The notes beneath the pieces were generated by a model. The model had not been told where the DNA came from. It saw nothing but the letters and a program-made list of their open reading frames with translations, and made no database searches. DNA of 64,000 nucleotides from Tissierella pigra (GTDB lineage: Bacteria; Bacillota; Clostridia; Tissierellales; Tissierellaceae): the NCBI RefSeq assembly GCF_009695605.1, contig NZ_VUNQ01000015.1, positions 1-64,000 of the forward strand. Reading direction: 5' to 3'. Position 1 is the stretch's first letter, and each line of letters starts with the position of its first letter. Positions 1 to 64,000 of this stretch are shown here, one piece after another. Position numbers and translations under genes: made by a program.

Positions 1-52
1 CGTGGTGTTCATTACGAGTACAGAAAATAGTCTAACAATCTTAGGCTTTATT

Positions 53-87
53 GGCATGCTCAAGATTCCTGGGCTGCCTTTTTTTTA
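53..87 (+). terminator. Rho-independent terminator of an upstream plus-strand transcript
   Basis: A GC-rich hairpin (GGCA with TGCC, GCTCA with TGGGC, one bulged T, loop AGATTCC) is followed directly by eight or more T residues. It ends a plus-strand transcript that begins outside the window. No reading frame leads into it, so the transcript may be a non-coding RNA, but its identity cannot be read from the 52 bases available. Confidence 0.75.
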
Positions 88-121
88 TTTAATAGGAAAA
101 GTAGGACTTTCCTATTAAATA
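86..121. repeat. AT-rich perfect inverted repeat
   Basis: Two 14-bp arms (86-99 and 108-121) are exact inverted copies around an 8-base loop. It lies just after the T-tract of the preceding terminator and beside the degV terminator. It probably acts as a second transcription stop or an mRNA end stabiliser; this is inference. Confidence 0.5.
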
Positions 122-152
122 AAAAAAGCTAAATAAAAATTTATTTAGCTTT
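121..152 (-). terminator. Terminator of degV (minus strand)
   Basis: An inverted repeat (arms 125-136 and 141-152) lies just downstream of the degV stop. On the minus strand the second arm runs into a T-tract at 127-121. Confidence 0.7.
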
Positions 153-160
153 CTATTTCT

Positions 161-1033
161 TTAATTGTCTTTATATCTTTCTCTAAGAAAAAATATTGCT
201 AATGTTCCTGGACCAGAGTGAGCACCTATTGAAGCACCTATGGTATTTATAATAAAAGTTTCAACTCCAAACTTTTCGGAAATTAGTTCTTTTAATTTCA
301 TAGCTCCTTCTATATTATCACCATGACTAATTCCAACAATTTGATCTTTTAATTCAACTTCAGAGGTTCTCTTTTCCATAATATCCAACATAGTTTTAAA
401 TACTTTGTTTTTCCCTCTTACTTTTTCTAATGGAACTAATTTACCATCATCTACATGAAGAACTGGTTTAATATTTAATAATCCTCCAAAAAAAGCTTGA
501 GTTCTGGATACCCTCCCTCCTCTAAATAAATATTCAATATCATCTACAGTAAATATATGTTCAATATTTTCTACATAAAATTCTATTGCCTTTATGATTT
601 CTTCTTTTGTTCTTCCTTCTTTCGCCATTTTTGCTGCCTCAAGTACAATCAATCCAAAACCAACAGTAGCTGATTTAGAGTCTATTATATCCAATTGAAA
701 CTTTGGATATTTTTCTAAAATTTCATCTCTTACAAATAAAGATGTTTGGTAAGTTCCAGATAATCCTGATGAGAAAGCTATATATATAACATTGTCCCCA
801 TTTTGAGCATATTCTGTAAACCTTTCTTGAAATACACTAGGTGGTATCTGTGCTGTTTTATATACTTCACCATTCCTCATATCATCATATACTTTCTTAG
901 ATTCTATTGTAATATTATCTAAATATTCCTTATCATCTTTAATCACAACAATAGGTAAAATATCTATACTATATTCTTGTATTAATTCTTTTGGTAAATC
1001 ACAAGCACTATCACTTAATATTTTTATTCCCAC
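161..1033 (-). CDS. DegV family fatty-acid-binding protein
   Basis: This 290-residue protein has the DegV/FakB fold signature: an N-terminal SDSACDLP motif at residues 7-14, then SSGLSGTYQT near 88-97, and RGGRVSRT in the middle. Proteins of this family bind a single fatty acid and, with the kinase FakA, deliver acyl phosphate to phospholipid synthesis. No fakA is in the window, so the partner must be elsewhere. The start is a GTG preceded by GGAGGGA at suitable spacing. It is followed by its own terminator. A second DegV lies at 17.2 kb, suggesting two paralogs with different lipid preferences. Confidence 0.88.
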   Translation of the reverse strand: MGIKILSDSACDLPKELIQEYSIDILPIVVIKDDKEYLDNITIESKKVYDDMRNGEVYKTAQIPPSVFQERFTEYAQNGDNVIYIAFSSGLSGTYQTSLFVRDEILEKYPKFQLDIIDSKSATVGFGLIVLEAAKMAKEGRTKEEIIKAIEFYVENIEHIFTVDDIEYLFRGGRVSRTQAFFGGLLNIKPVLHVDDGKLVPLEKVRGKNKVFKTMLDIMEKRTSEVELKDQIVGISHGDNIEGAMKLKELISEKFGVETFIINTIGASIGAHSGPGTLAIFFLRERYKDN

Positions 1034-1164
1034 TTTTATATCCCTCCCTCTATAATATTATACAACATTATTTAAATAGAATTAACAATAAAATGAAAAT
1101 AATGGAATATATTTTTTATTTTTTAAATAGATTATATTACTATTATTTTAAGGAGCTGAATTTC

Positions 1165-1263
1165 ATGAAATTATTCTTTATTAAGAAAAAAACTTTATTT
1201 TGGATAATTGCAATATTAATTTTAATGATTATTTGTTTAATAGGTATTCCTTTTTTAGTTTAA
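1165..1263 (+). CDS. Small single-span membrane peptide (32 aa)
   Basis: A short frame starts at an ATG preceded by AAGGAG with 9-base spacing. It encodes 32 residues: a basic N-terminus (KKK at 7-9) and one hydrophobic segment from about residue 11 to the end. It ends 53 bases before the zinc-transporter start and could be its small co-transcribed neighbour. The longer frame open in the same register begins inside the degV region and lacks a ribosome binding site, so the short version is preferred. No family is recognised. Confidence 0.45.
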   Translation: MKLFFIKKKTLFWIIAILILMIICLIGIPFLV

Positions 1264-1316
1264 GTATTGACTTACTAACTTTACCTTCTTATACTTAATA
1301 TAAAGGAGGGATATTT

Positions 1317-2090
1317 ATGACTTTACTAGAAAATACTTTTTTATTAGGTATATTAGCCAGTACCATAGCCGGTCTATTTACAGGTATAGGGGCTATTCCT
1401 ATATTTTTCACAAAAAATATCTCTGAAAAAATGTTAGATACCTTACTAGGTTTTGCTGCTGGTGTAATGTTAGCAGCTACTTCGTTTTCCCTCATAGTGC
1501 CTAGCTTAGAATATTCAGGTGGTACTGTTAAAGGTGCTTTTATAACTGCATTAGGAATATTAGTAGGTGCTATATTTCTCGATTTAACAGACAAATATTC
1601 ACCCCATGTTCATCTTTTAGATAAAAGAACTGAAGGAGCTAGTACATCTCTAAAAAAGATATGGTTATTTATCATTGCAATAACCCTTCATAATTTTCCT
1701 GAAGGTTTGGCTGTAGGCGTTGGTTTTGGTGATGATAATATAAGAAACGGCTTATCAATTGCCCTAGGTATAGGACTTCAAAACATTCCTGAAGGTCTAG
1801 CTGTAGCCTTGGCTTTAGTTAGAGAAAAATACGATGTTAAAAAAGCTTTTTTAGTAGCACTATTAACAGGACTAGTAGAGCCAATAGGTGGTATACTAGG
1901 TATTGGACTTGTGTCGGTTTTTAAGCCTATATTGCCATTTATTTTAGCCTTTGCAGCCGGTGCAATGTTATTCGTTATATCAGATGAAATAATCCCTGAA
2001 ACTCACAATAATGGATATGAACGTGAGGCTACTTATGGTGTCATAATTGGTTTTGTTATTATGATGATACTAGATGTTACTTTGGGATAA
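1317..2090 (+). CDS. ZIP family divalent metal (zinc) transporter
   Basis: This 257-residue, highly hydrophobic protein has the two metal-site motifs of the ZIP family, HNFPEGLAVG (near residue 124) and QNIPEGLAVA (near 155). They lie in adjacent membrane helices and form the transport pathway. The length matches the GufA/ZupT-like branch, which imports zinc and other divalent metals. The ATG is preceded by AAAGGAGGG. It is followed by a strong bidirectional terminator. The exact metal cannot be told from sequence. Confidence 0.9.
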   Translation: MTLLENTFLLGILASTIAGLFTGIGAIPIFFTKNISEKMLDTLLGFAAGVMLAATSFSLIVPSLEYSGGTVKGAFITALGILVGAIFLDLTDKYSPHVHLLDKRTEGASTSLKKIWLFIIAITLHNFPEGLAVGVGFGDDNIRNGLSIALGIGLQNIPEGLAVALALVREKYDVKKAFLVALLTGLVEPIGGILGIGLVSVFKPILPFILAFAAGAMLFVISDEIIPETHNNGYEREATYGVIIGFVIMMILDVTLG

Positions 2091-2118
2091 AAAAATAGCA
2101 GATTAATCTGCTATTTTT
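2091..2118. terminator. Bidirectional terminator between the ZIP gene and the Spo0E gene
   Basis: A perfect 14-bp inverted repeat, A-rich on the left and T-rich on the right, sits between convergent genes. It can end transcripts in both directions. Confidence 0.85.
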
Positions 2119-2120
2119 TG

Positions 2121-2288
2121 TCACTCCTCTACTTTCAAGAAATAATATTTATTTATAAGTACATCCAACTCTTGGCTGAAAGTTACAATCTTTTCTTTAT
2201 CTATACCTTCTACAATAATCTCATTTAACTCTTTTCTTTTTTGTTCAATTTCATTTCTTACTTCCTTTAATCTTACATTTTCACCCAT
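2121..2288 (-). CDS. Spo0E-like aspartyl-phosphate phosphatase (55 aa)
   Basis: The frame encodes 55 residues: a basic/acidic amphipathic helix, a short turn, then SQELDVLINKYY at residues 38-49. That is the signature S/N-Q-x-L-D motif of Spo0E family phosphatases, which dephosphorylate Spo0A and delay sporulation. The ATG has AAAGG upstream (minus strand). The size and helix-turn-helix layout match the family. It stands alone and converges with the zinc transporter. It supports a sporulating host. Its target could be Spo0A or another response regulator. Confidence 0.82.
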   Translation of the reverse strand: MGENVRLKEVRNEIEQKRKELNEIIVEGIDKEKIVTFSQELDVLINKYYFLKVEE

Positions 2289-2518
2289 GGCTTCACAACC
2301 TTTCTATTATCAAAAATATTACTAAAATAAAATTTGGAACGTAGATTTTATCTTTGCAATTCTAGATATTCATTAAAGGTTCATCCAATTAATACTTTAT
2401 TGTATTATATCCAGTTTAATTTATATTAAACACATCTTTTATATTATTTATATAAATAATATAATAATTAGAGTCTTAAAAAATCCTTTTTACAATTTTA
2501 TAATATACTTTTAACAAT

Positions 2519-2552
2519 AAAAACAATGGGAATAACTATTTCCATTGTTTTT
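2519..2552 (-). terminator. Terminator overlapping the 3' end of the aminotransferase gene
   Basis: The inverted arms 2519-2529 and 2542-2552 enclose the stop codon of the minus-strand aminotransferase gene. The stem runs into T residues on that strand. Confidence 0.75.
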
Positions 2553-3378
2553 TATTGTTCGATATATAATTATTCATTTCAGTTACATAGGTATTCTTTA
2601 TCTCTCTTATAATTTTATTGTTAATAGAATCTATTTTTATATCATCAATACTTGATATAGGCAATACATTTACAGATGTTCCTGACATAAATGCTCCATC
2701 TATTTTTCTTATATCATCTATATGAATACTTTCTTCCACTATTTTTATATTTAGCTTATTACATATATTAAATATATGTTTTCTCGTAATGCCTATTAGT
2801 ACATCTGTGCCTTTTGCTGTATAAACTTTATCACCTTTTACAAAGAAAATATTGGAACGGCTTCCTTCAGGTATATAACCTGATTTATTTACAAGTAATG
2901 CTTCAAATGCCTTGTTTTCTTCTAATTTCTTTGTCACATTTTCTTTAAAGGATGTAAATAATACTTTTGCATTGGGATTGTTACGTTCATGATGAAATAT
3001 TGTAGTATGTATTCCATCTTTATAATATTCTTCTGGAGGATAAAAGCTTTCTATATTGTAAACTAAAAATACTTTTCCTATTCCTTCAATATCAGTAGAT
3101 AAAAGTTTTATATTTAATTTATCTATATTATTTTTTAAAATGAGTTTTTTAATATCATTTTTTATTTCGTAAATATCTTTATCTATTCTATATCCAATTA
3201 TATTGGCTGATTCAAACATTCTTTCTAAATGGTCTTCTAAAAAAAGAGGAACTCCATCTATAGTTCTTATGACTTCATATATAGGTGGCTTTTCTACTTT
3301 CTCAAAAATTTCGATTTCTTCTGTTTTTATAATCTTTCCGTTTAAAATTACATAATCTTTAATTGCTTCTTTCTTCAT
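2536..3378 (-). CDS. Class IV PLP-dependent aminotransferase (branched-chain or D-amino acid type)
   Basis: The 280-residue protein has the fold-type IV pattern. The N-terminal half contains the DGVPLFLEDHLERM motif (near 41-54). Lys138 is the likely Schiff-base lysine, and EGSRSNIFFV at 171-180 binds the cofactor, followed by LIGITR. The family includes branched-chain aminotransferase (IlvE), D-amino acid aminotransferase and aminodeoxychorismate lyase. Sequence alone does not choose between them. A branched-chain role would fit the VOR/Buk pathway at 40-47 kb, but this gene is not linked to it. A lipoprotein gene lies 20 bases upstream. Confidence 0.8.
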   Translation of the reverse strand: MKKEAIKDYVILNGKIIKTEEIEIFEKVEKPPIYEVIRTIDGVPLFLEDHLERMFESANIIGYRIDKDIYEIKNDIKKLILKNNIDKLNIKLLSTDIEGIGKVFLVYNIESFYPPEEYYKDGIHTTIFHHERNNPNAKVLFTSFKENVTKKLEENKAFEALLVNKSGYIPEGSRSNIFFVKGDKVYTAKGTDVLIGITRKHIFNICNKLNIKIVEESIHIDDIRKIDGAFMSGTSVNVLPISSIDDIKIDSINNKIIREIKNTYVTEMNNYISNNKKQWK

Positions 3379-3398
3379 TTTTATCCCCCTTTTATATA

Positions 3399-4325
3399 TT
3401 ACTTTTCTATTTCCTCCAAATTGTTTATAATTATATCCTTCTTAATTCTAATTAGCTTTACGCTTTTTTGTGATAAGGACTTTCGCATATCTTCTATAGA
3501 TAAGTTGATTTTCTCTAATATCTTTACTTTATCATCATCTTTTTCAAATTTCAATCTCATTTTATCTATATCTTCTTCTACACTTTTTAATAAATCAGAA
3601 GCTTTAGTATTTTTTCCTTCTAACGAATTTATATATGCTTGATATACAGCATATTTAATTTTATTTATTTCTCCTCCCACCTCATCTCTATATAAACTCA
3701 TAATAGGTACAAGGTTTAACATAGTTTGACTGCCATAGTTATAAACTTTTCTTATATTTCTTTCTTCAACACTTTTTGTTAATAAATTTAAACTTGATCT
3801 GAAACTATCAGTCTTTTCTGTAGTAGCTCCTTTTTTTATTCCTTCTGGTTCGTAGTCATTCCAATTCTTGTGTATATCTTCTATCTTCTTATCTATTTCC
3901 TGCCAGTTTTTTAAAAGTTCTTCTTTATCTTTTTCTTTTTTTTCCTGCTCTTTATTTTTTGTACTTTCTTTACTCACATCTTCCTTAGTACTTCCACCTT
4001 CATTATTACTTTCCCCTTGTTTACCACCTGATTCCTCACCATTAGAATTTTGGTTTTGGTTTTGATCTTTACCTTTGTCTCCTGTAGATTCTTGATCTTT
4101 AGCCTTATTCTCTTTGGGCATTTCTTCGACATAAGTACCATCTAAGATTTTCTCAATTTTTTCTATATTTTTGAGTGTATCTTGAAGTTCTCCACTTATA
4201 TCTCTTAGATAGTTTGGTGCTTTATCTTTCTTTTCAAATTTTGCACTTTGATTTTTAGTTATTTTGCAGCCACTTAACGTAAACAATATTGCTATGAATA
4301 ATATAGATAATTTAACTCTTTTCAA
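3399..4325 (-). CDS. Lipoprotein of unknown function, charged linker
   Basis: About 308 residues. The N-terminus is a lipoprotein signal with an LSGC lipobox, so the mature protein should be anchored on the outside of the membrane. A very polar low-complexity stretch rich in K, E, D, Q, N, G and S follows (about residues 75-145), then a mostly helical C-terminal domain. The best start is a TTG at 4325, placed correctly after AGAGGTGAT. The upstream GTG lies inside that ribosome binding site. No recognised domain is seen. It may be co-transcribed with the aminotransferase. Confidence 0.7.
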   Translation of the reverse strand: MKRVKLSILFIAILFTLSGCKITKNQSAKFEKKDKAPNYLRDISGELQDTLKNIEKIEKILDGTYVEEMPKENKAKDQESTGDKGKDQNQNQNSNGEESGGKQGESNNEGGSTKEDVSKESTKNKEQEKKEKDKEELLKNWQEIDKKIEDIHKNWNDYEPEGIKKGATTEKTDSFRSSLNLLTKSVEERNIRKVYNYGSQTMLNLVPIMSLYRDEVGGEINKIKYAVYQAYINSLEGKNTKASDLLKSVEEDIDKMRLKFEKDDDKVKILEKINLSIEDMRKSLSQKSVKLIRIKKDIIINNLEEIEK

Positions 4326-4368
4326 AATAATCACCTCTAGATTATTATTTCCAGAGGTAATTATTTTA

Positions 4369-5826
4369 TCAAAGAATAGGAGATAATAATCTAGAAAAAG
4401 ATTCTTTAATTTTTACTATATTGCTCCTATTTCTATATTCATTTAAAGTTATTTCCTTACAATACTGTAAATCATCTATAAATTTATCTGTTAATTTTAA
4501 ATTTATAGACTCATCATATAAAAATGCGTTAACTTCAAAATTCAATTTAAAGCTACGAATATCTAAGTTTGCTGTTCCTACTGAGGAAATGAAATCATCC
4601 ATTAAAACCACTTTTGAATGAAGAAAACCTCTTTCATAAGTATAGAATCTTACTCCTGCCTGAAGTAATTCCCCAATATAACTCATACTAGCCCAATAGA
4701 CAAATGGATGGTCTGGTTTACAAGGTATCATAACTCTTACATCTAATCCAGATAATCCTGCTAATTTTAAGGCTTCAAATATACTGTCATCTGGTATAAA
4801 ATAGGGAGTCTCTATATATATCTTTTCTTTTGCATTAGAAATCATCTTAAGATACCCATCTTTAATGCTGGGCCATTTTGAATCTGGTCCTGAAGAAACT
4901 ATTTGAATTCCAGTATTTCCCCAATCATCTTCTGCTGCAAGATATGTTTGACATCTAGTTATTTCTTTACCTGTAGCAAATCTCCAATCAAGAAAAAATC
5001 TCCACTGTAACGATGATATGGCAGAACCCTTTATTTTTAAATGAGTATCTCTCCAAAATCCAAATTTTTTAGACAAACCAATATATTCATCACCTATATT
5101 AAAACCACCTATAAAAGCTTCTTTTCCATCTATTATACATATCTTCCTATGATTACGATAATTGATTCTAAGACTTATTAAAGGGACAAATGGGGGGAAA
5201 AATACTCCTACCTCTCCACCAGCCATTTTTAATTTATGGATATACTTTTTTGAAAAATTTCTGCCCCCCATTCCATCAATTAAAAGTTTTACCTCTATTC
5301 CTTCCTTAGCTTTTTCACATAAGGCATCTATTACTTTAATTCCTAGATTATCTGATTTAAATATATAATATTGTAAATGAATATATTGTTTTGCACTTTT
5401 TATGGATTCCAATAATGCTTCAAATTTTTCATTTCCATCAAAATATATGGCTACATTATTATCTTGGGTAAAAAACGAGTCTGAACTAATTAAGTGCATT
5501 TTTATCAAATCTTCATATCTGGTATAATTTGGGTCCCTATACTTATATTCATCATTTATCATTTGTTCCTCTTGGTTCAATGCCAAATTTTTAAAGCAAT
5601 AATCTTCTTCCTCTTTTATTTTAAATAATCTTTTCTTGCTTAGATCTTGACCAATAAATAGATACAAAATAAAACCTATTCCTGGTAAAAATGTTAAAAC
5701 CATTACCCAAAGCCAAGTAGAAGTAGGATTTCTTCTTTCAAAGAATACAAGTAAAATAGCAAATAAAATATTTAACCATAATATATTTCTAAATATCCAT
5801 CCATAAGATGTAAACAGAAATTCCAT
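4369..5826 (-). CDS. cls: Cardiolipin synthase
   Basis: This 485-residue enzyme joins two phosphatidylglycerols to make cardiolipin in the membrane. Two N-terminal membrane helices (about residues 8-28 and 38-59) precede two phospholipase-D HKD motifs: H226-x-K228-(x4)-D233 in HRKICIIDG, and HSKVVLMDD near residue 405. Both catalytic motifs and the spacing between them are intact, and the length is typical of Gram-positive Cls. It lies 17 bases downstream of typA on the same strand. The family name is secure. Confidence 0.92.
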   Translation of the reverse strand: MEFLFTSYGWIFRNILWLNILFAILLVFFERRNPTSTWLWVMVLTFLPGIGFILYLFIGQDLSKKRLFKIKEEEDYCFKNLALNQEEQMINDEYKYRDPNYTRYEDLIKMHLISSDSFFTQDNNVAIYFDGNEKFEALLESIKSAKQYIHLQYYIFKSDNLGIKVIDALCEKAKEGIEVKLLIDGMGGRNFSKKYIHKLKMAGGEVGVFFPPFVPLISLRINYRNHRKICIIDGKEAFIGGFNIGDEYIGLSKKFGFWRDTHLKIKGSAISSLQWRFFLDWRFATGKEITRCQTYLAAEDDWGNTGIQIVSSGPDSKWPSIKDGYLKMISNAKEKIYIETPYFIPDDSIFEALKLAGLSGLDVRVMIPCKPDHPFVYWASMSYIGELLQAGVRFYTYERGFLHSKVVLMDDFISSVGTANLDIRSFKLNFEVNAFLYDESINLKLTDKFIDDLQYCKEITLNEYRNRSNIVKIKESFSRLLSPIL

Positions 5827-5842
5827 ATTTCCCCCCTAGAAA

Positions 5843-7669
5843 TTAATTATTTTTCTTTGCTTTATATCTCTTGCTGCTATCTAATATTTTTTTTCTTATT
5901 CTAAAGCTAATAGGTGTTATTTCTATTAATTCATCATCTTCGATAAATTCTAAAGCCTCTTCTAAAGACATATCCCTTGGTGGTGAAAGTCTTAAAGCTT
6001 CATCTGAACCAGAGGCTCTAACGTTTGATTGTTGTTTTTTTCTACATACATTTACATCTATATCTAATCCTTTTGGATTAGAACCTACTACCATGCCAGT
6101 ATATACTGGTATACCAGCACCTATAAATAATATTCCTCTTTCCTGCGCTGAGTGAAGTCCATAGGATGTAGATTCACCAGTTTCAAATGAAATAAGAGAG
6201 CCTACTTTTCTTCTTGGAATTTCTCCTTTATAGGCTGCATATCCTTCAAACACAGAGTTAAGTATTCCATTACCCTTTGTATCTGTCATAAATTCTTGTC
6301 TATAGCCTATTAAACCTCTAGCTGGTATTAAAAATTCCAGTCTAGCATATCCTCCGTTGGATTCAGTCATACTAATTAGCTCACCTTTTCTTTGTCCTAA
6401 TTTTTCTATAACTGCTCCAATAAAATCATTAGATAAATCTATTGTTACCTTCTCCATTGGTTCCATTTTCTTACCATTTTCTTCTTTAAATAAAACTTCT
6501 GGTTTAGATACTTGAAACTCATATCCTTCTCTTCTCATATTCTCAATTAAAACTGATAAATGAAGCTCTCCTCTGCCTGATATTTTAAAGGCATCTGTAG
6601 ATTCAGTTTCTTCTACTCTAAGGCTTACATCTGTTTGTAGTTCTTTAAACAACCTGTTCCTTATTTGTCTAGAGGTTACAAACTTTCCTTCTCTTCCTGC
6701 AAAAGGACTATTGTTTACTGAAAAAGTCATGGCAATAGTTGGTTCTGAAATCTTTACAAAAGGTAAGGCTTCAGATTTATCAATATCACATAATGTGTCT
6801 CCTATATGAATATCTTCTACTCCAGTTACGGCAATGATACTTCCTACTGATGCCGATTCTACTTCTACCCTGTTTAATCCTTCAAATTCATATACTTTAG
6901 ATATTTTAACTTTTTGCTGCTTATGTGGACTTTCAATATTTACTATTAACACTTCATCATTAGCAGCTATTTTTCCTCTTTCAATTTTCCCTATTCCTAT
7001 TCTTCCTATATAATCATTGTAGTCTATTGTAGATACCAAAACCTGTAAAGGCTCGTCTATATCACCCTCTGGGGCAGGTATATTTTCGATTATAGTTTCA
7101 AATAATGGATCCATATTTTCTCCTTCATCTTCTAAGGATAAAGTAGCTATACCTTTTTTAGCAGAGGCAAATAAAAATGGACAATCTAAATTACTTTCAT
7201 TTGCACCTAGTTCTATAAATAAATCTAAAACTTCATCTATTACTTCATTTGGTCTTGCTTCTGGTCTATCAATTTTATTGATACATACTATTACTGGTAA
7301 ATCTAGTTCAAATGCCTTTTTTAAAACAAATTTAGTTTGAGGCATTGGTCCTTCAAAAGCATCTACTACTAAGATTACTCCACTTACCATCTTTAAAACA
7401 CGTTCCACTTCTCCACCAAAGTCAGCATGCCCCGGAGTATCTATTATATTTATTTTAACATCTTTGTAATTTATTGCAGTATTCTTTGCAAGTATTGTTA
7501 TACCTCTTTCTTTTTCTATATCATTAGAGTCCATTACTCTATCTTCTACTACTTGATTTGCCCTAAAAACTCCTGATTGCTTTAATAAACTATCAACTAA
7601 AGTTGTCTTTCCATGGTCTACATGGGCAATTATAGCAATATTTCTTATATCGTTTCTTTTGATCTTCAT
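5843..7669 (-). CDS. typA: Translational GTPase TypA/BipA
   Basis: This is a 608-residue elongation-factor-like GTPase that binds the ribosome and helps assembly and stress adaptation. The N-terminal G domain shows [11 protein letters not shown] (P-loop, near 16-26), a switch I region ending in [18 protein letters not shown], and NKID. The EF-G-like domains and the TypA-specific C-terminal domain ([20 protein letters not shown]) follow. The length is normal and no catalytic residue is missing. The two genes before it in transcription are not closely linked; cls follows. Confidence 0.96.
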
Positions 7670-7747
7670 ACAACAAGTCCTTTCCTATTTAAAATTCTTA
7701 TCTATAGCTTTAACAGAATTCATTTTATCATACTTTAAGAATAAAAC

Positions 7748-7784
7748 AAAATAAAATCTGATATTTATATATCAGATTTTATTT
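7748..7784 (-). terminator. Terminator of the ABC exporter gene
   Basis: A perfect 16-bp inverted repeat (7748-7763 and 7769-7784) lies just after the minus-strand exporter stop, with T-rich sequence on that strand. Confidence 0.75.
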
Positions 7785-7792
7785 TATCGTTA

Positions 7793-9628
7793 CTATGCAG
7801 TCGTTTTTATTTCATCATGCATATCAATAGTGTTTTGTAAATCATAAAGATATCTATAATGTTTATTTAAGTTCATAAGTTCTTCATGAGTTCCATACTC
7901 TATTAATCTTCCATCTTTCAATACCATTATTTTAGAAGATATTTTTCTTAGATTATATAATCTGTGGGATATAAATATACTTATCTTATCTTTTGATAAA
8001 TCCGAAGCTCTTTTAAATATTTCATGTTCTGATATTGGGTCTAAAGATGCACTTGGTTCATCTAATATATAACAATCTGCATTTCTTAAAAATGCTCGAG
8101 ACAATGCTATTCTTTGCCACTGTCCTCCCGATAATTGAACTCCTTCATCAAACCATACTCCTAGCTGTGTATCTATTCCTTTTGGCAAATTACTAACCAT
8201 CCCTCTTGCATAAGCCTTATCTATTGCCTCTTGTAGTTTTATATCATTATCTATTAAGTCTATATTTCCTAATCCTATATTTTCTCTACAAGTTAATTCA
8301 TATCTATTAAAATCTTGAAATATAATTCCTATTTTATTGCCTAAATCTTTTTTATCTATTTTCTTTATTGATACTCCATTAATTAATATTTCTCCTTCAT
8401 AATCATAATAAAACCCCGATATTAACTTTACCAATGTAGATTTTCCTGAACCATTTTCTCCCACTAAAGAAATATTTTCTCCTTTTCTTATTTTAAAGCT
8501 TATATTTCTTAAGGCATATTCCTGTCTATTGGGGTATTTAAAACTAACATCTCTAAATTCTATTGTATTTATTTCTTCTATTGGTATACTATCTGACATT
8601 GGTAGTTCTTCTTTTACCGGCATTTCCAGAAAGTCAAATAGCTGTTTTATATATAGATTGTTTTGGTACATTGCTAATATTGAGCCTAATAATCCCTCCA
8701 TGTTTCCTTTTATATTTGAAAGACTTCTTATGTACGCAACTGTATTTCCTAATAGTATTTCTCCTATATAAGCAGATTGTACTATTAGATATAGTATAAA
8801 TCCTCCTATTATTTGGTCGAATATTTCAAATATAAATGATGTTAATGTTCTTTTTTTGATTATTTTTTTATCTTGTTTAATAAAACTATTACTTAGTTTT
8901 TTATATCCTTCAATAAAGTAATCTCCTAATCTATATATCTTTATTTCTTTAAATGCTATATCATTTGTCATTAGATAATTAAGATACCAAGCTTTTCTTC
9001 TTTCCTGTGATCTTTCATATTCTATTTTATATTGTAAATGCCCTATTTTAGCCATATAAATTGTTGATATAAATGGAATAGCTACTACTAAAAGTATTAT
9101 CCATGGTTTCCAATATAATAATATAGCTAAGGATGATATAAAGCCTAAAAATTGGCTTATTAAACTTAGTACTATGGAGAATACTGCATAGGGTCTTTCT
9201 ATTGCCTCATTTTGTGCCCTCCTTAGCTTATCATAGACTTCTGAATTCTCAAAATCACTTAGACTAAGGATTTTAGCTTTCTCTAATATCATTACACTCA
9301 TTTTATAGTTTAAATCTATTCTATATATATTCTGTAAATATGAATTGAGTTGTGAAATTATATATCCAAAAGAATTTAAAGCTAAATATATTATCAATGG
9401 ATATAATACATAGGTAAATTCTTTCCCTATACTGGTTTGTATTGAATTTAGTAAAGATTGTGTAGCAAGTATTGAAGCCGCTGGAAGTATGCCATTTATT
9501 ATATAAAATATCGTTATTAATATTAAATATGTTCGTTTAACATTCCACAGCAACTTAAATACCTTTGGAAATGATTTGAAGGATTTTATTGCATCTTTTA
9601 AGTTAAATGAATATATTTCATGATCCAT
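7793..9628 (-). CDS. ABC exporter, fused permease and ATPase
   Basis: The 611-residue protein has an N-terminal six-helix export domain (about 1-330) and a complete C-terminal ATPase: GENGSGKSTLVKL (Walker A), a Q-loop, LSGGQWQRIALSRA (signature), ILDEPSASLD (Walker B with catalytic Glu) and a switch His in ISHRL. It should work as a homodimer. Substrate is unknown. The permease region resembles the group that also contains peptide and lipid exporters. No peptide gene or second half-transporter is adjacent. It is monocistronic, with its own terminator. Confidence 0.85.
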   Translation of the reverse strand: MDHEIYSFNLKDAIKSFKSFPKVFKLLWNVKRTYLILITIFYIINGILPAASILATQSLLNSIQTSIGKEFTYVLYPLIIYLALNSFGYIISQLNSYLQNIYRIDLNYKMSVMILEKAKILSLSDFENSEVYDKLRRAQNEAIERPYAVFSIVLSLISQFLGFISSLAILLYWKPWIILLVVAIPFISTIYMAKIGHLQYKIEYERSQERRKAWYLNYLMTNDIAFKEIKIYRLGDYFIEGYKKLSNSFIKQDKKIIKKRTLTSFIFEIFDQIIGGFILYLIVQSAYIGEILLGNTVAYIRSLSNIKGNMEGLLGSILAMYQNNLYIKQLFDFLEMPVKEELPMSDSIPIEEINTIEFRDVSFKYPNRQEYALRNISFKIRKGENISLVGENGSGKSTLVKLISGFYYDYEGEILINGVSIKKIDKKDLGNKIGIIFQDFNRYELTCRENIGLGNIDLIDNDIKLQEAIDKAYARGMVSNLPKGIDTQLGVWFDEGVQLSGGQWQRIALSRAFLRNADCYILDEPSASLDPISEHEIFKRASDLSKDKISIFISHRLYNLRKISSKIMVLKDGRLIEYGTHEELMNLNKHYRYLYDLQNTIDMHDEIKTTA

Positions 9629-9930
9629 AGTTTTCTCCTTTATAGTTTCTATTTTACCATAATCTTTTGATGTTTATTCTCTATATTCTAACGCTTGTAA
9701 TGTATGTCTTACAGTTGCCATTACTATTTCTTCTTAAATCAAATAGATAGTATATTTCATATCATTATATAAAGTTTTAATATCTTATCTATTATATCAT
9801 ATATATATTTGTTCTTTTGTCGAACCTTGTCTGAAAATTTAACTTTTTTCTGTATTATTTTTCTTACTTAAATATTTATAATAAAAAAATCAAGTCTTCA
9901 AAATAAGACCTGATTTATTGATTTTAATCT
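9629..9930. other. Intergenic region, no gene supported
   Basis: Three hundred bases of AT-rich sequence upstream of the ABC exporter. It contains a 15-codon minus-strand frame at 9674-9721 with only a weak ribosome binding site, not called as a gene, and the terminator of the downstream ATPase gene at 9882-9914. It presumably holds the exporter promoter, which could not be placed. Confidence 0.5.
9882..9914 (-). terminator. Terminator of the anti-sigma-type ATPase gene
   Basis: The arms 9889-9898 and 9905-9914 pair with one G-T. On the minus strand the stem runs into seven T residues (9888-9882). Confidence 0.75.
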
Positions 9931-10320
9931 TTAGTTTATTCGTTTTATTGCTGTAACTTTATTTTTTTGTATATAAAACTCATCTGAAAGACCATTTACA
10001 ATAACTAATCCTCTTCCAAAACATTTTAGATCAGTAGGATCATAGGATTTGCAGTCATAGTCTATACCCTTTCCTTCATCTTCCACCTGAATTGTTATTT
10101 TATCTTCTTCTACCTCTAAAGATAGTTTAACACATTTGGATATAATACTATCATTACCATGTAAAACTCCATTAATAACTAGTTCATTTAGTATTAGTTT
10201 TATGTCAAACATAGTATCTCTGTTCGATATTATCTTGTTTAATTTCTTTAAAATATCATCAATAAAGTTTTTTATCATTTCTAAGTCGCTGCATACAGTG
10301 CCACTGTACTTAAAATCCAA
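9931..10320 (-). CDS. RsbW-like ATP-binding protein (anti-sigma / serine kinase fold)
   Basis: About 129 residues forming a single GHKL ATPase domain. The N box ELVINGVLHGN and the G1 box VEDEGKGID are present, followed by GRGLVIVNGLSDEF. This is the pattern of HATPase_c_2 proteins such as RsbW and SpoIIAB, which bind sigma factors and phosphorylate anti-anti-sigma proteins. No anti-anti-sigma or sigma gene is adjacent, so the partner is unknown. The start is probably the TTG at 10320, nine bases after GGAAG. ATGs further upstream overlap that site. Confidence 0.75.
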   Translation of the reverse strand: MDFKYSGTVCSDLEMIKNFIDDILKKLNKIISNRDTMFDIKLILNELVINGVLHGNDSIISKCVKLSLEVEEDKITIQVEDEGKGIDYDCKSYDPTDLKCFGRGLVIVNGLSDEFYIQKNKVTAIKRIN

Positions 10321-10503
10321 TGTCATCACTTCCATCTAAATATTTAACTTCTTATTGTCTATTTATATTTTACCCATATTTTTCTTAATCTAACCCACAT
10401 TATAAATAAGCTTAAAAAAGTTTTTATAATTATTATTTTATAAGTTTATTAATCTTATATTTGGGTATCATCTACATGATTACAAAATGAGAGGAGGATG
10501 GAA

Positions 10504-10662
10504 ATGGAAAGATGGGTATGTGATCCATGTGGTTATGTTTATGATCCAGCAGAGGGAGATCCAGATAATGGAGTAGCTCCAGGAACTGCTTGGACAGATG
10601 TACCAGAGGATTGGGTGTGTCCAGTATGTGGTGCAGATAAAAGCCAATTTTCTCAAGAATAA
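10504..10662 (+). CDS. Rubredoxin
   Basis: A 52-residue protein with the two CxxC iron ligands, CDPCG at residues 6-10 and CPVCG at 39-43, and the conserved aromatic core YVYDPAEGD. It carries a single Fe(SCys)4 centre and shuttles electrons in the cytoplasm, often to rubrerythrin or other oxygen and peroxide reductases. A rubrerythrin lies at 52 kb. The ATG at 10504 is chosen because AGGAGG sits right beside the in-frame ATG at 10498, which is too close. It is divergent from the RsbW-like gene. Confidence 0.95.
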
Positions 10663-10684
10663 AAAAGGATAATATTCCTTACAT

Positions 10685-10724
10685 AAAGGCCAGTAGTTTT
10701 TAAACTACTAGCCTTTGTTTTTTT
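10685..10724 (+). terminator. Terminator of rubredoxin, also facing engB
   Basis: The arms 10685-10699 and 10702-10716 form a perfect stem followed by a T-tract ending at 10724. The rubredoxin gene and engB converge on it. Confidence 0.85.
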
Positions 10725-11309
10725 CTATGAAATAATCTCTTCAAATACCTGCCATACTTTTTCCTTGTTTATCTTTTTTTCTGATGAATAAGGAATTATA
10801 AGGTTGGTGTCCTTGATTCCCAGTTTGTCTTTAATTATCTTTACGTTTTTTTGCCAATTTCCCTTTGAAATCTTATCTACCTTAGTTGCTATTACTATAC
10901 CTGTATATCCAAAGGATTTAATCCATTGGTACATCTGTAAGTCTTGGCTAGTTGGTTCGTGTCGTATATCTACAACTAAAACTACTTCCCTTAAGTTTTC
11001 TCTTTGGGTTAAATACCTATCTATTATTTCTCCCCATTTTTCGATTTCACTTTTAGAAGCTACTGCATAACCATATCCAGGTAAATCCACAAATCTAAAA
11101 CTATCATTTATTATATAGAAATTAATAGTTCTAGTTTTTCCTGGTTTTCCTGAAGTTCTTGCTAAATTTGTTCTATTAACCATGGAGTTTATAAAAGAGG
11201 ATTTTCCTACATTGGACCTTCCGGCAAAGGCTATTTCTGGAAGGTCATCTTGAGGATATTGCTTTGGACCTACTGCAATTGAATGTAAATCCGATTTAAT
11301 TATTTTCAT
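10725..11309 (-). CDS. engB: Ribosome biogenesis GTPase EngB (YsxC)
   Basis: About 194 residues, an essential GTPase that acts in large-subunit assembly. The motifs are [12 protein letters not shown] (P-loop), TRTINFY (switch I, G2), DLPGYGYA (G3) and TKVDKI (G4). The start is placed at the ATG at 11309, matching the usual N-terminus (MKIxKS) and length. It overlaps the end of lon by 14 bases, so the two are translationally coupled. The lon-engB pairing is common in Firmicutes. Confidence 0.95.
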
Positions 11310-13650
11310 TTTTATCAACTCTTTCAATTAAAGCTTGTTTTATTACTTGTTCCATATTTTTTACAGGAACAAATTTCATTTTTCTTCTTATTTTATCCGG
11401 AATTTCTTCTAAATCTTTTTCATTTTCTAAAGGTAATAGCACCTTCTTTATTCCCATTCTATTAGCTGCCAATACCTTTTCTTTAATACCACCAACTGGG
11501 AGTACTCTACCTCTTAAGGTAATCTCTCCTGTCATTGCAACTTCCCTTTTAATTGGTCTATTAGATAGTGCTGAAATAACTGCTGTAGCAATGGTAATTC
11601 CTGCAGATGGACCGTCTTTTGGTATTGCTCCTTCTGGAACATGAATGTGTATATCCATTTCTTTATGGAAGTTCTCTTCAATACCTAAAGTATTGGAATT
11701 AGCTCTAATATAACTAATTGCTGCCATGGCTGACTCCTTCATTACATCTCCTAATTTTCCTGTTAGTTGAATTTTTCCTGTGCCTTTCATACTATTTACT
11801 TCTACAGAAAGTGTTTCTCCTCCTACAGCTGTCCAAGCTAATCCATTTGCTACCCCTATTTGATTTTCCTCTTCTAAGGTATCAAATCTATATTTTTCAG
11901 CCCCTAAATAGTTTGATAAATTGTTATTATTTATTCTAATTTTCTTTTTGTTTTCCTCTACAATTCTCTTTGCTGATTTCCTGCATATATTGGCTATATT
12001 TCTTTCTAAATTTCTAACTCCTGCTTCTCTAGTATAATTATTTATTATACTTCTAACGGCAGATTCTGATACTATTAAATTATCTTCACTTAAACCATGT
12101 TCTTTTATTTGTTTAGGCAACAAGTGATTTAATGCAATCTGCAACTTTTCTTCTTCTGTATATCCTGATATTCTAATTACTTCCATTCTATCTAAAAGTG
12201 GCCCTGGAATTGTAGCTGTAGTATTTGCAGTAGTTATAAATAGCACTTTAGATAAATCAAAAGGTACATCTAAATAATGATCTGTAAATGTTACATTTTG
12301 TTCAGGGTCTAAAACCTCTAATAATGCACTGGCTGGGTCTCCTCTATAATCACTGCTTAATTTGTCAATTTCATCAAATAAGAATACTGGATTTTTAGTT
12401 CCTGCTTTTTTCATGGAATTAATTATACTTCCTGGCATAGAACCAATATAAGTCCTTCTATGACCTCTTATTTCTGCTTCATCCCTTACTCCACCTAAAG
12501 ACATTCTAACAAATTTTTTATTGAGAGATTTAGCAATTGACCTTGCTATGGACGTTTTTCCTACTCCTGGAGGTCCTACTAAACAGATTATAGGCCCTTT
12601 CATACTATTAGTCAGCTTCTTAATTGCTATAAACTCTAGTATTCTTTCCTTTACATCAGTTAATCCATAATGTTCTTCATTTAATATATCTCTAGATTTT
12701 TTAATATCTATTTTATCTTTAGTTTCCTTATTCCAAGGAAGGTCTATTATCCAGTCTAAATAAGTTCTAATAACTCCTGTTTCTGGTGAGTGAGATGATA
12801 ATCTGAGAAGTCTTTCAACTTCTTTCATTGCCTTTTCTTTTACTTCTTTAGGCATCTTTATTCCATTTATTTTCTCTTCATATTCCTCTGCTTCCACTAT
12901 TATATCATCATCTTGACCTAATTCTTTTTGAATAGCTTTTATTTGTTCTTTAAGGTAGTATTCTTTTTGAACTTTATTTATTTGTTTCTTTACTCTTTGA
13001 TTTATTTGATCTTCAATTTTTAACACTTCTATTTCTTCTTGAAGCATTATATGAAGTAATTCCAATCGTTCATAAAAATCAAAGGATTCTAATATTTTTT
13101 GGTCATCTTCTGGTTTTAAATATATATAAGAGGCTATAACATCTGCAAGCCTTCCTGGATCTTCTATATCTGTTATGGTAATTAAGATTTCAGAAGATAT
13201 TCTATCATTATAGGAGATATATTCTTCAAAATCATTTACTACAAGTCTCATGGCTGCCTCTGTAGTAGAATCTTTTTCTATATCTTCTTCTTCATATTTT
13301 AATTCTTCTACTTCAGTTATAAAATATGGTTCTTCTTGGATTATATCTGTTACTTTACCTCTATTTACTCCTTCCACCAATACCCTAATACTTCCACCAG
13401 GTAATTTTAACATTTGTTTTACCTTTGCTATAGTTCCTGTATGATAAAAATCATCTATACTTGGTTCATTGACCTTAGGGTCTTTTTGAGTACATAAAAG
13501 GATTTCAGAATCATCCATCATGGTCTTTTCTAAAGCTTTAATGGATTTATCTCGTCCAATATCAAAATGAACCACCATATGCGGAAACATGGATATGCCT
13601 CTTAGTGGTATTAATGGCAGGGTTTTCTTCTCTATATTATATTGATTCAA
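11296..13650 (-). CDS. lon: ATP-dependent protease Lon
   Basis: The protein is about 784 residues with three parts: an N-terminal LON substrate-binding domain starting at [16 protein letters not shown], an AAA+ domain with [11 protein letters not shown] (Walker A) and FLFDEIDKL (Walker B), and a C-terminal serine-lysine protease domain. The catalytic Ser lies in [13 protein letters not shown] and the Lys in [10 protein letters not shown]. The start is set at the TTG at 13650, nine bases after GGAGGG. The longer frame would add a hydrophobic N-terminus not found in Lon. It follows clpX at close spacing. Confidence 0.96.
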
Positions 13651-13717
13651 TTCTAATATCCCTCCAATAAACTGCAATATGTATAAATACAAGGAAAAGC
13701 CCACAAAAAGTGAGCCT

Positions 13718-14998
13718 TTAAGATGCAGATTCCTTGTTATTTGTTTTATTAGATCTACTTTTCTTTTTTCTATCTGAAATTACTAAAGTAGGTTCTACTT
13801 TATTCTCTATTGTTTCTTTAGTTATGACGCATTTTTCTACATCATCTCTAGAAGGAATTTCATACATAATATCCAGCATTACTTCTTCTATTATACTTCT
13901 AAGTCCTCTTGCTCCTGTCTTTCTCTCTATAGCTTTTTTAGCTATGGATACTAAAGCTTCGTTTTCAAATTCAAGATCTACTCCATCCATATTGAATAAT
14001 TCTTTATATTGTCTTACAAGTGCATTTTTAGGTTCTGTAAGGATTTTTACTAGTGATTCTTCATCTAATTCCTCTAAAGTCACCGTAACTGGAAGTCTTC
14101 CTACAAATTCTGGAATCAATCCAAATTTAAGAAGGTCTTCTGGTTGAAGATGTTTTAAAAGTTCTCCTATCTTTTGTTCCTTTTGTAAAGTTATATCTGC
14201 GCCAAAACCCATAGCTTTTTTACCTACACGATTTTGAATTATCTTATCTAAACCATCAAAAGCTCCTCCAACTATGAACAATATATTCGTTGTATCAACT
14301 TGAATGAATTCTTGATGAGGATGTTTTCTTCCACCTTGAGGTGGGACATTTGCAACTGTGCCTTCTAGTATTTTCAGAAGTGCCTGCTGTACTCCTTCAC
14401 CACTTACATCTCTTGTAATAGATGGGTTTTCAGTTTTTCTAGCTACTTTATCTACCTCATCTATATATATTATACCTTTTTCAGCTCTTTCTATATCATA
14501 ATCTGCTGCTTGAATAAGCTTTAAGATTATATTCTCTACATCTTCTCCTACATATCCTGCTTCTGTTAAGGAAGTAGCATCTGCTATTGCAAAAGGTACA
14601 TTTAATATCTTTGCTAAAGTCTGTGCTAATAATGTTTTACCAGAACCTGTAGGCCCTAACATAATAATATTACTTTTTTGTAGCTCCACATCGTTACTCT
14701 TTGTGGGTTTCTTGTTTATTCTTTTATAATGATTATAAACTGCTACGGCTAAAGCTCTTTTAGCTCTATCCTGTTTTATAACATATTCATCTAAAGTATC
14801 CTTTATGGCAGCAGGTTTTGGTAAATCTTGCATTTCATAATCGAAACTATCAATGAATTCCTCTTCAATTATTTCTTGACACAATTCTATACATTCATTA
14901 CATATATAAACATTTGGCCCTGCAATAAGCCTTCTGACTTGTTCTTGGGGCTTCCCACAGAAAGAGCAACGAAGCTGTCTTTCATCATATTTTACCAC
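13718..14998 (-). CDS. clpX: ClpX, ATP-binding subunit of the ClpXP protease
   Basis: A 426-residue AAA+ unfoldase that selects substrates and feeds them to ClpP. The zinc-binding domain has CSFCGKP and CNECIELC (residues 11-40). The ATPase has [22 protein letters not shown] and a sensor region. The loop that docks on ClpP (the IGF-type loop) is not exactly placed; the region near [14 protein letters not shown] is the usual pore-side sequence. The start is a GTG after GAGGTG. It lies between lon and clpP in one operon run. Confidence 0.97.
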
Positions 14999-15016
14999 GA
15001 TGACACCTCACTTATA

Positions 15017-15598
15017 TTATTTTCTTGATATTACCTCGTCTATTATTCCATATGTTTTTGCTTCTTCTGCTGTCATGTAATAATCTCTGTCTGTATCTTT
15101 AGATACCTTTTCTAATGGTTGACCTGTTCTTTCTGCCAATATTCTATTTATTCTTTCTCTTATTTCAATAATCTTTTCAGCTTGAATTCTTATATCTTCA
15201 GCCTGACCTTTAGCTCCACCTAAAGGCTGGTGTATCATAATATCAGCATTTGGCAAAGCAAATCTTTTACCTTTTGCTCCTGCTGCAAGTAAAAATGCAC
15301 CCATAGATGCTGCCATACCAGTACATATAGTTGATACATCTGGTTTTATATATTGCATAGTATCAAATATAGCAAATCCTGCACTTACTGAACCACCTGG
15401 ACTATTTATATAAAGTTGAATATCTTTCTCTGGGTCTTCTGCTTCTAGGAATAATAATTGTGCAACTATAAGATTTGCACTGACATCATTAACTTCACTG
15501 CCTAGAAATATTATTCTTTCTTTTAATAATCTAGAGTAAATATCATAAGATCTTTCCCCTCTGTTAGTTTGCTCTACTACCATAGGAACTAAAGTCAC
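15017..15598 (-). CDS. clpP: ClpP, proteolytic subunit of the Clp protease
   Basis: A serine peptidase of about 193 residues that forms a two-ring chamber with ClpX. The Ser lies in [14 protein letters not shown], the His in [15 protein letters not shown] and the Asp in DTDRDYYM. The N-terminus matches the family if translation begins at the GTG at 15598, seven bases after GGAGGGA. The ATG five codons earlier overlaps that ribosome binding site. The order tig-clpP-clpX-lon-engB is the usual Firmicute arrangement. Confidence 0.97.
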
Positions 15599-15616
15599 TT
15601 TACATCCCTCCATTAA

Positions 15617-16906
15617 TTATTTAAATTTAACGATTGATTTAAGCAATTCAATAACCTTTTGATTAGTAATAGCTGTTTCTAAGAAAGATAAATCTCCCTT
15701 TCTCATATCTTCAATAAATTTCTCTTTATTTTCTTGCTTATAGGAATCAGCCATTTTTTCTAATTCTTTGTCTATATCTTCTTCTGTTACAGTAATATTT
15801 TCAGCCTTAGCAATAGCCTCAAGAACTAAGTCTCCTTTAACTCTTTGAGCCGCCATAGGTCTTAACTGTTCTTTTAAGCTATCTATAGTTGAATTAGTTA
15901 TTTGTAAATACTGCTCTAAATTGATTCCTTGTGTTCTCATTCTATAATCAAAATCAGATAATTCATTTTGTAACTGAGTATCTATCATAGCTTCTGGTAT
16001 ATCCACTTCGCAAGATTCTATTACTTTTTCAATTAGATTATTTTCATTTTCTACTTCTTCTTTTTCTTTGAATTCTTTTTCTAGTTTTTCTTTAATATCA
16101 TTTTTATATTCTTCTAAAGTATCAAATTCAGATACATCTTTTGCGAACTCATCATCAAGTTCTGGTAATTCTTTTTCTTTTATTTCATTTATCTTTACTT
16201 TAAATATGGCTTCTTTGCCTTTTAACTCTTCTGCATGGTATTCTTCTGGGAAAGTTACTACTACATCTACTTCTTCTCCTTTATTCTTACCCACTAATTG
16301 TTCTTCAAAACCTGGAATAAATCTTCCAGAACCAATTTCTAATTCTTGTGCTTCAGCAGTTCCACCTTGGAATTGTTCTTCTCCTACAAATCCTTTATAA
16401 TCAATATTTAATATATCACCAGTTGTAACAGCTCTATCTTCTACATCTATTATTCTTCCGTTCATTTCCTGAACTGATTTTAATTCTTCTGTTATATTAT
16501 CATCTGTTACATTATACTCTATTTTTTCGATTTCTATACTTTTGTAATCTCCAATATTTACCTCTGGTTTAACTACTACTTCTATTTTAACAACAATAGG
16601 TTTCCCTTTTTCTATTTCATCAATATCTACTTCTGGTTGGTCAACTGGTTCAAGCTTTAATTCTTCTACTGCATTATTATATGCTTCTGGCAAAATAAGA
16701 TTAATAGCTTCTTCATAAAAAAATTCTGGACCATAATTTAGTTCTATAATCTTTCTTGGTACTTTTCCTTTTCTAAATCCTGGAATATTGAATCTTGATC
16801 TGTTTTTTATATACGCTTCTTGCGTTGCTTTTTCAAAATCTACCTCTGGTATTTCAATGGTAAAACTAACTTTATTACTCTCTTTTTTTTCTAATACAGC
16901 TTTCAT
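15617..16906 (-). CDS. tig: Trigger factor
   Basis: A 429-residue ribosome-bound chaperone and peptidyl-prolyl isomerase. The ribosome-binding motif is present as FNIPGFRKGKVPRK (near 38-51). The FKBP-type domain follows, with GDILNIDYKGFVG, GSGRFIPGFEEQLVG and the C-terminal helical cradle. The length and domain order are normal. It is the first gene of the tig-clpP-clpX run. Confidence 0.96.
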   Translation of the reverse strand: MKAVLEKKESNKVSFTIEIPEVDFEKATQEAYIKNRSRFNIPGFRKGKVPRKIIELNYGPEFFYEEAINLILPEAYNNAVEELKLEPVDQPEVDIDEIEKGKPIVVKIEVVVKPEVNIGDYKSIEIEKIEYNVTDDNITEELKSVQEMNGRIIDVEDRAVTTGDILNIDYKGFVGEEQFQGGTAEAQELEIGSGRFIPGFEEQLVGKNKGEEVDVVVTFPEEYHAEELKGKEAIFKVKINEIKEKELPELDDEFAKDVSEFDTLEEYKNDIKEKLEKEFKEKEEVENENNLIEKVIESCEVDIPEAMIDTQLQNELSDFDYRMRTQGINLEQYLQITNSTIDSLKEQLRPMAAQRVKGDLVLEAIAKAENITVTEEDIDKELEKMADSYKQENKEKFIEDMRKGDLSFLETAITNQKVIELLKSIVKFK

Positions 16907-17017
16907 TTATATTTTCCTCCTCCAGTATATTTATCCATTTTAACTAACCTATTATATCATAAAATTATAACATAACAAATAACAATATCCAACACTATAA
17001 ATCACAAAAACATAGTA

Positions 17018-17048
17018 AAAAAACCAATGGTCCAAATCCACTGGTTTT
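17018..17048 (-). terminator. Terminator downstream of tRNA-Leu
   Basis: The arms 17020-17030 and 17038-17048 pair on the minus strand and run into a T-tract. It separates the tRNA gene from tig. Confidence 0.75.
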
Positions 17049-17052
17049 AACA

Positions 17053-17136
17053 TGGTGCGGGAAAGAGGACTTGAACCCCCACGTCAATGACACTAGATCC
17101 TAAGTCTAGCGCGTCTGCCAATTCCGCCACTCCCGC
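17053..17136 (-). tRNA. tRNA-Leu (anticodon UAG)
   Basis: The minus strand folds as a type II tRNA of 84 nt. The acceptor GCGGGAG pairs with TTCCCGC, the anticodon stem CTAGA/TCTAG holds the loop CTTAGGA with anticodon TAG (reads CUA), a long variable arm is present, and the T arm contains GGTTCAAGTCC. The 3' CCA is encoded. A terminator follows. It stands between degV and tig. Confidence 0.96.
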
Positions 17137-17201
17137 ATAAATAAAATAAATTTAACTCACTTTATTATTATACCATGTTGTTTTTACTTGTCAATATTTT
17201 T

Positions 17202-18038
17202 TTAAAAGACAAGTATTACTCCCCCATCATAAGCGTATGCCGTACTAAGACCTGCTGTCTTTACTACAATTATGTCCTTGAAATTATATCTACTTTGAAT
17301 TTCTCTCTTTAATTCCTCAGCTTTGTCCAGAGCATTTGCATGGGAAATGGCTAAAATCTTTTCTTCAAATTTTTCTCCAGTTTCTCCAATTATCTCAATT
17401 AGTCTCTTGAAAGCCTTTTTGGTACCCCTTACATTTTCAACTAATTTTATTTCCCCGTCATCAGTAGATCCCATAATAGGCTTTAAGTTTAATACATTAG
17501 CTATTAATCCCTTTGTTTTTGAAATCCTTCCATTTTTAATTAAATTATCTAAACTCTCTAAAATGAAAAATGTTTTCATTCCATTAATGTAACTCTCTAC
17601 TTTTTCTACTATTTCAAAGTTACTTAACTGCTTTTCTACTAATTCCTGTATTTTCATAGATATTAAAGTTTCTCCTATACTTGCAGACTTTGAATCAAAT
17701 ACATGAATAAATTTATTTTGATCTTCCTCCTGTACCATTTCTTTTGCCAACAATGCTGAATTATATGTTCCGCTTAGCTGACTTGAGATGGTAACAGCAA
17801 AAATATTATCTGCCTTTCTGTATTCAGTTACAAAATCTCCAGGTGAAGGGCAGGAAGTCTTTACTGGATTTGAACTATTTCTCATAGCTTGAATTAATTC
17901 TATAGGATTCATGCTTTCATCATCAATAAATTTTTTATCGTCTACATCTATTTTAAATGGAACTAAGCTTATATTAAGATTTTCCTTTAGTTCTTCATTT
18001 AAATCACAACTACTATCTGCTACAATTTTATAATTCAT
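17202..18038 (-). CDS. DegV family fatty-acid-binding protein (second copy)
   Basis: This 278-residue DegV/FakB-type protein has VADSSCDLNEEL at the N-terminus, TSCPSPGDF, SSQLSGTYNSA and KNGRISKTKG. It shares the fold with the DegV at 161-1033 but differs widely in sequence, so the two are old paralogs. It probably presents a different fatty acid to FakA. It lies 18 bases downstream of glmM on the same strand. The C-terminus ends in a hydrophobic GGVILVF. Confidence 0.88.
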   Translation of the reverse strand: MNYKIVADSSCDLNEELKENLNISLVPFKIDVDDKKFIDDESMNPIELIQAMRNSSNPVKTSCPSPGDFVTEYRKADNIFAVTISSQLSGTYNSALLAKEMVQEEDQNKFIHVFDSKSASIGETLISMKIQELVEKQLSNFEIVEKVESYINGMKTFFILESLDNLIKNGRISKTKGLIANVLNLKPIMGSTDDGEIKLVENVRGTKKAFKRLIEIIGETGEKFEEKILAISHANALDKAEELKREIQSRYNFKDIIVVKTAGLSTAYAYDGGVILVF

Positions 18039-18056
18039 CTAATCACCCCACATTTT

Positions 18057-19403
18057 TTAATTTCCTAATCTTATTTCAATAAACTCTGCTAAATCAGATG
18101 CTATTTTTAAAAGCCCTATATCTTCCTTAGCTTCAAGCATTACTCTAACTAAAGGTTCTGTACCTGAAGGTCTTATGACTACTCTTCCTTGACCTTTAAA
18201 CATATCTTCAATTCTTTCTATTTCTTCTCTTATTTCTTCATTTTCATAATATTTATATTTAAGTTCATTTCTTACTTTTGCATTTACTAATATCTGTGGG
18301 AAATCAGTCATTAGATTATTTAATTCCGACATAACTTTTCCTGTAGCTTTCATTACCTCAAGTAAATGAAGTCCAGTGGCCAAACCATCTCCTGTAGTAT
18401 TATAATCTAGAAAGATTATATGGCCTGATTGTTCTCCACCTAATACAAAATCTTTAGAAATCATTTCTTCCAATATATATCTATCTCCGACTTTAGTTTT
18501 TACTATATTCATACCATTTTCCTGTAAAAAGGTGTCTAACCCCATATTAGTCATTATAGTACCTACAATAGTGTTGTTTTTAAGTTTGCCTTGTTTTTTA
18601 AGATATTGTCCGCAAATAGCCAATATATGGTCACCATCTAATACGTTTCCCAGTTCATCTACGGCTATTATCCTATCTCCATCACCATCAAAAGAGATAC
18701 CTATATCTGCTTTTTCTTTCAATACTAGCTCTTGAATCATCTTAGGATTAGTAGAACCACAATTTTTATTTATATTCATTCCATCTGGTTCAGTATTTAT
18801 TACTACCACTTCTCCACCAAGTCTTTTTATAGTTTCAGGACCAATTTTATATAATGCACCATGCCCACAATCCATAGCAATTTTAACTCCTGTTAAATCT
18901 ATATTAGATGTAGATACTAAATAATCTATGTAATCCTTTGGTCCGTTTTCTTCTTTTATTACCTTACCAATATTTTCTCCTATTGGTCTTATATCTAATT
19001 CTTTCTTATTTAATATAATGTCTTCAATTTCCTCCTCTACCTCATCTGGCAGTTTAAATCCTTGGTTATTAAAAAATTTAATCCCATTATATTCACCTGG
19101 ATTATGAGACGCAGATATAACTACCCCTGATAGAGCATTATATTTTCTTATTAAATATGCCACTGCTGGAGTAGGTATAACTCCTACGGATATAACGTCT
19201 AATCCCATGGAACAAATACCTGCTGTTATGGCAGCTTCTAACATATCACCTGATGCCCTTGTATCTTTTCCTACTATTACTATACCTTTTTTTTCTTTAG
19301 CTAATATATAAGCACCTGCTCTCCCTACTTCATAGGCTAACTCTGGAGTTAAGTCCTTATTTGCAATTCCTCTAATACCATCTGTACCAAATAGTTTACC
19401 CAT
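18057..19403 (-). CDS. glmM: Phosphoglucosamine mutase
   Basis: The 448-residue enzyme converts glucosamine-6-phosphate to glucosamine-1-phosphate for cell-wall precursors. The active-site phosphoserine lies in SASHNPGEYNGIK (near 100), the magnesium loop is DGDGDR, the sugar-binding loop is GGEQSGH and the phosphate loop is RPSGTEPLVRVM. In many Firmicutes glmM is co-transcribed with cdaA and cdaR. Here it is about 28 kb from them. GlmM is known to restrain CdaA activity in some species; that link is family knowledge, not seen here. Confidence 0.96.
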   Translation of the reverse strand: MGKLFGTDGIRGIANKDLTPELAYEVGRAGAYILAKEKKGIVIVGKDTRASGDMLEAAITAGICSMGLDVISVGVIPTPAVAYLIRKYNALSGVVISASHNPGEYNGIKFFNNQGFKLPDEVEEEIEDIILNKKELDIRPIGENIGKVIKEENGPKDYIDYLVSTSNIDLTGVKIAMDCGHGALYKIGPETIKRLGGEVVVINTEPDGMNINKNCGSTNPKMIQELVLKEKADIGISFDGDGDRIIAVDELGNVLDGDHILAICGQYLKKQGKLKNNTIVGTIMTNMGLDTFLQENGMNIVKTKVGDRYILEEMISKDFVLGGEQSGHIIFLDYNTTGDGLATGLHLLEVMKATGKVMSELNNLMTDFPQILVNAKVRNELKYKYYENEEIREEIERIEDMFKGQGRVVIRPSGTEPLVRVMLEAKEDIGLLKIASDLAEFIEIRLGN

Positions 19404-19421
19404 ATTATAAACCTCCCCATT

Positions 19422-19493
19422 AGTGAATAACTAAAACAAAAATTCCTCATTTAATTGAGAACAGCAATCCATTGGTCGTTTTAACTATTCACT
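19422..19493. repeat. Imperfect palindrome overlapping the end of the CCA gene
   Basis: The arms 19422-19437 and 19478-19493 (AGTGAATA cores) are inverted copies with two mismatches. A related sequence occurs at 32833-32868. This suggests a dispersed palindromic element of this genome. It lies between glmM and the CCA-adding enzyme gene, so it may affect their shared transcript. Confidence 0.5.
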
Positions 19494-20828
19494 AGCTTTA
19501 AACTTTTCTTTTATAATTTCAATCAACTTTTCCTTATCATTTAATTCAGGATTTTCTAATACCTTTTCTAATAGATAATTTAATATTTCTCCTATTTTTT
19601 TTCCTTCTTTATATCCTAATTTTATCACATCATGACCATTAATTGTTAATTGTTTTTTTTCATATACTTCTTTATTTTCTATAATTCTTTTTATTTTCTC
19701 TTCTCTCTCTATTAAATCCTGTATATTTGCATCTTTATTTGAACATAGCCTATCAGCTTTATTTAATTCCAATAGTGTAAATATCCTTTCTTCTCCCATG
19801 ATAGCCAATAGTCTTTTTAACCCTTTTTCTCCTAAATTATCATGCTGTGTCATATGTTTATATATTAATAAACTAACAGTTTCAATTAGTTCATTTGAAG
19901 CTTTTAGTCTTTTTAATATTTTTTCAGCTATTTTAGCCCCTACTTTATCATGATTATAAAAATGTCCTATGCCGTTTTCATCTATAGTCAATGTATGAGG
20001 CTTTCCTATATCATGTAAAAGTGCAGTAAGTCTTAATTCTAAAATAGGATCTGTATTATCTAGTACACACAGTATATGTTCAAATACATCCTTGTCATGA
20101 TGAGGAGTGTGTTGATTAAATCTTACTGTATCCATTATCTCTGGCAAAACTATAGAAAGCATTCCTGTATCTTTCATTAACCTAATTCCATTTGAAGGGG
20201 TTTTACATAGTAAAATCTTAAAAAACTCTTCTCTAATTCTTTCTATGCTGATATTTAAAATATATTCACTATATAATTTACAAGCTTGAAAAGTAGATTC
20301 CTCAATTGAGAATTCAAGCTGTGATGCAAATCTAAGTGCTCTCATTATTCTTAAATAATCTTCACTAAATCTTTCTTTTGGATCTCCTACAGTTTTTATC
20401 TGTCTTTTTTTTAAATCCTCTTTTCCTTGGAAATAATCTATTAGTCCTGCTTTTTTATTATATGCCATTGAATTAATAGTAAAATCTCTACGACTTAAAT
20501 CATCTATAATATTTTTTGAAAAATATACTCTTTCTGGTCTTCTTCCATCTACATACTCTCCATCTGCTCTAAATGTAGTTACTTCTACAATCCCTTCCTC
20601 TTGAACTACAACTATAGTTCCAAATTGTTTGCCTACTTCAAGAGTCTTATATTCTTTGAAAACTTCTTCTATTTCATCTGGCAAAGCATCTGTAGTTATG
20701 TCAAAATCTGAAGGTTCTCTTCCTATTAAAATATCCCTAACAGATCCGCCTACTATATATCCACTATATCCATTAGCTTCAAGCTTATCTATAATTCTAT
20801 CTACATACTCTGGAATATTCCATTCCAT
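19485..20828 (-). CDS. cca: CCA-adding enzyme / tRNA nucleotidyltransferase with HD domain
   Basis: About 447 residues. The class II nucleotidyltransferase head has GGSVRDILIGREPSDFDI (near 22-39) with the catalytic DxD in SDFDIT, and RRDFTINSMAY follows. The body has an HD-type motif, TALLHDIGKPHT and NHDKVGA. It builds or repairs the CCA end of tRNA. An alternative name is poly(A) polymerase, and clostridial genomes may hold separate CC- and A-adding forms. The start is the ATG at 20828 after GGAGTG. Confidence 0.9.
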   Translation of the reverse strand: MEWNIPEYVDRIIDKLEANGYSGYIVGGSVRDILIGREPSDFDITTDALPDEIEEVFKEYKTLEVGKQFGTIVVVQEEGIVEVTTFRADGEYVDGRRPERVYFSKNIIDDLSRRDFTINSMAYNKKAGLIDYFQGKEDLKKRQIKTVGDPKERFSEDYLRIMRALRFASQLEFSIEESTFQACKLYSEYILNISIERIREEFFKILLCKTPSNGIRLMKDTGMLSIVLPEIMDTVRFNQHTPHHDKDVFEHILCVLDNTDPILELRLTALLHDIGKPHTLTIDENGIGHFYNHDKVGAKIAEKILKRLKASNELIETVSLLIYKHMTQHDNLGEKGLKRLLAIMGEERIFTLLELNKADRLCSNKDANIQDLIEREEKIKRIIENKEVYEKKQLTINGHDVIKLGYKEGKKIGEILNYLLEKVLENPELNDKEKLIEIIKEKFKASE

Positions 20829-20896
20829 ATTATCACTCCAATATTTCATCTTATTTTAGTATATCATAGTATTTGTGGCAGACAAGTTTTTTTATA

Positions 20897-20936
20897 CAAA
20901 GAAAGGCATTGGAAATCATTCCAATGCCTTTCTTTG
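20897..20936. terminator. Long perfect hairpin, probable terminator
   Basis: An 18-bp perfect inverted repeat (20897-20914 and 20919-20936) with a four-base loop. The T residues are inside the 3' arm. It lies after the membrane-protein gene at 21.0-21.5 kb and before the CCA gene, where it would separate the two units. Confidence 0.65.
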
Positions 20937-21034
20937 TGGTTATATTCTGTATTGTAAATTAGTATTGAGTTTTAATTTATTTATAGAATTACTTTGTGAG
21001 ATCTTATATTATATCTGTCTTAATCTTTATTTCT

Positions 21035-21454
21035 TTAATTATATTTATTGTATATAATAAATATTGATTTTATTAGAGAAATAATACAGAGTATAAATGC
21101 AACAATTGCCAATGAACCATATATTACATTTCCACCAAAACCAGTAGCATCTAGATATTTAACTGATGATGTAAAATTTCGATGTAGCAAAACCATTGTA
21201 GCTAGATTTAATAAAAAAAACATAAAAAACGAAAGACTATTATTCAAAATATTTGTTTCTTCTCTTATAAACATATATAAGAAAATAATCGCAGAAATTA
21301 TGGCTAGAATAATATCAACAGTATAATGAGGAATGTATCGTTTTAAATGATCTTCACTGAAAGAGTTAATAACAGAATATGCAAAAATAAATGAAATTAA
21401 TATAATTATAGTAATTGCAATTTTACTTTGAAATTTTTTAATTTTACCTTTCAT
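21035..21454 (-). CDS. Small four-span membrane protein, unknown
   Basis: About 139 residues with four hydrophobic segments (roughly 15-33, 46-65, 74-92, 112-133) and a basic N-terminus. The start is the ATG at 21454, seven bases after AAGGTGAT. The GTG four codons upstream lies in that site. It follows the lipoprotein gene at 21486 by about 31 bases, and both may be downstream parts of the agr-linked cassette. No family is recognised. Confidence 0.6.
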   Translation of the reverse strand: MKGKIKKFQSKIAITIIILISFIFAYSVINSFSEDHLKRYIPHYTVDIILAIISAIIFLYMFIREETNILNNSLSFFMFFLLNLATMVLLHRNFTSSVKYLDATGFGGNVIYGSLAIVAFILCIISLIKSIFIIYNKYN

Positions 21455-21485
21455 ACATATAATCACCTTATATGTCCACTATAAA

Positions 21486-22325
21486 TTACATTAAAATCTC
21501 TTTTTCAAAGACAATTGGATCCATATCATTTACTTCTTTATTAAATACAATCTTCATAGACTTAACCTCCCCATCATTTATATATCTATTAGTATTTTCA
21601 TTCTCCATAATTAACTCAAATAATTCATTACTTATCTTTTCAATTTCTTGATTATGTATTTCATTAACTGTATATAAATCAAATTCTATAATTAGCTCAT
21701 TATTGTCTTTACCAAATCTTTTTAATTCATAGTTTTTCTTATACTGTCTTATATAATCAAATATCTCTTCCAATATTAATTTTTCGCCTTTAGACTCTTC
21801 ATTTCTTAAAGTTATCATTGTTTGGGAATCCCTTGAATTGTTTATATTTGAACTATATTTTAACTTATTTTTTGTATCTGTATATAATATTTCCAATCTT
21901 CCAACTTTTGAATATTCAATAGGACTTTCCTTATGTAATATATCTAATAAATCCTTATTGGTATTTTTTGCCAGTTCATTAAAAGCTTGATCTTTTTCTG
22001 CTATAGTCCTGTCTTTTTCTAAATCAGTAGAAAATTTATCTAAATCCACCTCTATATCCAGTAGTATTTTTATATTATTAAACTTTTTTACTTCATTAAT
22101 ATTATCTATGGCTAATTTATCTTCTATAAATTCCAAATTAGAAACAGTATAATAATCATACCCATGTAAAAAATCATTAATTATACCTGAAAGATTTGTT
22201 ACAACCTCATCATAACTAATATTTTTTACTTTATTTATATCTTCCTTAGATATACTACCAGAGCCACATGATGTTACCAACAAAAGTAAAATTATTCCAA
22301 TAATATAATAATTTATTTTTTTCAT
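21486..22325 (-). CDS. Lipoprotein of unknown function, agr-adjacent cassette 1
   Basis: This 279-residue protein starts with a lipoprotein signal (lipobox VTSC, Cys20). The rest is polar with alternating helices and strands and no recognised domain. By eye, the C-terminal third loosely resembles that of the lipoprotein at 26241-27065, near the pattern NxEIEKISNELFELI against IDSKNDELIKIF. This is a weak similarity. It lies downstream of a secreted-protein gene, separated by a hairpin. It would face outside and might neutralise or bind the neighbouring secreted protein; that is inference. Confidence 0.6.
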   Translation of the reverse strand: MKKINYYIIGIILLLLVTSCGSGSISKEDINKVKNISYDEVVTNLSGIINDFLHGYDYYTVSNLEFIEDKLAIDNINEVKKFNNIKILLDIEVDLDKFSTDLEKDRTIAEKDQAFNELAKNTNKDLLDILHKESPIEYSKVGRLEILYTDTKNKLKYSSNINNSRDSQTMITLRNEESKGEKLILEEIFDYIRQYKKNYELKRFGKDNNELIIEFDLYTVNEIHNQEIEKISNELFELIMENENTNRYINDGEVKSMKIVFNKEVNDMDPIVFEKEILM

Positions 22326-22350
22326 AGTTAAGCTTACCTCCCTTTAATAA

Positions 22351-22386
22351 TATGAGTAAGAGGCTATTGATTACCTCTTACTCATA
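22351..22386 (-). terminator. Intercistronic hairpin, weak terminator or mRNA stabiliser
   Basis: The arms 22351-22363 and 22374-22386 are exact inverted copies. The T content after the stem on the minus strand is modest. It sits between the secreted-protein gene and the lipoprotein gene and could reduce read-through. Confidence 0.55.
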
Positions 22387-22442
22387 ATACCTATATTATA
22401 TTAATATTGGATATAGAATAATCAAAGTCGTACTCGATAACC

Positions 22443-22943
22443 TTAATTAATAACACGAAGGGAAACCTTTCCATTTCCATGTAAGTTATACATATGTGTT
22501 ATATAATGATCCCCCGACCATTCTACAAAGTCCACCTGATAAATTAGTCTTACATTATCATTAGCTATCCAAGCTGAATCAGAATGTGGATGTGCTGTAA
22601 TTGATTCTCTTGCTTTACCATGCCTAAAAGTTACTGTTCCATAGTCAAGAACTTGAAGTCTTTCATTTACTAACCATTTAGCCTCTGTAGCCATCCATCC
22701 TATATAATCGTATAACCCATTATATATAGTATTATACTCCTCTCCTGTATATAACCATTCTCTTATTTCTCTATTTCCTTTTTTTATGCCTTCATACTCT
22801 CTAGGTTCAACATTTTCTTCTATCCAGTCTGCATACTCATTTAAACTCATATTCTTAGGATTTATTTGCTGCGTTTCTGCAAATACTGCACCAGATGTGG
22901 CTAATATTGCAATAATTAATAATGTACATATTCTTTTTCTCAT
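22443..22943 (-). CDS. Secreted protein of unknown function, agr-adjacent cassette 1
   Basis: 166 residues with a classic signal peptide (MRKR, hydrophobic core, cleavage after VFA near residue 22). The mature part has WI...EPREYEGIKKG, GWMATEAKWLVNERL, then beta-rich sequence ending in HMYNLHGNGKVSLRV. No family is recognised. It loosely resembles the secreted protein at 25664-26182 in architecture: length, a central EIRE, a W-K core and a strand-rich end. AAAACC(T)CC-type sequence (GGAGG on the minus strand) precedes the ATG. The gene lies downstream of the intact agrB copy and an inserted element. Confidence 0.6.
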   Translation of the reverse strand: MRKRICTLLIIAILATSGAVFAETQQINPKNMSLNEYADWIEENVEPREYEGIKKGNREIREWLYTGEEYNTIYNGLYDYIGWMATEAKWLVNERLQVLDYGTVTFRHGKARESITAHPHSDSAWIANDNVRLIYQVDFVEWSGDHYITHMYNLHGNGKVSLRVIN

Positions 22944-23339
22944 TATAAAACCTCCATAATTTAATTATATACTTATATTCTCGTATTTTTTAACTTATTT
23001 ATGGTTAAAATCCTTATATTAGGTTCCTTTTTAATATGATAAAAAGTGTAATACAGCTCTTTCAAAATCTTTATAACTTTTAAATATGTTAGCTTAATCT
23101 AGAAATCTTAATAACTTTATTTGACAAATAAAATTTTCATATTGACTTTAAGCCTAAAAACATGTTTTCCTCATATTTATACTGAATAGAAACACCCCTA
23201 TATTCTTTAATAAATTAATTACTTGTAGTGGAAGAATAGAGATTTCTAGTATTAGCATTAAGCCTTATGCTTTGTATGGTTTTGTTGATAGTATGTCTAG
23301 AAAGCAACACTTTTGATAGAAACGTCAATATGATAAATT
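22944..23339. other. Intergenic, no gene recognised
   Basis: Nearly 400 bases of AT-rich sequence between the secreted-protein gene and a gene fragment. No frame with a ribosome binding site and no clear terminator is visible. A possible minus-strand promoter (TTGAAA, 18 bases, TATCAT) occurs near 23030-23070, about 90 bases before the secreted-protein start, at low confidence. No LytTR-type direct repeat like that before agrD was found here. Confidence 0.4.
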
Positions 23340-23536
23340 CTAATATTTTACCCCACTACTTACTAAACTCCTAGTTGCATTACTAGCTCCACTATATGTC
23401 TTTACCTCCGATGAAACTCTGCAAGTATATCTCTTAGGTACAGTAGATGTTTTATACAATGATATACTATAGGTACTACCACTTTCTCTAAATGTAACTT
23501 CACCAATTAATGTCATTTGTGAGTTAGCATATTCAT
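23340..23536 (-). pseudogene. Remnant of a small secreted-type protein gene
   Basis: A strong ribosome binding site (AGGAGGTGAT) and ATG at 23536 lead into only seven codons before a stop. In another frame the sequence is open for about 65 codons to a TAG at 23340. It encodes a Ser/Thr-rich strand-forming piece with MTLIGEVTF and TYSGASNATRSL. No signal peptide or in-frame start exists upstream. It looks like the C-terminal part of a secreted protein that lost its front, or a frameshifted gene. It lies next to the inserted element at 23584. Confidence 0.5.
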
Positions 23537-23572
23537 TGGTATCACCTCCTATTTATATAGGGCTTTGCTTCT

Positions 23573-23583
23573 AATACATAACT
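23573..23583. repeat. Left copy of an 11-bp target-site duplication
   Basis: AATACATAACT occurs here and again at 24052-24062, exactly flanking the inverted ends of the element between them. Confidence 0.75.
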
Positions 23584-24051
23584 CATACTTCGCAGTTGAT
23601 TTTCCTAGTCAAACCTTGTAGTTTCAATAGTTGACTAAACTTAACTTCAAGTTTATAGAACTTCAAGTTTATAGAACTTCAAGTTTATAGAACTTCAAGT
23701 TTATAGATACACAAGTGTGTTTTAACCTATACAAGATTTATATATCTTAAACAATGAAATTTGGAAATACTCAATAAATCTATGAGGCTAACTTGTATAT
23801 AAATTAACATACAAGAATGGTAAAGTCCACTTATTTCGTTCGCCTATTTTCGACAAATATAGCACGAAACATAGGTTTTGTCGGACTGATATTATTTTTT
23901 GCTATCCTTAAATCTAATTGTAAGGTGTCATACAAATCAAAACGAAGTGTTTTTAGGGTTTATGTTCTTAAAAGCAATATAAGGTATATATAGTTCTGAT
24001 CAAATATTGAATTTTCAAGGTTTACAAGGGAATATTTATGTGCGAAGTTTG
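23584..24051. mobile_element. MITE-like non-autonomous insertion (468 bp)
   Basis: The ends are inverted copies (23584-23594 CATACTTCGCA; 24041-24051, reverse complement CAAACTTCGCA; 10 of 11 match). The similarity continues less perfectly about 45 bases inward, sharing AAACCTTG and TTCAATA blocks. Exact 11-bp direct repeats flank it. There is no coding frame for a transposase, so it needs one in trans. An 11-bp duplication and ends beginning CA are typical of IS4/IS231-type elements, so that family is the best guess, as inference. It sits between agrB and a broken secreted-protein gene. Confidence 0.7.
23643..23706. repeat. Four perfect tandem copies of a 16-bp unit
   Basis: The unit AACTTCAAGTTTATAG is repeated four times without change (23643, 23659, 23675, 23691). 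The unit itself contains the small palindrome ACTTCAAGT-like core. It lies inside the MITE-like element. There are no unique spacers, so it is not CRISPR. Confidence 0.9.
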
Positions 24052-24062
24052 AATACATAACT
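24052..24062. repeat. Right copy of the 11-bp target-site duplication
   Basis: AATACATAACT, identical to 23573-23583. Confidence 0.75.
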
Positions 24063-24074
24063 AAAATAATATAT

Positions 24075-24644
24075 TTAATCTTTATTAACTTTTTTCCCCA
24101 AAACCAACATTAAACTTACTACAAATATTGATATGGCCATAACCAATGCTATTTCTTTAAAATTCAATACTAATAAAGATATGGTAATTATTATCTCTGT
24201 AGTGAGAATAATACCTGTCCTCTTTTTATATATAATCCTTTCCTCTTTATCCAAAGGCTTATTGCTATCTTCTACAGGTGCTAGAAACCAGATTATAATT
24301 CCTCCTACTTCTGTTAAAGCTAGGATTATCAAATCTGTGTCTGGAATAATTTTTATTCCTAATAATACCACTAAAATTAGAGCTATAGAAAACAAATAAC
24401 ATTTAACTTCAGTTTTAGCATGATACCCTCCTCCATAAGCTCTAAGCGGAGTATACACTATTATAAATAAAATGCTTTCCCAGACTGCTTTAAATATAAA
24501 TCCTATTAAGATCGTTGTTATGATGTTTATTAGTATTAAAAGTCCTTGATGTAATCCATAGGCATAAATCTCTTTATCCTCATCTTTTATTAGCTCATTA
24601 ACAACAAAGTAGTTTGTTATTTTCTCAATCATATTATTTTCCAT
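24075..24644 (-). CDS. agrB: AgrB, peptide-processing membrane endopeptidase (intact copy)
   Basis: This 189-residue membrane protein has about six hydrophobic segments. The catalytic pair is His in GGGYHAKT and Cys in EVKCYLF, seven residues apart (near 74 and 81), as in AgrB. It cleaves the AgrD precursor and forms the thiolactone ring of the autoinducer. It overlaps agrD by one base (TAATG), so the two are translationally coupled. The region from 24261 rightward is duplicated at 27182-27565, where agrB is broken. Only this copy looks functional. Confidence 0.92.
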   Translation of the reverse strand: MENNMIEKITNYFVVNELIKDEDKEIYAYGLHQGLLILINIITTILIGFIFKAVWESILFIIVYTPLRAYGGGYHAKTEVKCYLFSIALILVVLLGIKIIPDTDLIILALTEVGGIIIWFLAPVEDSNKPLDKEERIIYKKRTGIILTTEIIITISLLVLNFKEIALVMAISIFVVSLMLVLGKKVNKD

Positions 24645-24787
24645 TAATTTTTACGAAGTTTTTCTGCACCTTTTGGCAATTCAGGCTGATGAGCAAGATA
24701 CATACATGTTGTATTTACATTCATAGATGTTACCATCAATGCTAAACTTGCAAGAACTCCACCAAATCTTAAAATAACTTTCTTCAA
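24644..24787 (-). CDS. agrD: AgrD-like cyclic autoinducer peptide precursor, copy 1
   Basis: A 47-residue precursor too short for most gene finders. It has a basic N-terminus and an amphipathic helix (residues 1-22). The core is CMYLA, with HQPELP and a charged tail KGAEKLRK following. The C-x4 core before QPExP is the cyclic-lactone autoinducer pattern. By analogy to S. aureus AgrD, a five-residue thiolactone CMYLA with a short N-terminal tail is predicted. The start is a TTG nine bases after AGGGG. It precedes agrB with a one-base overlap. The second copy encodes the same peptide. Confidence 0.88.
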   Translation of the reverse strand: MKKVILRFGGVLASLALMVTSMNVNTTCMYLAHQPELPKGAEKLRKN

Positions 24788-24821
24788 AAGAATCATCCCC
24801 TTTGTTATTTTTTGTATATTC

Positions 24822-24890
24822 ATTATACAATAAAAAATAATAGCTTTTTGAGAATTTGTTGAAACTTATATATGTTTTTGTTGAAACTTA
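24822..24890 (-). promoter_or_regulatory. agrD promoter with LytTR-type operator, copy 1
   Basis: On the minus strand a perfect -10 (TATAAT, 24827-24822) has no good -35. Upstream are two identical direct repeats TAAGTTTCAACA (24890-24879 and 24868-24857), 22 bases centre to centre, about two helix turns. That spacing is typical of AgrA/LytTR operators. An activator-dependent promoter is the natural reading, giving autoinduction of agrD-agrB. Confidence 0.7.
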
Positions 24891-24923
24891 CAATTTTTGT
24901 ATATTTGTCATTAAATTATTAAA

Positions 24924-24945
24924 GGACTTTGGTTTCTCAAAGTCC
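24924..24945 (-). terminator. Hairpin after agrC remnant, copy 1
   Basis: A GGACTTTG/CAAAGTCC stem followed by a T-rich stretch on the minus strand. It is the copy of 27845-27866 and would separate agrC from agrD. Confidence 0.55.
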
Positions 24946-24960
24946 TAACTATCTAATCTA

Positions 24961-25463
24961 TTAGACTCTATACATTAATATATCAACATGAAATCTATTT
25001 TCAGTATGATATACTTTCATGGTACCATCATATTTCTTTAAAATCTTTTCTATATTATTTAATTCTATACCATGAGTTTCTTTGTCCTTTTTCGTTGTTT
25101 TCATCTTTTCTCCTTCATAAACAATAGAACCATCAAAAGAATTATTAACATAAATAAATAGTATATCATTCTTATATTTAATTCTAATATCAATGATCCT
25201 ATTATTCTCAACTTTGGAACTAGCTTCTATTGCATTATCTAATAAATTCCCTAAGATCACTACTGTATCCAATGGAGATATATTCAATTTCGATGGAATT
25301 TTTAGTTCCAGTGATACTAAAATTCCTTTTAATTTAGCCTCTTGTAACTTATAATTTAAAATGCTGTCTATCTCTATATTACCTGTTTCAGAAAACTGTT
25401 CCCTTTCATAGAGGCTTTCATTTATTTGTGAAATATAATCAATAGCCTTCTCTTCTCCTCCAT
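24961..25463 (-). pseudogene. Truncated agrC, C-terminal ATPase part only
   Basis: This frame keeps the last 165 or so codons of agrC with the GHKL ATPase (NLLDNAIEAS near its middle, and HGIELNNIEKIL). It lacks all membrane helices and the phospho-accepting His region (RHDIKNH). The homology to the full agrC at 27882-29165 stops at 25463. No start with a ribosome binding site is seen. The G2 box has HGIEL where the full copy has HGIGL, losing a conserved glycine. It cannot sense the peptide. Confidence 0.85.
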
Positions 25464-25515
25464 ATAGAACTCAATCCTTATTATATGTTCAACTTTTGGA
25501 GGACAAATCAATTAA

Positions 25516-25564
25516 AACAGACCCCCATTAGTTAGAGTTTTGTTCTAACTAATGGGAGTCTGTT
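25516..25564. repeat. 21-bp inverted repeat beside the duplication breakpoint
   Basis: The arms 25516-25536 and 25544-25564 match at 20 of 21 positions around a seven-base loop. It lies about 50 bases from the point where the agrC copy breaks off. No coding frame surrounds it. It may be a terminator for the secreted-protein gene ending at 25664, or the end of a lost mobile element. Confidence 0.65.
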
Positions 25565-25663
25565 CATCTTTGACCTTTTTTTATTTTAGGGCTTATTTAT
25601 TATGAAACATCCCCTTTATTTATAGTTATACTCTATATTGTTTTAGTAGATTTATATTAAGTT

Positions 25664-26182
25664 TTACTCTGTATATCTTGAAAACGCATATTTCCCATCT
25701 GCATATACATGATATACATGGTCAACTGCATCTCTTAATCCAAATGATTCTCCTCCTGCAGCAGCCTCTCCTGTTAATGTTAGTCTAGCAATACCAGTCA
25801 TTGGCTCATAATGTCTATATGTTCTAATTGTATTAACACCTGATTTAACATTTGAAAATTCAAAGAGATCATAAGTATAAGCAAGTATATTTCCCCTATC
25901 ATCTGCTTCCCATTTGACACGAGTTCTTAAAGTTGCTAAATCAATCCCTTGTTGAGAAAGTATATATCTGTCAGTACTAGTATACATCCATCCACTACCC
26001 GGTCCTCTCTCCATCTGTGGCTTTCTTATAGCTTCACGAATTTCTGTCTCTCCTACTTGTTGCCTTAACTTATCCATTGAATCACCATAGAATTCTTTCA
26101 CACCTATATCCTTAATAGCGAATACCTGTGTTCCAGTTAATAACATCATGATAATTAATGAAACTGATAAAACCTTTTTCAT
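25664..26182 (-). CDS. Secreted protein of unknown function, agr-adjacent cassette 2
   Basis: 172 residues with a signal peptide (MKK, hydrophobic core, cleavage after QVFA near residue 22). The mature protein is polar and strand-rich, with EIREAIRKP, a glycine-rich turn, VKWEADDRGN and RYTE at the end. No domain is recognised. It has the same general layout as the secreted protein at 22443-22943. It follows a lipoprotein gene by 58 bases, so the two form a pair. They lie inside the stretch bracketed by the two agr copies, hence could be lost or gained by recombination. Confidence 0.6.
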   Translation of the reverse strand: MKKVLSVSLIIMMLLTGTQVFAIKDIGVKEFYGDSMDKLRQQVGETEIREAIRKPQMERGPGSGWMYTSTDRYILSQQGIDLATLRTRVKWEADDRGNILAYTYDLFEFSNVKSGVNTIRTYRHYEPMTGIARLTLTGEAAAGGESFGLRDAVDHVYHVYADGKYAFSRYTE

Positions 26183-26240
26183 TTCTTTTCCCCCTTGTAT
26201 AATATATTAAATAAATAAACTAATTTATGCACCATATTAT

Positions 26241-27065
26241 TTAAAGTTCAAAATCATATATAAGTTGTGGTTCTTTATGCCATGGCATATTATAAATTAG
26301 TTTTAATTTATTTACAGAATTACTTTTAAAGTATTTTTTAACGTCTTCATTATTGGAGAATATTTTTATTAATTCATCATTTTTTGAATCTATATCATCA
26401 ATATAAGTCTCAGTATTTGTTACTTCAAATATATTTATTTCTATAATATAATTATTAGATATATCTTCTAGCCCTAATCTTAAAATATCAACTTCATTAT
26501 CTTTAGAAAATTCATTAAATATGATTGTCTGAATATTAAAGTCTTCTTCTGATTGTTTTAGACTCAATACATTTATATCTTTATCAATATCTCGAAAGTG
26601 TATATTTTCTTTTAGAATTTCTTTAAAGTTTTCAGATTCAAATACAACAGATATTGTAGAAAGTCTAAATTCTCCACCCTTCCTTTCTCTAAAAATATCA
26701 GTTATTTTATCCATACATTCTTCACTTAAATTAGTAGCTTCTTCAAAACTTAAACTTTTATCTAATATTAAGTATGCATCTATAAATATATTTGCAAACT
26801 CTTTCTTATTCTCTTTGGGTTTCATTAATAGCTTATCTTCATAGACATTTAATTCTTTTATTTCTATATTATCAAATTCCAAAATAGGCTTTTGAATTTT
26901 GCTTTGCAGTTCTTTTATAATTGTATCTGTTGAATAATTTTCAATATAAGCAAGTTCTGTATCTGTTAACTTCGTATATTCATTATCAGGTTCTGAATTT
27001 GAGCATGAAGCTAATATTAAAGGAATACTCAAAATAAGAAGAAAACCTTTATTTCTATTATTCAT
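26241..27065 (-). CDS. Lipoprotein of unknown function, agr-adjacent cassette 2
   Basis: About 274 residues. The ATG at 27065 follows TTGGAGG; the upstream ATG lacks a ribosome binding site. A lipoprotein signal with LASC lipobox is clear. The mature part is acidic with many I, N, E and D residues, and no recognised domain. By eye it shares layout and a loosely similar C-terminus with the lipoprotein at 21486-22325. Paired with the secreted gene downstream. A protective or binding role toward that protein is possible but unproved. Confidence 0.6.
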   Translation of the reverse strand: MNNRNKGFLLILSIPLILASCSNSEPDNEYTKLTDTELAYIENYSTDTIIKELQSKIQKPILEFDNIEIKELNVYEDKLLMKPKENKKEFANIFIDAYLILDKSLSFEEATNLSEECMDKITDIFRERKGGEFRLSTISVVFESENFKEILKENIHFRDIDKDINVLSLKQSEEDFNIQTIIFNEFSKDNEVDILRLGLEDISNNYIIEINIFEVTNTETYIDDIDSKNDELIKIFSNNEDVKKYFKSNSVNKLKLIYNMPWHKEPQLIYDFEL

Positions 27066-27181
27066 AAAAACCTCCAAGATTTTAAATTTCAATAAATTTA
27101 CAACACAATGATTCAGCTAGTAAGTTGATTTTAATTGCTATTATCTCATATTTAAATGTAATTTTTTTAACCATAACTCAA

Positions 27182-27565
27182 ATTGCTATCTTCTACAGAT
27201 GCTAGAAATCAGATTATAATTGCTCCTACTTCTGTTAAAGCTAGGATTATCACATCTGTCTCTGGAATAGTTTTTATTCCTAATAATACTACTAAAATTA
27301 AAATTATAGAAAACAAATAACATTTAACTTCAGTTTTAGCATGATACCCTCCTCCATAAGCTCTAAGCGGAGTATACACTATTATAAATAAAATGCTTTC
27401 CCAGACTGCTTTAAATATAAATCCTATTAAGATCGTTGTTATGATGTTTATTAGTATTAAAAGTCCTTGATGTAATCCATAGGCATAAATCTCTTTATCC
27501 TCATCTTTTATTAGCTCATTAACAACAAAGTAGTTTGTTATTTTCTCAATCATATTATTTTCCAT
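27182..27565 (-). pseudogene. agrB copy 2, broken
   Basis: This copy matches agrB at 24075-24644 from the start codon through residue 118. Then the Trp codon TGG of the intact copy is TGA, a stop at 27209. Homology ends at 27182, so the C-terminal third is also missing. It keeps the His and Cys catalytic motif (YHAKT, KCYLF) but lacks the last helices. It is probably inactive. Confidence 0.88.
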
Positions 27566-27708
27566 TAATTTTTACGAAGTTTTTCTGCACCTTTTGGCAA
27601 TTCAGGCTGATGAGCAAGATACATACATGTTGTATTTACATTCATAGATGTTACCATCAATGCTAAACTTGCAAGAACTCCACCAAATCTTAAAATAACT
27701 TTCTTCAA
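27565..27708 (-). CDS. agrD: AgrD-like cyclic autoinducer peptide precursor, copy 2
   Basis: A 47-codon frame whose translation is identical to the copy at 24644-24787, including core CMYLA and the HQPELP tail. The nearest difference is one base just upstream of the TTG start. It is followed directly by the broken agrB, so maturation of its product would have to rely on the intact AgrB at 24.1 kb. Two genes for one peptide could raise signal dose. Confidence 0.88.
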   Translation of the reverse strand: MKKVILRFGGVLASLALMVTSMNVNTTCMYLAHQPELPKGAEKLRKN

Positions 27709-27742
27709 ACGAATCATCCCCTTTGTTATTTTTTGTATATTC

Positions 27743-27811
27743 ATTATACAATAAGAAATAATAGGTCTTTGAGAATTTGTTGAAACTTATATATGTTTTT
27801 GTTGAAACTTA
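27743..27811 (-). promoter_or_regulatory. agrD promoter with LytTR-type operator, copy 2
   Basis: The same arrangement as copy 1: TATAAT at 27748-27743 and direct repeats TAAGTTTCAACA ending at 27789 and 27811, 22 bases apart. The operator is unchanged between copies although nearby bases differ, suggesting it still matters. Confidence 0.7.
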
Positions 27812-27844
27812 CAATTTTTGTATATTTATCATTAAAATATTAAA

Positions 27845-27866
27845 GGACTTTGATTTCTCAAAGTCC
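27845..27866 (-). terminator. Hairpin between agrC and agrD
   Basis: The stem GGACTTTGA/TCAAAGTCC has a four-base loop and is followed on the minus strand by TTTAATATTTT. It probably ends the agrA-agrC transcript before the separate agrD promoter. Confidence 0.6.
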
Positions 27867-27881
27867 CAACTATCTAATCCA

Positions 27882-29165
27882 TTAAACTCTATACATTAAT
27901 ATATCAACATGAAATCTATTTTCAGTATGATATACCTTCATGGTACCATCATATTTCTTTAAAATCTTTTCTATATTATTTAATCCTATACCATGATTTT
28001 CTTTGTCCTTTTTCGTTGTTTTTATCTTTTCTCCTTCATAGACAATAGAGCCATCAAAAGAATTATTAATATAAATAAATAGTATATCATTCTTATATTT
28101 AATTCTAATATCAATGGTCTTATTATTCTCAACTTTGGCACTAGCTTCTATTGCATTATCTAACAAATTCCCTAAGATCACTACTGTATCCAATGGAGAG
28201 ATATTCAATTTAGATGGAATTTTTAGTTCCAGTGATACTAAAATTCCTTTTAATTTGGCCTCTTGCAACTTATAGTTTAAAATGCTATCTATTTCTATAT
28301 TACCTGTTTTAGAAAATTGTTCCTTTTCATAGAGGCTTTCATTTATTTGTGAAATATAATCAATAGCCTTCTCTTCTCCTCCATTTTCTATGTATCCCTT
28401 TAATGCTATTAAATGATTCTTTATATCATGACGCAAAGAACTTATATTCTCATAGGAACTATCTATAACTTCAAGCTGTCTTTGATAATAGTGGTTTTGT
28501 TCTTCAAGTATTATTTTCTCTATTTTATCTTTAAATGCTCTACTTAAAGTATCATATAAATAGAAAATAATTATGTTTATTGAAAATAATATAATAATAC
28601 AAGCTACAGTTTTGTATATATCTAAGTTAAAGTTCTGTAAAAGAGTCAAGATAATATATAAACTTCCTAATGGTATTAAAAATATAGATAACCAATAAAC
28701 ATTTGGAATATCTATACCTTGCTTTATATTTTTATATCCCCCCATTATTAGTGCAATCATATATGAAATTATATTTATGGCAATCATTCCTATAATTGAA
28801 GAATATAATGGATTGCTACTGAAACCATTAGTATAAATAAATCCTGATAATAAGACGATTATACTTTCTATAGACATTAAAATCATATATATATTCATAA
28901 TGGATATAATCTTATGTTTTATAGATGATTTATAGTTAAATGTTAAAACAAAATATAATAATATATTGCTTATAAATGTAACTACAGGAGTATTAATAGT
29001 TAAATATACAAAACTAATTACAATAAAATAAAATGTATAGGAAAAGATTTCTACTTTTTTATTTGTATTTCTGGTATCAAAGAATATATCCATGAATTTA
29101 TATGTAGTATATGCCCTCAAAATATTAGTTATTAAATAAAAATAGTCATAAATATTTAATGCCAT
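27882..29165 (-). CDS. agrC: AgrC-type sensor histidine kinase
   Basis: A 427-residue kinase with about six membrane helices in residues 1-210, then a dimerisation region with SSLRHDIKNHLIALKGY (phospho-acceptor His) and a C-terminal ATPase with NLLDNAIEAS and HGIGLNNIEKIL. This is the HPK10 class that senses cyclic peptides from outside the cell. It overlaps agrA by ten bases. The last third is repeated as a fragment at 24961-25463. It should phosphorylate AgrA when it binds the AgrD product. Confidence 0.92.
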   Translation of the reverse strand: MALNIYDYFYLITNILRAYTTYKFMDIFFDTRNTNKKVEIFSYTFYFIVISFVYLTINTPVVTFISNILLYFVLTFNYKSSIKHKIISIMNIYMILMSIESIIVLLSGFIYTNGFSSNPLYSSIIGMIAINIISYMIALIMGGYKNIKQGIDIPNVYWLSIFLIPLGSLYIILTLLQNFNLDIYKTVACIIILFSINIIIFYLYDTLSRAFKDKIEKIILEEQNHYYQRQLEVIDSSYENISSLRHDIKNHLIALKGYIENGGEEKAIDYISQINESLYEKEQFSKTGNIEIDSILNYKLQEAKLKGILVSLELKIPSKLNISPLDTVVILGNLLDNAIEASAKVENNKTIDIRIKYKNDILFIYINNSFDGSIVYEGEKIKTTKKDKENHGIGLNNIEKILKKYDGTMKVYHTENRFHVDILMYRV

Positions 29166-29881
29166 ATCCTATCCCTTTCTAACTCTAACTGTAATTCTCT
29201 TACTTTCTTTCTATTTGCTTGACTAATAGGCAAAATCACTTTATTTGACATAGTAACTTGATGATATTCAAGTTTTATAATATGATTATAATTTACTAAA
29301 TAGGATTTATGAATATGAATGAATTTAGATTGATTTAGATCCTCATATATATTTTTTAATCTTCCATAAAATACTTCTGACCCATTTATAGTGTGTATTA
29401 TAACTTCTCTGTTTTTACTTTCAAAGTATATAATATCTCTTATTGGTAAATTGTATGTTGTATGTCCAACTTTATACTGAAAGACCTTTTCATCTCTTTG
29501 TATAATCCTTAAAGCAATCTCAAGAACCTTCTGTATTTTATTATAATTAAAAGGTTTTATAATAAAATCTAAGGGTCTTACTTTAAAAAGTTCCATTGCA
29601 TAAGTTTCTTTCCCTGAAATATATATAATTTGAGTAGTTTCGTTTAACATCTTATCTCTAATTATTTGTCCCACTTCTACGCCATTCATTTCCTTTAGTT
29701 CAATATCAAGGAAAATAATATCATAATGATTATCTTGAGATAAATATAAACATAATTCCTCACCAGAATGAAAAATATCTATTTGTAATTCCTTTGAAGA
29801 TTTCTTTTGAAATCTTTCTAAAATTTCCTCTAATTGATTACATATTGAATTTTCATCATCACATATAGCTATTCTTAACAC
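29156..29881 (-). CDS. agrA: AgrA-type LytTR response regulator
   Basis: 241 residues. The receiver domain has acidic DDE near residue 8-10 and the phospho-acceptor Asp in IIFLDIELKEMNG. The C-terminal LytTR DNA-binding domain starts near residue 135, with IYFESKNREVIIHT and FIHIHKSYLVN. It should bind the direct repeats before both agrD genes and activate them. The start is a GTG after AAGGTGG. In transcription the order is agrA-agrC-agrD-agrB, the reverse of the S. aureus BDCA order. Confidence 0.92.
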   Translation of the reverse strand: MLRIAICDDENSICNQLEEILERFQKKSSKELQIDIFHSGEELCLYLSQDNHYDIIFLDIELKEMNGVEVGQIIRDKMLNETTQIIYISGKETYAMELFKVRPLDFIIKPFNYNKIQKVLEIALRIIQRDEKVFQYKVGHTTYNLPIRDIIYFESKNREVIIHTINGSEVFYGRLKNIYEDLNQSKFIHIHKSYLVNYNHIIKLEYHQVTMSNKVILPISQANRKKVRELQLELERDRIWH

Positions 29882-29961
29882 TGAATACCACCTTCTATAA
29901 AATTACATATTATATCATCTTTACTTTTTAATTATATTTTATTTCTTCAATCTTATTTTAC

Positions 29962-30144
29962 CTATATATCTTTATCTAATTGTTCTTTTATTTCATTAAG
30001 AGAGTTTTCTATATTGTTGATTTTTCTTTTTAGTCTAACAAAACCAAAAATTGGTATAGCTATAACTACTAAAACTATTATTGCAATTACAATCCATCCA
30101 ATTACTAATGATGATAACGGTGGTAATACCTTAACTGTAAACAT
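29962..30144 (-). CDS. Small membrane protein with coiled-coil tail (60 aa)
   Basis: 60 residues: one long hydrophobic span (about 12-36), then a basic RLKRK and a charged helix IENSLNEIKEQLDKD. The ATG is preceded by GGGGG. It lies 80 bases before agrA on the same strand and may be the first gene of the agr transcript. It has no recognised family. It might help anchor or tune the signalling proteins, but nothing in it shows this. Confidence 0.6.
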   Translation of the reverse strand: MFTVKVLPPLSSLVIGWIVIAIIVLVVIAIPIFGFVRLKRKINNIENSLNEIKEQLDKDI

Positions 30145-30228
30145 ATTTTATACCCCCTATTATTCCTTACCTCTATATTATCATATAAATAATTTATTGT
30201 CCTAAAACTTGTTAAAGTTATCTCGAAA

Positions 30229-30262
30229 CAAAAAGGACTTTGAAAAATCAAAGTCCTTTTTG
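30229..30262 (-). terminator. Terminator of the fab operon
   Basis: A perfect 15-bp inverted repeat (30229-30243, 30248-30262) right after the fabF stop, with T residues on the minus strand. Confidence 0.85.
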
Positions 30263-30263
30263 T

Positions 30264-31502
30264 TTAATCTATATATTTTTTAAACAATACTGTTCCATTG
30301 TGTCCACCAAATCCTAATGAATTGGATATGGCGTATTTTATATCTCTTTTTACGGCAATATTTGGTGTGTAGTTTAAATCACACTCTTCATCTGGATTGT
30401 CGTAGTTTATGGTTGGAGGGATGATTCCTTCCTTTATTGCCATAAGGGTTGCTATAGCCTCTATTCCACCGGCAGCTCCTAGTAAATGACCTGTCATTGA
30501 TTTTGTTGAGCTTATGTTTATATTCTTTGTATGGTCTTTAAAGACATTTTTTATTGCTAAAGTTTCTAATTTGTCATTAAAGTATGTTGATGTACCATGA
30601 GCATTTATATAATCCACATCTTCGTAACTAGCTACTGCTTCTTCCAATGCCAATTCCATAGCTCTTGTTGCCCCTCTTGCTTCTGGGTCTGGTTGAGTTA
30701 TATGGAAAGCATCTGAAGTAGAGCCATATCCTACAATTTCACCATATATATTTGCTCCTCTAGAAAGTGCATGATCCAACTCTTCTAAAATCAATATACC
30801 TGCTCCTTCTCCCATTACGAATCCATCTCTCTCTTTATCAAATGGACGAGATGCCTTTGTAGGATTATCATTTCTAGTTGAAAGAGCTTTCATTGAACAA
30901 AAACCTGCCACTGAAATAGGTGTTATAGACGCATCTGCTCCACCTGCTACTACCATATCTACATTGCCTGATTTTATCATTCTAAAAGCTTCCCCTATGG
31001 CGTGGGTACTTGATGCACAGGCCGTAGTTACTGTCATTGTTGGTCCTTTAAATCCAAAGGTCATGGATATTTGTCCTGGTGCCATATTGGAAATCATCAT
31101 TGGTATGAAAAGTGGGCTAACTCTACTTGGTCCTCTATCCCTTAGTTTTTCATACTCTGTTTCCATAGTCTCCATACCACCGATACCAACTCCAATTACA
31201 ACTCCAACTTTATCTAAATCTAATTTATCTAAATCTATATTTCCATCTTCTATTGCTAGTTTTGAACCTACTACTGCATATTGTGTAAACCTATCCATTC
31301 TTTTGGCTTCTTTTTTATCTATATAGTCAGATGGATTAAAATCCTTAACTTCTGCACCTATTTTTGTATCAAATTCTGTAGTATCAAATCTAGTTATAAG
31401 TCCAACCCCTGATTTACCTTGTATCAAGGAATTCCAAAAATTTTCTTTTCCTATACCTATAGGAGTAACTGCTCCTAATCCTGTTATTACAACTCTTTTC
31501 AT
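30264..31502 (-). CDS. fabF: Beta-ketoacyl-ACP synthase II
   Basis: A 412-residue condensing enzyme of fatty acid elongation. The Cys-His-His triad is intact: TVTTACASSTHAIG (Cys near 164), AHGTSTYFND (His near 302) and KSMTGHLLGAAGG (His near 338). It adds malonyl-ACP carbons to longer acyl-ACP. It is the last gene of the fab run, 22 bases after acpP. The length is normal for FabF. Confidence 0.96.
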   Translation of the reverse strand: MKRVVITGLGAVTPIGIGKENFWNSLIQGKSGVGLITRFDTTEFDTKIGAEVKDFNPSDYIDKKEAKRMDRFTQYAVVGSKLAIEDGNIDLDKLDLDKVGVVIGVGIGGMETMETEYEKLRDRGPSRVSPLFIPMMISNMAPGQISMTFGFKGPTMTVTTACASSTHAIGEAFRMIKSGNVDMVVAGGADASITPISVAGFCSMKALSTRNDNPTKASRPFDKERDGFVMGEGAGILILEELDHALSRGANIYGEIVGYGSTSDAFHITQPDPEARGATRAMELALEEAVASYEDVDYINAHGTSTYFNDKLETLAIKNVFKDHTKNINISSTKSMTGHLLGAAGGIEAIATLMAIKEGIIPPTINYDNPDEECDLNYTPNIAVKRDIKYAISNSLGFGGHNGTVLFKKYID

Positions 31503-31524
31503 TTTTTACCTCCAATATAAGGTA

Positions 31525-31758
31525 TTATTCTGCCTTTTTTTCTACATATTTTACTATATCACCAATGTTCTTAAAGTTTTCGGCATCTTCATCTGGTACA
31601 GAAATCCCAAACTCATCTTCTAAAGCCATCATAATTTCTACTGCATCTAATGAATCTGCTTCTAAATCCTTCATCATAGAAGTCTCCATTGTAATACTTT
31701 CTATATCATCTACTCCTAATTGCTCTGCTATTATATTTACAACCTTTTCAAATATCAT
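31525..31758 (-). CDS. acpP: Acyl carrier protein
   Basis: A 77-residue acidic four-helix protein. The phosphopantetheine serine lies in [13 protein letters not shown] (Ser36 region). It carries growing fatty chains between the Fab enzymes. The ATG is well spaced from AGGAGG-like sequence. A palindromic element separates it from fabG upstream, while fabF follows directly. Confidence 0.96.
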
Positions 31759-31790
31759 TTTTACATTCCTCCTATATTTTTAATTCTGTT

Positions 31791-31964
31791 AGATAAATTA
31801 TAAAAATAAGACTCGACTGTGAATGATTTGATTGAAATATCCAACTAAGGAAAAAAATCGTAAATTTTGCACTGTTTGAGCGTAGAGAGTTTGCAAAACT
31901 ATTTTTTCTGTGTTGTGATATTTCACAAATCTTGAACTGGAGACTCGTTTTTTATAATTTATCT
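31791..31964. repeat. Nested palindromic element between fabG and acpP
   Basis: The outer arms 31791-31806 and 31949-31964 are perfect inverted copies of 16 bp. An inner pair (31825-31845 and 31912-31931) and a core with GCAAAACT-type repeats continue the fold. The whole 174 bases can form one long hairpin in RNA. Two smaller hairpins follow at about 31985-32035 and 32034-32071. No coding frame is present. It looks like a dispersed palindromic repeat or a processing structure in the fab mRNA. Confidence 0.65.
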
Positions 31965-32064
31965 ACCTCCCAGTCTCGAAACTCAAATCTATTTGCTCGC
32001 TTCGCTCTCATAGATTTGGTTCTCGTTGCGTTTGACCTACATCAGCTCACTATCGTTCACTGTG

Positions 32065-32811
32065 TTAGGTCATAACCATTCCACCATCTACATTTATTAC
32101 TTGGCCTGTTATATAGTCTGATTTTTCACTGGCTAAAAATACTACGAGGTTTGCTATGTCTTTTGGGTTACCAAAGGTATTTAGTGGTATTGATTTTAGC
32201 ATTGTTTCCTTTATATCCTCTTTTAATACTTCAGTCATATCGGTTTCTATAAATCCTGGTGCTATGGCATTTACTCTAATACCTCTACTGGCTAATTCCT
32301 TTGCCATGGATTTTGTAAATCCAATAACTCCAGCCTTTGAAGCACTATAATTTCCTTGACCAGCATTACCTATTATACCAACTACAGAAGTAATATTTAT
32401 GATCTTTCCATATCTTTTCTTCATCATTATCCTCGCTACTGCCTTAGTAGTTAAAAATGCTCCCTTTAGGTTTACATTCATTATTTCGTCCCAATCTTCC
32501 TCTTTCATTCGAATGATGAGATTATCTTTTGTAACTCCTGCATTATTTACTAATATATCTATAGTCCCTAGTTCTTCTTCCATGGATTTTATCATTTGTA
32601 ATACATCTTCTTCTATGGATACATTTGTTTTTATGGCAATTCCCTTTACTCCATGGGATTTTATTTCGTCTATTACTTCTTTAGCTTTTTCTTCATTGCT
32701 AACATAGGTAATTCCTACATTAACACCATTTCTAGCTAGTTCTAAAGCAATTTCTTTTCCTATACCTCTAGATCCTCCAGTTACTAGGGCTACTTTGTCT
32801 TTTAGGCTCAC
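32065..32811 (-). CDS. fabG: 3-oxoacyl-ACP reductase
   Basis: A 248-residue short-chain dehydrogenase that reduces 3-ketoacyl-ACP with NADPH. The cofactor motif is TGGSRGIGKEIA (near 11-22), the NNAG motif is present, and the active site is Ser in TSVVG with YSASK. The start is a GTG after GGGGGTG. It lies between fabD and acpP. The gene's last codons are part of a small palindrome. Confidence 0.95.
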   Translation of the reverse strand: MSLKDKVALVTGGSRGIGKEIALELARNGVNVGITYVSNEEKAKEVIDEIKSHGVKGIAIKTNVSIEEDVLQMIKSMEEELGTIDILVNNAGVTKDNLIIRMKEEDWDEIMNVNLKGAFLTTKAVARIMMKKRYGKIINITSVVGIIGNAGQGNYSASKAGVIGFTKSMAKELASRGIRVNAIAPGFIETDMTEVLKEDIKETMLKSIPLNTFGNPKDIANLVVFLASEKSDYITGQVINVDGGMVMT

Positions 32812-32832
32812 TTATTCACCCCCCTCCTGTAT

Positions 32833-32893
32833 ATAGTGAATAACTAATAGTTAATAGTGAATAGTTATGGAAGTTTCAAGTCTACTTGAAACT
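32833..32893. repeat. Palindromic repeat between fabD and fabG
   Basis: Tandem AGTGAATA/TAGTTA motifs at 32833-32868 resemble the palindrome at 19422-19493. A 10-bp perfect inverted repeat follows (32872-32881, 32884-32893). No gene is here. Confidence 0.5.
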
Positions 32894-32933
32894 ATTAACT
32901 AAAAGACCCTACAACTGCACTTTAAACTCTTCA

Positions 32934-33902
32934 TTATTCATTATCTTTTACTGATTTTATATATTTAATTGTTTCTTCAAAGGAATTAACATCATTTACA
33001 CTTAACGACTTTACTTCTTTTCCCATAGATTTTCCGATTCTTTTTACAAAGCCTGATAGAGATTTTCCTGGTCCTAGTTCTACAAATGTGTCTACACCTT
33101 CATTTATCATATATTCTACAGACTGCTGCCATAATACTGAATTGCTTACTTGGTTTACTAGCTTAGGCTTTATTTCATCTTTGTTAGAACTAATTTTAGC
33201 ATCTACATTGGAAATAAACTTTTTTTGAGTTTCTCTTATATCCACCTTAGATAATTCATTCTTTAGCTTTTCTCCTGCTGAAGATAGTAATGATGAATGA
33301 AATGGTGCAGATACAGATAACGGCACTGCTTTTTTCGCTCCTAGTTTCACTGCCTCTTCACAGGCAACTTTTAGACCTTTCATTTCTCCTGATAATACTA
33401 TTTGTTCTGGGCTATTATAGTTAGCGACTTCAACTATTCCGTATTCCTTAGTTTTTTGTATAATCAAAGGTAATTTTTCTTTATCCAATCCAAGAATTGC
33501 AGCCATTCCACCAACTCCTAGGGGAACTGCCTCCTGCATAAATCTTCCCCTTTCTTTTACAACCTTTAGAGCATCCTTAAATTCTAAGCTTTTACTTGTA
33601 ACTAAGGAACTATATTCTCCGAGACTTAGTCCAGCTGTATATTCACAGTCTATACCTCTAGCCTCCATAGCCTTAAGTATTGCAATACTTGTTGCCAATA
33701 TAGCTGGTTGAGTATTTTCCGTTTTCTTTAGATCTTCTTCAGTTCCATTGAAGCATATGGATTTTAAATCCATATTTAGTACTTCATTTGCTTCATCAAA
33801 TACTTTTCTTGATTCTGCAAAGGATTCATAAAAGTCACTGCCCATTCCTACGTATTGTGATCCTTGACCAGGAAATATAAAAGCTAATTTATTTTTTTTC
33901 AT
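32934..33902 (-). CDS. fabD: Malonyl-CoA:ACP transacylase
   Basis: About 322 residues. It moves the malonyl group from CoA to ACP, supplying the chain extender. Motifs are FPGQGSQYVGMG (near 8-19), the nucleophile Ser in AGLSLGEYSSL (near 94) and the His in SAPFHSSLL. The start is the ATG at 33902 after AGGAGGTGA. The GTG upstream is inside that site. It overlaps fabK by 14 bases. Confidence 0.95.
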   Translation of the reverse strand: MKKNKLAFIFPGQGSQYVGMGSDFYESFAESRKVFDEANEVLNMDLKSICFNGTEEDLKKTENTQPAILATSIAILKAMEARGIDCEYTAGLSLGEYSSLVTSKSLEFKDALKVVKERGRFMQEAVPLGVGGMAAILGLDKEKLPLIIQKTKEYGIVEVANYNSPEQIVLSGEMKGLKVACEEAVKLGAKKAVPLSVSAPFHSSLLSSAGEKLKNELSKVDIRETQKKFISNVDAKISSNKDEIKPKLVNQVSNSVLWQQSVEYMINEGVDTFVELGPGKSLSGFVKRIGKSMGKEVKSLSVNDVNSFEETIKYIKSVKDNE

Positions 33903-34851
33903 TGTTCTCACCTCCTAGGGAGTACAATGAATTTAATTGTTTTTCTGCAGATGAAACTATATCTTCAATTATCTCCTTACATGGTTTAATATCTTCTATT
34001 AATCCAGCAATTTGTCCAGACATTAAAGATCCTTTTTCTATATCTCCATCTACTACAGCTAACTTTAATCTTCCTGAACCTAATAACCCTAGTTCTTCAA
34101 GAGATCCATTGTTTTTTTCTAACTCTAAAAATTCCCTAGTAAATTTATTTTTCAATGCTCTAACAGGATGCCCAGTACTTCTCCCAGTTACTTGTGCATC
34201 TCTATCCTTAGATTTTACTATGGCCTCTTTATAATTTATATGAACATTTGCTTCAGTAGAGCATACAAACCTAGTTCCTAGTTGAACTCCTTCTGCTCCT
34301 AGACTTAAAGCTGCTAAAAATCCTCTTCCGTCTCCAATTCCTCCTGCTGCTATAACAGGAATATTAACTTTATCTACTATTTGAGGAACTAATGCCATAG
34401 TAGTCAACTCTCCAATATGGCCTCCCGCTTCAGTTCCCTCTACGATTAAGGCATCTACGCCTTCTCTTTCTAATCTCACTGCTAAAGACACAGTAGGTAC
34501 TACAGGTATGATTTTTACATTGTATTCCTTTAACTTCTTTATATACTTTCCTGGACTTCCTGCACCTGTAGTTACAACAGGAACTCCTTCATCACAGACT
34601 ATACCTACAATATCCTCAGCAAAAGGTGACATCATCATAATATTTACACCAAAAGGTTTATCTGTCAATTCCTTTAGCTTTCTAATCTCTTCTCTTATTA
34701 CTTGTCCTGGGGCATTACCTGCTCCAATGATCCCTAAACCACCTGCCTCTGATACAGCTACTGCTAATTCATGGGTAGCCACCCAAGCCATTCCACCTTG
34801 TAGTATAGGATATTTAATATTTAAAATATCTGTTATTCTAGTCCTCCACAT
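33889..34851 (-). CDS. fabK: Enoyl-ACP reductase II (FMN-dependent)
   Basis: A 320-residue TIM-barrel flavoprotein of the nitronate monooxygenase fold that performs the last reduction of each fatty acid cycle. The pattern is N-terminal YPILQGGMAWVA, EGTEAGGHIGE (near 137-147), AAGGIGDGRG and GAEGVQLGTRF. In this position among fab genes it is FabK rather than nitronate monooxygenase. No fabI or fabL is seen in the window. Confidence 0.92.
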   Translation of the reverse strand: MWRTRITDILNIKYPILQGGMAWVATHELAVAVSEAGGLGIIGAGNAPGQVIREEIRKLKELTDKPFGVNIMMMSPFAEDIVGIVCDEGVPVVTTGAGSPGKYIKKLKEYNVKIIPVVPTVSLAVRLEREGVDALIVEGTEAGGHIGELTTMALVPQIVDKVNIPVIAAGGIGDGRGFLAALSLGAEGVQLGTRFVCSTEANVHINYKEAIVKSKDRDAQVTGRSTGHPVRALKNKFTREFLELEKNNGSLEELGLLGSGRLKLAVVDGDIEKGSLMSGQIAGLIEDIKPCKEIIEDIVSSAEKQLNSLYSLGGENNEKK

Positions 34852-34852
34852 T

Positions 34853-35851
34853 TTATTTCCTCCTACTCCACTTTATGGTCATTGAAGCCCAAGTAAGTCC
34901 TGCTCCAAATGCTACTAAAAGTATATTGTCACCATTCTTAATTTTTTTATTCTTAACTGCTTCGTCAAGGGCGACTGGAATAGAGGCTGAAGACATATTA
35001 CCATATTTATTTAAATTTATACAAATCTTATCTTTTTCAAGTTTTAATTTCTTAGCTGCTGCGTCTATAATCCTCATATTAGCTTGATGAGGAACTAAAA
35101 AGTCTAAATCTGCTAAATTTAAATCTGCTTTTTCTAAAGCATTCATTGATGTTTTTTCCATAACTCTAACGGCAAATTTAAATACTTCTTTTCCATCCAT
35201 CTTTACATAGTGAAGTCTATCTTCTAGAGTTTCAATACTGGTTGGTAATCTAGATCCTCCTGCTGGTTGACTTAATACTTGCCCATTTGTACCATCTGAG
35301 CCTAGTTCACTGGAAAGAATTCCAAATCCTTCTTCACATTTTTCCAATACACAAGCTCCTGCACCATCTCCAAATAATACACAAGTATTTCTATCTTGCC
35401 AGTCCACTATTTTGGATAATGCTTCTGCTCCTATAACTAACACCTTTTCATATGTTCCTGATTTAATGAAACTCTCCCCTATGGATAAACCATATACAAA
35501 TCCAGAACATCCTACATTTATATCAAATGCTGCTGCCTTCATTGCCCCTATATTTTTCTGAATTATACAGGCAGTTGATGGAAAAGCGTGGTCAGCTGTA
35601 ACTGTTGCAACAATAATTAAATCTATATCTTCTGGTTGTAATTTTGCATCTTCTAAAGCTCTTTTAGCTGCTAATGTTCCTAAGTCAGAAGTCGCCGTAT
35701 CATCATCTGCTATTCTTCTTTCTTCAATTCCTGTTCTTTCAACAATCCACTCATTAGATGTATCTACAATTTTAGATAGAGCATCATTAGTAACAACTCT
35801 TTCAGGAACATAACTACCTACACCAGAGATACCTACATAAATACTTTTCAT
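34853..35851 (-). CDS. fabH: Beta-ketoacyl-ACP synthase III
   Basis: A 332-residue enzyme that starts fatty acid synthesis by joining an acyl-CoA to malonyl-ACP. The catalytic Cys is in NVGCSGFVYG (near 112), the His in VPHQANMRI (near 254) and the Asn in NLNKYGNMSSASIP (near 284). It starts the fab run. In a host making branched acyl-CoA through VOR, FabH would be the entry point for branched fatty acids; this is inference. Its start overlaps a 27-codon upstream frame. Confidence 0.95.
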   Translation of the reverse strand: MKSIYVGISGVGSYVPERVVTNDALSKIVDTSNEWIVERTGIEERRIADDDTATSDLGTLAAKRALEDAKLQPEDIDLIIVATVTADHAFPSTACIIQKNIGAMKAAAFDINVGCSGFVYGLSIGESFIKSGTYEKVLVIGAEALSKIVDWQDRNTCVLFGDGAGACVLEKCEEGFGILSSELGSDGTNGQVLSQPAGGSRLPTSIETLEDRLHYVKMDGKEVFKFAVRVMEKTSMNALEKADLNLADLDFLVPHQANMRIIDAAAKKLKLEKDKICINLNKYGNMSSASIPVALDEAVKNKKIKNGDNILLVAFGAGLTWASMTIKWSRRK

Positions 35852-35897
35852 TTTCCACCTCCATATTTAATTGTGATTTGTCCTTCCTCTTCTTCAT
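35814..35897 (-). CDS. Possible leader ORF overlapping the fabH start (27 aa)
   Basis: A very strong ribosome binding site (AAGGAGGTGG) and ATG at 35897 open a 27-codon frame, rich in K and E, that runs 38 bases past the fabH start codon in another frame. FabH has its own GGAGG site. The arrangement suggests translational coupling or control of fabH. It could also be a chance frame, so confidence is low. Confidence 0.35.
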   Translation of the reverse strand: MKKRKDKSQLNMEVENEKYLCRYLWCR

Positions 35898-36051
35898 CTA
35901 CCACCTCCTTAAAAATATTTGCAAATTAGTTTTCTTTAGATTAATATTAATACTATAATATAATTAGAACTTTAAGATTTAGTATATATGAATATAATAA
36001 AATAAGCAATCATTAATTTTTCACTATAAAAATCAAAAAAGGAGCGATTTT

Positions 36052-36483
36052 ATGGATAAATTGTTAAATATAGAAGAAATAAAAGAGATTATTCCTCATA
36101 GGTATCCTTTTCTCTTTATAGATAAAGTTTTAATAGAAGAAATTGGAGTTAAAGGATTGGGATATAAAAATGTAACTATAAATGAGCCATTTTTTCAAGG
36201 CCATTTTCCAAATATGCCTGTAATGCCTGGAGTAATAATTGTTGAATCCATGGCTCAAGTTGGAGCTGTGATTCTCTTATCAGATGAAAGATATAAAGGA
36301 AAAACCCCTTATTTTGCTGGAATAAATAAAGTAAGATTTAAAAGAAAAGTAGTACCTGGAGACACCCTTAAAATGGAAGTGATTCTAACTAGAGTTAGGG
36401 GTTCTGTAGGAGTTGGTGAAGGTAAGGCCTACGTTGGAGATGAACTTGCTTGCGAAGGAGAGTTTTTGTTTGCTATAGAGTAA
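36052..36483 (+). CDS. fabZ: 3-hydroxyacyl-ACP dehydratase
   Basis: A 143-residue hotdog-fold enzyme that removes water in each fatty acid cycle. The catalytic His lies in [14 protein letters not shown] (near 49-62) and the Glu in ESMAQVGA. The ATG follows AAAGGAG. It is divergent from the rest of the fab genes, so a shared control region lies in the 200 bases between. It is single, with a terminator after it. Confidence 0.96.
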
Positions 36484-36497
36484 ATATCCATATTTAA

Positions 36498-36528
36498 AAA
36501 AGGATTAAGAAAATTTCTTAATCCTTTT
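36498..36528. terminator. Bidirectional terminator between fabZ and the B12-protein gene
   Basis: A perfect 15-bp inverted repeat (36498-36512, 36514-36528), A-rich left and T-rich right, lying between convergent genes. Confidence 0.85.
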
Positions 36529-36566
36529 ATAGTTATTAAGATTTTTAAAGGTTTATCATACTCTTT

Positions 36567-38207
36567 TTATTGTTTGCTAATAGCTTCTTTTAAAATTATA
36601 TCTATTCTTTCTTCTTCATTTATAATCTTTCCTTGCTTTTCATCATAGGCATATAATGCTCCACTTACCATTCTGGTTTTAAGAGTACCTTTGGCTATTT
36701 TAGAGCCTTGTAAATGAGGTGCATCTAGTATTCCAACTCTTACTGCCTCAGTTAAAGTTGCTGGATCTATTAATGGATCTTCTACGCTTAAATTTAGAGA
36801 TTCTATTGTATCTATTATTACCTTCGCTTCTTTTATCAGTGTGTTTTTTCTTTCAAGAACATTTTTGTCCTTAGTCATATCTACTGAGCCTAAGAATTCA
36901 TTTTTTAGTATTCCCCTTACTATCATAGCTGACTCTATTATATCTTCAGCTTTTGCTGCATGATGAGCTTCACAAAATCCTACTACATGATATATATGAG
37001 GTTTAATTCCCATGGCTAAATATGCTGAGGCCGCCAACTGCCCCTTAGCTTGATAAAGATTAGTGGGAAAGCTTGCTAAACCTGCCCTTGCTTGACGATA
37101 TACATTAAAATCATCATCTACTAAACTTTCTACTAATTCTATCTTTGCCAACATCTTACCTAAATCCATTTCTGGAGAAATAGATGCTGGTACATTAAAC
37201 ATATATTGAGCTATATAGTCTTTTACTCCCATTTTTTTTGCATTATAGGCAGCAATATACGCTACTGCCACAGCTATGGAATCATGGGCATCTCTTAAAC
37301 TCCAATGATGTGGATCATTTACTTCTACGGGAATATTTCTTTCCCCATGCCATTTCATTACTTCTTGATTTTCTTTTAAGGCATCTATTAATTTTCTTGG
37401 TCCTCTGCCATCTAGTTCACTATACCAAAATAATGGAACTGCACACCAAGCATTGTCTATACTTTCTTTTAACAATTCGGCAAAAGGTATTATATTTTTT
37501 GTCCCACTATAGGAACGTAATAGTGGGAAATTTCCCCTTTGTGCTGCATTATGAAGCTCTTTAAAATCTTCCTTACTTCTTAAGGGTACTCCGCCTGCTC
37601 CATTTAGTCTTTCATCCATGTTTTCTTGGTCAAAGAAAAATTCTTGAGCATTTTGATCTGGTGCAATAGAAATTATATCTATTACTTTTGCTTCGGATAC
37701 TTTTTCTATTGACTCTATGGTTTCTTCTATAGTTGGTAATCCTAAGTGATGTCTTAATATTGGATACGGATATTTAGATTTTATTCTATTTATTAGGTCT
37801 TTTGGATAAGATTCTTCTTTTGATAAATCTTGACCCTTTAGATATGCTATGACTTCGTCAATATCTTCACTGCCATCAAATACTTTATGAAAAATTTCAT
37901 ACTCCTTAGCCACTAATGATGTAGGTTCTGTTCCACCAAATAACCAAATTATATCTTTAATATTATTTTCAATTATCTTTTCTTTTAGTTCTTCTAGAAT
38001 TTGATAAAGTGGCTCTGGAGTTAATCTATAGGATAAAGCTACTATATCAGGCTTTTTTTCATTGATTAAATTTATTATTTCATCTACTGATTTACCTATT
38101 CCTATAAAATCAGTATAATACTTCTCTTGATCTGCTAAATTTAAGTAATTCATTATTCCTGCCACATGTACACAGTTACCTAAAGTTCCCGCTATAATCT
38201 TTTTCAC
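36567..38207 (-). CDS. Cobalamin-binding, mutase-like protein
   Basis: 546 residues. The N-terminal about 135 residues look like a B12-binding Rossmann domain: NCVHVAG at 12-18 (an HxxG motif in place, the usual preceding Asp not present), SYRL near 60, and LFGGTEP near 89-95. The rest resembles the TIM-barrel partner of B12 mutases such as MutE, with WCAVPLFWYSELDGRGP, NDPHHWSLRDAHDS and VPASISPEMD. The B12 domain being at the front is unlike OraE. The GTG start overlaps the stop of the upstream gene (TAGTG). No substrate can be named. A related methyltransferase-type function is not excluded. Confidence 0.6.
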   Translation of the reverse strand: MKKIIAGTLGNCVHVAGIMNYLNLADQEKYYTDFIGIGKSVDEIINLINEKKPDIVALSYRLTPEPLYQILEELKEKIIENNIKDIIWLFGGTEPTSLVAKEYEIFHKVFDGSEDIDEVIAYLKGQDLSKEESYPKDLINRIKSKYPYPILRHHLGLPTIEETIESIEKVSEAKVIDIISIAPDQNAQEFFFDQENMDERLNGAGGVPLRSKEDFKELHNAAQRGNFPLLRSYSGTKNIIPFAELLKESIDNAWCAVPLFWYSELDGRGPRKLIDALKENQEVMKWHGERNIPVEVNDPHHWSLRDAHDSIAVAVAYIAAYNAKKMGVKDYIAQYMFNVPASISPEMDLGKMLAKIELVESLVDDDFNVYRQARAGLASFPTNLYQAKGQLAASAYLAMGIKPHIYHVVGFCEAHHAAKAEDIIESAMIVRGILKNEFLGSVDMTKDKNVLERKNTLIKEAKVIIDTIESLNLSVEDPLIDPATLTEAVRVGILDAPHLQGSKIAKGTLKTRMVSGALYAYDEKQGKIINEEERIDIILKEAISKQ

Positions 38208-39331
38208 TAAGCAACACCTTCCTCACCTTTTTTATCTTTTTTGTCTATTCCTCCTATTTGTGCAATTTTATGCATATCATATACTGATAGTCCTTTTAAT
38301 CCTAATTTCTCTATAGTTCGACCTTCTACATAAAAATTCCTTCCTGTTATTAATTCTGCAATATTTATAATGGAATTAATAGCTGGAGTTTGGATCCCTA
38401 ATTCTATAGCTATAGATGCCATAGGTATCAAACTATAAGGTACATCTTCATAGATATATCTAATATTTAACCCCTTTGGTGCCTGAAGTCCTTTGTATGC
38501 AGAATTATTTTGAATTGTTTCATAAAGATTTTTTCCTTTTGCTCCGTAGGATTCGCATAACCATTCCTTAGCAGATAAAGTATTTATTTGAAGAATTTTT
38601 CCTATTTCCATTCTCTCATGATCCATTTTTTCTAAAAAATCTCCTATGGATGGAGTTATGCCTTCTATATAATATTCAAAAGCTGCCCCTCTTTCAATAT
38701 GCCCACTATTTAATAATGTTGGTGCTGGATGAAATATTGCTCCATAGTTATTTATACTTGTTTCAAGAACATCCTTAGCAGGAATAAATTGTGGATAAGC
38801 AAATTTAAGTAAGTTGATTACATGATTTGTTTTAGATGAAGGTATAGCTCCTATGGTTACTTCATTTTTCACCTGAAATATATGGGCACTATTTTGTGAA
38901 GTGGCTCTACAAGCGTATATAAAAGTTTGAGCTTCTGCAACTACTATCTTTTTATTGCAGTTGTATTGTCTTAATGCTTCATATACCTCCAATGCCCCAC
39001 CTGTACGACCTGGATTTAAAACTATTATTTGCCCATCCTTTAAATATGGTGTCATTTCTATAGCCATCTGATAATGCCCCATTGCAGGTACTGTAACCAT
39101 AATTATATCTGCCCCATCTATAGCTTCTTCCATTATGTTAGTTACCTTGTTTAATTTGCCTTTTCCCGTTACTTCTCCAGTTAGAGATATTGTTGGATTA
39201 TTTATTAAAGATAGTATATTTTCTAATGTCCTATTGTATAAATTTACCTCATATCCTATCATGGCTAAATAACCTGCCATTGCAATTCCACCATTTCCTG
39301 CACCTATAATACTAAATTTTAATCCTAGCAT
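38207..39331 (-). CDS. NAD/NADP octopine/nopaline dehydrogenase family protein
   Basis: 374 residues. The N-terminal Rossmann motif is GAGNGGIAMAGYLA (residues 9-22). The NMR/VTVPAMGH region follows. The C-terminal octopine-dehydrogenase domain has NNYGAIFHPAPTLLNSGHIE, with the catalytic His in FHPAPT. Relatives join an amino acid to a 2-oxo acid by reduction to make opines. It is the first gene behind the c-di-AMP riboswitch and is coupled to the B12 protein gene. The substrate is unknown, but an amino acid derivative is likely. Confidence 0.8.
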   Translation of the reverse strand: MLGLKFSIIGAGNGGIAMAGYLAMIGYEVNLYNRTLENILSLINNPTISLTGEVTGKGKLNKVTNIMEEAIDGADIIMVTVPAMGHYQMAIEMTPYLKDGQIIVLNPGRTGGALEVYEALRQYNCNKKIVVAEAQTFIYACRATSQNSAHIFQVKNEVTIGAIPSSKTNHVINLLKFAYPQFIPAKDVLETSINNYGAIFHPAPTLLNSGHIERGAAFEYYIEGITPSIGDFLEKMDHERMEIGKILQINTLSAKEWLCESYGAKGKNLYETIQNNSAYKGLQAPKGLNIRYIYEDVPYSLIPMASIAIELGIQTPAINSIINIAELITGRNFYVEGRTIEKLGLKGLSVYDMHKIAQIGGIDKKDKKGEEGVA

Positions 39332-39387
39332 TTAATCATCCCCCTTAAATTTTTTGTCTCATTTTATGTTAACTGGATTTGAGGGAC

Positions 39388-39415
39388 AAAAAAAACTATG
39401 GGCTTCCATAGTTTT
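39388..39415 (-). terminator. Riboswitch-controlled intrinsic terminator
   Basis: On the minus strand the stem AAAACTATGG/CCATAGTTTT (39415-39406 with 39401-39392) with a four-base loop is followed by T residues. It lies between the c-di-AMP aptamer and the opine dehydrogenase start (39331), the position of an expression platform. Confidence 0.85.
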
Positions 39416-39445
39416 GAAATCAACAGATTTCATGCCCCCTTTATT

Positions 39446-39551
39446 TGCTTACGAGGTTAGCTGTCGGGTTCGGGCTAAAGGGTTATGCCCGTCCTATAAT
39501 GGATTCACCCCAAAAAAATTGGTTCCCCCGCTTCAAAAAGCGAATTAAGCA
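39446..39551 (-). promoter_or_regulatory. c-di-AMP riboswitch (ydaO/yuaA class)
   Basis: The minus strand reads the ydaO-class aptamer: P1 TGCTTA/TAAGCA at the ends, GCGGGGGAACCAA, GGGGTGAATCC, AGCCCGAACCCGACAGC and TAACCTCGTAAGC in the standard order. This class binds cyclic di-AMP and, in known cases, lowers expression through a terminator. A terminator follows at 39388-39415. Controlled genes of this class are often for osmolytes, potassium and cell wall. A diadenylate cyclase gene is at 48.3-49.1 kb in this window. Confidence 0.93.
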
Positions 39552-39764
39552 TTATTCGTTTCGAGACTAGAATTATTATACCATATTAACCATTTTTTTG
39601 CAAAAACCCTTTTTTGACAAAATTTGATAATTTAATTTTCTATAATTTTTTAATGTTTATTTTTCTGCTGTTTACTATCACCTAATTGGACGATCTGAAT
39701 ATATTATAGTATGTACAGACAATACAAGCTATTAATGGCTCATTATATAGGGAGGAAATAAAAT

Positions 39765-40652
39765 ATGTATAGATCAGTAGAAGGTACAAACATTAGTAAT
39801 GTACGAGTATTTGATAATACCCATGGAAAAACAAAATGTAACTATAATCCTTCAATTTCGGAGTGTAGTAGTAATTCAAAATATCCCCACTCTTGCGTAG
39901 AAGTTAAAACTAATATGTTAGATAGTTGTACTAATACACCAATTACTCCAGTAGGTATAACTACAGGTGTCATAGCTAAAATTCCAGTAGTATTAGCTGA
40001 ATTAACTGTACAATTCCATCTTAGTTCACTAATTAAATTACCAGAATTAGCTCTTGATGTTAAAAATATAAAGAAAAAAGTAAAAATCACTCAATGTCTT
40101 TTACTTCAACCCACTAATATATTGTTTATTAAAGGGTTTATCCGTAAAAACATTGACTATACTACAGGCAATTGTGCAAATATGGAAGGTATATGTGGAG
40201 AACTACATCATTGTATAATAGATGTTCCTTTTGAATGTTCAACACCACTTACTTTCTATACTCCGCCAGAAGAACTTGCTGTAAATTCCAGTACTGAATT
40301 TGAATACTTTAAGGTTAGTAATTTACCAGATAAACATTTTGCTGAAAAAGATAAACTACTATCTGGAGATTTATCGGAGTTTAATCAGATTATAATTGAA
40401 AATTTCAATGAACTTCCATTCTGCGAATTAATTAATGCAAGAATTTTTGAATTTGATGAATTCATTGGTCGTCATCGCCCTTGTGGTGCTGAGTTCCCAA
40501 TTGAGGAAAAATTCTTTAACAGAATAGAAGAAAAAATGGTTATAGAATTTACAGTTAAAGTTTTACAAAATAGGCAAGTTCAAATTCCCGCAGTAACTGA
40601 TACTTCTGGAGGATGCCATCCTAAATTCCCATGTTCAGCAAACAAAGATTAA
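39765..40652 (+). CDS. Cysteine-rich spore surface protein, CsxC/exosporium-like
   Basis: 295 residues with no signal peptide. Many cysteines cluster at both ends (for example KCNYNP, SECSSNS, SCVE, CTNTP near the front and GGCHPKFPCSAN at the end), and the middle has TTGVIAKIPVVLAELTVQF, a conserved pattern of clostridial exosporium/DUF3794-type proteins. Such proteins form disulfide-linked layers outside the spore coat. The gene stands alone with a terminator after it. The family match is from memory of sequence style and is moderate. Confidence 0.55.
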   Translation: MYRSVEGTNISNVRVFDNTHGKTKCNYNPSISECSSNSKYPHSCVEVKTNMLDSCTNTPITPVGITTGVIAKIPVVLAELTVQFHLSSLIKLPELALDVKNIKKKVKITQCLLLQPTNILFIKGFIRKNIDYTTGNCANMEGICGELHHCIIDVPFECSTPLTFYTPPEELAVNSSTEFEYFKVSNLPDKHFAEKDKLLSGDLSEFNQIIIENFNELPFCELINARIFEFDEFIGRHRPCGAEFPIEEKFFNRIEEKMVIEFTVKVLQNRQVQIPAVTDTSGGCHPKFPCSANKD

Positions 40653-40663
40653 ATCTATGCTAT

Positions 40664-40697
40664 AAAATAAGACCAGTGTTATAACTGGTCTTATTTT
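40664..40697. terminator. Bidirectional terminator after the spore-surface gene
   Basis: The arms 40664-40677 and 40684-40697 are perfect inverted copies, A-rich left, T-rich right. It also serves the end of the VOR operon on the other strand. Confidence 0.85.
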
Positions 40698-40706
40698 CAT
40701 AGTAAT

Positions 40707-41258
40707 TTATTTTCTTTGCTCTTTTACTAATTCTGCTCCTCTTTCCAATGCTTCTTTATTTATTGGAAGTAAATTAACTCTATTTTCTCCAAATACTGCT
40801 GTAAATGCTTTATTTAATATAGTATCTACCTCAACTGCCTTTGTAGCTTCTAAAAATGCTCCTAACATTACCATATTGGCTACTCTTGGGTTACCAATTT
40901 CATTAGCTATTTCATTAGCTGGAATATAATATACTTCTATATCTTCCCTAGTAGTTTTTCTATCTATTAATGATGAGTTAATAAACAGTCTTCCTTCTGG
41001 TACTACTGAATCTTCAAATTTATCTAAGGATGGTCTATTCATTACTATTGCTGAAGTTGAATCTATAACAACTGGAGAACCTACTGCATCTGATGATATA
41101 ATAACGTTACAGTTTGCAGTTCCTCCTCTCATCTCTGGACCATAAGAAGGTAACCAAGATACTTTTTTATCCTCTGTCATGCCTGAATATGTTAAAAGTT
41201 GACCTAATGCCATTACACCTTGTCCACCAAATCCTGCAATTACTATTCTTTCTTCCAT
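40707..41258 (-). CDS. 2-oxoacid:ferredoxin oxidoreductase, gamma subunit (VorC-type)
   Basis: About 183 residues from the ATG at 41258 (GAGGAGG upstream). The N-terminus ERIVIAGFGGQGVMALGQLL is the gamma-subunit signature, and PSYGPEMRGGTANC follows. It forms a complex with the TPP, alpha and ferredoxin subunits that oxidises a 2-oxo acid to acyl-CoA and reduces ferredoxin. It is the last of four genes. Confidence 0.9.
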   Translation of the reverse strand: MEERIVIAGFGGQGVMALGQLLTYSGMTEDKKVSWLPSYGPEMRGGTANCNVIISSDAVGSPVVIDSTSAIVMNRPSLDKFEDSVVPEGRLFINSSLIDRKTTREDIEVYYIPANEIANEIGNPRVANMVMLGAFLEATKAVEVDTILNKAFTAVFGENRVNLLPINKEALERGAELVKEQRK

Positions 41259-41259
41259 T

Positions 41260-42006
41260 TTATTCAACCTCCTCTGGACGTCTATAGTTTCCAAGAGGAT
41301 AATAAGGCATCATATTTTCCTCTAGCCATTTCATAGCCTCTGGAGCTGTTAATCCCCAGTTAGTTGGACATGTGGATAATACTTCTACAATTCCAAATCC
41401 TTTTCCTTCAAGTTGTATCTGGAAGCATTCTTTTATAGCTTTTTTAGCTTTTCTTATATTTGCTGGGTTATTTACTGCAACTCTTTCTACAAATGCTGCT
41501 CCATGAATTGTAGCTAACATCTCGCTTACTTTTATTGGTCTACCACTATGTTCTTCAGTTCTTCCTAAAGGTGCAGTTGTAGCTTTTTGTCCTATAAGTG
41601 TTGTAGGTGCCATTTGTCCACCTGTCATACCATAAATAGCATTATTTATAAATATTGTTGAAATTTTTTCTCCTCTATGAGCAGCATGAACTATTTCTGC
41701 TGTACCGATGGAAGCTAAATCTCCATCACCTTGATAAGTAAATACAAAATTATCTGGATGAACTCTTTTTATTCCTGTAGCTACTGCTGGTGCTCTACCA
41801 TGTGCAGCTTGCTGCATATCACAATTGAAATAATTATATGCAAATACTGAACATCCTACTGGGGCAACTCCTATGGCTTTATCTAATACCCCTAATTCTA
41901 CTAATACTTCTCCTACTAATCTATGAACAATTCCATGAGTACATCCTGGACAATAGTGAGTTTGTACATCTGTTAATCCTTTGGTTTTTTCAAAAACTAT
42001 AGTCAT
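41260..42006 (-). CDS. 2-oxoacid:ferredoxin oxidoreductase, TPP-binding beta subunit
   Basis: 248 residues. The cysteine-rich HYCPGCTHGI near the start and the TPP motif GDGDLASIGTAEIVHAAHR...NNAIYG are clear. It uses thiamine diphosphate to decarboxylate the oxo acid. It overlaps or abuts its neighbours, in an alpha-beta-gamma order after the ferredoxin subunit. Confidence 0.92.
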   Translation of the reverse strand: MTIVFEKTKGLTDVQTHYCPGCTHGIVHRLVGEVLVELGVLDKAIGVAPVGCSVFAYNYFNCDMQQAAHGRAPAVATGIKRVHPDNFVFTYQGDGDLASIGTAEIVHAAHRGEKISTIFINNAIYGMTGGQMAPTTLIGQKATTAPLGRTEEHSGRPIKVSEMLATIHGAAFVERVAVNNPANIRKAKKAIKECFQIQLEGKGFGIVEVLSTCPTNWGLTAPEAMKWLEENMMPYYPLGNYRRPEEVE

Positions 42007-43067
42007 TATTTATCACCTCCATAGATTTTCTTTACATGTTCAATTATTGCGTCTGGTGTAGGTACCATTCCTCCTGATCTTCCATAGAAAGATACAGGAA
42101 ATTTACCTTCAACAGCTATTTTAACATCATCTATCATCTGTCCATTATTCATTTCAACTGTTAGTATACCTTTACAGTTTGGATTTATTTTCTTAAATTC
42201 ATCAAATGGATATGGCCATAATGTAATAGGTCTAATTAGTCCTACTTTATATCCTTCTTTTTCTAATTTTGCTATGGCTGTTTTTGCTATTCTTGATGTA
42301 GTTCCATAAGCTGCTATAACCACATCTGCATCTTCTATATTATATGATTCTACTCTACACTCGGTTTCCTGCATTTTTTTATATTTAGCTTGAAGTCTAA
42401 TATTGTGAGCTTCTAAATCTTCTGCTGCTATATATAAAGAGTTTATTATATTTGGTTTTCTCTTATCTCCAGTACCTACTGTAGCCCAATCTTTTTCTGG
42501 TAAATCTCTTTTTGTTGGAGTTTTAAATTCAACTGGCTCCATCATCTGTCCAATCATACCATCTCCAAGAACCATAACTGGATTTCTGTATTGGTCTGCT
42601 AGATCAAATCCTTCTATAATTAAATCAACTAATTCCTGAACATTTGCTGGAGCAAATACTACCATTCTATAGTCTCCATTTCCTCCGCCTCTAGTTGCTT
42701 GGAAATAGTCAGTTTGTGAAGGCTGAATACTTCCTAAACCTGGACCACCTCTCATTATATTAACTAAAAGACAAGGTAATTCTGCACCAGCAATATATGA
42801 AATACCTTCTTGTTTTAATGCCATTCCAGGACTTGATGACGATGTCATTACTCTAGCACCTGCTCCTGCAGCACCATAAACCATATTTATTGCAGCTACT
42901 TCTGATTCTGCTTGTAAGAATACTCCTCCTACCTTTGGTAACTCCCTTGACATATATTCTGGTAGTTCTGATTGAGGAGTTATAGGGTAGCCAAAGAAGT
43001 ACTTACATCCTGCTTGAATTGCTGCTGCACCTATAGCCTCATTACCTTTCATAAGAACTTTAGTCAT
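42006..43067 (-). CDS. vorB: 2-oxoisovalerate:ferredoxin oxidoreductase, alpha subunit VorB
   Basis: 353 residues with MKGNEAIGAAAIQAGC, GYPITPQSELPEYM, TSSSSPGMAL and MRGGPGLGSIQPSQTDY, the alpha-subunit pattern of VorB-type enzymes. It acts on branched-chain oxo acids from valine, leucine and isoleucine, or on related acids. Its operon partners (Ptb, Buk) recover ATP from the acyl-CoA, supporting a branched-chain role. A 2-oxoglutarate-type specificity is possible but less likely. Confidence 0.9.
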   Translation of the reverse strand: MTKVLMKGNEAIGAAAIQAGCKYFFGYPITPQSELPEYMSRELPKVGGVFLQAESEVAAINMVYGAAGAGARVMTSSSSPGMALKQEGISYIAGAELPCLLVNIMRGGPGLGSIQPSQTDYFQATRGGGNGDYRMVVFAPANVQELVDLIIEGFDLADQYRNPVMVLGDGMIGQMMEPVEFKTPTKRDLPEKDWATVGTGDKRKPNIINSLYIAAEDLEAHNIRLQAKYKKMQETECRVESYNIEDADVVIAAYGTTSRIAKTAIAKLEKEGYKVGLIRPITLWPYPFDEFKKINPNCKGILTVEMNNGQMIDDVKIAVEGKFPVSFYGRSGGMVPTPDAIIEHVKKIYGGDK

Positions 43068-43096
43068 ATTTTAAAACCTCCTTTTTTAAAGTATAG

Positions 43097-43312
43097 TTAG
43101 AATCTTTCTACTGTAATAACTACATCTGGACAAATAGTTGCACAGTTTGCACAACCGATACATTTTTCTGGGTCTGTTACTGATGCTGGGTGGTATCCTT
43201 TTGCATTTATTTTTGTTTTATCTAATGCAAGTATTTTTACAGGACAAACAGTTGTACAAAGTCCACATCCCTTACAGATGTCTTCATTAAATGTTACTTT
43301 ACCTTTAGCCAT
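43097..43312 (-). CDS. 4Fe-4S ferredoxin-type subunit of the oxidoreductase
   Basis: 71 residues from the ATG at 43312 (AAAGGAGGG upstream). Two clusters are formed by CKGCGLCTTVCP and CIGCANCATICP. It moves electrons from the TPP subunit to ferredoxin. The gene sits before vorB. Confidence 0.93.
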   Translation of the reverse strand: MAKGKVTFNEDICKGCGLCTTVCPVKILALDKTKINAKGYHPASVTDPEKCIGCANCATICPDVVITVERF

Positions 43313-43331
43313 TTTTAACCCTCCTTTTATT

Positions 43332-44018
43332 TTATAGCATCCATTCATCCCTCATAAATAATTTTATGGGGAATATTTCGCCTTCTAAGTTATTAGGAAG
43401 ACTTGGTATTACTTCTTCTAGTACAGATATATATTTAAGCTTTATTCCAGTTCTTTCTTGAACTTCTAAAGCCAATTGCTGCCCTCTTAATACATCTTCA
43501 TAGGTTGTAGATTTTAGTAAATGAGTGTTGTTTATAATACCTGTTATTTTAGCTCTAGATACATCTTGAATTTTTGTCATATATTCAAGTACCTTATCTA
43601 CTGTTTGAGTTTCAGGTCTATTAGCATTTAGGACAAAAAACATATCATATTTACCTTCTTCAAAATACTCTACATATCTTCCCAATGCCCTAGCTCCTAC
43701 TTGGTCTCCACCTACATCTAAGATTAAATTATAACTTTCATCTTGTAATGGTGTATATACTTCTGCTGATATAGACGGTACTTCTATGGCTGGTGCATTG
43801 ATTTGACTTCCAATTACTTTTATGCCTACACCTTCCATTTCCAAAGCCTTCTCTCTGGATCTAAAATACATATTTACTATATCCAAATCAGCTAAAGCAA
43901 CCTTTTTCCCCATCTGAGCTAATTTCACAGCATAGTTCACACTGAATTCAGATTTTCCACTGCCATAATGCCCAATTATAACTCTTATTCTTTTATCATT
44001 ATTTAACATAGTCACCAT
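43332..44018 (-). CDS. P-loop ATP-binding protein of the Ptb-Buk operon
   Basis: 228 residues. The P-loop is GHYGSGKSEFSVN (near 16-28), then ADLDIVNMYFRSREK and ILDVGGDQVG with an NANRPET motif. The fold is that of MinD/CobQ-type ATPases. Homologs often sit in butyrate-kinase/oxidoreductase operons, with no proven role. Maturation of the iron-sulphur enzyme is one idea, by inference. Another in-frame ATG three codons in could be the true start. Confidence 0.65.
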   Translation of the reverse strand: MVTMLNNDKRIRVIIGHYGSGKSEFSVNYAVKLAQMGKKVALADLDIVNMYFRSREKALEMEGVGIKVIGSQINAPAIEVPSISAEVYTPLQDESYNLILDVGGDQVGARALGRYVEYFEEGKYDMFFVLNANRPETQTVDKVLEYMTKIQDVSRAKITGIINNTHLLKSTTYEDVLRGQQLALEVQERTGIKLKYISVLEEVIPSLPNNLEGEIFPIKLFMRDEWML

Positions 44019-44021
44019 ATC

Positions 44022-45089
44022 CTATTTATAAACTTTTGCTGCTTCTTCTCCTCTTAAAACTCTCAATCCACCTTCTGCTAAAGCTGTAAGTTCATCTTCT
44101 CCAGGATAAATAGTTACATCAGCAATAAACTTTACGCTTTCTTCTACCCATGAAGTAAACAACTTATCATATGCTATTCCCCCAGTAAGGAGAATACCAT
44201 CTACCTTTCCTTTAAGAACTGCAGCACATGCTCCTACCTCTTTTGCTACTTGATATGCCATGGCATTATATATTAGTTCTGCATATTTATCTCCATTTGC
44301 AATTCTTTCTGTAACTTCCCTAGCATCATTAGTCTTTAAATATGAAACAATTCCACCATTTCCAGTAAGCATTTTCTTTACTTCATTATATGTGTATTTT
44401 CCTGAATAGCATAATTTTATCATGTCTCCAACTGGTAAAGATCCCGCTCTTTCAGGTGAAAATGGTCCTTCTCCATCTAAAGCATTTGCTACATCTATTA
44501 CTTTGCCCTTTTCATGAGCTCCTACTGAAACTCCACCACCTAAATGGACTACTATTAAGTTTAAATCCTCATAATTTTGTCCTAATTCTTTAGCATGACG
44601 TCTCGCCACTGCTTTTTGGTTTAGTGCATGAAATATAGATGTTCTTTCAATTTCTTTTAATCCAGATACTCTAGCTACATCTTGTAATTCATCTACTACA
44701 ACTGGATCTACTATAAATGAACGTTTTCCTACTTCCTTAGCTATTTCATAAGCTATTATACCGCCTAGATTTGAAGCATGCTCTCCTTTTTTACCTATTC
44801 GTAAATCTTCTAACATTAAGTCATTTACTTCATAAGTTCCACCTTCTATTGGGTTAAGAAGCCCACCTCTCCCTACTACTCCATCTAATGAATCTATTGT
44901 AATATCATTTTTCTCTAATATATTTACAATAATATTTTTCCTAAATTCATATTGGTCATATATTTTCTCATAAGGAGATAATTCTTCAACTGAATGTCTT
45001 AAGGTTTCTTCAAATATACTTTTTTCATCATCAAATACTGCTATCTTTGTAGAAGTAGAACCTGGATTTATAATTAAAAGTCTAGTCAT
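44022..45089 (-). CDS. buk: Butyrate kinase (branched-chain fatty acid kinase), copy 1
   Basis: 355 residues of the acetokinase family. The ATP-binding start [18 protein letters not shown] (near 4-21), the central [18 protein letters not shown] and [10 protein letters not shown] near the end match butyrate kinase. It makes ATP from an acyl phosphate. It is one of two kinase genes flanking ptb. Confidence 0.94.
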
Positions 45090-45099
45090 TTTTACCCTC

Positions 45100-46002
45100 C
45101 TATTTTGAAGCCATTAATACTGCTAAGGCAATTGAATTTAATTTTGCTTCTTCATTATCAGCTCTAGAAGTAAGAACTATTGGAGCTTTAGTACCTACTA
45201 TAAGTCCTGCTGATTTTGCATTTGCTAAAAATGCTAAACATTTATAAAGTACGTTTCCTGCATCAATACTAGGTGCTAAAAGTATATCTGCATCTCCTGC
45301 TACTTCACTATGGATTCCTTTTAAAATTGCAGATTCTTTAGATATGGCATTATCTAAAGCAAAAGGTCCATCTACTAAACAATCCTTAATTTCACCAGCT
45401 TTATTCATATCTGCCAATTCCTTAGCATGGACTGTTGCTTCCATTTTTGGAGATACTTTTTCCTTTGCAGCTAAAACTGCAACTTTTGGCATTTCTATAT
45501 CTAATGATCTTGCTAATACTACAGCATTTTCAATAATTTCTTTCTTTTGGTTAAGGTCAGGAGCTATATTCATAGCTGCATCAGTTACAATAAATACTTT
45601 ATGATAAGTAGGCACATCAAACACAGCTACATGAGATATTACATTACCTGTCCTAAGTCCAATTTCACTATCTAATACTTGTTTCATTATTACAGAAGTA
45701 TCTATAAGTCCCTTCATTAAAACATCAGCTTTTCCGCTACTAACTAATTCTGTAGCTATTCTACAAGCAAGAACCTTATCTTCCTCATGAATTATTTGAG
45801 TACCTGATAAATCAAAGTTTATTTCCTTTGATATTTCTAATATTTTTTCTTTGTTTCCTACTAATATAGGTTCAGCTATTTTACATTCCGTAGCCTCTTT
45901 TACTGCAGATAATACGTCTTTGTCTTCAGCTACAGCTACTGATACCTTCTTTGGTCCTCTAGTTTTAGCTAATTCTAATAAATCTTTAAATGATTTAGCC
46001 AT
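45100..46002 (-). CDS. ptb: Phosphate butyryltransferase
   Basis: 300 residues of the phosphotransacetylase fold, with [30 protein letters not shown], and [11 protein letters not shown] near the end. It swaps CoA for phosphate on butyryl-CoA or branched acyl-CoA. It overlaps the upstream buk by eight bases and sits 11 bases before the downstream one. It completes an oxo acid to ATP pathway with VOR and the kinases. Confidence 0.94.
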
Positions 46003-47086
46003 TTATGTCCACCTCTGTTTCATATATTTTTGCTTCTTCATAGCCATTGATAACTCTTAACGCACCTTTATTCAGTGCATCCATTTCATCTTCACCCGGA
46101 TAAACCACTACTTCTGCTATAAACTCAATCATTTCTTTTATCTTTTCCATAAGATAACTAGAATAAGCTAGTCCACCTGTAAGTATTATATTATCAACTT
46201 TACCTTTGAGTACAGTAGAATATGCTCCTATTTCTTTTCCAATTTGGTAAGCCATAGCATCATATATAAGCTTTGAATATTTATCACCTTGATTTATTCT
46301 ATCTTCAACTTCTCTACCGTCCATAGTACCTAAATAGGAAAATAATCCTCCTTCTCCTTGAACCTTGAGCTTCATCTCATTTAAGGTGTATTTTCCTGAA
46401 TAACACATCTTAACTATGTCTCCCATAGGAAGTCCACCTGTTCTATCTGGAGAAAATGGACCCATCTCCTTAGCATTATTTACATCAATCATTTTTCCGT
46501 TTTCAATTGGTGCAATTGATATTCCACCACCTAAATGGGCAACTACTAAATTCATATCTTTTAAATCCTTATTTATTTCATTAGCTCTTCTATGGGCTAC
46601 TGCTTTTATATTTAGTGCATGAATCAATGACTTTCTTGAGATTTCATTTAAACCAGAAATTCTAGCGACTTCATGAAACTCATCTACCGCCACAGGATCT
46701 ACTATGAAAGAAGGTATGTCCGCCAAATCTCCCAATCCTTTGGCTAACATTCCACCAAGATTAGAGGCATGTTCCCCTTGTATTCCAATCTTTAAATCTT
46801 CTATCATAAAATCAGAAACTATATATGTGCCACCAGGCATAGGCCTTAATAACCCACCTCTCCCTACTACTGCTCTCAAAGAACTTAAGTCAATATTTTC
46901 TCTTTGCAACCAATCTTTGATTAAATTCAATCTATAATCATATTGGTCAGCTATTCTTTTATAATTATCTAACTCCTGCTTTTTATGGTCTATTTTAAAG
47001 GTCTTTAACTCTTTATTCTCTTCAAATAGACTTACTTTAGTAGATGTAGATCCTGGATTAATTGCTAATACATATTTTCTTTCCAT
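45995..47086 (-). CDS. buk: Butyrate kinase (branched-chain fatty acid kinase), copy 2
   Basis: 363 residues, clearly related to the kinase at 44022-45089 across its length: [45 protein letters not shown] and GGLAYSSYLME. Separation is wide enough to suggest different acyl specificities, such as isobutyrate and isovalerate against butyrate. It begins 11 bases after the cdaR stop, so read-through from cdaA-cdaR is likely. Confidence 0.94.
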   Translation of the reverse strand: MERKYVLAINPGSTSTKVSLFEENKELKTFKIDHKKQELDNYKRIADQYDYRLNLIKDWLQRENIDLSSLRAVVGRGGLLRPMPGGTYIVSDFMIEDLKIGIQGEHASNLGGMLAKGLGDLADIPSFIVDPVAVDEFHEVARISGLNEISRKSLIHALNIKAVAHRRANEINKDLKDMNLVVAHLGGGISIAPIENGKMIDVNNAKEMGPFSPDRTGGLPMGDIVKMCYSGKYTLNEMKLKVQGEGGLFSYLGTMDGREVEDRINQGDKYSKLIYDAMAYQIGKEIGAYSTVLKGKVDNIILTGGLAYSSYLMEKIKEMIEFIAEVVVYPGEDEMDALNKGALRVINGYEEAKIYETEVDING

Positions 47087-47097
47087 CTTTTTCCCCC

Positions 47098-48312
47098 TTA
47101 GTATTTAGTTAATTTTAACTCCACAGTCTGTGGTGTAATTTCTTTAACTGCAACTCCTGTTGGCACATTTACTCCTAAATTCACCTTATGAATTCCTTCA
47201 TCAAGATGAAGTAAATCTAAGCTCAACTCTAAATCTTCTTTACTTAAACTTTCAATGATTTGCTTGTTCCCCTTTACTGTCACATATATAGGCTCATTAG
47301 AATATTCTTTATCTATAACTAAGTCTGAATCTAAATTTGTTATACCTATATCTTCTAAAGTATATTCTAATACTCTAGTGGAAATTTCTTCAATATTTAA
47401 GGAAACACTAATCTTTTCGTTTGGATTTAAAAGGGATACATTTGCTGGTAAATCCAAGTCTACTAATTGAGTTGTATTTTCTACCAACGAATTTATATCT
47501 ATTGCCTTAGTCTGAATAGATTTTAAATTAGCTATACTACTATCACCCTTTAAACTTACGGTACTAGGATTTATTGTAATATTAGTAATTTCATACTGAG
47601 CCGGAAGTTGATTTTCCGTTTTAAGTTCAATTGGTACAGTTACAGTTCTAAATACAGGCACATAAACATCTACTACACTAGGTTCTTTATCTACTCCTCG
47701 AACATCATTTTCCTCATAATCTATTAATTGTATAGGTACTTGTTCATGAATATCACCTTTTCTTCCAGTTACATCTAAGACTGCTATTACTTCTGACACT
47801 TCATTTACCCAAGTTTTAGGACCTTTCAGTAAAATTGAGCCAGGCTTTATTGTTATATCTCCTATTACATGGTTGGGTTCTAACTTACCTACTGTTTTAA
47901 CAGTAACAGGCTTATCTACAGTTATTAATTTGTCAAATGTAAATAGTATCTCTTTAGGTTCATAATTTACTATTTTTACATTGTTAAGTTGATTTAAACT
48001 TACATTTACTGGTACTTTCTTCTTGCCTTCACTATAACCAGATAAATCTACTTGAGCCTTTATTAAATCAGGTGAAAAGTTTGCCATATCAGACTTTCTA
48101 CCTGTTACTTTTACAGATATAGTAGCTTCCTTTGGCTCCATAACTATTAATTTTTGTCTATCTAATTCATCAATATTGTTTAATGTTAATGTTATATTTC
48201 TATATTCCTTTGATATATCTGGGTTTTCTATACTCATAACATAACTCCACAAAACAATCGCTATAGCAAAAGCAAAGATTTTTAAGGTTAAATCATTCTT
48301 CTCCTTGCTCAT
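47098..48312 (-). CDS. cdaR: YbbR-domain protein CdaR, regulator of c-di-AMP synthase
   Basis: 404 residues: an N-terminal membrane helix (about 10-26) followed by repeated YbbR domains with the pattern PVTVKTVGKLxPNHVIGDI and VPIELKTENQLPAQYEI. CdaR sits outside the membrane and modulates CdaA. It overlaps the cdaA stop by 20 bases and is followed closely by buk. Confidence 0.9.
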   Translation of the reverse strand: MSKEKNDLTLKIFAFAIAIVLWSYVMSIENPDISKEYRNITLTLNNIDELDRQKLIVMEPKEATISVKVTGRKSDMANFSPDLIKAQVDLSGYSEGKKKVPVNVSLNQLNNVKIVNYEPKEILFTFDKLITVDKPVTVKTVGKLEPNHVIGDITIKPGSILLKGPKTWVNEVSEVIAVLDVTGRKGDIHEQVPIQLIDYEENDVRGVDKEPSVVDVYVPVFRTVTVPIELKTENQLPAQYEITNITINPSTVSLKGDSSIANLKSIQTKAIDINSLVENTTQLVDLDLPANVSLLNPNEKISVSLNIEEISTRVLEYTLEDIGITNLDSDLVIDKEYSNEPIYVTVKGNKQIIESLSKEDLELSLDLLHLDEGIHKVNLGVNVPTGVAVKEITPQTVELKLTKY

Positions 48313-49126
48313 CTTTTCGCCTCCATTTTATAATAAATGCTTCCTGTGAATCCTTCGGCTTATACATATCTGTTAATATTTGTTTAAGTGTTTGAGAATC
48401 CAAATGTCTTGCTATAGCTCCATTTTCTGCTATAGATATTGCCCCTGTTTCTTCTGAAACAATTATAGATAGACTATCAGACCTTTCTGATATGCCTAAT
48501 GCTGCCCTATGTCTAGTTCCTAATTCCTTATTAATATTCATATTCTCTGTAAGAGGCAAAAAACAAGCTGCTGCCTTAATCATATCTTCTTTTATAATTA
48601 CTGCTCCATCATGCAATGGGGTATTTGGAATAAATATGTTTATGAGTAAATTACTAGATACCTGTCCATTGATTTTGGTTCCTGTTTCTACAACTTCATT
48701 TAAACCTGTTTGTCTTTCTAAAACTATTAGGGCACCTATTTTTTGTCTAGATAAAGAAGCACAAGCTTCCACTATTTCATCTACAGTTCTTGAAAGACTT
48801 TCTCCTTTAATTTCCAAGAAAGATTTAGTAAAAAATCTTGATCTTCCTATATACTCCAATCCTCTACGTAGTTCTGGCTGAAATACAATTAATATTGCTA
48901 TAACTCCAACTGTCATTGCATTTTCTAATATCCAGTTAATAGTATATAGTTTTAAAAGTCCACTAACTTTGGCAAATATAAATAGTGCAAAAATCCCTTT
49001 TGTTAATTGCTCCGCTCTAGTCTCTCTTATTAGTTTAAAAAGCTTATAAAAAACTGCTGCTACTATTATGATATCTATTATGTCAGCTATTCTAAGATTG
49101 GAAAATAACGATTTGAAAAATTGCAA
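48293..49126 (-). CDS. cdaA: Diadenylate cyclase CdaA
   Basis: 277 residues. Three N-terminal membrane helices (within about 1-85) are followed by the DAC domain with the DGA motif in PLHDGAVII and RHRAALGISERSDS (the GTRHR motif). It makes cyclic di-AMP from two ATP. It starts the long operon run that continues through cdaR, the kinases and VOR. The product of this gene is the ligand of the riboswitch at 39446. Confidence 0.95.
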   Translation of the reverse strand: MQFFKSLFSNLRIADIIDIIIVAAVFYKLFKLIRETRAEQLTKGIFALFIFAKVSGLLKLYTINWILENAMTVGVIAILIVFQPELRRGLEYIGRSRFFTKSFLEIKGESLSRTVDEIVEACASLSRQKIGALIVLERQTGLNEVVETGTKINGQVSSNLLINIFIPNTPLHDGAVIIKEDMIKAAACFLPLTENMNINKELGTRHRAALGISERSDSLSIIVSEETGAISIAENGAIARHLDSQTLKQILTDMYKPKDSQEAFIIKWRRKDEQGEE

Positions 49127-49240
49127 GGACTATCACACCTCTTATCATATTTTTGTTACTTGCTTCTATTATATAATATATATTGTCTTATTTGAACTAA
49201 TAAATTGAATATAATAAATTTAATTCAATTCTGAAATGCT

Positions 49241-50452
49241 CTAATTTTCAATCATTTTACTCATTGTGTCTTTTTGGGATTTTTCTAATCTTATTTTTAT
49301 ATCTTCTTTATTTGAAACTTCTAATTCTCCATTGAGATAATCACTTATAGGAAGAACTTCATAAAATAATCTATTATCTTTTCTATACTTATGAACCCAT
49401 GTAGGTATATAGTCTATGTTTTTAATTTCAGTTTCTCCTTTTGAAAAATTCTTTTCTATTTCCAATTGAACCATAACACCGTCTTCAGTATAGGAATTAT
49501 CCATAGTGCTTTTCCTTTGATTAGATATAAAATTTCCTAGGGAATATATGATAAAATTATCCTTACCATTTTTATTAATTATTTGAGATTTTTGAATTAC
49601 ATGTGGATGGCTACCTAAAATAATATTTGCACCCCAATCCACCATTTTTTCACCTAATTCCATTTGATAACTAGAGGGTTCCATTTCGTATTCATTTCCC
49701 CAATGAATAGATACAACTATTATATCTGTTTGTAAGTCCTTTATATTTTCAATATCCTGCTTTATTCTATCTTCATCAATTCTATTTACCATATAGTCTA
49801 ATTCTTCTTTGGACAACATACCATCCATGCCGTTTAAACCATAGGTATATGAAAGAAATCCTATTCTTATGCCTTCTACTTCTTCTACAAGCATATTATT
49901 TGTTTCTATATATGTTCCTATGTTTTTCATTCCATATTCATGTATATTATTTATAGTATCAACCAATCCTTTTTTTCCTTGGTCTAAACAATGATTATTT
50001 GCTGTAGAAAGTATATCAAAGCCTGCTTCCTTTAAAGCTAATAATGATTCTTTAGGTGTATTAAATCTTGGAAATCCCGAATAGCTTACATCTTCTCTCG
50101 TTACAGTTTCAAAATTTCCTAAAGCTATATCTGCATTTTCTGTATATTTTTTAATATACTTAAAGGATTGATTAAAGTCGTAGGTTTTGGTTTCCGGATT
50201 ATAGGCTGCTTTATTTTGTGGAGAATGAAACATAATATCTCCTACTGTTAATAGTTTCACGGTAGATACTTTTTCTTCAGTACTTTCAATAGTTTCATCT
50301 TCTTCGACTTTTAAGTCTTCATACACTGAATCTTTATTTACTTCTACATAATCATTGTTTTTAAATACAAGAATTTCCTTATATACGGTAAAACCAAGTA
50401 TACCAATAGATAAACTAGCTACCAGTACAAAAATAATCATTAATTTTTTCAT
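49241..50452 (-). CDS. CapA family protein (poly-gamma-glutamate synthesis type metallophosphatase)
   Basis: 403 residues. One N-terminal hydrophobic segment (about 4-25) anchors or exports it. The domain has VGDIMFHSP, ALGNFET, SANNHCLDQG, VSIHWGNEYE and GSHPHVIQ, the metal-binding pattern of the CapA fold. The family is linked to capsule polymers such as poly-gamma-glutamate but many members have other roles. No capBC is nearby, so the function is open. Confidence 0.82.
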   Translation of the reverse strand: MKKLMIIFVLVASLSIGILGFTVYKEILVFKNNDYVEVNKDSVYEDLKVEEDETIESTEEKVSTVKLLTVGDIMFHSPQNKAAYNPETKTYDFNQSFKYIKKYTENADIALGNFETVTREDVSYSGFPRFNTPKESLLALKEAGFDILSTANNHCLDQGKKGLVDTINNIHEYGMKNIGTYIETNNMLVEEVEGIRIGFLSYTYGLNGMDGMLSKEELDYMVNRIDEDRIKQDIENIKDLQTDIIVVSIHWGNEYEMEPSSYQMELGEKMVDWGANIILGSHPHVIQKSQIINKNGKDNFIIYSLGNFISNQRKSTMDNSYTEDGVMVQLEIEKNFSKGETEIKNIDYIPTWVHKYRKDNRLFYEVLPISDYLNGELEVSNKEDIKIRLEKSQKDTMSKMIEN

Positions 50453-50552
50453 CTTTTCCCCCTTAAATCTTTATAACTTGTCCTAAGAACAAAAGGTAGA
50501 GAAACCTCTACCTTTGATTTTATACTGTGTTTAATACTTATACAATAACAAT

Positions 50553-51257
50553 TTATTCTTCTTTTCTAAAACTCATTATTTTAGATCTTGAATCATACAT
50601 AAAACTTGCTAATCTTCTTTGATTTAAAATCCATAAAAATATTACATATGGAATAAATATTATTGTAAGATGGGGAATTTCTGCCATTAATATAAAGTCA
50701 AACATTCCATGCATAATCACTGGCATATATAGGGATCTTTTCATGTTTTTTCTTTTTCTATCTATATCTGTATCAAACTTTGCTAAAGATAGATAATATC
50801 CCATGGTTACTCCAAATACAGCATGGGCTGGTACTGAAAATATTCCTCTATATAATCCTATAAATGGATTATTTGTATATCTATAAGCTACGTAAATTAT
50901 ATTTTCTACAGTAGCAAACCCCATAGTTACAAAAACAGAATAGACTATACCGTCTAATTTTTCATCAAAAAATTTTGTTTTATATGGGTATTTTAACACG
51001 GCCAATCTCTTAAAGTATTCTTCTGTAAGTCCTGCAACAATAAAGGCATTAAAAAGGGAACCTAGTATACCAGGAAATATATTAAAAGCTATTAATATTT
51101 CTTCAACTATTATTGAAGGAATCACTGTCAATGCTCCTAATATATAAGTAAATAACAAAACTTTTAAAGGTTCTCTATCTCGCCTATCGGATAAATATAT
51201 ACCTAAAAGAATAATCACAGCAGGTATAACAGCTATAATGAAAAGTCTAAGTCTCAA
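50553..51257 (-). CDS. PrsW family intramembrane metalloprotease
   Basis: 234 residues with seven or so hydrophobic segments. Metal-binding motifs in membrane helices: EEYFKR (near 80), ENIIY, and two later His sites HAVFG and HGMFD. PrsW-type proteases cut anti-sigma factors, as in B. subtilis RsiW. The target here is unknown. It stands alone, with its own ribosome binding site. Confidence 0.85.
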   Translation of the reverse strand: MRLRLFIIAVIPAVIILLGIYLSDRRDREPLKVLLFTYILGALTVIPSIIVEEILIAFNIFPGILGSLFNAFIVAGLTEEYFKRLAVLKYPYKTKFFDEKLDGIVYSVFVTMGFATVENIIYVAYRYTNNPFIGLYRGIFSVPAHAVFGVTMGYYLSLAKFDTDIDRKRKNMKRSLYMPVIMHGMFDFILMAEIPHLTIIFIPYVIFLWILNQRRLASFMYDSRSKIMSFRKEE

Positions 51258-51362
51258 AAAAATACCTCCTTATGTCTTTTCTTATAGTTTCCCAAAAACA
51301 CAGAAAAGAATTCTAAAAAATAAATCCTAATGGATTTAGGATTTATAAAATTCTATGATTTT

Positions 51363-51929
51363 TTAAGTTGAATATCTTTTTTTCATATTAGTTAAAATTA
51401 AAATAAAAAGTCCTAATGCAATTAAAATATCTCCGACACTAATAATTTTAGGGAAAAAATAAGGTTTTGGTATAGGTATTATATCTCCTAAAATCCATAA
51501 TTTTGTACTCTTATCCACTAAAGCATGAGTCATTATTCTGCCCTCATCTAATAGTGATAATTGAGTATATAATTTAGAAAACTTTAAGGCGTTAATTGAA
51601 ACTGGCATTCTTCCATTGTTTAAAAGAAGTGGTAAAAAGTTTAAAATAGCTCCAGCCAATGTTGTTCTAAGTCCTATTTCATGAAAATTCATCATAAGTC
51701 CTATAATCAATAGTAAATAAACAAATATATGTATATAGAAGAAATTATTTTCTATTATAATACTTAATCTTCCATTAGTTTTTGAAGCTATTAAAAGGCA
51801 TATAATTTCTGTTAAAAATGATATAACAAATAAATACCATCCGTTAATATATAAATTACCTATGTTTCGTATCTTTCCACCTGTTAATTTACCAAGAAGT
51901 AAGGATAAAGTAATAATTTCTGTAACCAT
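51363..51929 (-). CDS. DUF5317 family membrane protein
   Basis: About 188 residues from the ATG at 51929 (AAAGGAG upstream). It has four or five hydrophobic segments, LLLGKLTGGKIRNIGNL near the start, FLPLLLNNGRMPVS, and GDIIPIPKPYFFPKIISVGDILI toward the end. This matches the DUF5317 pattern. The role is unknown. Confidence 0.7.
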   Translation of the reverse strand: MVTEIITLSLLLGKLTGGKIRNIGNLYINGWYLFVISFLTEIICLLIASKTNGRLSIIIENNFFYIHIFVYLLLIIGLMMNFHEIGLRTTLAGAILNFLPLLLNNGRMPVSINALKFSKLYTQLSLLDEGRIMTHALVDKSTKLWILGDIIPIPKPYFFPKIISVGDILIALGLFILILTNMKKRYST

Positions 51930-52007
51930 ATAATGCACTCCTTTACATCTATTGACAGTAAAAATCATCAATAAGTATAAATTTAAAATTTATACTTATA
52001 TAAAATT

Positions 52008-52041
52008 ATAATGCTAGACATATGCGTATGTCTAGCATTAT
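52008..52041 (-). terminator. Terminator of rubrerythrin
   Basis: A perfect 15-bp inverted repeat (52008-52022, 52027-52041) right after the rubrerythrin stop, with T-rich sequence on the minus strand. A second AT-rich perfect repeat lies at 51971-51999. Confidence 0.7.
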
Positions 52042-52044
52042 TTA

Positions 52045-52590
52045 TTAATATCCTATAAACAGTTCCTTTTTTGCTTTACAAAGTGGACAATTATCCTCTT
52101 CGCCTGTTAATGAAATATATCCACATACTGGACATAGTTCTATTACTTTTGCTTCTAAATCTTTACCTGCATCTACAGCTTCCTTAGCTTTAGTAAATAA
52201 ATCTGCATGAACCTTTTCTGCTTCTATTGCAAATCTCATAGCTGATACTGCTGTCTTTTCTCCTTGCATTTCTGCAACTGCTATGTATGCAGGGTACATT
52301 TGATTAACTTCATGTAACTCTCCATCTATTGCTCCTTGAAGATTATCTGAAGTATGGCTCAGTCCAAATCCTGCTCCTGATGCTACTAGAAAGTCACCTG
52401 ATATGTCTTTTAATGCTTTAAAATGTAGTGTAGCATGCACTTCTTCCGCATCTGATGTTGCCATGAATAATCTAGCTACTGTTGGGAAACCATCTTTTTT
52501 AGCTTTATCTCCCCATATTCTATATCTCATATGTGCCTGAGACTCTCCACCAAATGCTGATCTTAAATTTTCTGCTGTCATTGCGTTCAT
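52045..52590 (-). CDS. Rubrerythrin
   Basis: 181 residues. The ferritin-like di-iron domain has GESQAHMRY and ATSDAEEVHATLHF plus a later EAEKVHADLF. The C-terminal rubredoxin-like domain has CPVCGY and CPLC. It reduces hydrogen peroxide with electrons from rubredoxin and protects anaerobes against oxygen. The ATG follows GGGGGAG. Confidence 0.94.
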   Translation of the reverse strand: MNAMTAENLRSAFGGESQAHMRYRIWGDKAKKDGFPTVARLFMATSDAEEVHATLHFKALKDISGDFLVASGAGFGLSHTSDNLQGAIDGELHEVNQMYPAYIAVAEMQGEKTAVSAMRFAIEAEKVHADLFTKAKEAVDAGKDLEAKVIELCPVCGYISLTGEEDNCPLCKAKKELFIGY

Positions 52591-52743
52591 TAAAACTCCC
52601 CCTTTATAAAATATGTCTTGTATATTGTATATATTATTCTAGACAAAGTCTAGTTATTCAAATCTCTTTTTATATATCCATTTTTTCATTGTTCTAATCA
52701 AATAATTAAAATTATCTTTTGTTTTGTTAAAGCCTTGTCATAT

Positions 52744-52776
52744 AAAAGCCCATATCTACGTAGGATATGAGCTTTT
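52744..52776 (-). terminator. Terminator of cotJABC
   Basis: The arms 52744-52756 and 52764-52776 (one mismatch) form a stem just after cotJC. Confidence 0.65.
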
Positions 52777-52791
52777 AGTTTTATATATTAA

Positions 52792-53364
52792 TTAATAGCA
52801 TTTTTTCTTATTTATTTCATCCTGTACTATCATCAATACTTCACCAAATCTTTGAAAATGTACTATTTCCCTTTCCCTTAAAAATCTTAAAGTATCTGTT
52901 ACTCCTGGGTCATCACTTACACGAATTAACCATTCATAGGTAGCCCTTGCTTTTTCCTCCGCTGCCATATCTTCATGTAAATCTGCTATTGGATCATCTT
53001 TTGACCCAATATATGAAGCTGTCCAAGCTTCTCCTGCTGCACTATGGGGAAAAGGACTTTTTCCATGATTTACATAATGTGCTTCAAAAGGGGTACCCTT
53101 TATTTGATCTACTGTTGCATCTTTTACTAGTTTCCATACCAATGTTCCAATCATTTCCCAATGGGCTAATTCTTCTGTGCCTATATCCGTAAGTATTGCC
53201 TTACCTTGATTAGTGGGCATAGTCCATCTTTGTGTCAAATATCTTACTCCTGCTGACAATTCTCCATCAGCTCCTCCAAATTGTTCTATTATCATGGCTG
53301 CTAATGTAGGATTAGTTGTGTCTACCCTCACTGGGTACTGTAATTTTTTTTCATAAAACCACAT
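52792..53364 (-). CDS. cotJC: Spore coat protein CotJC, manganese-catalase type
   Basis: 190 residues. Di-manganese catalase ligands are seen in IGTEELAHWEMIG and EEKARATYEWL with REIVHFQRFGEVL. CotJC is part of the spore coat and may destroy peroxide. It ends the cotJA-cotJB-cotJC operon. The gene order and sizes are the standard ones. Confidence 0.92.
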   Translation of the reverse strand: MWFYEKKLQYPVRVDTTNPTLAAMIIEQFGGADGELSAGVRYLTQRWTMPTNQGKAILTDIGTEELAHWEMIGTLVWKLVKDATVDQIKGTPFEAHYVNHGKSPFPHSAAGEAWTASYIGSKDDPIADLHEDMAAEEKARATYEWLIRVSDDPGVTDTLRFLREREIVHFQRFGEVLMIVQDEINKKKCY

Positions 53365-53375
53365 ATTGATCCCCC

Positions 53376-53636
53376 CTAAAAATTAGTAAAATTTATTTCC
53401 CAAGGCCAAGGTCCATCAATATATGCCCAAGGATACCTGCTCATATCTCTATTTGTTAGAGGACCATATCTTGCCTGATACATATTTTTTAATTCAAAAT
53501 ATCTTTGAGATGCGTTATTATGAAGCCTTAAAGCTTTTTCGTCATTTGGATGGGTGTCTAAATATAAAGATGTTTCATCTATTACAAAAGATACTTCCAT
53601 TATTTCTAATAATAAATCCATTTGTGCCCTATCCAT
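53376..53636 (-). CDS. cotJB: Spore coat protein CotJB
   Basis: 86 residues, with LLLEIMEVSFVIDETSLYL at the front and RYPWAYIDGPWPWE near the end. Such a helical protein accompanies CotJC in the coat. It overlaps cotJA by eight bases and precedes cotJC by 11. Confidence 0.92.
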   Translation of the reverse strand: MDRAQMDLLLEIMEVSFVIDETSLYLDTHPNDEKALRLHNNASQRYFELKNMYQARYGPLTNRDMSRYPWAYIDGPWPWEINFTNF

Positions 53637-53829
53637 AGTATCTTCCTCCTCTTTCTCTATCTCCCATTCCTGTTGTAAAATCAGGCTTAATTAACTCTGG
53701 AAATAGAGTACCATTTTTTAAAGCTTCTCTTGGACTAAATACTTCATTCATTATTTGCATAGGAACACAAGCTCTTGCTAATCCACCTGGACAACATGGT
53801 TCATTGTCTATATTATACTCTCTGTTCAT
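53629..53829 (-). CDS. cotJA: Spore coat-associated protein CotJA
   Basis: 66 residues with ARACVPMQIMNEVFSPREAL, GTLFPELIKP, and a short tail. It is needed with CotJC in coat assembly. It is the first gene of the operon; GGGGGGAAAG precedes the ATG. Confidence 0.9.
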   Translation of the reverse strand: MNREYNIDNEPCCPGGLARACVPMQIMNEVFSPREALKNGTLFPELIKPDFTTGMGDRERGGRYYG

Positions 53830-53929
53830 TTCTTTCCCCCCTAAAAGTTTGTACAGTACATCTTACGCAAAAGAAATCAAAGAGTTACAAGTAAAAGTTT
53901 TAAAATTAATTTATTAAATAAAAAAATAA

Positions 53930-53951
53930 TCCCTAAAGGGATTATTTTTCT
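53930..53951 (-). terminator. Terminator of the oadB-oadG pair
   Basis: The perfect arms AATAATCC(C)/GGGATTATT around a CTAAA loop overlap the last codons of the small oadG-like gene; T/A-rich flank on the minus strand. Confidence 0.7.
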
Positions 53952-54055
53952 GGAAATACTTTAACCAAGATTCTTATAACGAAATAAAATAATATCAGTA
54001 CAAAAAATGTAGTACCCATTCCATAGATTAATAGTTTCAATAATATATTGTCCAT
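53942..54055 (-). CDS. OadG-related small subunit of a sodium pump (37 aa)
   Basis: A 37-codon frame with AGGAGG at good spacing. It encodes one membrane helix (about 13-33) with GMGTTFFVLILFYFVI, close to the conserved start of OadG-type gamma subunits (YGMGTVFxFL). The basic/acidic end is short, with no zinc-binding tail. It lies ten bases after oadB. The size matches minimal OadG-related subunits. Confidence 0.75.
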   Translation of the reverse strand: MDNILLKLLIYGMGTTFFVLILFYFVIRILVKVFPEK

Positions 54056-54065
54056 ACTATTCCTC

Positions 54066-55178
54066 CTAAGATAACAATATCAATACAATACTACCTGCTA
54101 TAATTGAACCTATTTGTCCAGCCACATTGGCTGATACTGCTTGCATTAGAACAAAGTTCATAGGATCTTCTTCTTTAGCTAACTTTTGTATTACCCTAGC
54201 AGACATTGGAAATGCAGAAATACCCGCAGCTCCAACCATAGGGTTGTACTTTTTCTTCACAAATAAATTTAAAAACTTAGCAAATAATACTCCACCTGCT
54301 GTATCAAATATAAATGCAACTAATCCAAGTCCCATTATCTTTAAAGTATCTACATTAAGAAATGCTTCTGCCGTCATTGTAGAACCAATAGTTATACCTA
54401 ATAATAAAGTGACTAAATTAGCTAATTCATTTTGAGCCGATTGTGACAATCTCTCTAATACTCCTGATTCCCTAATAAGATTTCCAAACATTAAAAATCC
54501 TATTAAAGTAACAGATATAGGTGCGATAATACCTGCTACTATAGTAACTGCTATTGGAAATATTATCTTTACAGTCTTAGAAATTTTAACTTCTTTATAT
54601 TCCATCCTTATTTTTCTTTCATCTTTAGTAGTTAGAAGTTTTATGACTACTGGTTGAATCATAGGTACTAAAGACATATAGGAATATGCCGCTACAGAAA
54701 TTGGTCCAAGCAAATGTTTGGCAAACCTTGTAGCTACAAATATAGACGTTGGTCCATCTGCGGCTCCTATAATACCTATGGATGCTGCTTCTTTAATATC
54801 AAAACCGAACTTGTTTGCAAGTATTATAGTCATAAAAATTCCAAATTGTGCAGCTGCACCAAAAAATAGCATAGATGGCATCTGAAGTAGTGGTGAAAAA
54901 TCTATCATTGCTCCTACAGCTATAAAAATTAAAGCTGGAAATAATTCATTTAAAATACCTGCATTTTTAAGTATTCCTAAAATTCCTTCATCACTGGCTA
55001 TTCCAGGAATACCTGCAACAACAGGCAGATTTGTAAGTATTGCCCCAAACCCTATTGGCAATAACAACATCGGTTCATAATCCTTTTTAATTGCTAAATA
55101 AATAAGTACGCCACCAACTAAAAACATAAGCACCTGATTAAATTGAAGACTTTTAATACCTACTAATAATTCTTCCAA
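54066..55178 (-). CDS. Sodium ion-translocating decarboxylase, beta subunit (OadB/MmdB/GcdB)
   Basis: 370 residues with about nine membrane segments. The ion-path motifs are FGAILTNLP, GAADGPTSIFVATRFA, and the NEIxx-type region. The enzyme uses decarboxylation of a bound acid to pump sodium outward. No alpha (carboxyltransferase) or biotin carrier subunit is next to it, so it relies on genes elsewhere. Substrate (oxaloacetate, methylmalonyl-CoA or glutaconyl-CoA) cannot be set. Confidence 0.9.
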   Translation of the reverse strand: MEELLVGIKSLQFNQVLMFLVGGVLIYLAIKKDYEPMLLLPIGFGAILTNLPVVAGIPGIASDEGILGILKNAGILNELFPALIFIAVGAMIDFSPLLQMPSMLFFGAAAQFGIFMTIILANKFGFDIKEAASIGIIGAADGPTSIFVATRFAKHLLGPISVAAYSYMSLVPMIQPVVIKLLTTKDERKIRMEYKEVKISKTVKIIFPIAVTIVAGIIAPISVTLIGFLMFGNLIRESGVLERLSQSAQNELANLVTLLLGITIGSTMTAEAFLNVDTLKIMGLGLVAFIFDTAGGVLFAKFLNLFVKKKYNPMVGAAGISAFPMSARVIQKLAKEEDPMNFVLMQAVSANVAGQIGSIIAGSIVLILLS

Positions 55179-55382
55179 ATTTATTCCTCCTATTCTATAA
55201 ATCTAAACAGCTTATTATATCATATACTTATAGAATTTGAAATCATAAGAATATCTACTTAAATTAAACACTACATTTATAATATAGGAGATATTTTATC
55301 TAATATAAAAGAAAAATCTCTTTTAAAAATTTGATGTTTATGGTAAAACTGGAAAACAGCTTCAGTATTGGTTAATACTACA

Positions 55383-55412
55383 TGATTATTAAATTATTTT
55401 CTACACATAATA
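55383..55412 (+). promoter_or_regulatory. Candidate sigma-G promoter of the SASP gene
   Basis: TGATTA (55383) is followed after 17 bases by CATAATA (55406). This differs by one base in each box from the known sigma-G consensus (TGAATA, CATACTA). It lies 51 bases before the SASP start. Forespore control is expected of SASP genes. Confidence 0.5.
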
Positions 55413-55463
55413 CTACTACACCAAAGTTTTACAAAATTAATTATTTGAAAGGAGAAATTTAAA

Positions 55464-55685
55464 ATGACTACAAATAACAATAACAGTAACAAAATTCTTG
55501 TTCCAGAAGCACGTCAAGCTCTTAACCAAATGAAATTAGAAATAGCTTCTGAATTAGGTATGGCAAACTATGATTCAATGGATAAAGGTAATCTTCCATC
55601 AAGACAAAATGGTTATGTTGGTGGATATATGACTAAAAACTTAGTTAGAATGGCTCAACAAAACATGGGTGGAACTATAAAATAG
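55464..55685 (+). CDS. Alpha/beta-type small acid-soluble spore protein
   Basis: 73 residues. The DNA-binding regions KLEIASELG (with the GPR protease cut site) and GGYMTKNLVRMAQQNM are conserved. SASPs coat the spore chromosome and protect it from UV and heat. The ATG follows GAAAGGAG. It is a single gene with its own terminator. Confidence 0.95.
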   Translation: MTTNNNNSNKILVPEARQALNQMKLEIASELGMANYDSMDKGNLPSRQNGYVGGYMTKNLVRMAQQNMGGTIK

Positions 55686-55694
55686 TATATCCAT

Positions 55695-55734
55695 AAATAA
55701 AAAAAGATAGACTTAAGTCTATCTTTTTTTATTT
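55695..55734. terminator. Bidirectional terminator between SASP and ferritin genes
   Basis: A perfect 20-bp palindrome with A-tract left and T-tract right, centred at 55714/55715, between convergent genes. Confidence 0.88.
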
Positions 55735-55737
55735 ATA

Positions 55738-56223
55738 TTATCTTGCTCCTAGTTCTTTATCTAATAAATATAATCCTTGGAAATTATCTTTAATGCCTTC
55801 TAATTTAAATATTATATCTTTCATGCTATTTTCTTCTTCTAATTGTTCTTCAACAAACCATTGTAAAAATTGGATAGTTGGATATGATTTCTCTTCTTCT
55901 GCTATTTCTATTAATTTATTAATTCTAGATGTAACTAATTTCTCATGCTCAAGTGCTGCTTCAAATACTGCTAAAAATGAATTATAGTCATTTTCAGGTT
56001 GATTCATAGCCTGAGTCCTTACTCTACCATCCATATCATAAATAAAATCATAGAATTTCATAGCATGTTCGTATTCTTCTTTAGCTTGCTCTATTAGAAA
56101 ATGAGCAAATCCATTCATATTTTTATCAGAACAATATGACGCCATTCCCATATAATAGTATCCTGATAATAATTCAAAATTAAATTGATCATTAAGTGCA
56201 TCTAATAATTTTTCTGTTGCCAT
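55738..56223 (-). CDS. Ferritin
   Basis: About 161 residues from the ATG at 56223 (GGGGG upstream). Di-iron ligands are in NFELLSGYYYM, EQAKEEYEHAMKF and EEQLEEE. It stores iron in a 24-subunit shell and uses up oxygen or peroxide in doing so. FtnA-type. It is monocistronic. Confidence 0.92.
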   Translation of the reverse strand: MATEKLLDALNDQFNFELLSGYYYMGMASYCSDKNMNGFAHFLIEQAKEEYEHAMKFYDFIYDMDGRVRTQAMNQPENDYNSFLAVFEAALEHEKLVTSRINKLIEIAEEEKSYPTIQFLQWFVEEQLEEENSMKDIIFKLEGIKDNFQGLYLLDKELGAR

Positions 56224-56313
56224 AATATATACCCCCATTATTTATATTCATCTTTTTTATATTTCCTTACGTCTCTATAATACCCCTGTTACTTATGATT
56301 AATCATAAATTTA

Positions 56314-57033
56314 CTATTCCATAATAATAATATCTAAAGCATTATATATTTTTTGATTTATTTTATCTGTTAATTCAATATTGTTTTCCTTTAAATATTT
56401 AATTAAAGATGATTTCATACCTTCTCCATATATTCCATCTAATTCACCTTCATAGTATCCTTTTTGCATTAATCTTTTTTGTACCTCCAATACATCTGCT
56501 CCTCTATCTCCAGGTCTTAAATCTCTAAATCCTTGACCTAAAGGTCCATATAAACCGTTAGTTATGATAACTATAGTATTATGATTAACCATAGAGTAAA
56601 GCTCCTCTACATCTTTATTTCTCATTCTAATACATCCTGCTGACAGGTTTCCTCCTATGGAACCTGGCTTATTAGTTCCATGAATTCCATATTTACCCCA
56701 AGGTACATTAAGTCCCATCCACCTAGTTCCAAAACCTTCTCCCCATTTTCCCTTCTCTATAATTTGAAACACTCCTAAGGGAGTAGGTGAACTTGGTTTT
56801 CCTGTAGCTATTGGATATGTCTTTACTATATTTTCATTTTCCCTATCTACTAATTTTAATTGTTTTGTATCAACTTCAATTAATATAGTATACTTTTGTT
56901 CTTTATTTCTTAAATAAACGTCTTCTGAATTAATCTTTTTCATAAACGAATATCTATGTATGGAGTTTCCTAGAATTAAAAAAACAACAACCAATAATAT
57001 TATTAGAATAAACATTTTCCCTTCTTTATTCAC
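56314..57033 (-). CDS. L,D-transpeptidase (YkuD) with peptidoglycan-binding domain
   Basis: About 239 residues, starting at the GTG at 57033 after GGGAGGG. There is one membrane helix near the front. The YkuD domain has the catalytic HGTNKPGSIGGNLSAGCIRM with Cys and His. The C-terminal peptidoglycan-binding repeat is GDRGADVLEVQKRL. It cross-links the cell wall or anchors proteins. Order (catalytic then binding domain) is less common. Confidence 0.9.
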   Translation of the reverse strand: MNKEGKMFILIILLVVVFLILGNSIHRYSFMKKINSEDVYLRNKEQKYTILIEVDTKQLKLVDRENENIVKTYPIATGKPSSPTPLGVFQIIEKGKWGEGFGTRWMGLNVPWGKYGIHGTNKPGSIGGNLSAGCIRMRNKDVEELYSMVNHNTIVIITNGLYGPLGQGFRDLRPGDRGADVLEVQKRLMQKGYYEGELDGIYGEGMKSSLIKYLKENNIELTDKINQKIYNALDIIIME

Positions 57034-57059
57034 TAATATCCCTCCCCATACATTAATAT

Positions 57060-57112
57060 GCAACCATTTTATAAATTAAACTTATAATCATCTTAATTTA
57101 TAAAATGGTTGC
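57060..57112. repeat. Perfect 20-bp inverted repeat
   Basis: The arms 57060-57079 and 57093-57112 are exact inverted copies with a 13-base loop. They lie between the DUF4230 gene and the L,D-transpeptidase gene on the same strand. No T-tract follows on either side. It may be a terminator or an mRNA-processing structure. Confidence 0.7.
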
Positions 57113-57128
57113 TTCTATGGGAAGTTCT

Positions 57129-57722
57129 CTATTTAAATCTAATTGTTATATTTTTAAAACCCATTCCTTCTAATAGATATTTTAGAATTTCACTGCCATT
57201 TTTTTCTGCATCATTTAAAAGACCTTTATCTACTGCTTCCTTTTCCATTTTATCTTTTTCTTCTATTAAAACTACATAAAGATCTTTAAAGCTTAGCTTG
57301 TTAAATATAGATTCTTTTTCATCAAAAAAATAAACCTCTTCTTCAGGAATTACATTTTCAAATATTTCTGCATTTTCCATTATTATCTCTACTGAATTTT
57401 TATCCTTTACTTTTACCTCTATGGTATCTAAATTTATTCCAGCTTTAATATATCCACTATATTTTAAAATAAATCTTTTATTAGTAAAGGGAAGATTTAT
57501 CCCACTTAATTGCATCTTATCTTCATATTCCACTACATTTGTATAACTATATTTTACAGTTGATAATTCCATTAACTTGGTAACTTGTTCTTCTACTTTA
57601 TTAGATAATAAATTGGTTTTTCTTTGTACAGAAATCTTAGCATATCCTATTGTGCCTAGAATGAAAATTACCACAATAGCAATTAATAGTAACTTTCCTT
57701 TAATTCCTTCAAAATATTTCAT
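57129..57722 (-). CDS. DUF4230 family protein
   Basis: 197 residues with one N-terminal membrane helix (about 10-27), then the DUF4230 pattern: LMELSTVKYSYTNVVEYED, KRFILKYSGYIKAGINLDTIEV and a charged region ending in LLEGMGFKNITIRF. It is probably an extracellular, membrane-tethered domain. The role is not known. It lies 22 bases after the 94-residue gene. Confidence 0.8.
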   Translation of the reverse strand: MKYFEGIKGKLLLIAIVVIFILGTIGYAKISVQRKTNLLSNKVEEQVTKLMELSTVKYSYTNVVEYEDKMQLSGINLPFTNKRFILKYSGYIKAGINLDTIEVKVKDKNSVEIIMENAEIFENVIPEEEVYFFDEKESIFNKLSFKDLYVVLIEEKDKMEKEAVDKGLLNDAEKNGSEILKYLLEGMGFKNITIRFK

Positions 57723-57744
57723 ATATTCACCTCTTTAAGCTATT

Positions 57745-58029
57745 CTATAAATCTGGATTATAGTATTGATAAACACTATATATTGAAATATTCTCACTGC
57801 ATAGGAGTTTAATTATAGCAGGAATTTGTTGCGTAGTAATATTTAACTCAATTCCATTATATTTTAAAACTATATCGTTTAAATCCACTTTACCCAAATT
57901 ATGTATAGTATCTATGATTTTATTTTCTATTATAACATCATTTTTATTACCTAATAAAAAAAATATTTTTCTCCTTTCCTCTGTATAATCCTCTGGACTT
58001 AATCTGCTAATTAACATGATTTTATTCAT
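57745..58029 (-). CDS. Hypothetical protein (94 aa)
   Basis: 94 residues with no signal peptide or membrane helix; it is acidic and basic mixed, with IKLLCSENISIYSVYQYYNP at the end. AAAGGAG stands in front of the ATG. The last third looks like an alpha-beta unit. It is the first of two genes with the DUF4230 gene. No family is recognised. Confidence 0.6.
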   Translation of the reverse strand: MNKIMLISRLSPEDYTEERRKIFFLLGNKNDVIIENKIIDTIHNLGKVDLNDIVLKYNGIELNITTQQIPAIIKLLCSENISIYSVYQYYNPDL

Positions 58030-58309
58030 TTAAAAGACTCCTTTTTAATTTTATGAGATTTTTCTTCTCAAAATTTACAATCATCCTTTATCCTATTACC
58101 CAATATTTTTTAAACAAAACCCATTTATAAATATTATTTTATTATTAATTTTATTTATACTGATTATAATAACTTCACAATTTTTTAAAACTGTGCCAAA
58201 TTAGATAATACAATGATTTACATATATTATGTTATAAGATTAATCCATATATGATATAATTATTAATCAAATAACCTTCCTATTATTAAGATTTAGAAAG
58301 GAGCTTATG

Positions 58310-58990
58310 ATGGAAAAACATTTAGATAGTTTAAGTAAATCTATACTTTTCAAAAATGTAGAAATAGAAAAAATAAAGTCTTTAATTTCTTCTGTATCCT
58401 ATAATATAAGTGATTATGGAAAAGATGATATAATCGCAATTGAGGATGATGATTGTAATAGTTTAGGTATAATACTTAGTGGTACAGTAGAAATTCAGAA
58501 ACCTTTTCCCTCTGGAAAAGTTGTTACAATAAGTAATTTTCAAGCTGGGAATGTCTTTGGTGAAGCTTTAGTATTTTCAGGTAAACATAAATACCCTGCA
58601 ACAATAGTTTCATCCAGTAATTCAAAAATAATGTATATATCTAAAGATGATATAATTAAGTTAATGACTAAGAATGACAAGGTTTTAAATAATTTTGTAT
58701 CAGTTTTATCCAACCGTATACTAATGTTAAATGATAGAATTACAAATCTTTCTTATGATAGTGTTAGAAAGAAAATAGCAAATATTATTTTAATTGAATA
58801 TGAGAAACAAAATAGTAAACTGCTAACTCTTCCATTTTGCAGAAAAAAAATGGCTGAGTTATTAAATGTTCCAAGACCATCTTTATCTAGAGAGCTGATG
58901 AAAATGAAAGAAGATTGTATAATTGACTATTATAAAGATAATTTAAAGATCATTGACTTAGAATTGCTTGAAGAGTGTTTGCTAAAATAA
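58310..58990 (+). CDS. Crp/Fnr family transcription regulator
   Basis: About 226 residues. The N-terminal cyclic-nucleotide-type domain has ILSGTVEIQKPFPSGKVV and GNVFGEALVFS. The C-terminal winged helix has RKKMAELLNVPRPSLSRELMKMKE. No cysteine cluster for an iron-sulphur centre is seen, so it may sense a small molecule or redox in another way. It precedes the yedE-tusA-DUF3343 genes, with a terminator between, and might control them. Confidence 0.85.
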   Translation: MEKHLDSLSKSILFKNVEIEKIKSLISSVSYNISDYGKDDIIAIEDDDCNSLGIILSGTVEIQKPFPSGKVVTISNFQAGNVFGEALVFSGKHKYPATIVSSSNSKIMYISKDDIIKLMTKNDKVLNNFVSVLSNRILMLNDRITNLSYDSVRKKIANIILIEYEKQNSKLLTLPFCRKKMAELLNVPRPSLSRELMKMKEDCIIDYYKDNLKIIDLELLEECLLK

Positions 58991-59020
58991 GTTTTAAATA
59001 TAACTTCCATTTTATGGATA

Positions 59021-59067
59021 GAAAATATCTATGGCTATAATTAAACCATAGATATTTTCTATTTTTA
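59021..59067 (+). terminator. Terminator after the Crp/Fnr gene
   Basis: The 14-bp arms 59021-59034 and 59046-59059 are perfect inverted copies, followed by TATTTTTAT. Confidence 0.75.
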
Positions 59068-59133
59068 TATTTTAAACTACTCTTATATAATCTAATTAAG
59101 TTTGATAATTATTTTTCAAGGGGGTTTTATAAA

Positions 59134-60231
59134 ATGAGTGGTAAACGTAAAATGTTTATCTATGGTGGCATTGTAGGACTCATAGGTGCTGTCTTAATGA
59201 AATTAGGTAACCCTGGTAATATGGGTATTTGTATCGCCTGCTTTTGGAGGGATATTGCAGGTGCACTAGGTCTGCATCGTGCTGAGGTAGTTCAGTACAT
59301 CAGACCTGAGATTATCGGAATAATTTTTGGTTCATTTATTATTTCTTATATTACAGGAGATTTTAAAGTTAAAGGTGGTTCTTCACCATTAATAAGATTT
59401 GTTTTAGGGTTCTTTTTAATGATAGGAGCTCTTGTATTTTTAGGTTGTCCTCTTCGTATGATTTTACGTTTAGCAAATGGTGACTTAAATGCTTTAGTTG
59501 GATTAGTGGGATATGTTGCTGGAATATTTATTGGAGTTCAATTCCTTAAAAAAGGATATACCCTCGGTAAAAGTATAGACCAGCCAAAGATTGCTGGATT
59601 TATTTATCCCATCATAGCTGTTATTTTACTTATTTTCTTAGTCGTAAGACCTGCTTTTATTTTATTTAGTAGTGAAGGTCCTGGCTCTATGGCGGCACCT
59701 ATTGCTATAGCTTTAGTATTAGGAGCAGTAGTTGGTATAGCCCTACAAAGAAGTAGAATTTGTACAGCAGGCGGATTTAGAGATTTAATATTAATTAAAG
59801 ACTCTTATTTTTTATGGGGATTAATTGGAATCTTTGTATTTGCTTTAGCAGGAAATCTTATATTAAACTTTGATAAATTCCACTTAGGATTTATAGAGCA
59901 ACCAGTAGCTCACACCAATCATCTTTGGAACTTTCTGGGTATGGTTCTTGTAGGTCTTTGCTCTGTTTTACTTGGTGGATGTCCTATTAGACAAACTATT
60001 TTAGCCAGTGAAGGAGATACTGATGCTGGAGTTACAGTTCTAGGTCTCATAGCTGGTGCCGCCTTTGCTCATAACTTTGGATTAGCTTCTAGTGCTAAGG
60101 GTGTTACAGCTAATGGTAAATTTGCTGTTATAATAGGTATACTGTTTGTTTTAATTATAGCCTATGGAGTTATAGTAGATACTAGAAAATCCAATTCTAA
60201 ATCTAAGAAGGAGGTTAAGATAAATGGCTAA
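59134..60231 (+). CDS. yedE: YedE-type selenium/sulfur transporter
   Basis: 365 residues with about ten membrane helices. Conserved cysteine motifs sit in the two halves: GCPLRMILRLANGD (near 112), RSRICTAGGFRD (near 208) and GGCPIRQTILASEGD (near 289). These are the YeeE/YedE (TsuA-like) ones. In this gene order (YedE, a TusA-like protein, DUF3343) it is thought to bring in selenium compounds. The ATG follows AAGGGGG. Confidence 0.87.
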   Translation: MSGKRKMFIYGGIVGLIGAVLMKLGNPGNMGICIACFWRDIAGALGLHRAEVVQYIRPEIIGIIFGSFIISYITGDFKVKGGSSPLIRFVLGFFLMIGALVFLGCPLRMILRLANGDLNALVGLVGYVAGIFIGVQFLKKGYTLGKSIDQPKIAGFIYPIIAVILLIFLVVRPAFILFSSEGPGSMAAPIAIALVLGAVVGIALQRSRICTAGGFRDLILIKDSYFLWGLIGIFVFALAGNLILNFDKFHLGFIEQPVAHTNHLWNFLGMVLVGLCSVLLGGCPIRQTILASEGDTDAGVTVLGLIAGAAFAHNFGLASSAKGVTANGKFAVIIGILFVLIIAYGVIVDTRKSNSKSKKEVKING

Positions 60232-60436
60232 TATTATTGATGCTAGAGGTAGATCCTGTCCTGAACCTGTAATTATGACTAAAAATCAAATTGATTCTAG
60301 CCCTAATATATCTTTGGAGGTCTTGGTAGACACTCATGTTGCCGTTGAAAACATTACTAGATTTGCTACTGGTAAAGGATATAATGTAAATGTAGAAGAA
60401 AACAATAGAGACTTTAAATTAATTATTAAGAAATAG
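60224..60436 (+). CDS. TusA/YedF-like sulfurtransferase
   Basis: 70 residues. The conserved CPxP motif is in DARGRSCPEPVIMTKNQI (near 3-20). It carries sulfur or selenium as a persulfide or perselenide on Cys. It overlaps the yedE stop by eight bases and precedes the DUF3343 gene. Confidence 0.9.
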   Translation: MANIIDARGRSCPEPVIMTKNQIDSSPNISLEVLVDTHVAVENITRFATGKGYNVNVEENNRDFKLIIKK

Positions 60437-60441
60437 GTGAT

Positions 60442-60714
60442 TTGGTGGAGGAATTTTACTGTGTAGTTACATTTCATGTTACTCAACACGCATTAATCTT
60501 TGAAAACTTTATGAAAAAAAACAATATAGATGTAAAATTAATGCCTGTGCCAAGACAAGTTAGCTCCAGTTGTGGAACTGCTGCAAAAATACCTTGTGAC
60601 ATAGAAGAAGATGTAAAAACATTATGTATTAAAGAAGACATACCTATAGATGATTTTCATCATGTAATAAATAAGAAAGGAACGTCTTGGTTTTCTAAAT
60701 ATATAACTAAATAA
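60442..60714 (+). CDS. DUF3343 protein, selenium/sulfur carrier-like
   Basis: 90 residues. The family pattern FHVTQHALIFENFMKKN, LMPVPRQVSSSCGTA with the reactive Cys, and the end of the domain are clear. It regularly travels with yedE and tusA-like genes in selenium-using genomes. The start may be the TTG at 60442 or GTG at 60445, both after AGGTGA. Confidence 0.85.
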   Translation: MVEEFYCVVTFHVTQHALIFENFMKKNNIDVKLMPVPRQVSSSCGTAAKIPCDIEEDVKTLCIKEDIPIDDFHHVINKKGTSWFSKYITK

Positions 60715-60757
60715 TTAAAAGGAATATAGTGTTAAAACCGCTGTATTCCTTTTAATT
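60713..60757 (+). terminator. Terminator of the yedE-tusA-DUF3343 operon
   Basis: The arms 60713-60726 and 60744-60757 are perfect inverted copies, T-rich on the 3' side. Confidence 0.75.
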
Positions 60758-60787
60758 ATTTAGTTTAACATTTTTTTTAAAAAATAC

Positions 60788-60815
60788 TTGATTTTTCTAA
60801 ATTTTCGTATATAAT
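60788..60815 (+). promoter_or_regulatory. Sigma-A promoter of the ABC exporter leader
   Basis: TTGATT at 60788, a 16-base spacer, and TATAAT at 60810. The start of transcription would be near 60822, giving a leader of about 250 nt before the exporter gene. Confidence 0.7.
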
Positions 60816-60841
60816 AGTATTATTGGCAAATATATGAAAGG

Positions 60842-61057
60842 AGGTCGTGAAGATGATAAGAATTAATTATGCAGTTAAAAGAAATGAAAACTTTATAAAA
60901 ATTTTAGCACGACCTATTAATAAGTTTTAATTTATCATTGTAAAAACTATTACCATAGGTGTGTTAGCCTATGGTTTTTTTATGTCCTTTTATACTAAGA
61001 TTATGCCGTCTTATATATTTTCAATTAACCATAGGATTATACCCTATGGTTTTTTTA
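60842..61057 (+). promoter_or_regulatory. Ribosome-mediated attenuator with tandem terminators
   Basis: The leader holds a 25-codon frame, then two near-identical terminators: ACCATAGG...CCTATGGT plus T-tract at 60952-60981, and the same arms at 61028-61057. The 3' arm of the first can pair with the 5' arm of the second, giving an antiterminator-like alternative. The start of the leader (AGGTCGTG, 60842-60849) pairs with CACGACCT (60908-60915) in the end of the leader frame. A stalled ribosome would change this fold. This is the layout of the B. subtilis bmrB-bmrCD system. Confidence 0.7.
60853..60930 (+). CDS. Leader peptide of the ABC exporter operon (25 aa)
   Basis: A 25-codon frame with a very strong ribosome binding site (GAAAGGAGGTCGTGAAG before the ATG). 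The product is short and basic (R, K, N). It ends 22 bases before the first terminator. Its own site can be paired with its 3' end. It is most likely a sensor of ribosome slowing rather than a working protein. Confidence 0.65.
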   Translation: MIRINYAVKRNENFIKILARPINKF

Positions 61058-61072
61058 TTAAGGAGGGAGAAA

Positions 61073-62866
61073 ATGAAGAATTTTAAAAAACTACTTGAAT
61101 TTATGGAGGGATATAAGTTAATTTATTTACTGGGAATGATATCAATCCTTATATCTCAAATGCTTACTACTGTTACCCCTTTAATTCTAAGTACTACAGT
61201 TGACAGTATAATAGGAGAAAAATCCATTAGTTCCCCTATTATCCAAAGTATTGTAAATTTACTGGGAGGAAAAGAATTAATTAAAGAAAGATTGTGGATT
61301 ATTGGACTTATTCTTGTTTTTGTTGCTGTACTAAGAGGCATATTTCTATACTTGAAAAATACCTTAGCCAGTAAAGCAGCAGAAAATACTACTAAAAAAA
61401 TAAGAGATAGACTTTATGACCATATTCAAAGATTGCCTTATGAATTTCATGTAAAAAGTGAAACCGGAGAACTTATACAAAAATGTACATCTGATGTAGA
61501 TACCATAAGAAGATTCTTAGCTATTCAACTTGTGGAAGTAGCTGGTTCTATATTTATGTTGGTATTTATACTTTATGTAATGTTAACTCTTAACATTAAG
61601 TTGACCTTAGTATCTATTTTAGTATTACCTATTACATTTTTCTTTTCCTTTATTTTCTTTACGAAGGTCAAAAAGAATTTTGAGGCTTCAGATGAAGCTG
61701 AAGCTAGGATGACTACTACATTACAGGAAAACCTAACAGGAGTTAGAGTAGTTAAAGCATTTTCTAGACAAGAATTTGAGGTAAATAAATTTGATGAAAA
61801 AAACTTAGATTATAAGAACTTAACTTATAAACTTATTAAAAATTTGTCTTTATACTGGGCTCTATCAGACTTTCTTAGTATGGTTCAAGTGGGCTGTGTA
61901 ATAATATTTGGTTCTTATTTAACTTATAAAGGTGAAATATCTTTAGGTATATTAATAGCCTTTACTAGTTACATTAATATGATCATATGGCCAGTTAGAC
62001 AAATGGGTAGAACTTTAACTGATATGGGTAAAGCCTTTGTATCTCTAGGTAGAATTGATGAAATACTAAAGGAGCCTATAGAAGTATTAGAGGAAAACCA
62101 TCATGAGCCTAAAATTGATGGTAATATTGAGTTTAAAAATGTTTATTTTGAATATGAAAAAGGTAAGCCTGTATTAAAAGATATTACTTTTAATATCAAG
62201 GCTGGTCAAACCATTGCTTTTATTGGACCTACTGGTTCTGGTAAATCTTCATTAGTTCATTTACTGCCAAGGTTATATGAATATAATCAAGGTTCAATTA
62301 AAATAGATGGTATAGAGCTTAATACTATAGATAAGGCTTGGATTAGGAAAAATGTAGGATTAGTTCTTCAAGAACCTTTTCTATATGCTAAAACTATTAA
62401 GGAAAATATAAGACTTGCTAATCCTTCTATGAAGGATTCAAGAGTATTTGATGCTGCTAAAATTGCTTCTATTCACGAAGATATAAATTCTTTTGAATTA
62501 GGCTATGAAACTTTAGTTGGAGAACGTGGTGTTTCTTTATCTGGGGGGCAAAAACAGAGAATGGCCATAGCCAGAACTATAATAAATAATTCCCCTATTG
62601 TTATATTTGATGATTCTCTTTCTGCTGTAGATACAGAAACTGATATATCTATTAGAAAAGCTTTAAAAGAAAGACAAAATAAAGCCACAACTTTTATTAT
62701 ATCCCATAGGATCTCAACTGTATCCGAGGCTGATTTAATCCTTGTAATAGATAAGGGAAAAATTATTCAAAGGGGTACTCATAATAGCTTAATCAATGAA
62801 GAAGGACTATATAAACGAGTATATAATATCCAAAATTCTTTAGATGATGAAGTGATAAATCTTTAG
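61073..62866 (+). CDS. Heterodimeric ABC exporter subunit, BmrC-like
   Basis: 597 residues from the ATG at 61073 (AAGGAGGGAG in front; an earlier frame extends into the leader but has no binding site). It has six membrane helices, then a full ATPase: GPTGSGKSSLVHL, LSGGQKQRMAIART and VIFDDSLSAVD. Asp514 replaces the usual catalytic Glu after Walker B, so this is the degenerate site of an asymmetric pair. It works with the next gene. Confidence 0.87.
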   Translation: MKNFKKLLEFMEGYKLIYLLGMISILISQMLTTVTPLILSTTVDSIIGEKSISSPIIQSIVNLLGGKELIKERLWIIGLILVFVAVLRGIFLYLKNTLASKAAENTTKKIRDRLYDHIQRLPYEFHVKSETGELIQKCTSDVDTIRRFLAIQLVEVAGSIFMLVFILYVMLTLNIKLTLVSILVLPITFFFSFIFFTKVKKNFEASDEAEARMTTTLQENLTGVRVVKAFSRQEFEVNKFDEKNLDYKNLTYKLIKNLSLYWALSDFLSMVQVGCVIIFGSYLTYKGEISLGILIAFTSYINMIIWPVRQMGRTLTDMGKAFVSLGRIDEILKEPIEVLEENHHEPKIDGNIEFKNVYFEYEKGKPVLKDITFNIKAGQTIAFIGPTGSGKSSLVHLLPRLYEYNQGSIKIDGIELNTIDKAWIRKNVGLVLQEPFLYAKTIKENIRLANPSMKDSRVFDAAKIASIHEDINSFELGYETLVGERGVSLSGGQKQRMAIARTIINNSPIVIFDDSLSAVDTETDISIRKALKERQNKATTFIISHRISTVSEADLILVIDKGKIIQRGTHNSLINEEGLYKRVYNIQNSLDDEVINL

Positions 62867-62877
62867 GAGGTGTTAAT

Positions 62878-64000
62878 TTGGAAAAAGAAAATTTAAACTA
62901 CGATAAAATTCAAATTGGTGTATGGAAAAATTTCTTTAAATATTTAAAACCATATAAAAAGCAATTTGCCATACTTACTTTAATGATGATAGCTTTAGGA
63001 ATACTGGACTCTATCTTCCCACTTTTAACTAAATATGCCATAGATAATTTTGTTGAAAAAAATACTATTGCTGGTATAAAGACCTTTAGTATAGTATATC
63101 TTGCAGCAGTAATCGCTTTGGCTCTTACTGTCTATCTATTTATTTCCAAAGCAGGAGAGTTAGAAATGCAGATGGCCTATGACATAAGAAAGATGGGTTT
63201 TGAAAAGCTTCAGCTTCTTCCCCTATCCTACTACGATGACAAAGCTGTTGGTTGGTTAATGTCTAGAATGACATCTGATATATCTAGATTATCTGAAACC
63301 ATATCATGGTCCTTAGTAGATTTAGCATGGGGATTCTCTATGATGATTGCTGTAACCATTGCTATGGTTAGATTGAATGCAAAATTAGCTTTAATTACAT
63401 TATCAGTTGTACCTCTTATAGCCATAGTTAGTTTTTACTTTCAAAAGAAAATCCTACAGGCTCAAAGAGGTGTACGAAAAATAAATTCTAAAATTACTGC
63501 TGCATATAATGAAGATATACAAGGTGCTAAAACTACAAAGACTTTAGTCAGGGAAGAAATAAACTTAGAAGAATTTCAAGATATAACTACTTCCATGAGA
63601 GATAAATCCATAAATGCTACAATAATTTCTTCTATTTACCTACCTATAGTTCTTACTTTGGGTAGTGTAGGTACAGCTTTAGCATTATCTAATGGTGGTA
63701 AGTCTGTTATGCTAAATGCTATATCCTACGGAACTTTATTTGCATTTATTTCTTACACTACTCAATTTTTTGAACCTATTCGTCAAATAGCTGTAATATT
63801 TGCTGAATTACAAGCTGCTCAGGCTTCTGCTGAAAGAGTATTTTCTCTTCTTAATGAAGTTCCTGAAATAATTGACAGAGATGAAGTAGTTGAAAAATAT
63901 GGTGATCTTTTAAATCCGAAAAAGGAAAATTGGCCTGATATTAAAGGATCAATAGAATTTAGAAATGTATCGTTTTCCTATAAAACTGGTGAAACTATAT
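62878..64000 (+). CDS. Heterodimeric ABC exporter subunit, BmrD-like (cut by window end)
   Basis: The TTG at 62878 follows GGAGGTG with 12 bases after the first gene's stop. At least 374 codons are in the window: an N-terminal extension, six membrane helices (residues about 28-320) and the start of the ATPase (IEFRNVSFSYKTGET). The Walker motifs lie beyond the end. With the preceding gene it should form an asymmetric multidrug-type exporter. Confidence 0.85.
   Translation, partial: MEKENLNYDKIQIGVWKNFFKYLKPYKKQFAILTLMMIALGILDSIFPLLTKYAIDNFVEKNTIAGIKTFSIVYLAAVIALALTVYLFISKAGELEMQMAYDIRKMGFEKLQLLPLSYYDDKAVGWLMSRMTSDISRLSETISWSLVDLAWGFSMMIAVTIAMVRLNAKLALITLSVVPLIAIVSFYFQKKILQAQRGVRKINSKITAAYNEDIQGAKTTKTLVREEINLEEFQDITTSMRDKSINATIISSIYLPIVLTLGSVGTALALSNGGKSVMLNAISYGTLFAFISYTTQFFEPIRQIAVIFAELQAAQASAERVFSLLNEVPEIIDRDEVVEKYGDLLNPKKENWPDIKGSIEFRNVSFSYKTGETI

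Follow-up and report, generated by a model that had tools for sequence, protein, structure and literature searches.

What would be made by an operon in which a c-di-AMP riboswitch stands before an opine-dehydrogenase-like gene and a B12-binding, mutase-like gene, and why should it answer to this signal? c-di-AMP has a central place in the osmotic control of Gram-positive bacteria. The operon lies on the minus strand of the window, the stretch of 64,000 nucleotides of Tissierella pigra (contig NZ_VUNQ01000015.1) that was analysed. A reading made from the sequence alone had proposed that a B12 mutase step yields an unusual amino acid, which is then joined to an oxo acid to give an opine-type compatible solute; here we follow up that proposal by computation.

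The riboswitch leader and the operon

The features of the locus, in order of transcription, are the following.

39575-39603, minus strand: sigma-A-type promoter (TTGCAA, 17 nt, TATAAT; consensus scan, 10/12)
39430-39561, minus strand: c-di-AMP riboswitch aptamer (ydaO/yuaA, RF00379; cmscan)
39384-39415, minus strand: intrinsic terminator of the expression platform, AAAACTATGG AAGC CCATAGTTTT followed by a U-run
38207-39331, minus strand: gene 1, opine-dehydrogenase family enzyme, 374 aa
36567-38207, minus strand: gene 2, predicted single-chain AdoCbl mutase, 546 aa
36498-36528, minus strand: operon-end terminator hairpin, 14 bp, which can act on both strands

The sequence-only reading had placed a ydaO aptamer on the minus strand within 39380-39600, and a covariance-model search returned, inside that interval, a full RF00379 match of 100.8 bits, well over the gathering score of 38 (E 9e-23, model positions 1-134 complete). 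In the promoter upstream of it, a TG precedes the -10 hexamer. The intrinsic terminator that had been read between the aptamer and gene 1 was recovered by a computed scan, as hairpin and U-run at 39415-39392, and is the sole such site in the region, where a mean of 0.3 is expected from shuffles; its fold z is -3.6 to -4.6, and the hairpin (AAGCTATGG...CCATAGCTT) is found again in relatives. RF00379 riboswitches are OFF switches, as in B. subtilis ydaO/kimA with its intrinsic terminator (PMC9960051), and their target classes are transporters, osmoprotection and wall genes (PMC9960051, PMC7266159). From the riboswitch class together with the terminator, we infer that the leader is likewise an OFF-type expression platform, as had been proposed. 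The T. pigra genome has two RF00379 sites, the second of which precedes, by sequence reading, a SleB-like wall hydrolase gene.

Genes 1 and 2 overlap by one base (TAGTG), a coupling that is seen directly in the sequence, now as in the earlier reading, and the hairpin at the operon end is a strong one. The divergent neighbour (39765-40652, plus strand) encodes a DUF7852 domain (PF25250). No plasmid match was found for the locus, and the idea that the pair is a mobile oddity was rejected because the pair is spread across many genomes.

Gene 1, an opine-dehydrogenase family enzyme

Gene 1 aligns over its full length with N-(1-D-carboxyethyl)-L-norvaline dehydrogenase (CENDH, PDB 1bg6; E 5e-77), and its octopine/nopaline dehydrogenase domain matches PF02317 at E 6e-45 (153 bits against a cut-off of 30). 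Its Rossmann part matches NAD_binding_2 at 31.5 bits (cut-off 21). The catalytic residues H212, R324, D329 and W278 of octopine dehydrogenase correspond to H201, R291, D296 and W257 of gene 1, and they are invariant in 45 relatives. Because of the PF02317 and CENDH matches and the conserved H-R-D-W residues, we consider gene 1 to be very probably an active opine dehydrogenase; what had been described as opine-dehydrogenase-like is a true member of the family.

Gene 2, a predicted single-chain B12 mutase

For gene 2, Pfam gives a B12 domain at residues 3-115 (E 1e-7, slightly under the Pfam cut-off) and no match for the C-terminal 400 aa, and sequence searches of Pfam, NCBIfam and the PDB with the mutase alone found nothing beyond the B12 domain; placing the barrel needed profile and fold searches. 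The AlphaFold model, built on 53 relatives, has a pLDDT of 93, and its best Foldseek match is glutamate mutase subunit E, with which residues 133-538 align at a Z of 32.7 and an rmsd of 3.1 A over 377 residues (VIA-align). The next fold matches are lysine 5,6-aminomutase, ornithine 4,5-aminomutase and methylmalonyl-CoA mutase. With a B12 domain and a full mutase barrel, the protein is placed more firmly than the earlier label of a B12-binding, mutase-like protein had allowed. Its domains are as follows.

Residues 1-126: B12-binding domain, with H14 as cobalt ligand
Residues 133-538: TIM barrel like that of glutamate mutase E

By hhalign, the gene 2 family aligns weakly and over the full length with GlmE proteins (E 7e-5), at moderate reliability. 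The adenosyl-site glutamate of GlmE, E330, is kept as the invariant E413 in this profile alignment. In the B12 motif, H14 and G17 are invariant, and CxHxxG replaces DxHxxG in 44 of the 48 short-form mutases (the Cys being residue 12 in gene 2), a substitution that is unusual among His-on B12 enzymes. Long-form relatives of about 610-640 aa (L113, L114, L115, L110) have the canonical DxHxxG; the one at L113:5362-7266 sits, by reading, behind znuABC-type zinc transporter and Fur-type regulator genes, and the one in L115 sits behind Ddl and an opine dehydrogenase.

In glutamate mutase, the substrate is contacted by R66, R100, R149 and E171 (PMC9545868). This arginine claw with E171 was looked for in gene 2 and was not found as a set: in the hhalign alignment, which is of moderate reliability, R100 becomes Q188, E171 falls at about A256, R149 falls on Y233 or a neighbouring residue (R231 lies two positions before Y233), and R66 may correspond to R152. 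PF06368 (Met_asp_mut_E) has no match in the entire T. pigra genome, and only a few distant mutase relatives pass it, weakly. The PLP lysine of ornithine aminomutase (3kow) falls in a four-residue insertion that is absent from the gene 2 family, and A25 is present in all 48 short-form mutases; a PLP-dependent aminomutase identity was rejected because the PLP lysine segment is absent. Six invariant or near-invariant arginines near strand ends (R152, R210, R231, R268, R305 and R374) could accommodate a substrate that bears two or three carboxylates. We conclude that gene 2 encodes a predicted AdoCbl carbon-skeleton mutase, single-chain and PLP-free, whose substrate would not be free glutamate, and that it belongs to an unnamed single-chain family without most of the glutamate mutase substrate contacts. 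With no equivalents of R100 and E171, its pocket would fit a free amino acid but equally a substrate that is substituted or has no amine, and the mutase may just as well act on an opine.

Conservation of the pair and its riboswitch

A search for the same pair and riboswitch in other genomes, which had been suggested along with the sequence-only reading, found both. Among 398 genomes sampled from the phylum, 95 contain a member of the mutase family when weak B12-domain matches are counted, and an opine dehydrogenase gene is present with the mutase in the same stretch at 67 of the 73 loci examined (some of which come from the same genomes), nearly always immediately upstream of it. The functional pairing of dehydrogenase and mutase, proposed from a single locus, is conserved in many genomes, and with such a spread a reading that confines it to Tissierella was rejected.

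The search for RF00379 covered 63 genomes that have a short-form mutase; in 36 of them, which represent 16 families, it stands immediately ahead of the operon. A genome holds about 1.6 riboswitches, a density at which chance would yield fewer than 0.1 such placements against the 36 observed, and chance placement was rejected. The riboswitch is found at the operon in all 11 named Tissierellia/Clostridiales loci; none is found at the operon in the actinobacterial locus L014, and when 11 pair loci that lack RF00379 were searched for riboswitches of other classes, none was found. Elsewhere (G300, G346, G336), the riboswitch precedes an opine dehydrogenase gene located away from the pair. When the riboswitch label is mapped on the mutase tree, it has to change 8 times, and starred branches force at least 4 of these changes; we therefore regard the link between riboswitch and pair as recurrent. 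The identities of dehydrogenase and mutase also show a tree-like agreement (r 0.82), which we do not take as proof, since common descent alone gives such agreement.

Variants of the arrangement were also seen. Two tandem c-di-AMP riboswitches (G072 C37:42548-42674 and 42814-42937) stand before one operon, the pair being that of L067, while in G009 (L144) and G011 (L146) a riboswitch and opine dehydrogenase occur without an adjacent mutase; in G011, the following gene resembles an M20-type amidohydrolase.

Partner genes in relatives

No third gene is universal to the pair, and flanking genes such as fab, vor and EF-G are lineage-specific. Some relatives have GlmL, Asn-synthase and Ddl-like partners, which were absent from the earlier account. 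The GlmL reactivase (PF13941) adjoins the mutase in L072, L075 and L085, and is fused to it in L108:3844-7542 (1233 aa) and L109:1742-5380 (1213 aa); the only GlmL in the T. pigra genome sits in an ornithine aminomutase operon. The fusion in L108 lies next to Opp transporter and GntR genes and is perhaps a catabolic version.

Asn-synthase-type amidotransferase genes come after the pair in L069, L076, L102 and L107, and stand behind a riboswitch of their own in G367 (twice) and G064. One AsnB, tested against NCBIfam, scores as an ordinary asparagine synthase B and misses the NAGGN amidotransferase cut-off, so that we regard an amide step as no more than a lead. Ddl-like ATP-grasp genes are found inside riboswitch operons (L081, L085, L087, L088, L092) and behind their own riboswitch (G176, G252, G142, G346). 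In the T. pigra genome, Asn-synthase-type and Ddl-like partners under a riboswitch were looked for and none was found.

A possible route to an opine-type solute

By sequence inspection, the other RF00379 sites in pair-bearing genomes precede genes for betaine ABC, Ktr/KUP-type K+ and amino acid transporters, as well as Opp transporter and wall hydrolase genes; the Opp-type oligopeptide transporter operons are those of L142 and L153. The sites before betaine ABC and K+ transporters support the osmotic role that had been proposed from the sequence. Because the same riboswitches serve transporters and wall genes, and because the switch is of the OFF type, synthesis of a solute at falling c-di-AMP is in our opinion the best reading, and we think it probable, on balance, that this is a two-gene osmoadaptation operon encoding a c-di-AMP-repressed route to an opine-type compatible solute.

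The order of events would then be as follows. High c-di-AMP would favour the leader terminator, while at low c-di-AMP (osmotic stress or K+ shortage) RNA polymerase would read through the leader. Gene 1 would reductively join an amino acid and a 2-oxo acid with NAD(P)H to form an opine, gene 2 would rearrange the opine, or else the amino acid that goes into it, and the product would build up as a compatible solute. Some lineages have an AsnB-type amidotransferase or a Ddl-like ligase under the same riboswitch, which may cap a carboxylate and thereby remove charge. We tentatively put forward a more specific version, possible rather than likely, in which the mutase acts on the N-substituted intermediate to give a rearranged (branched) opine solute, optionally amidated by AsnB or Ddl, that is widespread and c-di-AMP-controlled.

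Several points count against solute synthesis. Opine dehydrogenases are reversible, wall genes too are under c-di-AMP riboswitches, and the wall is where Ddl-like ligases usually act. In about 40% of the genomes with the pair, no riboswitch precedes the operon, and the distant relatives that have GntR and Opp genes (L108) look like catabolic versions. The AsnB that was tested scores as an ordinary asparagine synthase, and T. pigra has neither extra partner under a riboswitch.

The reverse order of steps, which is that of the sequence-only reading, seems to us rather unlikely. Here, an unusual amino acid would first come from the mutase (3-methylaspartate made from glutamate is one example), and the dehydrogenase would then couple it with pyruvate or glyoxylate. 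This is in line with the closeness of the gene 2 fold to glutamate mutase E, with the GlmL partners in relatives and with a T. pigra genome that has no ordinary GlmE; however, the profile alignment replaces the GlmE contacts R100, R149 and E171, so that glutamate would not be bound in the same way, and a true GlmE is also present in several pair genomes (G051, G106, G177, G198).

It is improbable that the pair makes a cell-wall building block or modification under c-di-AMP control like that of the wall hydrolases. The Ddl-like genes in riboswitch operons would agree with such a role, as would the other riboswitches of pair-bearing genomes that precede wall hydrolases, but most pair loci have no adjacent wall gene, Asn-synthase partners are ill-suited to it, and in the window the core pair stands alone.

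We give equally little credence to a catabolic pair, in which an imported opine would be oxidised by the dehydrogenase, its amino acid fermented via the mutase, and consumption shut off by c-di-AMP. Tissierella-like organisms ferment amino acids and carry ornithine aminomutase, the mutase-GlmL fusion lies with Opp and GntR genes, and RF00379 also precedes Opp operons; yet the riboswitch-controlled pairs have no transporter or fermentation gene as a constant neighbour, L108 is only distantly related and has no riboswitch nearby, and an OFF switch for an osmotic signal suits synthesis better than consumption. Finally, that gene 2 is a B12 sensor or methyl carrier and no enzyme of this pathway is hardly credible, since the B12-binding domain that Pfam shows alone, just below cut-off, is accompanied by a full mutase barrel, a conserved adenosyl-site glutamate and GlmL neighbours and fusions, which already contradict this.

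Significance and comparison with known systems

The targets usually named for c-di-AMP riboswitches are transporters and wall genes, whereas solute synthesis would place a biosynthetic pair behind the riboswitch in at least 16 families. The recurrence of riboswitch and pair would link vitamin B12 to osmoadaptation, would establish a mutase family that is new and whose chemistry can be tested, and would suggest that many anaerobes, relatives of Tissierella and [Clostridium] ultunense among them, hold a major solute as yet unrecognised. Should the route to a rearranged opine solute hold, no earlier case is known to us of an osmolyte made with the help of B12, nor of a mutase that acts on an opine. 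In the literature, we found no paper linking opine dehydrogenase with glutamate-type mutases, and none joining opine dehydrogenase with c-di-AMP riboswitches; the dehydrogenase may already be among the genes listed in Block 2010 and Nelson 2013.

Compared with known ydaO/yuaA (RF00379) systems, the leader has the same complete aptamer and intrinsic terminator as B. subtilis ydaO/kimA (PMC9960051), but unlike the described target classes (PMC9960051, PMC7266159), what it controls is a biosynthesis-like enzyme pair. Gene 1 is of the same family, over its whole length, as CENDH (1bg6) and octopine dehydrogenase (3c7a), with H-R-D-W conserved; unlike both, it comes together with a B12 mutase and under a riboswitch. 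The barrel of gene 2 is like those of lysine 5,6- and ornithine 4,5-aminomutase (Z 31 and 27), but unlike ornithine aminomutase, it has no PLP lysine segment in the alignment. For the amidotransferase and ATP-grasp partners, the comparison is one of working principle: in NAGGN osmolyte synthesis, amidotransferase and ATP-grasp enzymes make a neutral solute, and no NAGGN genes are present here. Closest to gene 2 stands glutamate (methylaspartate) mutase, GlmS/GlmE with GlmL, which shares the His-ligand B12 domain, the GlmE-like barrel, the adenosyl-site glutamate and, in some relatives, the GlmL partner. Unlike there, the two parts are fused into a single chain in gene 2, the B12 domain being N-terminal, CxHxxG stands in 44 of the 48 short forms, and the R100 and E171 contacts are not kept in the profile alignment.
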